Assembly: GCA_020432595.1 (NCBI GenBank)
Contig: JAGQGA010000370.1
Span: forward strand, 1-5,857
DNA from: Anaerolineales bacterium
GTDB taxonomy: Bacteria; Chloroflexota; Anaerolineae; Promineifilales; Promineifilaceae
Direction of reading: 5' to 3'
DNA: 5,857 nucleotides
Position 1 is the first letter of the stretch. Every line of letters begins with the position of its first letter. A program made the position numbers and the translations under genes. Under the pieces are notes generated by a model that had not been told where the DNA came from, did not search any database, and saw only the letters and a list, made by a program, of their open reading frames with translations. Below are positions 1-5,857 of this stretch, in pieces.

Positions 1-2
1 TG

Positions 3-2144
3 TGGCAAAACCCCGATCTGGTCAACCAGCGCGTCAACGCCTTTCGCACCACGCTCGATGAGGCACTCGATGGCAACCCCGCTGCCCTCCTTCCCTCCAT
101 CCTTGGCGTGGTCAAAATGTTTACCATCGAAGGCGACCAGGAATGGCGCTACCATGTCGCTGGCGAACCAGTGTTTGATTGGGTGACGGGGTTGTTTTTT
201 TATGGCGGCGTTATGTGGGCGGTTTTTTGCATCTTTACAAGCAGGGGAGCAGGGGAGCAAGGGGGCAGGGGTGAAAACGAACCTACCCTACTCGCCTGCT
301 CCTTTGCCCCCCTGCTCCTTTTCTGGCTGGCTGCCATGCTTGGCCCCAACGCCATTTTGGAAGCCAACTCCTCCTTTTTGCGGGCGGCGGGGGCGATGGT
401 GCCGGTGTATTTGTTAACGGCCGTTTTCCTCGACCACACCCTCACCTACACCACCACCCGCTGGCCGCAAACAACCCGCCTCTGGCCGTTGCTGCTGACT
501 GCTGGCTTTGCCCTCACCCTGCTCAATACCTGGCAGCAATACTTTGTCCGCTGGGCCAACAACCCCGACGTGCGCGAGATCTATCAGGCTGATTTGGCGG
601 CGATGGGGCGTTACCTCAACGAAAACCCACCTCCGCCCAACACCCGCGTCTACATCGGCCACCCCCGTGCCTACGATGCCGCCCCGCGTGATTTTGCCTA
701 CCACACCCGCCGGCCCGTAAGCTGGTTTGTTCCAGCCAATGGGATTGCGTGGAGCGACCAACCCGCTTGGTATTTGCTGCCTGCCGATGAGCCACCCCCA
801 GCGGCACTAACGGAAGTGGCGACGGCAATGCCTATCCCTTATTCCGACGGCGACCCGGCTTTTGTCCGCTATGATACGACCCTGTGGGATGTTGAGCCAG
901 CCGCGCCGCTGCAAGCCACCTTTGCCAACGGGCCAACCCTGGTGGGCTACACGCTGCCGGATGAACTGCTTCGCGGCGATAAGCTAACGGCCGTTTTCCA
1001 CTTCCAAATCCCCGACCCCGCCCCTAACCTGCCCAACAGCCTCACCTACGTCCGCACCCAACTGCTGGACGACAGCGGCAACGTCTGGGCCGAAAGCAGC
1101 GAACTGCTCACCTATCCACAGGCCAATTGGCAGGCGGGGGACAGGTTTGGGCAAACGGCCGTTCTCACCCTGCCCGGCGGAATGCCCCCCGGCCAAGCCC
1201 AGTTCCGCATTGATTTGCACGATGGCGACGGCACGCTCTTTGCCCTGTCTGGTGAAAACCGCACGGCTCTGCTGCCCATCCGCAGCCGCCCCTTGGCTGA
1301 CTTCACCCCACCCACCGATGCCCTCATTTTTGACCAAACCCTGATGCTGCAAAGTGCCACCTTTAGCAGTCTGCTTACCCCTGGCCTCGACATCAACATG
1401 GCACTCAATTGGGTGGCGTTGCAGCGTCCCACCACCGATTACGCTCTCAAGCTCCAACTTGCCGACCCCGACACAGGCGAATCAATTCTTGAGCAAACGT
1501 TCGACATTTGGATCGGCCGCTATCCAACCTCGCGCTGGCAACTACATGAGCCGGTAACCAGCCTGCACCAGTTCCACGTTCCGGCCGATTTGGTGATTGG
1601 GGTGGAGCCGGTGCTGAAGGTGTGGTTGTTGACACCAGAAGCTGGTGTAGGGGAAACGGCCGTTTCCATCACCCAGGGCAACAACATCCTCGCCACCATG
1701 CAGCTTGACCAACGCCAGCGGCTCTACACCCCTCCACCCATCTCCCATCCCCTTACCGCCCAATTTGGCGATGCCATCCAACTGCTCGGCTACGACCTGC
1801 AAACCGATTCCGAAGCCCTACATCTCACGCTTTACTGGCAAGCCCTAGCAACCCCCGCCACCAACTACACCGTTTTCAACCATTTGGTAGACAGCAACGG
1901 CCAAATCATTGCCCAGCTAGACAGCCCCCCCAGCGGCGAGGGTTGGCTTACGGCTACCTGGCTACCGGGCGAAATCGTTGTTGACCAGCGCACCATTCCG
2001 CTAAATGGGGTGTCGGCCGGCGACTACACCCTGCTGCTGGGTCTTTACAGTTCCAGCGGTGGCGAACGGCTGCCAGTGAAAGCCGAGGGGCAACCTCAGC
2101 CTGATAACCAACTGCGCCTGGTTCAAGAGGTGCTCTCTCCATAG
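3..2144 (+). CDS. GT39-type membrane glycosyltransferase, C-terminal part (5' partial)
   Basis: The frame is open to the left edge, giving 713 codons from the first complete one. A GTG at 108 is only an internal codon, because family-like sequence (NQRVNAFRTTLDEAL) precedes it. The stretch GVVKMFTIEGDQEWRYHVAG, followed by a hydrophobic segment, resembles the middle of ArnT/PMT-like GT39 proteins, which move sugars from polyprenyl-phosphate donors to acceptors on the outer membrane face. The catalytic acidic loop would lie upstream and is not visible. Membrane segments are seen at about residues 60-78, 96-115, 129-143 and 160-180 (numbered from base 3). About 530 residues without membrane segments follow, probably extracytoplasmic, in three beta-rich modules near residues 305-425, 437-550 and 579-710. 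The loop between the first two visible segments is encoded by a G-rich tandem repeat. Four AACGGCCGTT palindromes lie inside the gene. The membrane enzyme class is fairly secure; the donor and acceptor are unknown. Confidence 0.72.
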   Translation, partial: WQNPDLVNQRVNAFRTTLDEALDGNPAALLPSILGVVKMFTIEGDQEWRYHVAGEPVFDWVTGLFFYGGVMWAVFCIFTSRGAGEQGGRGENEPTLLACSFAPLLLFWLAAMLGPNAILEANSSFLRAAGAMVPVYLLTAVFLDHTLTYTTTRWPQTTRLWPLLLTAGFALTLLNTWQQYFVRWANNPDVREIYQADLAAMGRYLNENPPPPNTRVYIGHPRAYDAAPRDFAYHTRRPVSWFVPANGIAWSDQPAWYLLPADEPPPAALTEVATAMPIPYSDGDPAFVRYDTTLWDVEPAAPLQATFANGPTLVGYTLPDELLRGDKLTAVFHFQIPDPAPNLPNSLTYVRTQLLDDSGNVWAESSELLTYPQANWQAGDRFGQTAVLTLPGGMPPGQAQFRIDLHDGDGTLFALSGENRTALLPIRSRPLADFTPPTDALIFDQTLMLQSATFSSLLTPGLDINMALNWVALQRPTTDYALKLQLADPDTGESILEQTFDIWIGRYPTSRWQLHEPVTSLHQFHVPADLVIGVEPVLKVWLLTPEAGVGETAVSITQGNNILATMQLDQRQRLYTPPPISHPLTAQFGDAIQLLGYDLQTDSEALHLTLYWQALATPATNYTVFNHLVDSNGQIIAQLDSPPSGEGWLTATWLPGEIVVDQRTIPLNGVSAGDYTLLLGLYSSSGGERLPVKAEGQPQPDNQLRLVQEVLSP
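240..271 (+). repeat. Four-unit AGCAGGGG tandem repeat with G-quadruplex pattern
   Basis: Four adjacent 8-bp units are present: AGCAGGGG, AGCAGGGG, AGCAAGGG and GGCAGGGG. The G tracts at 244-247, 252-255, 261-265 and 268-271 are separated by loops of 4, 5 and 2 bases, which fits a canonical four-tract G-quadruplex pattern on the coding strand. The repeat is in frame with the GT39 gene and encodes a Gly/Glu/Arg-rich polar loop (RGAGEQGGRGENEP) between two membrane segments. From memory, similar octamer-like repeats are scattered through some cyanobacterial and Chloroflexota genomes; I could not check this. Confidence 0.85.
254..318. repeat. Imperfect inverted repeat (G-rich/C-rich arms)
   Basis: The G-rich arm 254-273 pairs with the C-rich arm 299-318: 16 of 20 positions are Watson-Crick and two more are G-U in RNA. 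The intervening segment is 25 bases. The left arm overlaps the octamer tandem repeat. The right arm (CTGCTCC then TTGCCCCCCTGCTCC) looks like a degenerate copy of the same repeat in the opposite orientation. The pair spans the loop and the start of the second visible membrane segment of the GT39 protein. Confidence 0.7.
416..425. repeat. AACGGCCGTT palindrome, copy 1
   Basis: This is a perfect 10-bp palindrome inside the GT39 gene. It is read ACG GCC GTT and contributes Thr-Ala-Val within the third visible membrane segment (YLLTAVFLD). Confidence 0.9.
986..995. repeat. AACGGCCGTT palindrome, copy 2
   Basis: A perfect copy in the first beta-rich module of the GT39 protein, read as Thr-Ala-Val in DKLTAVFHF. 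It shares the 14-base context TAACGGCCGTTTTC with copy 1. Confidence 0.9.
1154..1163. repeat. AACGGCCGTT palindrome, copy 3
   Basis: A perfect copy in the first beta-rich module, read as Thr-Ala-Val in GQTAVLTL. Confidence 0.9.
1652..1667. repeat. AACGGCCGTT palindrome, copy 4, extended to 16 bp
   Basis: The core at 1655-1664 is extended to the perfect 16-bp palindrome GGAAACGGCCGTTTCC. It is read as Thr-Ala-Val in GETAVSIT, near the junction between the second and third beta-rich modules. Confidence 0.9.
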
Positions 2145-2170
2145 CCAGGAAAAAGGGCTTGGGGTTGAAA

Positions 2171-2201
2171 GGGAAACGGCCGTTTCCCAGACGGCCGTTT
2201 C
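2171..2201 (+). repeat. Intergenic tandem pair of the palindrome; hairpin
   Basis: The first copy is the perfect 18-bp palindrome GGGAAACGGCCGTTTCCC (2171-2188). A second, nine-of-ten copy is at 2191-2199. In RNA, 2173-2183 can pair with 2191-2201 over 11 perfect base pairs around a 7-base loop (TTCCCAG). It begins 26 bases after the GT39 stop, so it may end or protect that transcript. No T run follows, so it is not a classical intrinsic terminator. Confidence 0.75.
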
Positions 2202-2270
2202 ACCACAAGTCAGTGGTAAATTTCACACCAAAGCGGGATGAGGTTGGAAGGGGAATGGGCATCATAAATA

Positions 2271-2507
2271 GTGACCCTTATCAGAATGTTTTTTGACGAC
2301 CATAATCCTTCCCACATTCATGTTGAATATTCGGGGAAGAAGGCAAATTTTGATTTTAATGGGAATGTAACCAAGGGCGATTTGAATTCGAGAACCGCAA
2401 CTAAACTTGTCCGTGAATGGATTGACCTGCATGTTCTTGAACTCGAAGAATGTTGGAAACTGGCGCAGGAAAGCAAACCGATTGGGAAAATCCCTCCTTT
2501 AACGTGA
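2271..2507 (+). CDS. DUF4160 family small protein
   Basis: This 78-residue protein matches the DUF4160 pattern: an aromatic strand followed by DDHNPSHIHVEY, a strand-rich middle, then VREWIDLHVLELEECW with the conserved Trp pairs, and an IGKIPPL tail. The family is small and widespread, and its function is not established. GTG 2271 is the first start after an in-frame TAA at 2265-2267; ATG 2286 is the alternative. The nearest Shine-Dalgarno-like run (GGAAGGGG, 2246-2253) is 17 bases before the GTG, which is too far to be ideal. Family members as I recall them start with several extra residues of the MPxIxxFxGI type. These are missing here, so the 5' end may be damaged. The gene is AT-rich (about 40% GC in sampled lines) next to a GC-rich neighbour. 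A DUF2442 remnant follows after 10 bases. Confidence 0.75.
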   Translation: MTLIRMFFDDHNPSHIHVEYSGKKANFDFNGNVTKGDLNSRTATKLVREWIDLHVLELEECWKLAQESKPIGKIPPLT

Positions 2508-2510
2508 GGT
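2505..2510 (+). promoter_or_regulatory. Shine-Dalgarno-like site for the DUF2442 remnant
   Basis: TGAGGT overlaps the DUF4160 stop codon and lies 7 bases before ATG 2518. It is evidence that ATG 2518 was once the translated start of the second gene of the pair. Confidence 0.5.
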
Positions 2511-2517
2511 TAAAATC

Positions 2518-2615
2518 ATGTCGAACATGAACGATATTATAAAGCTAATAATACCTTCCATATCCTATTTGATGATGGCGTGGCTGGGGATGTTGATCTA
2601 ACGGAATTTACATAG
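2518..2615 (+). pseudogene. DUF2442 remnant, frameshifted and truncated
   Basis: ATG 2518 opens with MSNMNDIIK in one frame, which then runs out as a 27-codon ORF without family resemblance. In another frame (2544-2612) the sequence reads ANNTFHILFDDGVAGDVDLT and then EFT. It matches the DUF2442 core of a strand followed by F-D-D-G-V, G, V-D-L. Restoring one lost base near 2538-2546 joins the two parts into a plausible family N-terminus. TAG 2613-2615 and TAA 2619-2621 then stop it at about 33 residues, against roughly 80 in family members. The downstream frames do not show the expected C-terminal half. DUF2442 genes commonly sit directly after DUF4160 genes, which supports the assignment. 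An assembly error could explain the frameshift but not easily the missing second half. Confidence 0.6.
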
Positions 2616-2832
2616 ACCTAAATCGGTTCCTTTCGGCAGTGGGGCAACCATTTGCTCGATTGCTTGTTGCATTTGATAATTGTGCTTCTAGGTATGTTGG
2701 GACTGATTATTTCCACACACCAGGTTCTCTTAACAATTGTAATGGTGAATTTAACTGACTTCAGTACAATAGTAACTGGCTTTGTATATGCCAAACTAGG
2801 CTCTGCAAGACAAAGGGCAGGGGCAACGGTTA
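2616..2832. other. AT-rich region without a convincing gene; kinase leader
   Basis: About 217 bases at roughly 35-43% GC in sampled lines separate the DUF2442 remnant from the kinase gene. Open frames here are short, overlap the kinase, and match no family I know. A weak -10-like TACAAT is at 2765-2770, but the hexamer 16 bases upstream (TGGTGA) is a poor -35, so no promoter is asserted. The kinase promoter would be expected in this stretch. Confidence 0.5.
2819..2823 (+). promoter_or_regulatory. Shine-Dalgarno site of the hybrid kinase
   Basis: AGGGG ends 9 bases before ATG 2833, the first usual start codon after the in-frame TAG at 2797-2799. It supports the chosen start. Confidence 0.55.
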
Positions 2833-5076
2833 ATGAGCAGCATAAATCAGCAAGAATCAACAACACAAGAGCTACCAGAACGTCTTTCCTGTCTCCAGGC
2901 TGAATTGGAGCAGGCTCGTGCTCGGCTGACCAAGGTGCAGGAACGGTATGAATTGGCAAGCCAGGCGGGGCGTACTGGGGCATGGGATGCAGATTTGCGG
3001 ACGGGAACACTGTATATTGACCCGCTTTTGCGTCAGTCGCGCAATATTCCGCATGGGCAAACACCCACGTTAACGGCGTTTTTAACGGCCGTTCATCCCG
3101 CCGACCTTCTCGTAGTTAGCCAGGCCGTTTCCGCCTTTCTCCGTGGAACCACAAGCGACTACCAGATTGAACACCGCAATCTTTTGGACGATGGTTCCGT
3201 CCGCTGGGTGGCCGTTCACGCCATCGCCCTGCGCGACAAAGACGGTTTTCCCTACCGTCTCGTAGGCACCGAAACCGACATTACTGACAAGCGCAACGCT
3301 GAACTAGCGTTACAAATAGCCAAAAGCGAACTGGAGCAGCGGGTTGAACAGCGAACGGCCGATTTGGAGCAGATCAACAACGCGCTGAAAAAAGAGATCG
3401 GCCGGCACGAGCAAGCCCGCGACAATCTGCGTCAAAGCGAAGACAGTCTGCGCCGCTTATATCTCATCACCATTGACCGTACCACCAGCTACGCAGAAAA
3501 AGTTGAACGGCTGCTGGCCCTAGGCTGCGATCTTCTGCAAATGGAAACCGGGATGCTCTCCCGCGTGACGAACAACGATTACGAACTCCTCCACGTGCGT
3601 TCGCCTTCTCCCATGAAACCCGGCATGGTCTTGCCGCTGGACATGACCTACTGCGAACTACTGCTCACCATTCCGCCTGACCAATGGCCGCTTACATTTG
3701 TCAACATTGGTCAGTCAGAGCAAGCGTATCACCCTGCCTATCAAAATTTCCGGCTGGAAGCCTATATTGGCTTGCCCATCATCGTTCGCGGCCGTCCTTA
3801 TGGCACGCTCAATTTTTCCTCCGCCTCGGTACGCAACGAGCCATTCACCAGCACCCAGAAAGGCATGATTCAATTAATGGGGCAGTGGCTCACAACCGAA
3901 CTGGAGCGGCAGCAGTTAGAAGCCGAGTTCCGCCAATCGCAAAAAATGGAGGCCATTGGGCAGCTTACCAGCGGTGTCGCCCACGATCTCAACAATTTGC
4001 TCACTATCATTACCGGCTACAGCGACCTGCTAACCGAACCAGAGTTGGGGCTAAGCGGTAGCCCGCTCCGCTATGCCCGCGCCATTCGGGATGCCGGGCA
4101 TCAGGTGAGCGAATTGACTAACCAGTTACTCATCTTTAGCCGGGCACAAGAGCAGGAACTGCAAATTTTGCAGTTGAATGAGATCATTATCAAAACCAAG
4201 AGCATGATTGAGCGGTTAATTGGCGAGAACATCATTGTCGCCACCGAACTGGCACCCAATTTGGGCAACATCAAGGCTGATCCGGTGCAAATTAACCAGA
4301 TACTTGTGAATTTAGCCGTTAATGCCCGTGATGCCATGCCCAGTGGGGGGCAACTACTCATCGCCACCAGCATGGTTACAACAGATAATGACGCAACCAT
4401 CATTGATACAGCTTTATTAAGCCCCGGTCAATATGTTTTGCTCACGGTGAGCGATACGGGTGTGGGCATGGCACCAGAAACGCAAGCTAAAGCGTTTGAG
4501 CCGTTTTTTACAACAAAGGAAAAGGGCAAGGGCACAGGGTTAGGTCTTTCCACCGTCTATAGCATTGTGATGCAAACGGGCGGCAAGGTGTATTTGGAAA
4601 GCGAACCTGGGTCTGGGACAACTTTTCAGATTTATTTCCCCACGATGGCAAGCTATGAAGTGGTGGAAAAACAGGAAGAGATTGTTGAAGGTTTGCCGCC
4701 GATGGCAGTGGGGCATGAAGTGGTGCTGCTGGTTGAAGACCGGGAAAGCGTGCGCGAATTCGTGCAGGAGGTGCTGCTGGATGCTGGTTACACAGTTCTG
4801 GTGGCTGAAGATGGGATGCAGGCGGTTTCACTGTTCAATGATTATGCTGAACCGATTGATTTGCTGCTGACGGATGTGATTATGCCGGGGATGAATGGGG
4901 CGGAACTGGCTTCGTTCTTGCTGGATTTGTCGGCAGGGTTGAAGGTGCTGTATATGTCGGGCTATACGGATGCGATTTCATTGCAAACGGCGCATCCGGG
5001 GCAGAAACATTTCTTGCATAAGCCGTTTATGCCGCATGATTTGCTGTGGTCGGTGCGTCAGGCGTTGGATGATTAG
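2833..5076 (+). CDS. Soluble hybrid sensor histidine kinase (PAS-GAF-HisKA-HATPase-REC)
   Basis: This 747-residue protein has no membrane segment, so it probably senses an intracellular cue. Order: short coiled coil (about 15-38); PAS of the PAS_3 type (39-152, ending [16 protein letters not shown]); coiled coil (155-210); GAF-like domain (about 213-360); HisKA with H-box [10 protein letters not shown] and phosphoacceptor His384; HATPase (about 480-603) with N-box Asn497, G1 box DTGVGM at Asp541, [18 protein letters not shown], and G2 around Gly567-Leu572; receiver (629-745) with acidic pair Glu635-Asp636, phosphoacceptor Asp681 ([13 protein letters not shown]), Ser709 and Lys730. All residues needed for autophosphorylation and transfer to the receiver are present. 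The AHDxNN H-box with a C-terminal receiver recalls CckA-like hybrid kinases that feed a phosphotransfer protein. No such protein or output regulator is adjacent, so the kinase is an orphan in this window. The ligands of PAS and GAF cannot be read from the sequence. Confidence 0.95.
3084..3093. repeat. AACGGCCGTT palindrome, kinase copy
   Basis: A perfect copy in the PAS-coding part of the kinase, read as Thr-Ala-Val in [10 protein letters not shown] degenerate AACGGCGTT lies just upstream at 3072-3080, and an eight-of-ten version (AACGGCCGAT) is at 3354-3363. Confidence 0.9.
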
Positions 5077-5104
5077 GCCGCGTTTGTCTGAGTTTTTTAG
5101 GTAT

Positions 5105-5134
5105 GGGGTCAGCTTGGGTAGCTGGCCTTTTTTT
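5105..5134 (+). terminator. Intrinsic terminator of the hybrid kinase gene
   Basis: GGTCAGCT (5107-5114) pairs with AGCTGGCC (5120-5127): eight base pairs including one G-U, around a TGGGT loop, followed directly by seven T residues (5128-5134). It starts about 30 bases after the kinase stop codon and is a textbook Rho-independent structure on the + strand. Confidence 0.85.
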
Positions 5135-5150
5135 GTGCGGGTGATGGCAG

Positions 5151-5857
5151 ATGAGGGAAAAAACGGCCGTTTCTGCCTGGGGTTGGTTGCTCATTGCGCT
5201 GGTTAGCCATACCCTGTGGGGAACCCACCCGGTTTTTGCTCGCTATCTGCAAACTGTCAGCCACCTGCCCAGCCTCTCCATTTTGGTGTTGGCCTATGGC
5301 CTACCTTTTGTCATTTTTGGCTTTTTTATCTTGCCACGGCTGGATCGCCACGTCTATCGTTCGCCGTTGCTATGGCAGTTTGGTGCTGTTTCAGTTGTGC
5401 GCGGCCTCAGCAACCAGTTTGCTGCACGCTACACCCTGTCGGTGTTTGTCCAAATTGTTACCCAAACGACCCCGTTTTGGGTGGTGCTGCTCAGTGTCTT
5501 GCTGCTGCGTGAGGCCACCCCGCGTTACACCAGGCGAGCCGTAGCACTGACGTTTATCGGCTCGGCCTTGATGATGGGAGAGAGTTTGCTGGCGGGGTGG
5601 CGGCTGGGAACGGTGGGGGGGATAAACGGCCGTTACGATCTCCTAGGCATCTTTCTTGCCATTATCAGCAGCATCGCCCTCGCCGCCTACATGCTCATCG
5701 TCCGCCGCAGCCGCGATGCCCACATTCCCAGCGAAGCCATTATGCTCATGCAATTCTTCGTCATCGCCAGCAGCAGCACCATCCTCTCCATTTTGTGGCA
5801 AGAAGATTGGCGCGGCTGGCTTACCATCGGCCTGTGGGACATTGTTGCCTTTTTGGG
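5151..5857 (+). CDS. EamA/DMT-family transporter (3' partial)
   Basis: The open frame runs off the right edge after 235 complete codons; family members usually have about 280-310 residues and ten membrane helices. The start MREKTAVSAWGWLLIALVSH leads into LWGTHPVFARYL, typical of helix 1 of an EamA domain. Hydrophobic segments follow near residues 40-60, 75-90 (VVRGLSNQFAARYT), 95-118 (FVQIVTQTTPFWVVLLSVLL, then REATP), 128-142, 164-182 and 200-215. The first EamA repeat closes near residue 145 and the second begins near 160. These inner-membrane carriers export or exchange metabolites such as amino acids or nucleotide derivatives; the substrate cannot be inferred. ATG 5151 is the first start after an in-frame TGA at 5142-5144. 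The Shine-Dalgarno is weak. The kinase terminator ends only 16 bases upstream, leaving little room for a separate promoter. Confidence 0.85.
   Translation, partial: MREKTAVSAWGWLLIALVSHTLWGTHPVFARYLQTVSHLPSLSILVLAYGLPFVIFGFFILPRLDRHVYRSPLLWQFGAVSVVRGLSNQFAARYTLSVFVQIVTQTTPFWVVLLSVLLLREATPRYTRRAVALTFIGSALMMGESLLAGWRLGTVGGINGRYDLLGIFLAIISSIALAAYMLIVRRSRDAHIPSEAIMLMQFFVIASSSTILSILWQEDWRGWLTIGLWDIVAFL
5161..5172. repeat. AACGGCCGTT palindrome at the transporter start
   Basis: The 12-bp palindrome AAACGGCCGTTT begins 10 bases after the ATG start and is read as Thr-Ala-Val at residues 5-7. Its position next to the start codon could influence initiation through local folding; that effect is inference. 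Confidence 0.9.
5625..5634. repeat. AACGGCCGTT palindrome, out-of-phase copy
   Basis: A perfect copy in the transporter gene, read AAC GGC CGT T, giving Asn-Gly-Arg in the loop between the two EamA repeats. It is the only coding copy not in the Thr-Ala-Val phase. Confidence 0.9.

What the first reader, a model, noticed from the sequence alone, without database searches (positions are those of the whole stretch)
416..5634. AACGGCCGTT is a highly iterated palindrome in this genome
Eight perfect copies (416, 986, 1154, 1655, 2175, 3084, 5162 and 5625) plus a nine-of-ten copy at 2191 occur in 5857 bases. A random sequence would hold about 0.006 copies (5857 divided by 4 to the tenth). They cross unrelated genes and a spacer, so protein homology cannot explain them. 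This behaves like the cyanobacterial HIP1 octamer, whose abundance is thought to reflect selection linked to methylation, repair or chromosome organisation. Flanks often extend the symmetry (GAAACGGCCGTTTC), suggesting a longer preferred consensus.
Basis: partly seen in the sequence, partly recalled or inferred. Interest (0 to 1): 0.75.

Follow-up and report, generated by a model that had tools for sequence, protein, structure and literature searches.

The report
Genome-wide palindrome mark in Chloroflexota bacteria
A short palindromic DNA word is scattered thousands of times through the genomes of one group of uncultured Chloroflexota bacteria and also through phages, and it is rarely lost over evolution, so it looks like a real DNA mark similar to, but separate from, the well-known HIP1 word of cyanobacteria.

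Summary
Confirmed: the window has 8 perfect AACGGCCGTT plus 2 one-off copies; 0 of 200 shuffles reach that. The window's own genome is not held, but relatives in an order of Anaerolineae (Chloroflexota) carry the word genome-wide: up to 5,060 decamers in 6.2 Mb against 7 of the reversed word. The conserved unit is the octamer ACGGCCGT: 29 of 56 genomes of the order hold 2,887-15,176 copies. In three pairs of relatives it is kept at 97, 88 and 78% of sites where permuted octamers are kept at 58, 30 and 20%; fourfold-degenerate bases inside it did not change in 235 of 235 cases. Other members use dialects on the same CGGCCG core. Four hallmark-confirmed tailed phages carry it at 1.7-3.5 per kb. 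Abundance and turnover fit one selection-like pressure of about 4 per site. None of three methyltransferase families, Vsr or MutH tracks it, so the methylation reading is unsupported, though not excluded in incomplete MAGs. Known in kind (HIP); new in lineage, core, dialects and phage content as far as my searches show. The reader protein is unknown.

The parts
416..425 (.). AACGGCCGTT; octamer ACGGCCGT at 417-424, inside ORF 3-2144 (codons T-A-V); same octamer at this codon position in 5 of 9 orthologues
986..995 (.). AACGGCCGTT (octamer 987-994), inside ORF 3-2144; in none of 9 orthologues at this position
1154..1163 (.). AACGGCCGTT (octamer 1155-1162), inside ORF 3-2144; in none of 9 orthologues at this position
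1655..1664 (.). AACGGCCGTT (octamer 1656-1663), inside ORF 3-2144; in none of 9 orthologues at this position
2175..2184 (.). AACGGCCGTT (octamer 2176-2183) in the spacer after ORF 3-2144
2190..2199 (.). GACGGCCGTT: one-off decamer but perfect octamer at 2191-2198, starting 15 bp after the previous site
3084..3093 (.). AACGGCCGTT (octamer 3085-3092), inside the histidine kinase gene
3354..3363 (.). AACGGCCGAT: variant with one outer octamer base changed, not a full octamer
5162..5171 (.). AACGGCCGTT (octamer 5163-5170), at codons 4-7 of the EamA gene
5625..5634 (.). AACGGCCGTT (octamer 5626-5633), inside the EamA gene in another reading frame (N-G-R)
3..2144 (+). ORF, open at its 5' end, 713 aa, no Pfam family; full-length orthologues of 42-51% identity in 9 genomes of the order (only that order was searched)
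2833..5076 (+). hybrid sensor histidine kinase (PAS, GAF, HisKA, HATPase, response regulator), 747 aa
5151..5857 (+). EamA-type transporter gene, runs off the window

Best explanation
AACGGCCGTT in the window is the local dialect of a genome-wide HIP-type mark whose conserved unit is the palindromic octamer ACGGCCGT. Shown in relatives: it is genome-wide, kept at the DNA level in all reading frames and in spacers, kept about equally whether or not another copy lies near, present in phages, and symmetric, with lineage dialects that change the flanking base on both sides around a constant CGGCCG core. Inferred: a twofold-symmetric (dimeric) double-strand DNA reader recognises it. This does not require a recognisable CGGCCG methyltransferase.
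For: Counts: 29 of 56 genomes of the order hold 2,887-15,176 octamers; decamer 5,060 against 7 for the reversed word in G006. Conservation: 492 of 509, 128 of 145 and 88 of 113 octamer observations identical in pairs of 92, 82.5 and 78% identity, against 58, 30 and 20% for permuted octamers and 54, 19 and 16% for other palindromes; sharp edges; fourfold third bases, in codons whose first two bases are unchanged, 117 of 117 and 118 of 118 unchanged inside, 450 of 582 and 1,663 of 1,852 outside. Site autonomy: conservation 0.88-0.95 over five bins of nearest-neighbour distance without trend; spacing near-Poisson. Turnover: 24 single-step changes against 292 expected if losses were neutral and 4.7 if gains were neutral; S = 4.12 from abundance predicts 19.8. 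Symmetry: with A on both sides the core is kept in 97%, with one A in 78-88%, with none in 55-72%, apart from 5 of 5 T/T sites. Dialects. Phages.
Against: No reader protein was found. Biased repair and ordinary selection predict the same abundance-turnover relation, so cannot separate them; it rests on 24 events in five genome pairs, two of which share G003. Strength may not be uniform: in the three more distant pairs sites in frame 0 are kept in 62 of 81 and those in frames 1 and 2 in 64 of 71 (summed). In the G dialect and in the bare-core genomes the word is much rarer in spacers than in genes (1 in 9.4 kb; 1.02 against 4.43 per kb). A repair system that corrects every position of an octamer is not known to me. 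The two repair nucleases tested do not track the word: Vsr 8 of 56, MutH 0 of 56.
Confidence: 0.42

Rival explanations
1. Fitness-selected binding: a dimeric nucleoid-associated or self-marking protein binds the thousands of octamers of a genome, and cells or phages with bound or marked DNA do better, for example because unmarked DNA is silenced or degraded.
For: Four hallmark-confirmed tailed phages carry 1.71 (L128), 1.82 (L138), 2.16 (L145) and 3.52 (L374) octamers per kb, with copies inside terminase, portal, protease and tape measure genes, and one tailed-phage contig carries the T dialect (L405, 11 against 0.7 expected). Dyad symmetry and graded half-site effect. S of about 4 per site.
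Against: Thousands of sites under similar selection is a heavy load, and a change of dialect would then be costly; conservation shows no dependence on neighbours. Phage contigs were picked by close pairs or triples of sites, so their densities are biased upward, and other octamer-rich viral loci have only 0.7-1.2 per kb.
Confidence: 0.28
2. Methylation-linked HIP as in cyanobacteria: an orphan methyltransferase for GGCC or CGGCCG modifies the octamers and a methylation-directed repair system creates and keeps them.
For: GGCC is the core, and alpha-class GGm4CC methyltransferases exist (PMC3425538, PMC6560206, passages read). One-off variants are in clear excess at the outer position, as Elhai reports for HIP1 (PMC4390886, section 2.6 read).
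Against: No PF00145 match in 14 of the 29 octamer-rich genomes. G003, G002, G015 and G370 have no PF00145 match and only weak PF01555 matches (best E 4.3e-8 to 5e-4). PF02086 is missing from octamer-rich G007 and G019, and octamer-poor G371 and G327 have proteins of the same group and nearly the same loop as bearers. No clear C-to-T one-off excess. In ACGGCCGT a methylatable GC is already in the core, so the GmeC model gives no reason for an octamer (my inference). Caveat: MAG completeness is not given, other families were not searched, specificity was not measured.
Confidence: 0.15
3. DNA uptake drive: the octamer is a palindromic DNA uptake sequence kept by preferential uptake and recombination, with dialects as in Neisseriaceae.
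For: Constant core with lineage dialects and a density of about one per 500-1,000 bp resemble DUS (PMC3630211, abstract and passages; PMC7371117, passages).
Against: Dyad symmetry points to double-strand recognition by a dimer, whereas the 10-mer DUS printed in PMC3630211 is not a palindrome; some phages are octamer-rich, whereas DUS density falls in neisserial islands (PMC7371117, passage), although that paper also says that uptake sequences accumulate in Pasteurellaceae prophages. Competence genes were not examined.
Confidence: 0.1
4. No special process: chance, base composition, codon usage, a mobile repeat or plain mutational bias.
For: A local GC-rich composition and T-A-V codons could raise the word somewhat.
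Against: O/E 32-109 for the decamer and 21-28 for the octamer in the octamer-rich samples; all three frames and spacers; flank identity at baseline in G009/G018; losses suppressed 12-fold (24 against 292, P = 4e-92) and gains raised 5-fold (24 against 4.7, P = 3e-10), so neither creation alone nor protection alone fits.
Confidence: 0.01

Closest known systems
HIP1 (GCGATCGC) and alternate HIPs of cyanobacteria (Elhai 2015, PMC4390886)
   Same: Palindromic GC-rich word, hundreds to thousands of copies per Mb, O/E in the tens to hundreds, deviations commonest at the outer bases, alternate words replacing it in some lineages.
   Different: Another phylum; core CGGCCG instead of CGATCG; dialects keep the core and change the flanking bases symmetrically; no methyltransferase found that tracks it; present in phages. 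Elhai's main text has no mention of Chloroflexi, CGGCCG or phage.
DNA uptake sequence dialects of Neisseriaceae (PMC3630211)
   Same: Thousands of copies, constant core (CTG) with lineage dialects that follow phylogeny.
   Different: DUS is not a palindrome and is read by ComP, a minor pilin; no competence link was examined here, and some phages are octamer-rich.
GGCC alpha-class N4-cytosine methyltransferases M.CbeI, DmtB, M.Ssp6803II (PMC3425538, PMC6560206)
   Same: Their site GGCC is the centre of the octamer; [quoted passage not shown]
   Different: No member could be shown here; the two D12 proteins tested fit the Dam family, and the one compared with solved structures fits DpnM best. 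Their own sequences were not at hand for a direct comparison.

Membership tests
Highly iterated palindrome (HIP), general class | Palindromic word genome-wide far above Markov expectation | tested here: met
   (in relatives; the window's own genome is not held)
Highly iterated palindrome (HIP), general class | Not a mobile repeat: spread in genes of all frames and in spacers, without conserved flanks | tested here: met
Highly iterated palindrome (HIP), general class | Kept at DNA level between relatives | tested here: met
HIP1 of cyanobacteria (specific) | Sequence GCGATCGC, host a cyanobacterium | tested here: not met
   Sequence differs; octamer-rich genomes that carry a title are Anaerolineae/Chloroflexota MAGs
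Methyltransferase-linked HIP | Matching orphan methyltransferase present with the word and absent without it | tested here: not met
   PF00145, PF01555 and PF02086 over 56 genomes; other families not searched and MAG completeness unknown
Methyltransferase-linked HIP | Base modification at the word | not testable with these tools
   needs long-read kinetics
DNA uptake sequence | Bias of DNA uptake and dependence on a pilin receptor | not testable with these tools
   experimental; competence genes not searched
DNA uptake sequence | Constant core with lineage dialects | tested here: met
DNA uptake sequence | Non-palindromic word | tested here: not met
   The dominant words found are palindromes

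The most novel reading that the evidence does not exclude
The octamer is a DNA self-mark: a dimeric reader in this order of Chloroflexota treats octamer-bearing DNA as self, hosts and their phages are both held to the local dialect, and dialect change (A, T, G or bare core) separates lineages as recognition systems do.
Probability: 0.18. Interest if true: 0.9.

Novelty: new variant of a known kind. Interest (0 to 1): 0.72.

Why it matters
What HIP1 does is still discussed as open in the papers I saw, which treat it in cyanobacteria and tie it to methyltransferases. An independent HIP with several dialects on one core, in a single order that also has members without the word, gives a natural comparative test: which protein comes, goes and changes specificity with the word. 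It already suggests that a recognisable methyltransferase is not needed, that sites are kept one by one with an average S of about 4, and that phages share the word. No paper describing this word as a HIP was seen; the four papers that print the ten letters are by title about other things and were not read.

Tried and rejected
Decamer as the unit: rejected, conservation stops at the octamer edge. Dyad coupling of the two half-sites at +-5: palindromic pairs occur about as often as the marginals predict in most of the 32 rows, with exceptions both ways (G015 91 against 71, G367 17 against 29, G275 8 against 17). Regular spacing: near-Poisson with a lack of very close pairs, most marked in G119; helical phasing was not tested. 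Placement at gene ends: little trend, 1.41 per kb in the first 60 nt and 2.23 in the last 60 nt. C5 methyltransferase shared by bare-core lineages G175, G380 and G381: G092, without the word, has the 66-70% identical orthologue. Dam-type enzymes: same group in octamer-poor genomes (3 of 17 sequences were missed by my pattern). A second word (TGCCGGCA) outside the order in G258, G286, G345: 3, 0 and 0 copies in the small samples read. T sites of T-dialect genomes aligned to A-dialect genomes: 9 sites only, core kept in 3, too few. Scripts to pull C5 proteins failed on too strict patterns (65 partial). Plasmid search with the kinase gave only relatives under 60% identity.
Full report
1. Observation. 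Ten matches with up to one mismatch against a shuffle mean of 0.23, and none of 200 shuffles reaches ten. Four decamers lie in ORF 3-2144, two sites in the spacer, one full site in a hybrid histidine kinase gene and two in an EamA gene.

2. Genome-wide or local? The window's genome is not held. Whole-genome counts of 25 genomes picked from those hits: up to 5,060 decamers in 6.2 Mb with 7 for the word read backwards; the picked genomes from other phyla held 8-37. In a class-wide sample of 346 genomes 12 hold more than 100 copies, and all 12 are in the order of G006. In that order (56 held genomes) 29 hold 361-5,060 decamers and the same 29 hold 2,887-15,176 octamers ACGGCCGT, against 20-459 for the reversed octamer. 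The tool gives no order name; the genomes that I reached through titled loci are called Anaerolineae, Anaerolineales, Anaerolineaceae, Chloroflexi or Chloroflexota. That the window belongs here is an inference: its first ORF has 9 full-length orthologues of 42-51% identity in the order (best E = 3e-217 in G014), but only that order was searched. At window position 417 the octamer itself sits at the same codons in 5 of those 9 orthologues (a sixth, G372, has a one-off); the other three sites of that ORF are in none, and the orthologues from octamer-poor G327 and G378 hold no octamer.

3. The unit and its dialects. By third-order Markov expectation the octamer is 25 and 21 times and the decamer 76 and 62 times over-represented in G003 and G011, sampled by coordinate; in G015 28 and 32 times. 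In loci picked because they hold a decamer pair the decamer O/E is 109 (biased upward). Decamer share of octamers: 82% in G006 and 84% in G007, 35% in G003, 6% in G015; the window, with 8 of 9, resembles G006 and G007. Other members of the order keep the core and change the outer bases on both sides: TCGGCCGA in G369 and G119, GCGGCCGC in G204; in G015 the commonest decamer is CACGGCCGTG. Bare CGGCCG is about 4-fold enriched in G175 and 2- to 3.6-fold in G302, G380, G381 and G226 without one dominant octamer, G302 leaning to A. A different word, TGCCGGCA, is enriched in G373, where CGGCCG is rare (3,665 TGCCGGCA genome-wide). Several members (for example G371, G092, G311, G139, G245) show no such word in the stretches read. 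Samples under 12 kb (G370, G355, G348, G378, G379, G017, G382, G383) are too small to type and G377 gave no readable bases.

4. Maintenance. In aligned orthologous stretches the octamer was identical in 492 of 509 observations for G009/G018 (92% identity), 128 of 145 for G003/G014 (82.5%), 88 of 113 for G003/G011 (78%), 76 of 88 for G015/G367 (83%), 66 of 72 for G255/G275 (93%) and 34 of 42 for G014/G011 (79%); shared sites are seen from both genomes, so they count twice. Permuted octamers: 58, 30, 20, 28, 62 and 24%. In G009/G018 identity is 0.99 on each octamer base and 0.91 at the very next base, the genome mean being 0.92. At fourfold-degenerate third positions, in codons with the first two bases unchanged, 235 of 235 were unchanged inside octamers; outside, 450 of 582 ACG and 1,663 of 1,852 GCC. 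Conservation does not depend on the distance to the next octamer (0.88-0.95 over five bins). It is high in all frames and in spacers, but in the three distant pairs frame 0 is lower (62 of 81) than frames 1 and 2 together (64 of 71; summed), so it is not perfectly uniform. Densities in five A-type genomes were 1.87 per kb in genes and 1.57 in spacers (which includes some pair-picked loci); O/E in six genomes is 68 in genes and 124 in spacers. In the G dialect (1 site in 9.4 kb of spacer) and in bare-core genomes (1.02 against 4.43 per kb) spacers are poor in the word, which I cannot explain beyond their lower GC.

5. Turnover. Over five genome pairs, two of them sharing G003, 24 single-step exchanges between octamer and one-off words were seen; 292 are expected from the octamer side and 4.7 from the one-off side if these words evolved like permuted controls. 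Creation bias alone and protection alone are both rejected. The abundance ratio of 62 gives S = 4.12, which predicts 19.8 exchanges. This is the behaviour of selection or of a conversion-like drive; the data do not tell them apart.

6. Symmetry. In G009/G018 CGGCCG with A on both sides is kept in 97%, with one A in 78-88%, with none in 55-72%, except the T/T class with 5 of 5; the median of 15 palindromic hexamers is 64%. One-off words are in clear excess only at the outer base: to G 1.9-2.9 and to T 2.8-4.1 times expectation, the bases of the other two dialects; to C 0.5, 1.0 and, in the small third set, 2.2 (8 against 3.6); inner changes lie between 0 and 1.55. The half-sites at +-5 vary nearly independently, with exceptions. 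I infer a symmetric double-strand reader.

7. Phages. Of 73 IMG/VR loci fetched by pattern, 19 (from 15 contigs) have at least 5 octamers and over 4 times expectation, at 0.69-3.72 per kb, and 3 show TCGGCCGA (picked by close pairs or triples, so biased upward). Hallmark genes confirm tailed phages: portal and head protease in L128, terminase, portal and protease in L145, tape measure in L138, terminase, portal and head morphogenesis in L374, with 48 octamers in 13.6 kb, and tape measure in L405, which has 11 TCGGCCGA against 0.7 expected. Between viral contigs 65 of 67 octamer observations were conserved; 34 of the 67 come from pairs of over 95% identity, and the comparisons overlap. None of 43 viral loci matched the host loci in hand at E 1e-20; whole host genomes were not searched.

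8. Methylation and repair genes. PF00145 matched in 26 of 56 genomes and is absent from 14 of the 29 octamer-rich ones. PF01555 matched in 52 of 56, 45 over the cut-off, but G003, G002, G015 and G370 have no PF00145 match and no PF01555 match better than 4.3e-8. PF02086 matched in 45 of 56 and is missing from octamer-rich G007 and G019. Of the two PF02086 proteins tested, L253 (G003) is the more Dam-like and L246 (G002) fits DpnM best among solved structures; the second group includes octamer-poor G371 and G327. That the shared loop means GATC specificity is recalled knowledge, not a test. Vsr occurs in 8 of 56 and MutH in 0 of 56. MAG completeness is not given, so absences are weaker than they look.

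9. Literature. Elhai 2015 (PMC4390886: abstract, sections 2.3 and 2.6, the first of two parts of 3.4, and passages) describes HIP1, alternate HIPs and a GmeC mismatch-repair model; its main text holds no Chloroflexi, CGGCCG or phage. By my inference the model does not explain an octamer around GGCC, because the GC is already in the core. DUS dialects: PMC3630211 and PMC7371117, passages. GGCC methyltransferases: PMC3425538 and PMC6560206, passages. A metaepigenome study of Chloroflexi from Lake Biwa reports GANTC, TTAA and GCWGC (PMC6329791, passages). Xu et al. 2018 on HIP1 selection and periodicity was seen only as a reference title and is not held; a 2011 paper on HIP1 among prokaryotes was seen only as a reference and is not held. 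No paper describing this word as a HIP was seen or 81 (listings); I cannot exclude subscription papers.

10. Verdict. Ordinary causes are excluded. It works like a HIP and meets the general features of one; it is not HIP1, and the methyltransferase link that marks cyanobacterial HIPs was tested with three families and not met. I commit to a dimeric reader with site-by-site, drive-like retention (0.42), with fitness-selected binding or self-marking next (0.28).

Noticed in passing
window 2286-2507: Small gene with a DUF4160 domain (PF13711, E = 3.7e-14) in the stretch that the first-stage finding treats as a spacer.
   Followed up: partly
window 246-318: A GC-rich 24-nt inverted repeat pair (88% complementary, 25 nt apart) inside ORF 3-2144; the encoded stretch aligns with several gaps to the G327 orthologue and may be a small inserted repeat.
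   Followed up: no
G003, G011, G014 (query positions 6713-6778, 16021-16085, 16441-16505 of L152): Short 50-70 bp sequences with many dispersed copies, one of them often matching both strands at one place, in three related genomes: a separate family of dispersed repeats.
   Followed up: no
G373 and G355: TGCCGGCA, with another core, occurs 3,665 times in G373 while ACGGCCGT occurs 14 times; G355 has 886. A possible second HIP in the same order.
   Followed up: partly
L405, L385, L381 (viral contigs): Contigs enriched in TCGGCCGA instead of ACGGCCGT, possibly from phages of T-dialect hosts; L405 has a tape measure gene.
   Followed up: partly
G175, G302, G380, G381, G226: CGGCCG enriched 2- to 4-fold without one dominant octamer, G302 leaning to A: perhaps an ancestral or decayed state of the mark.
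   Followed up: partly
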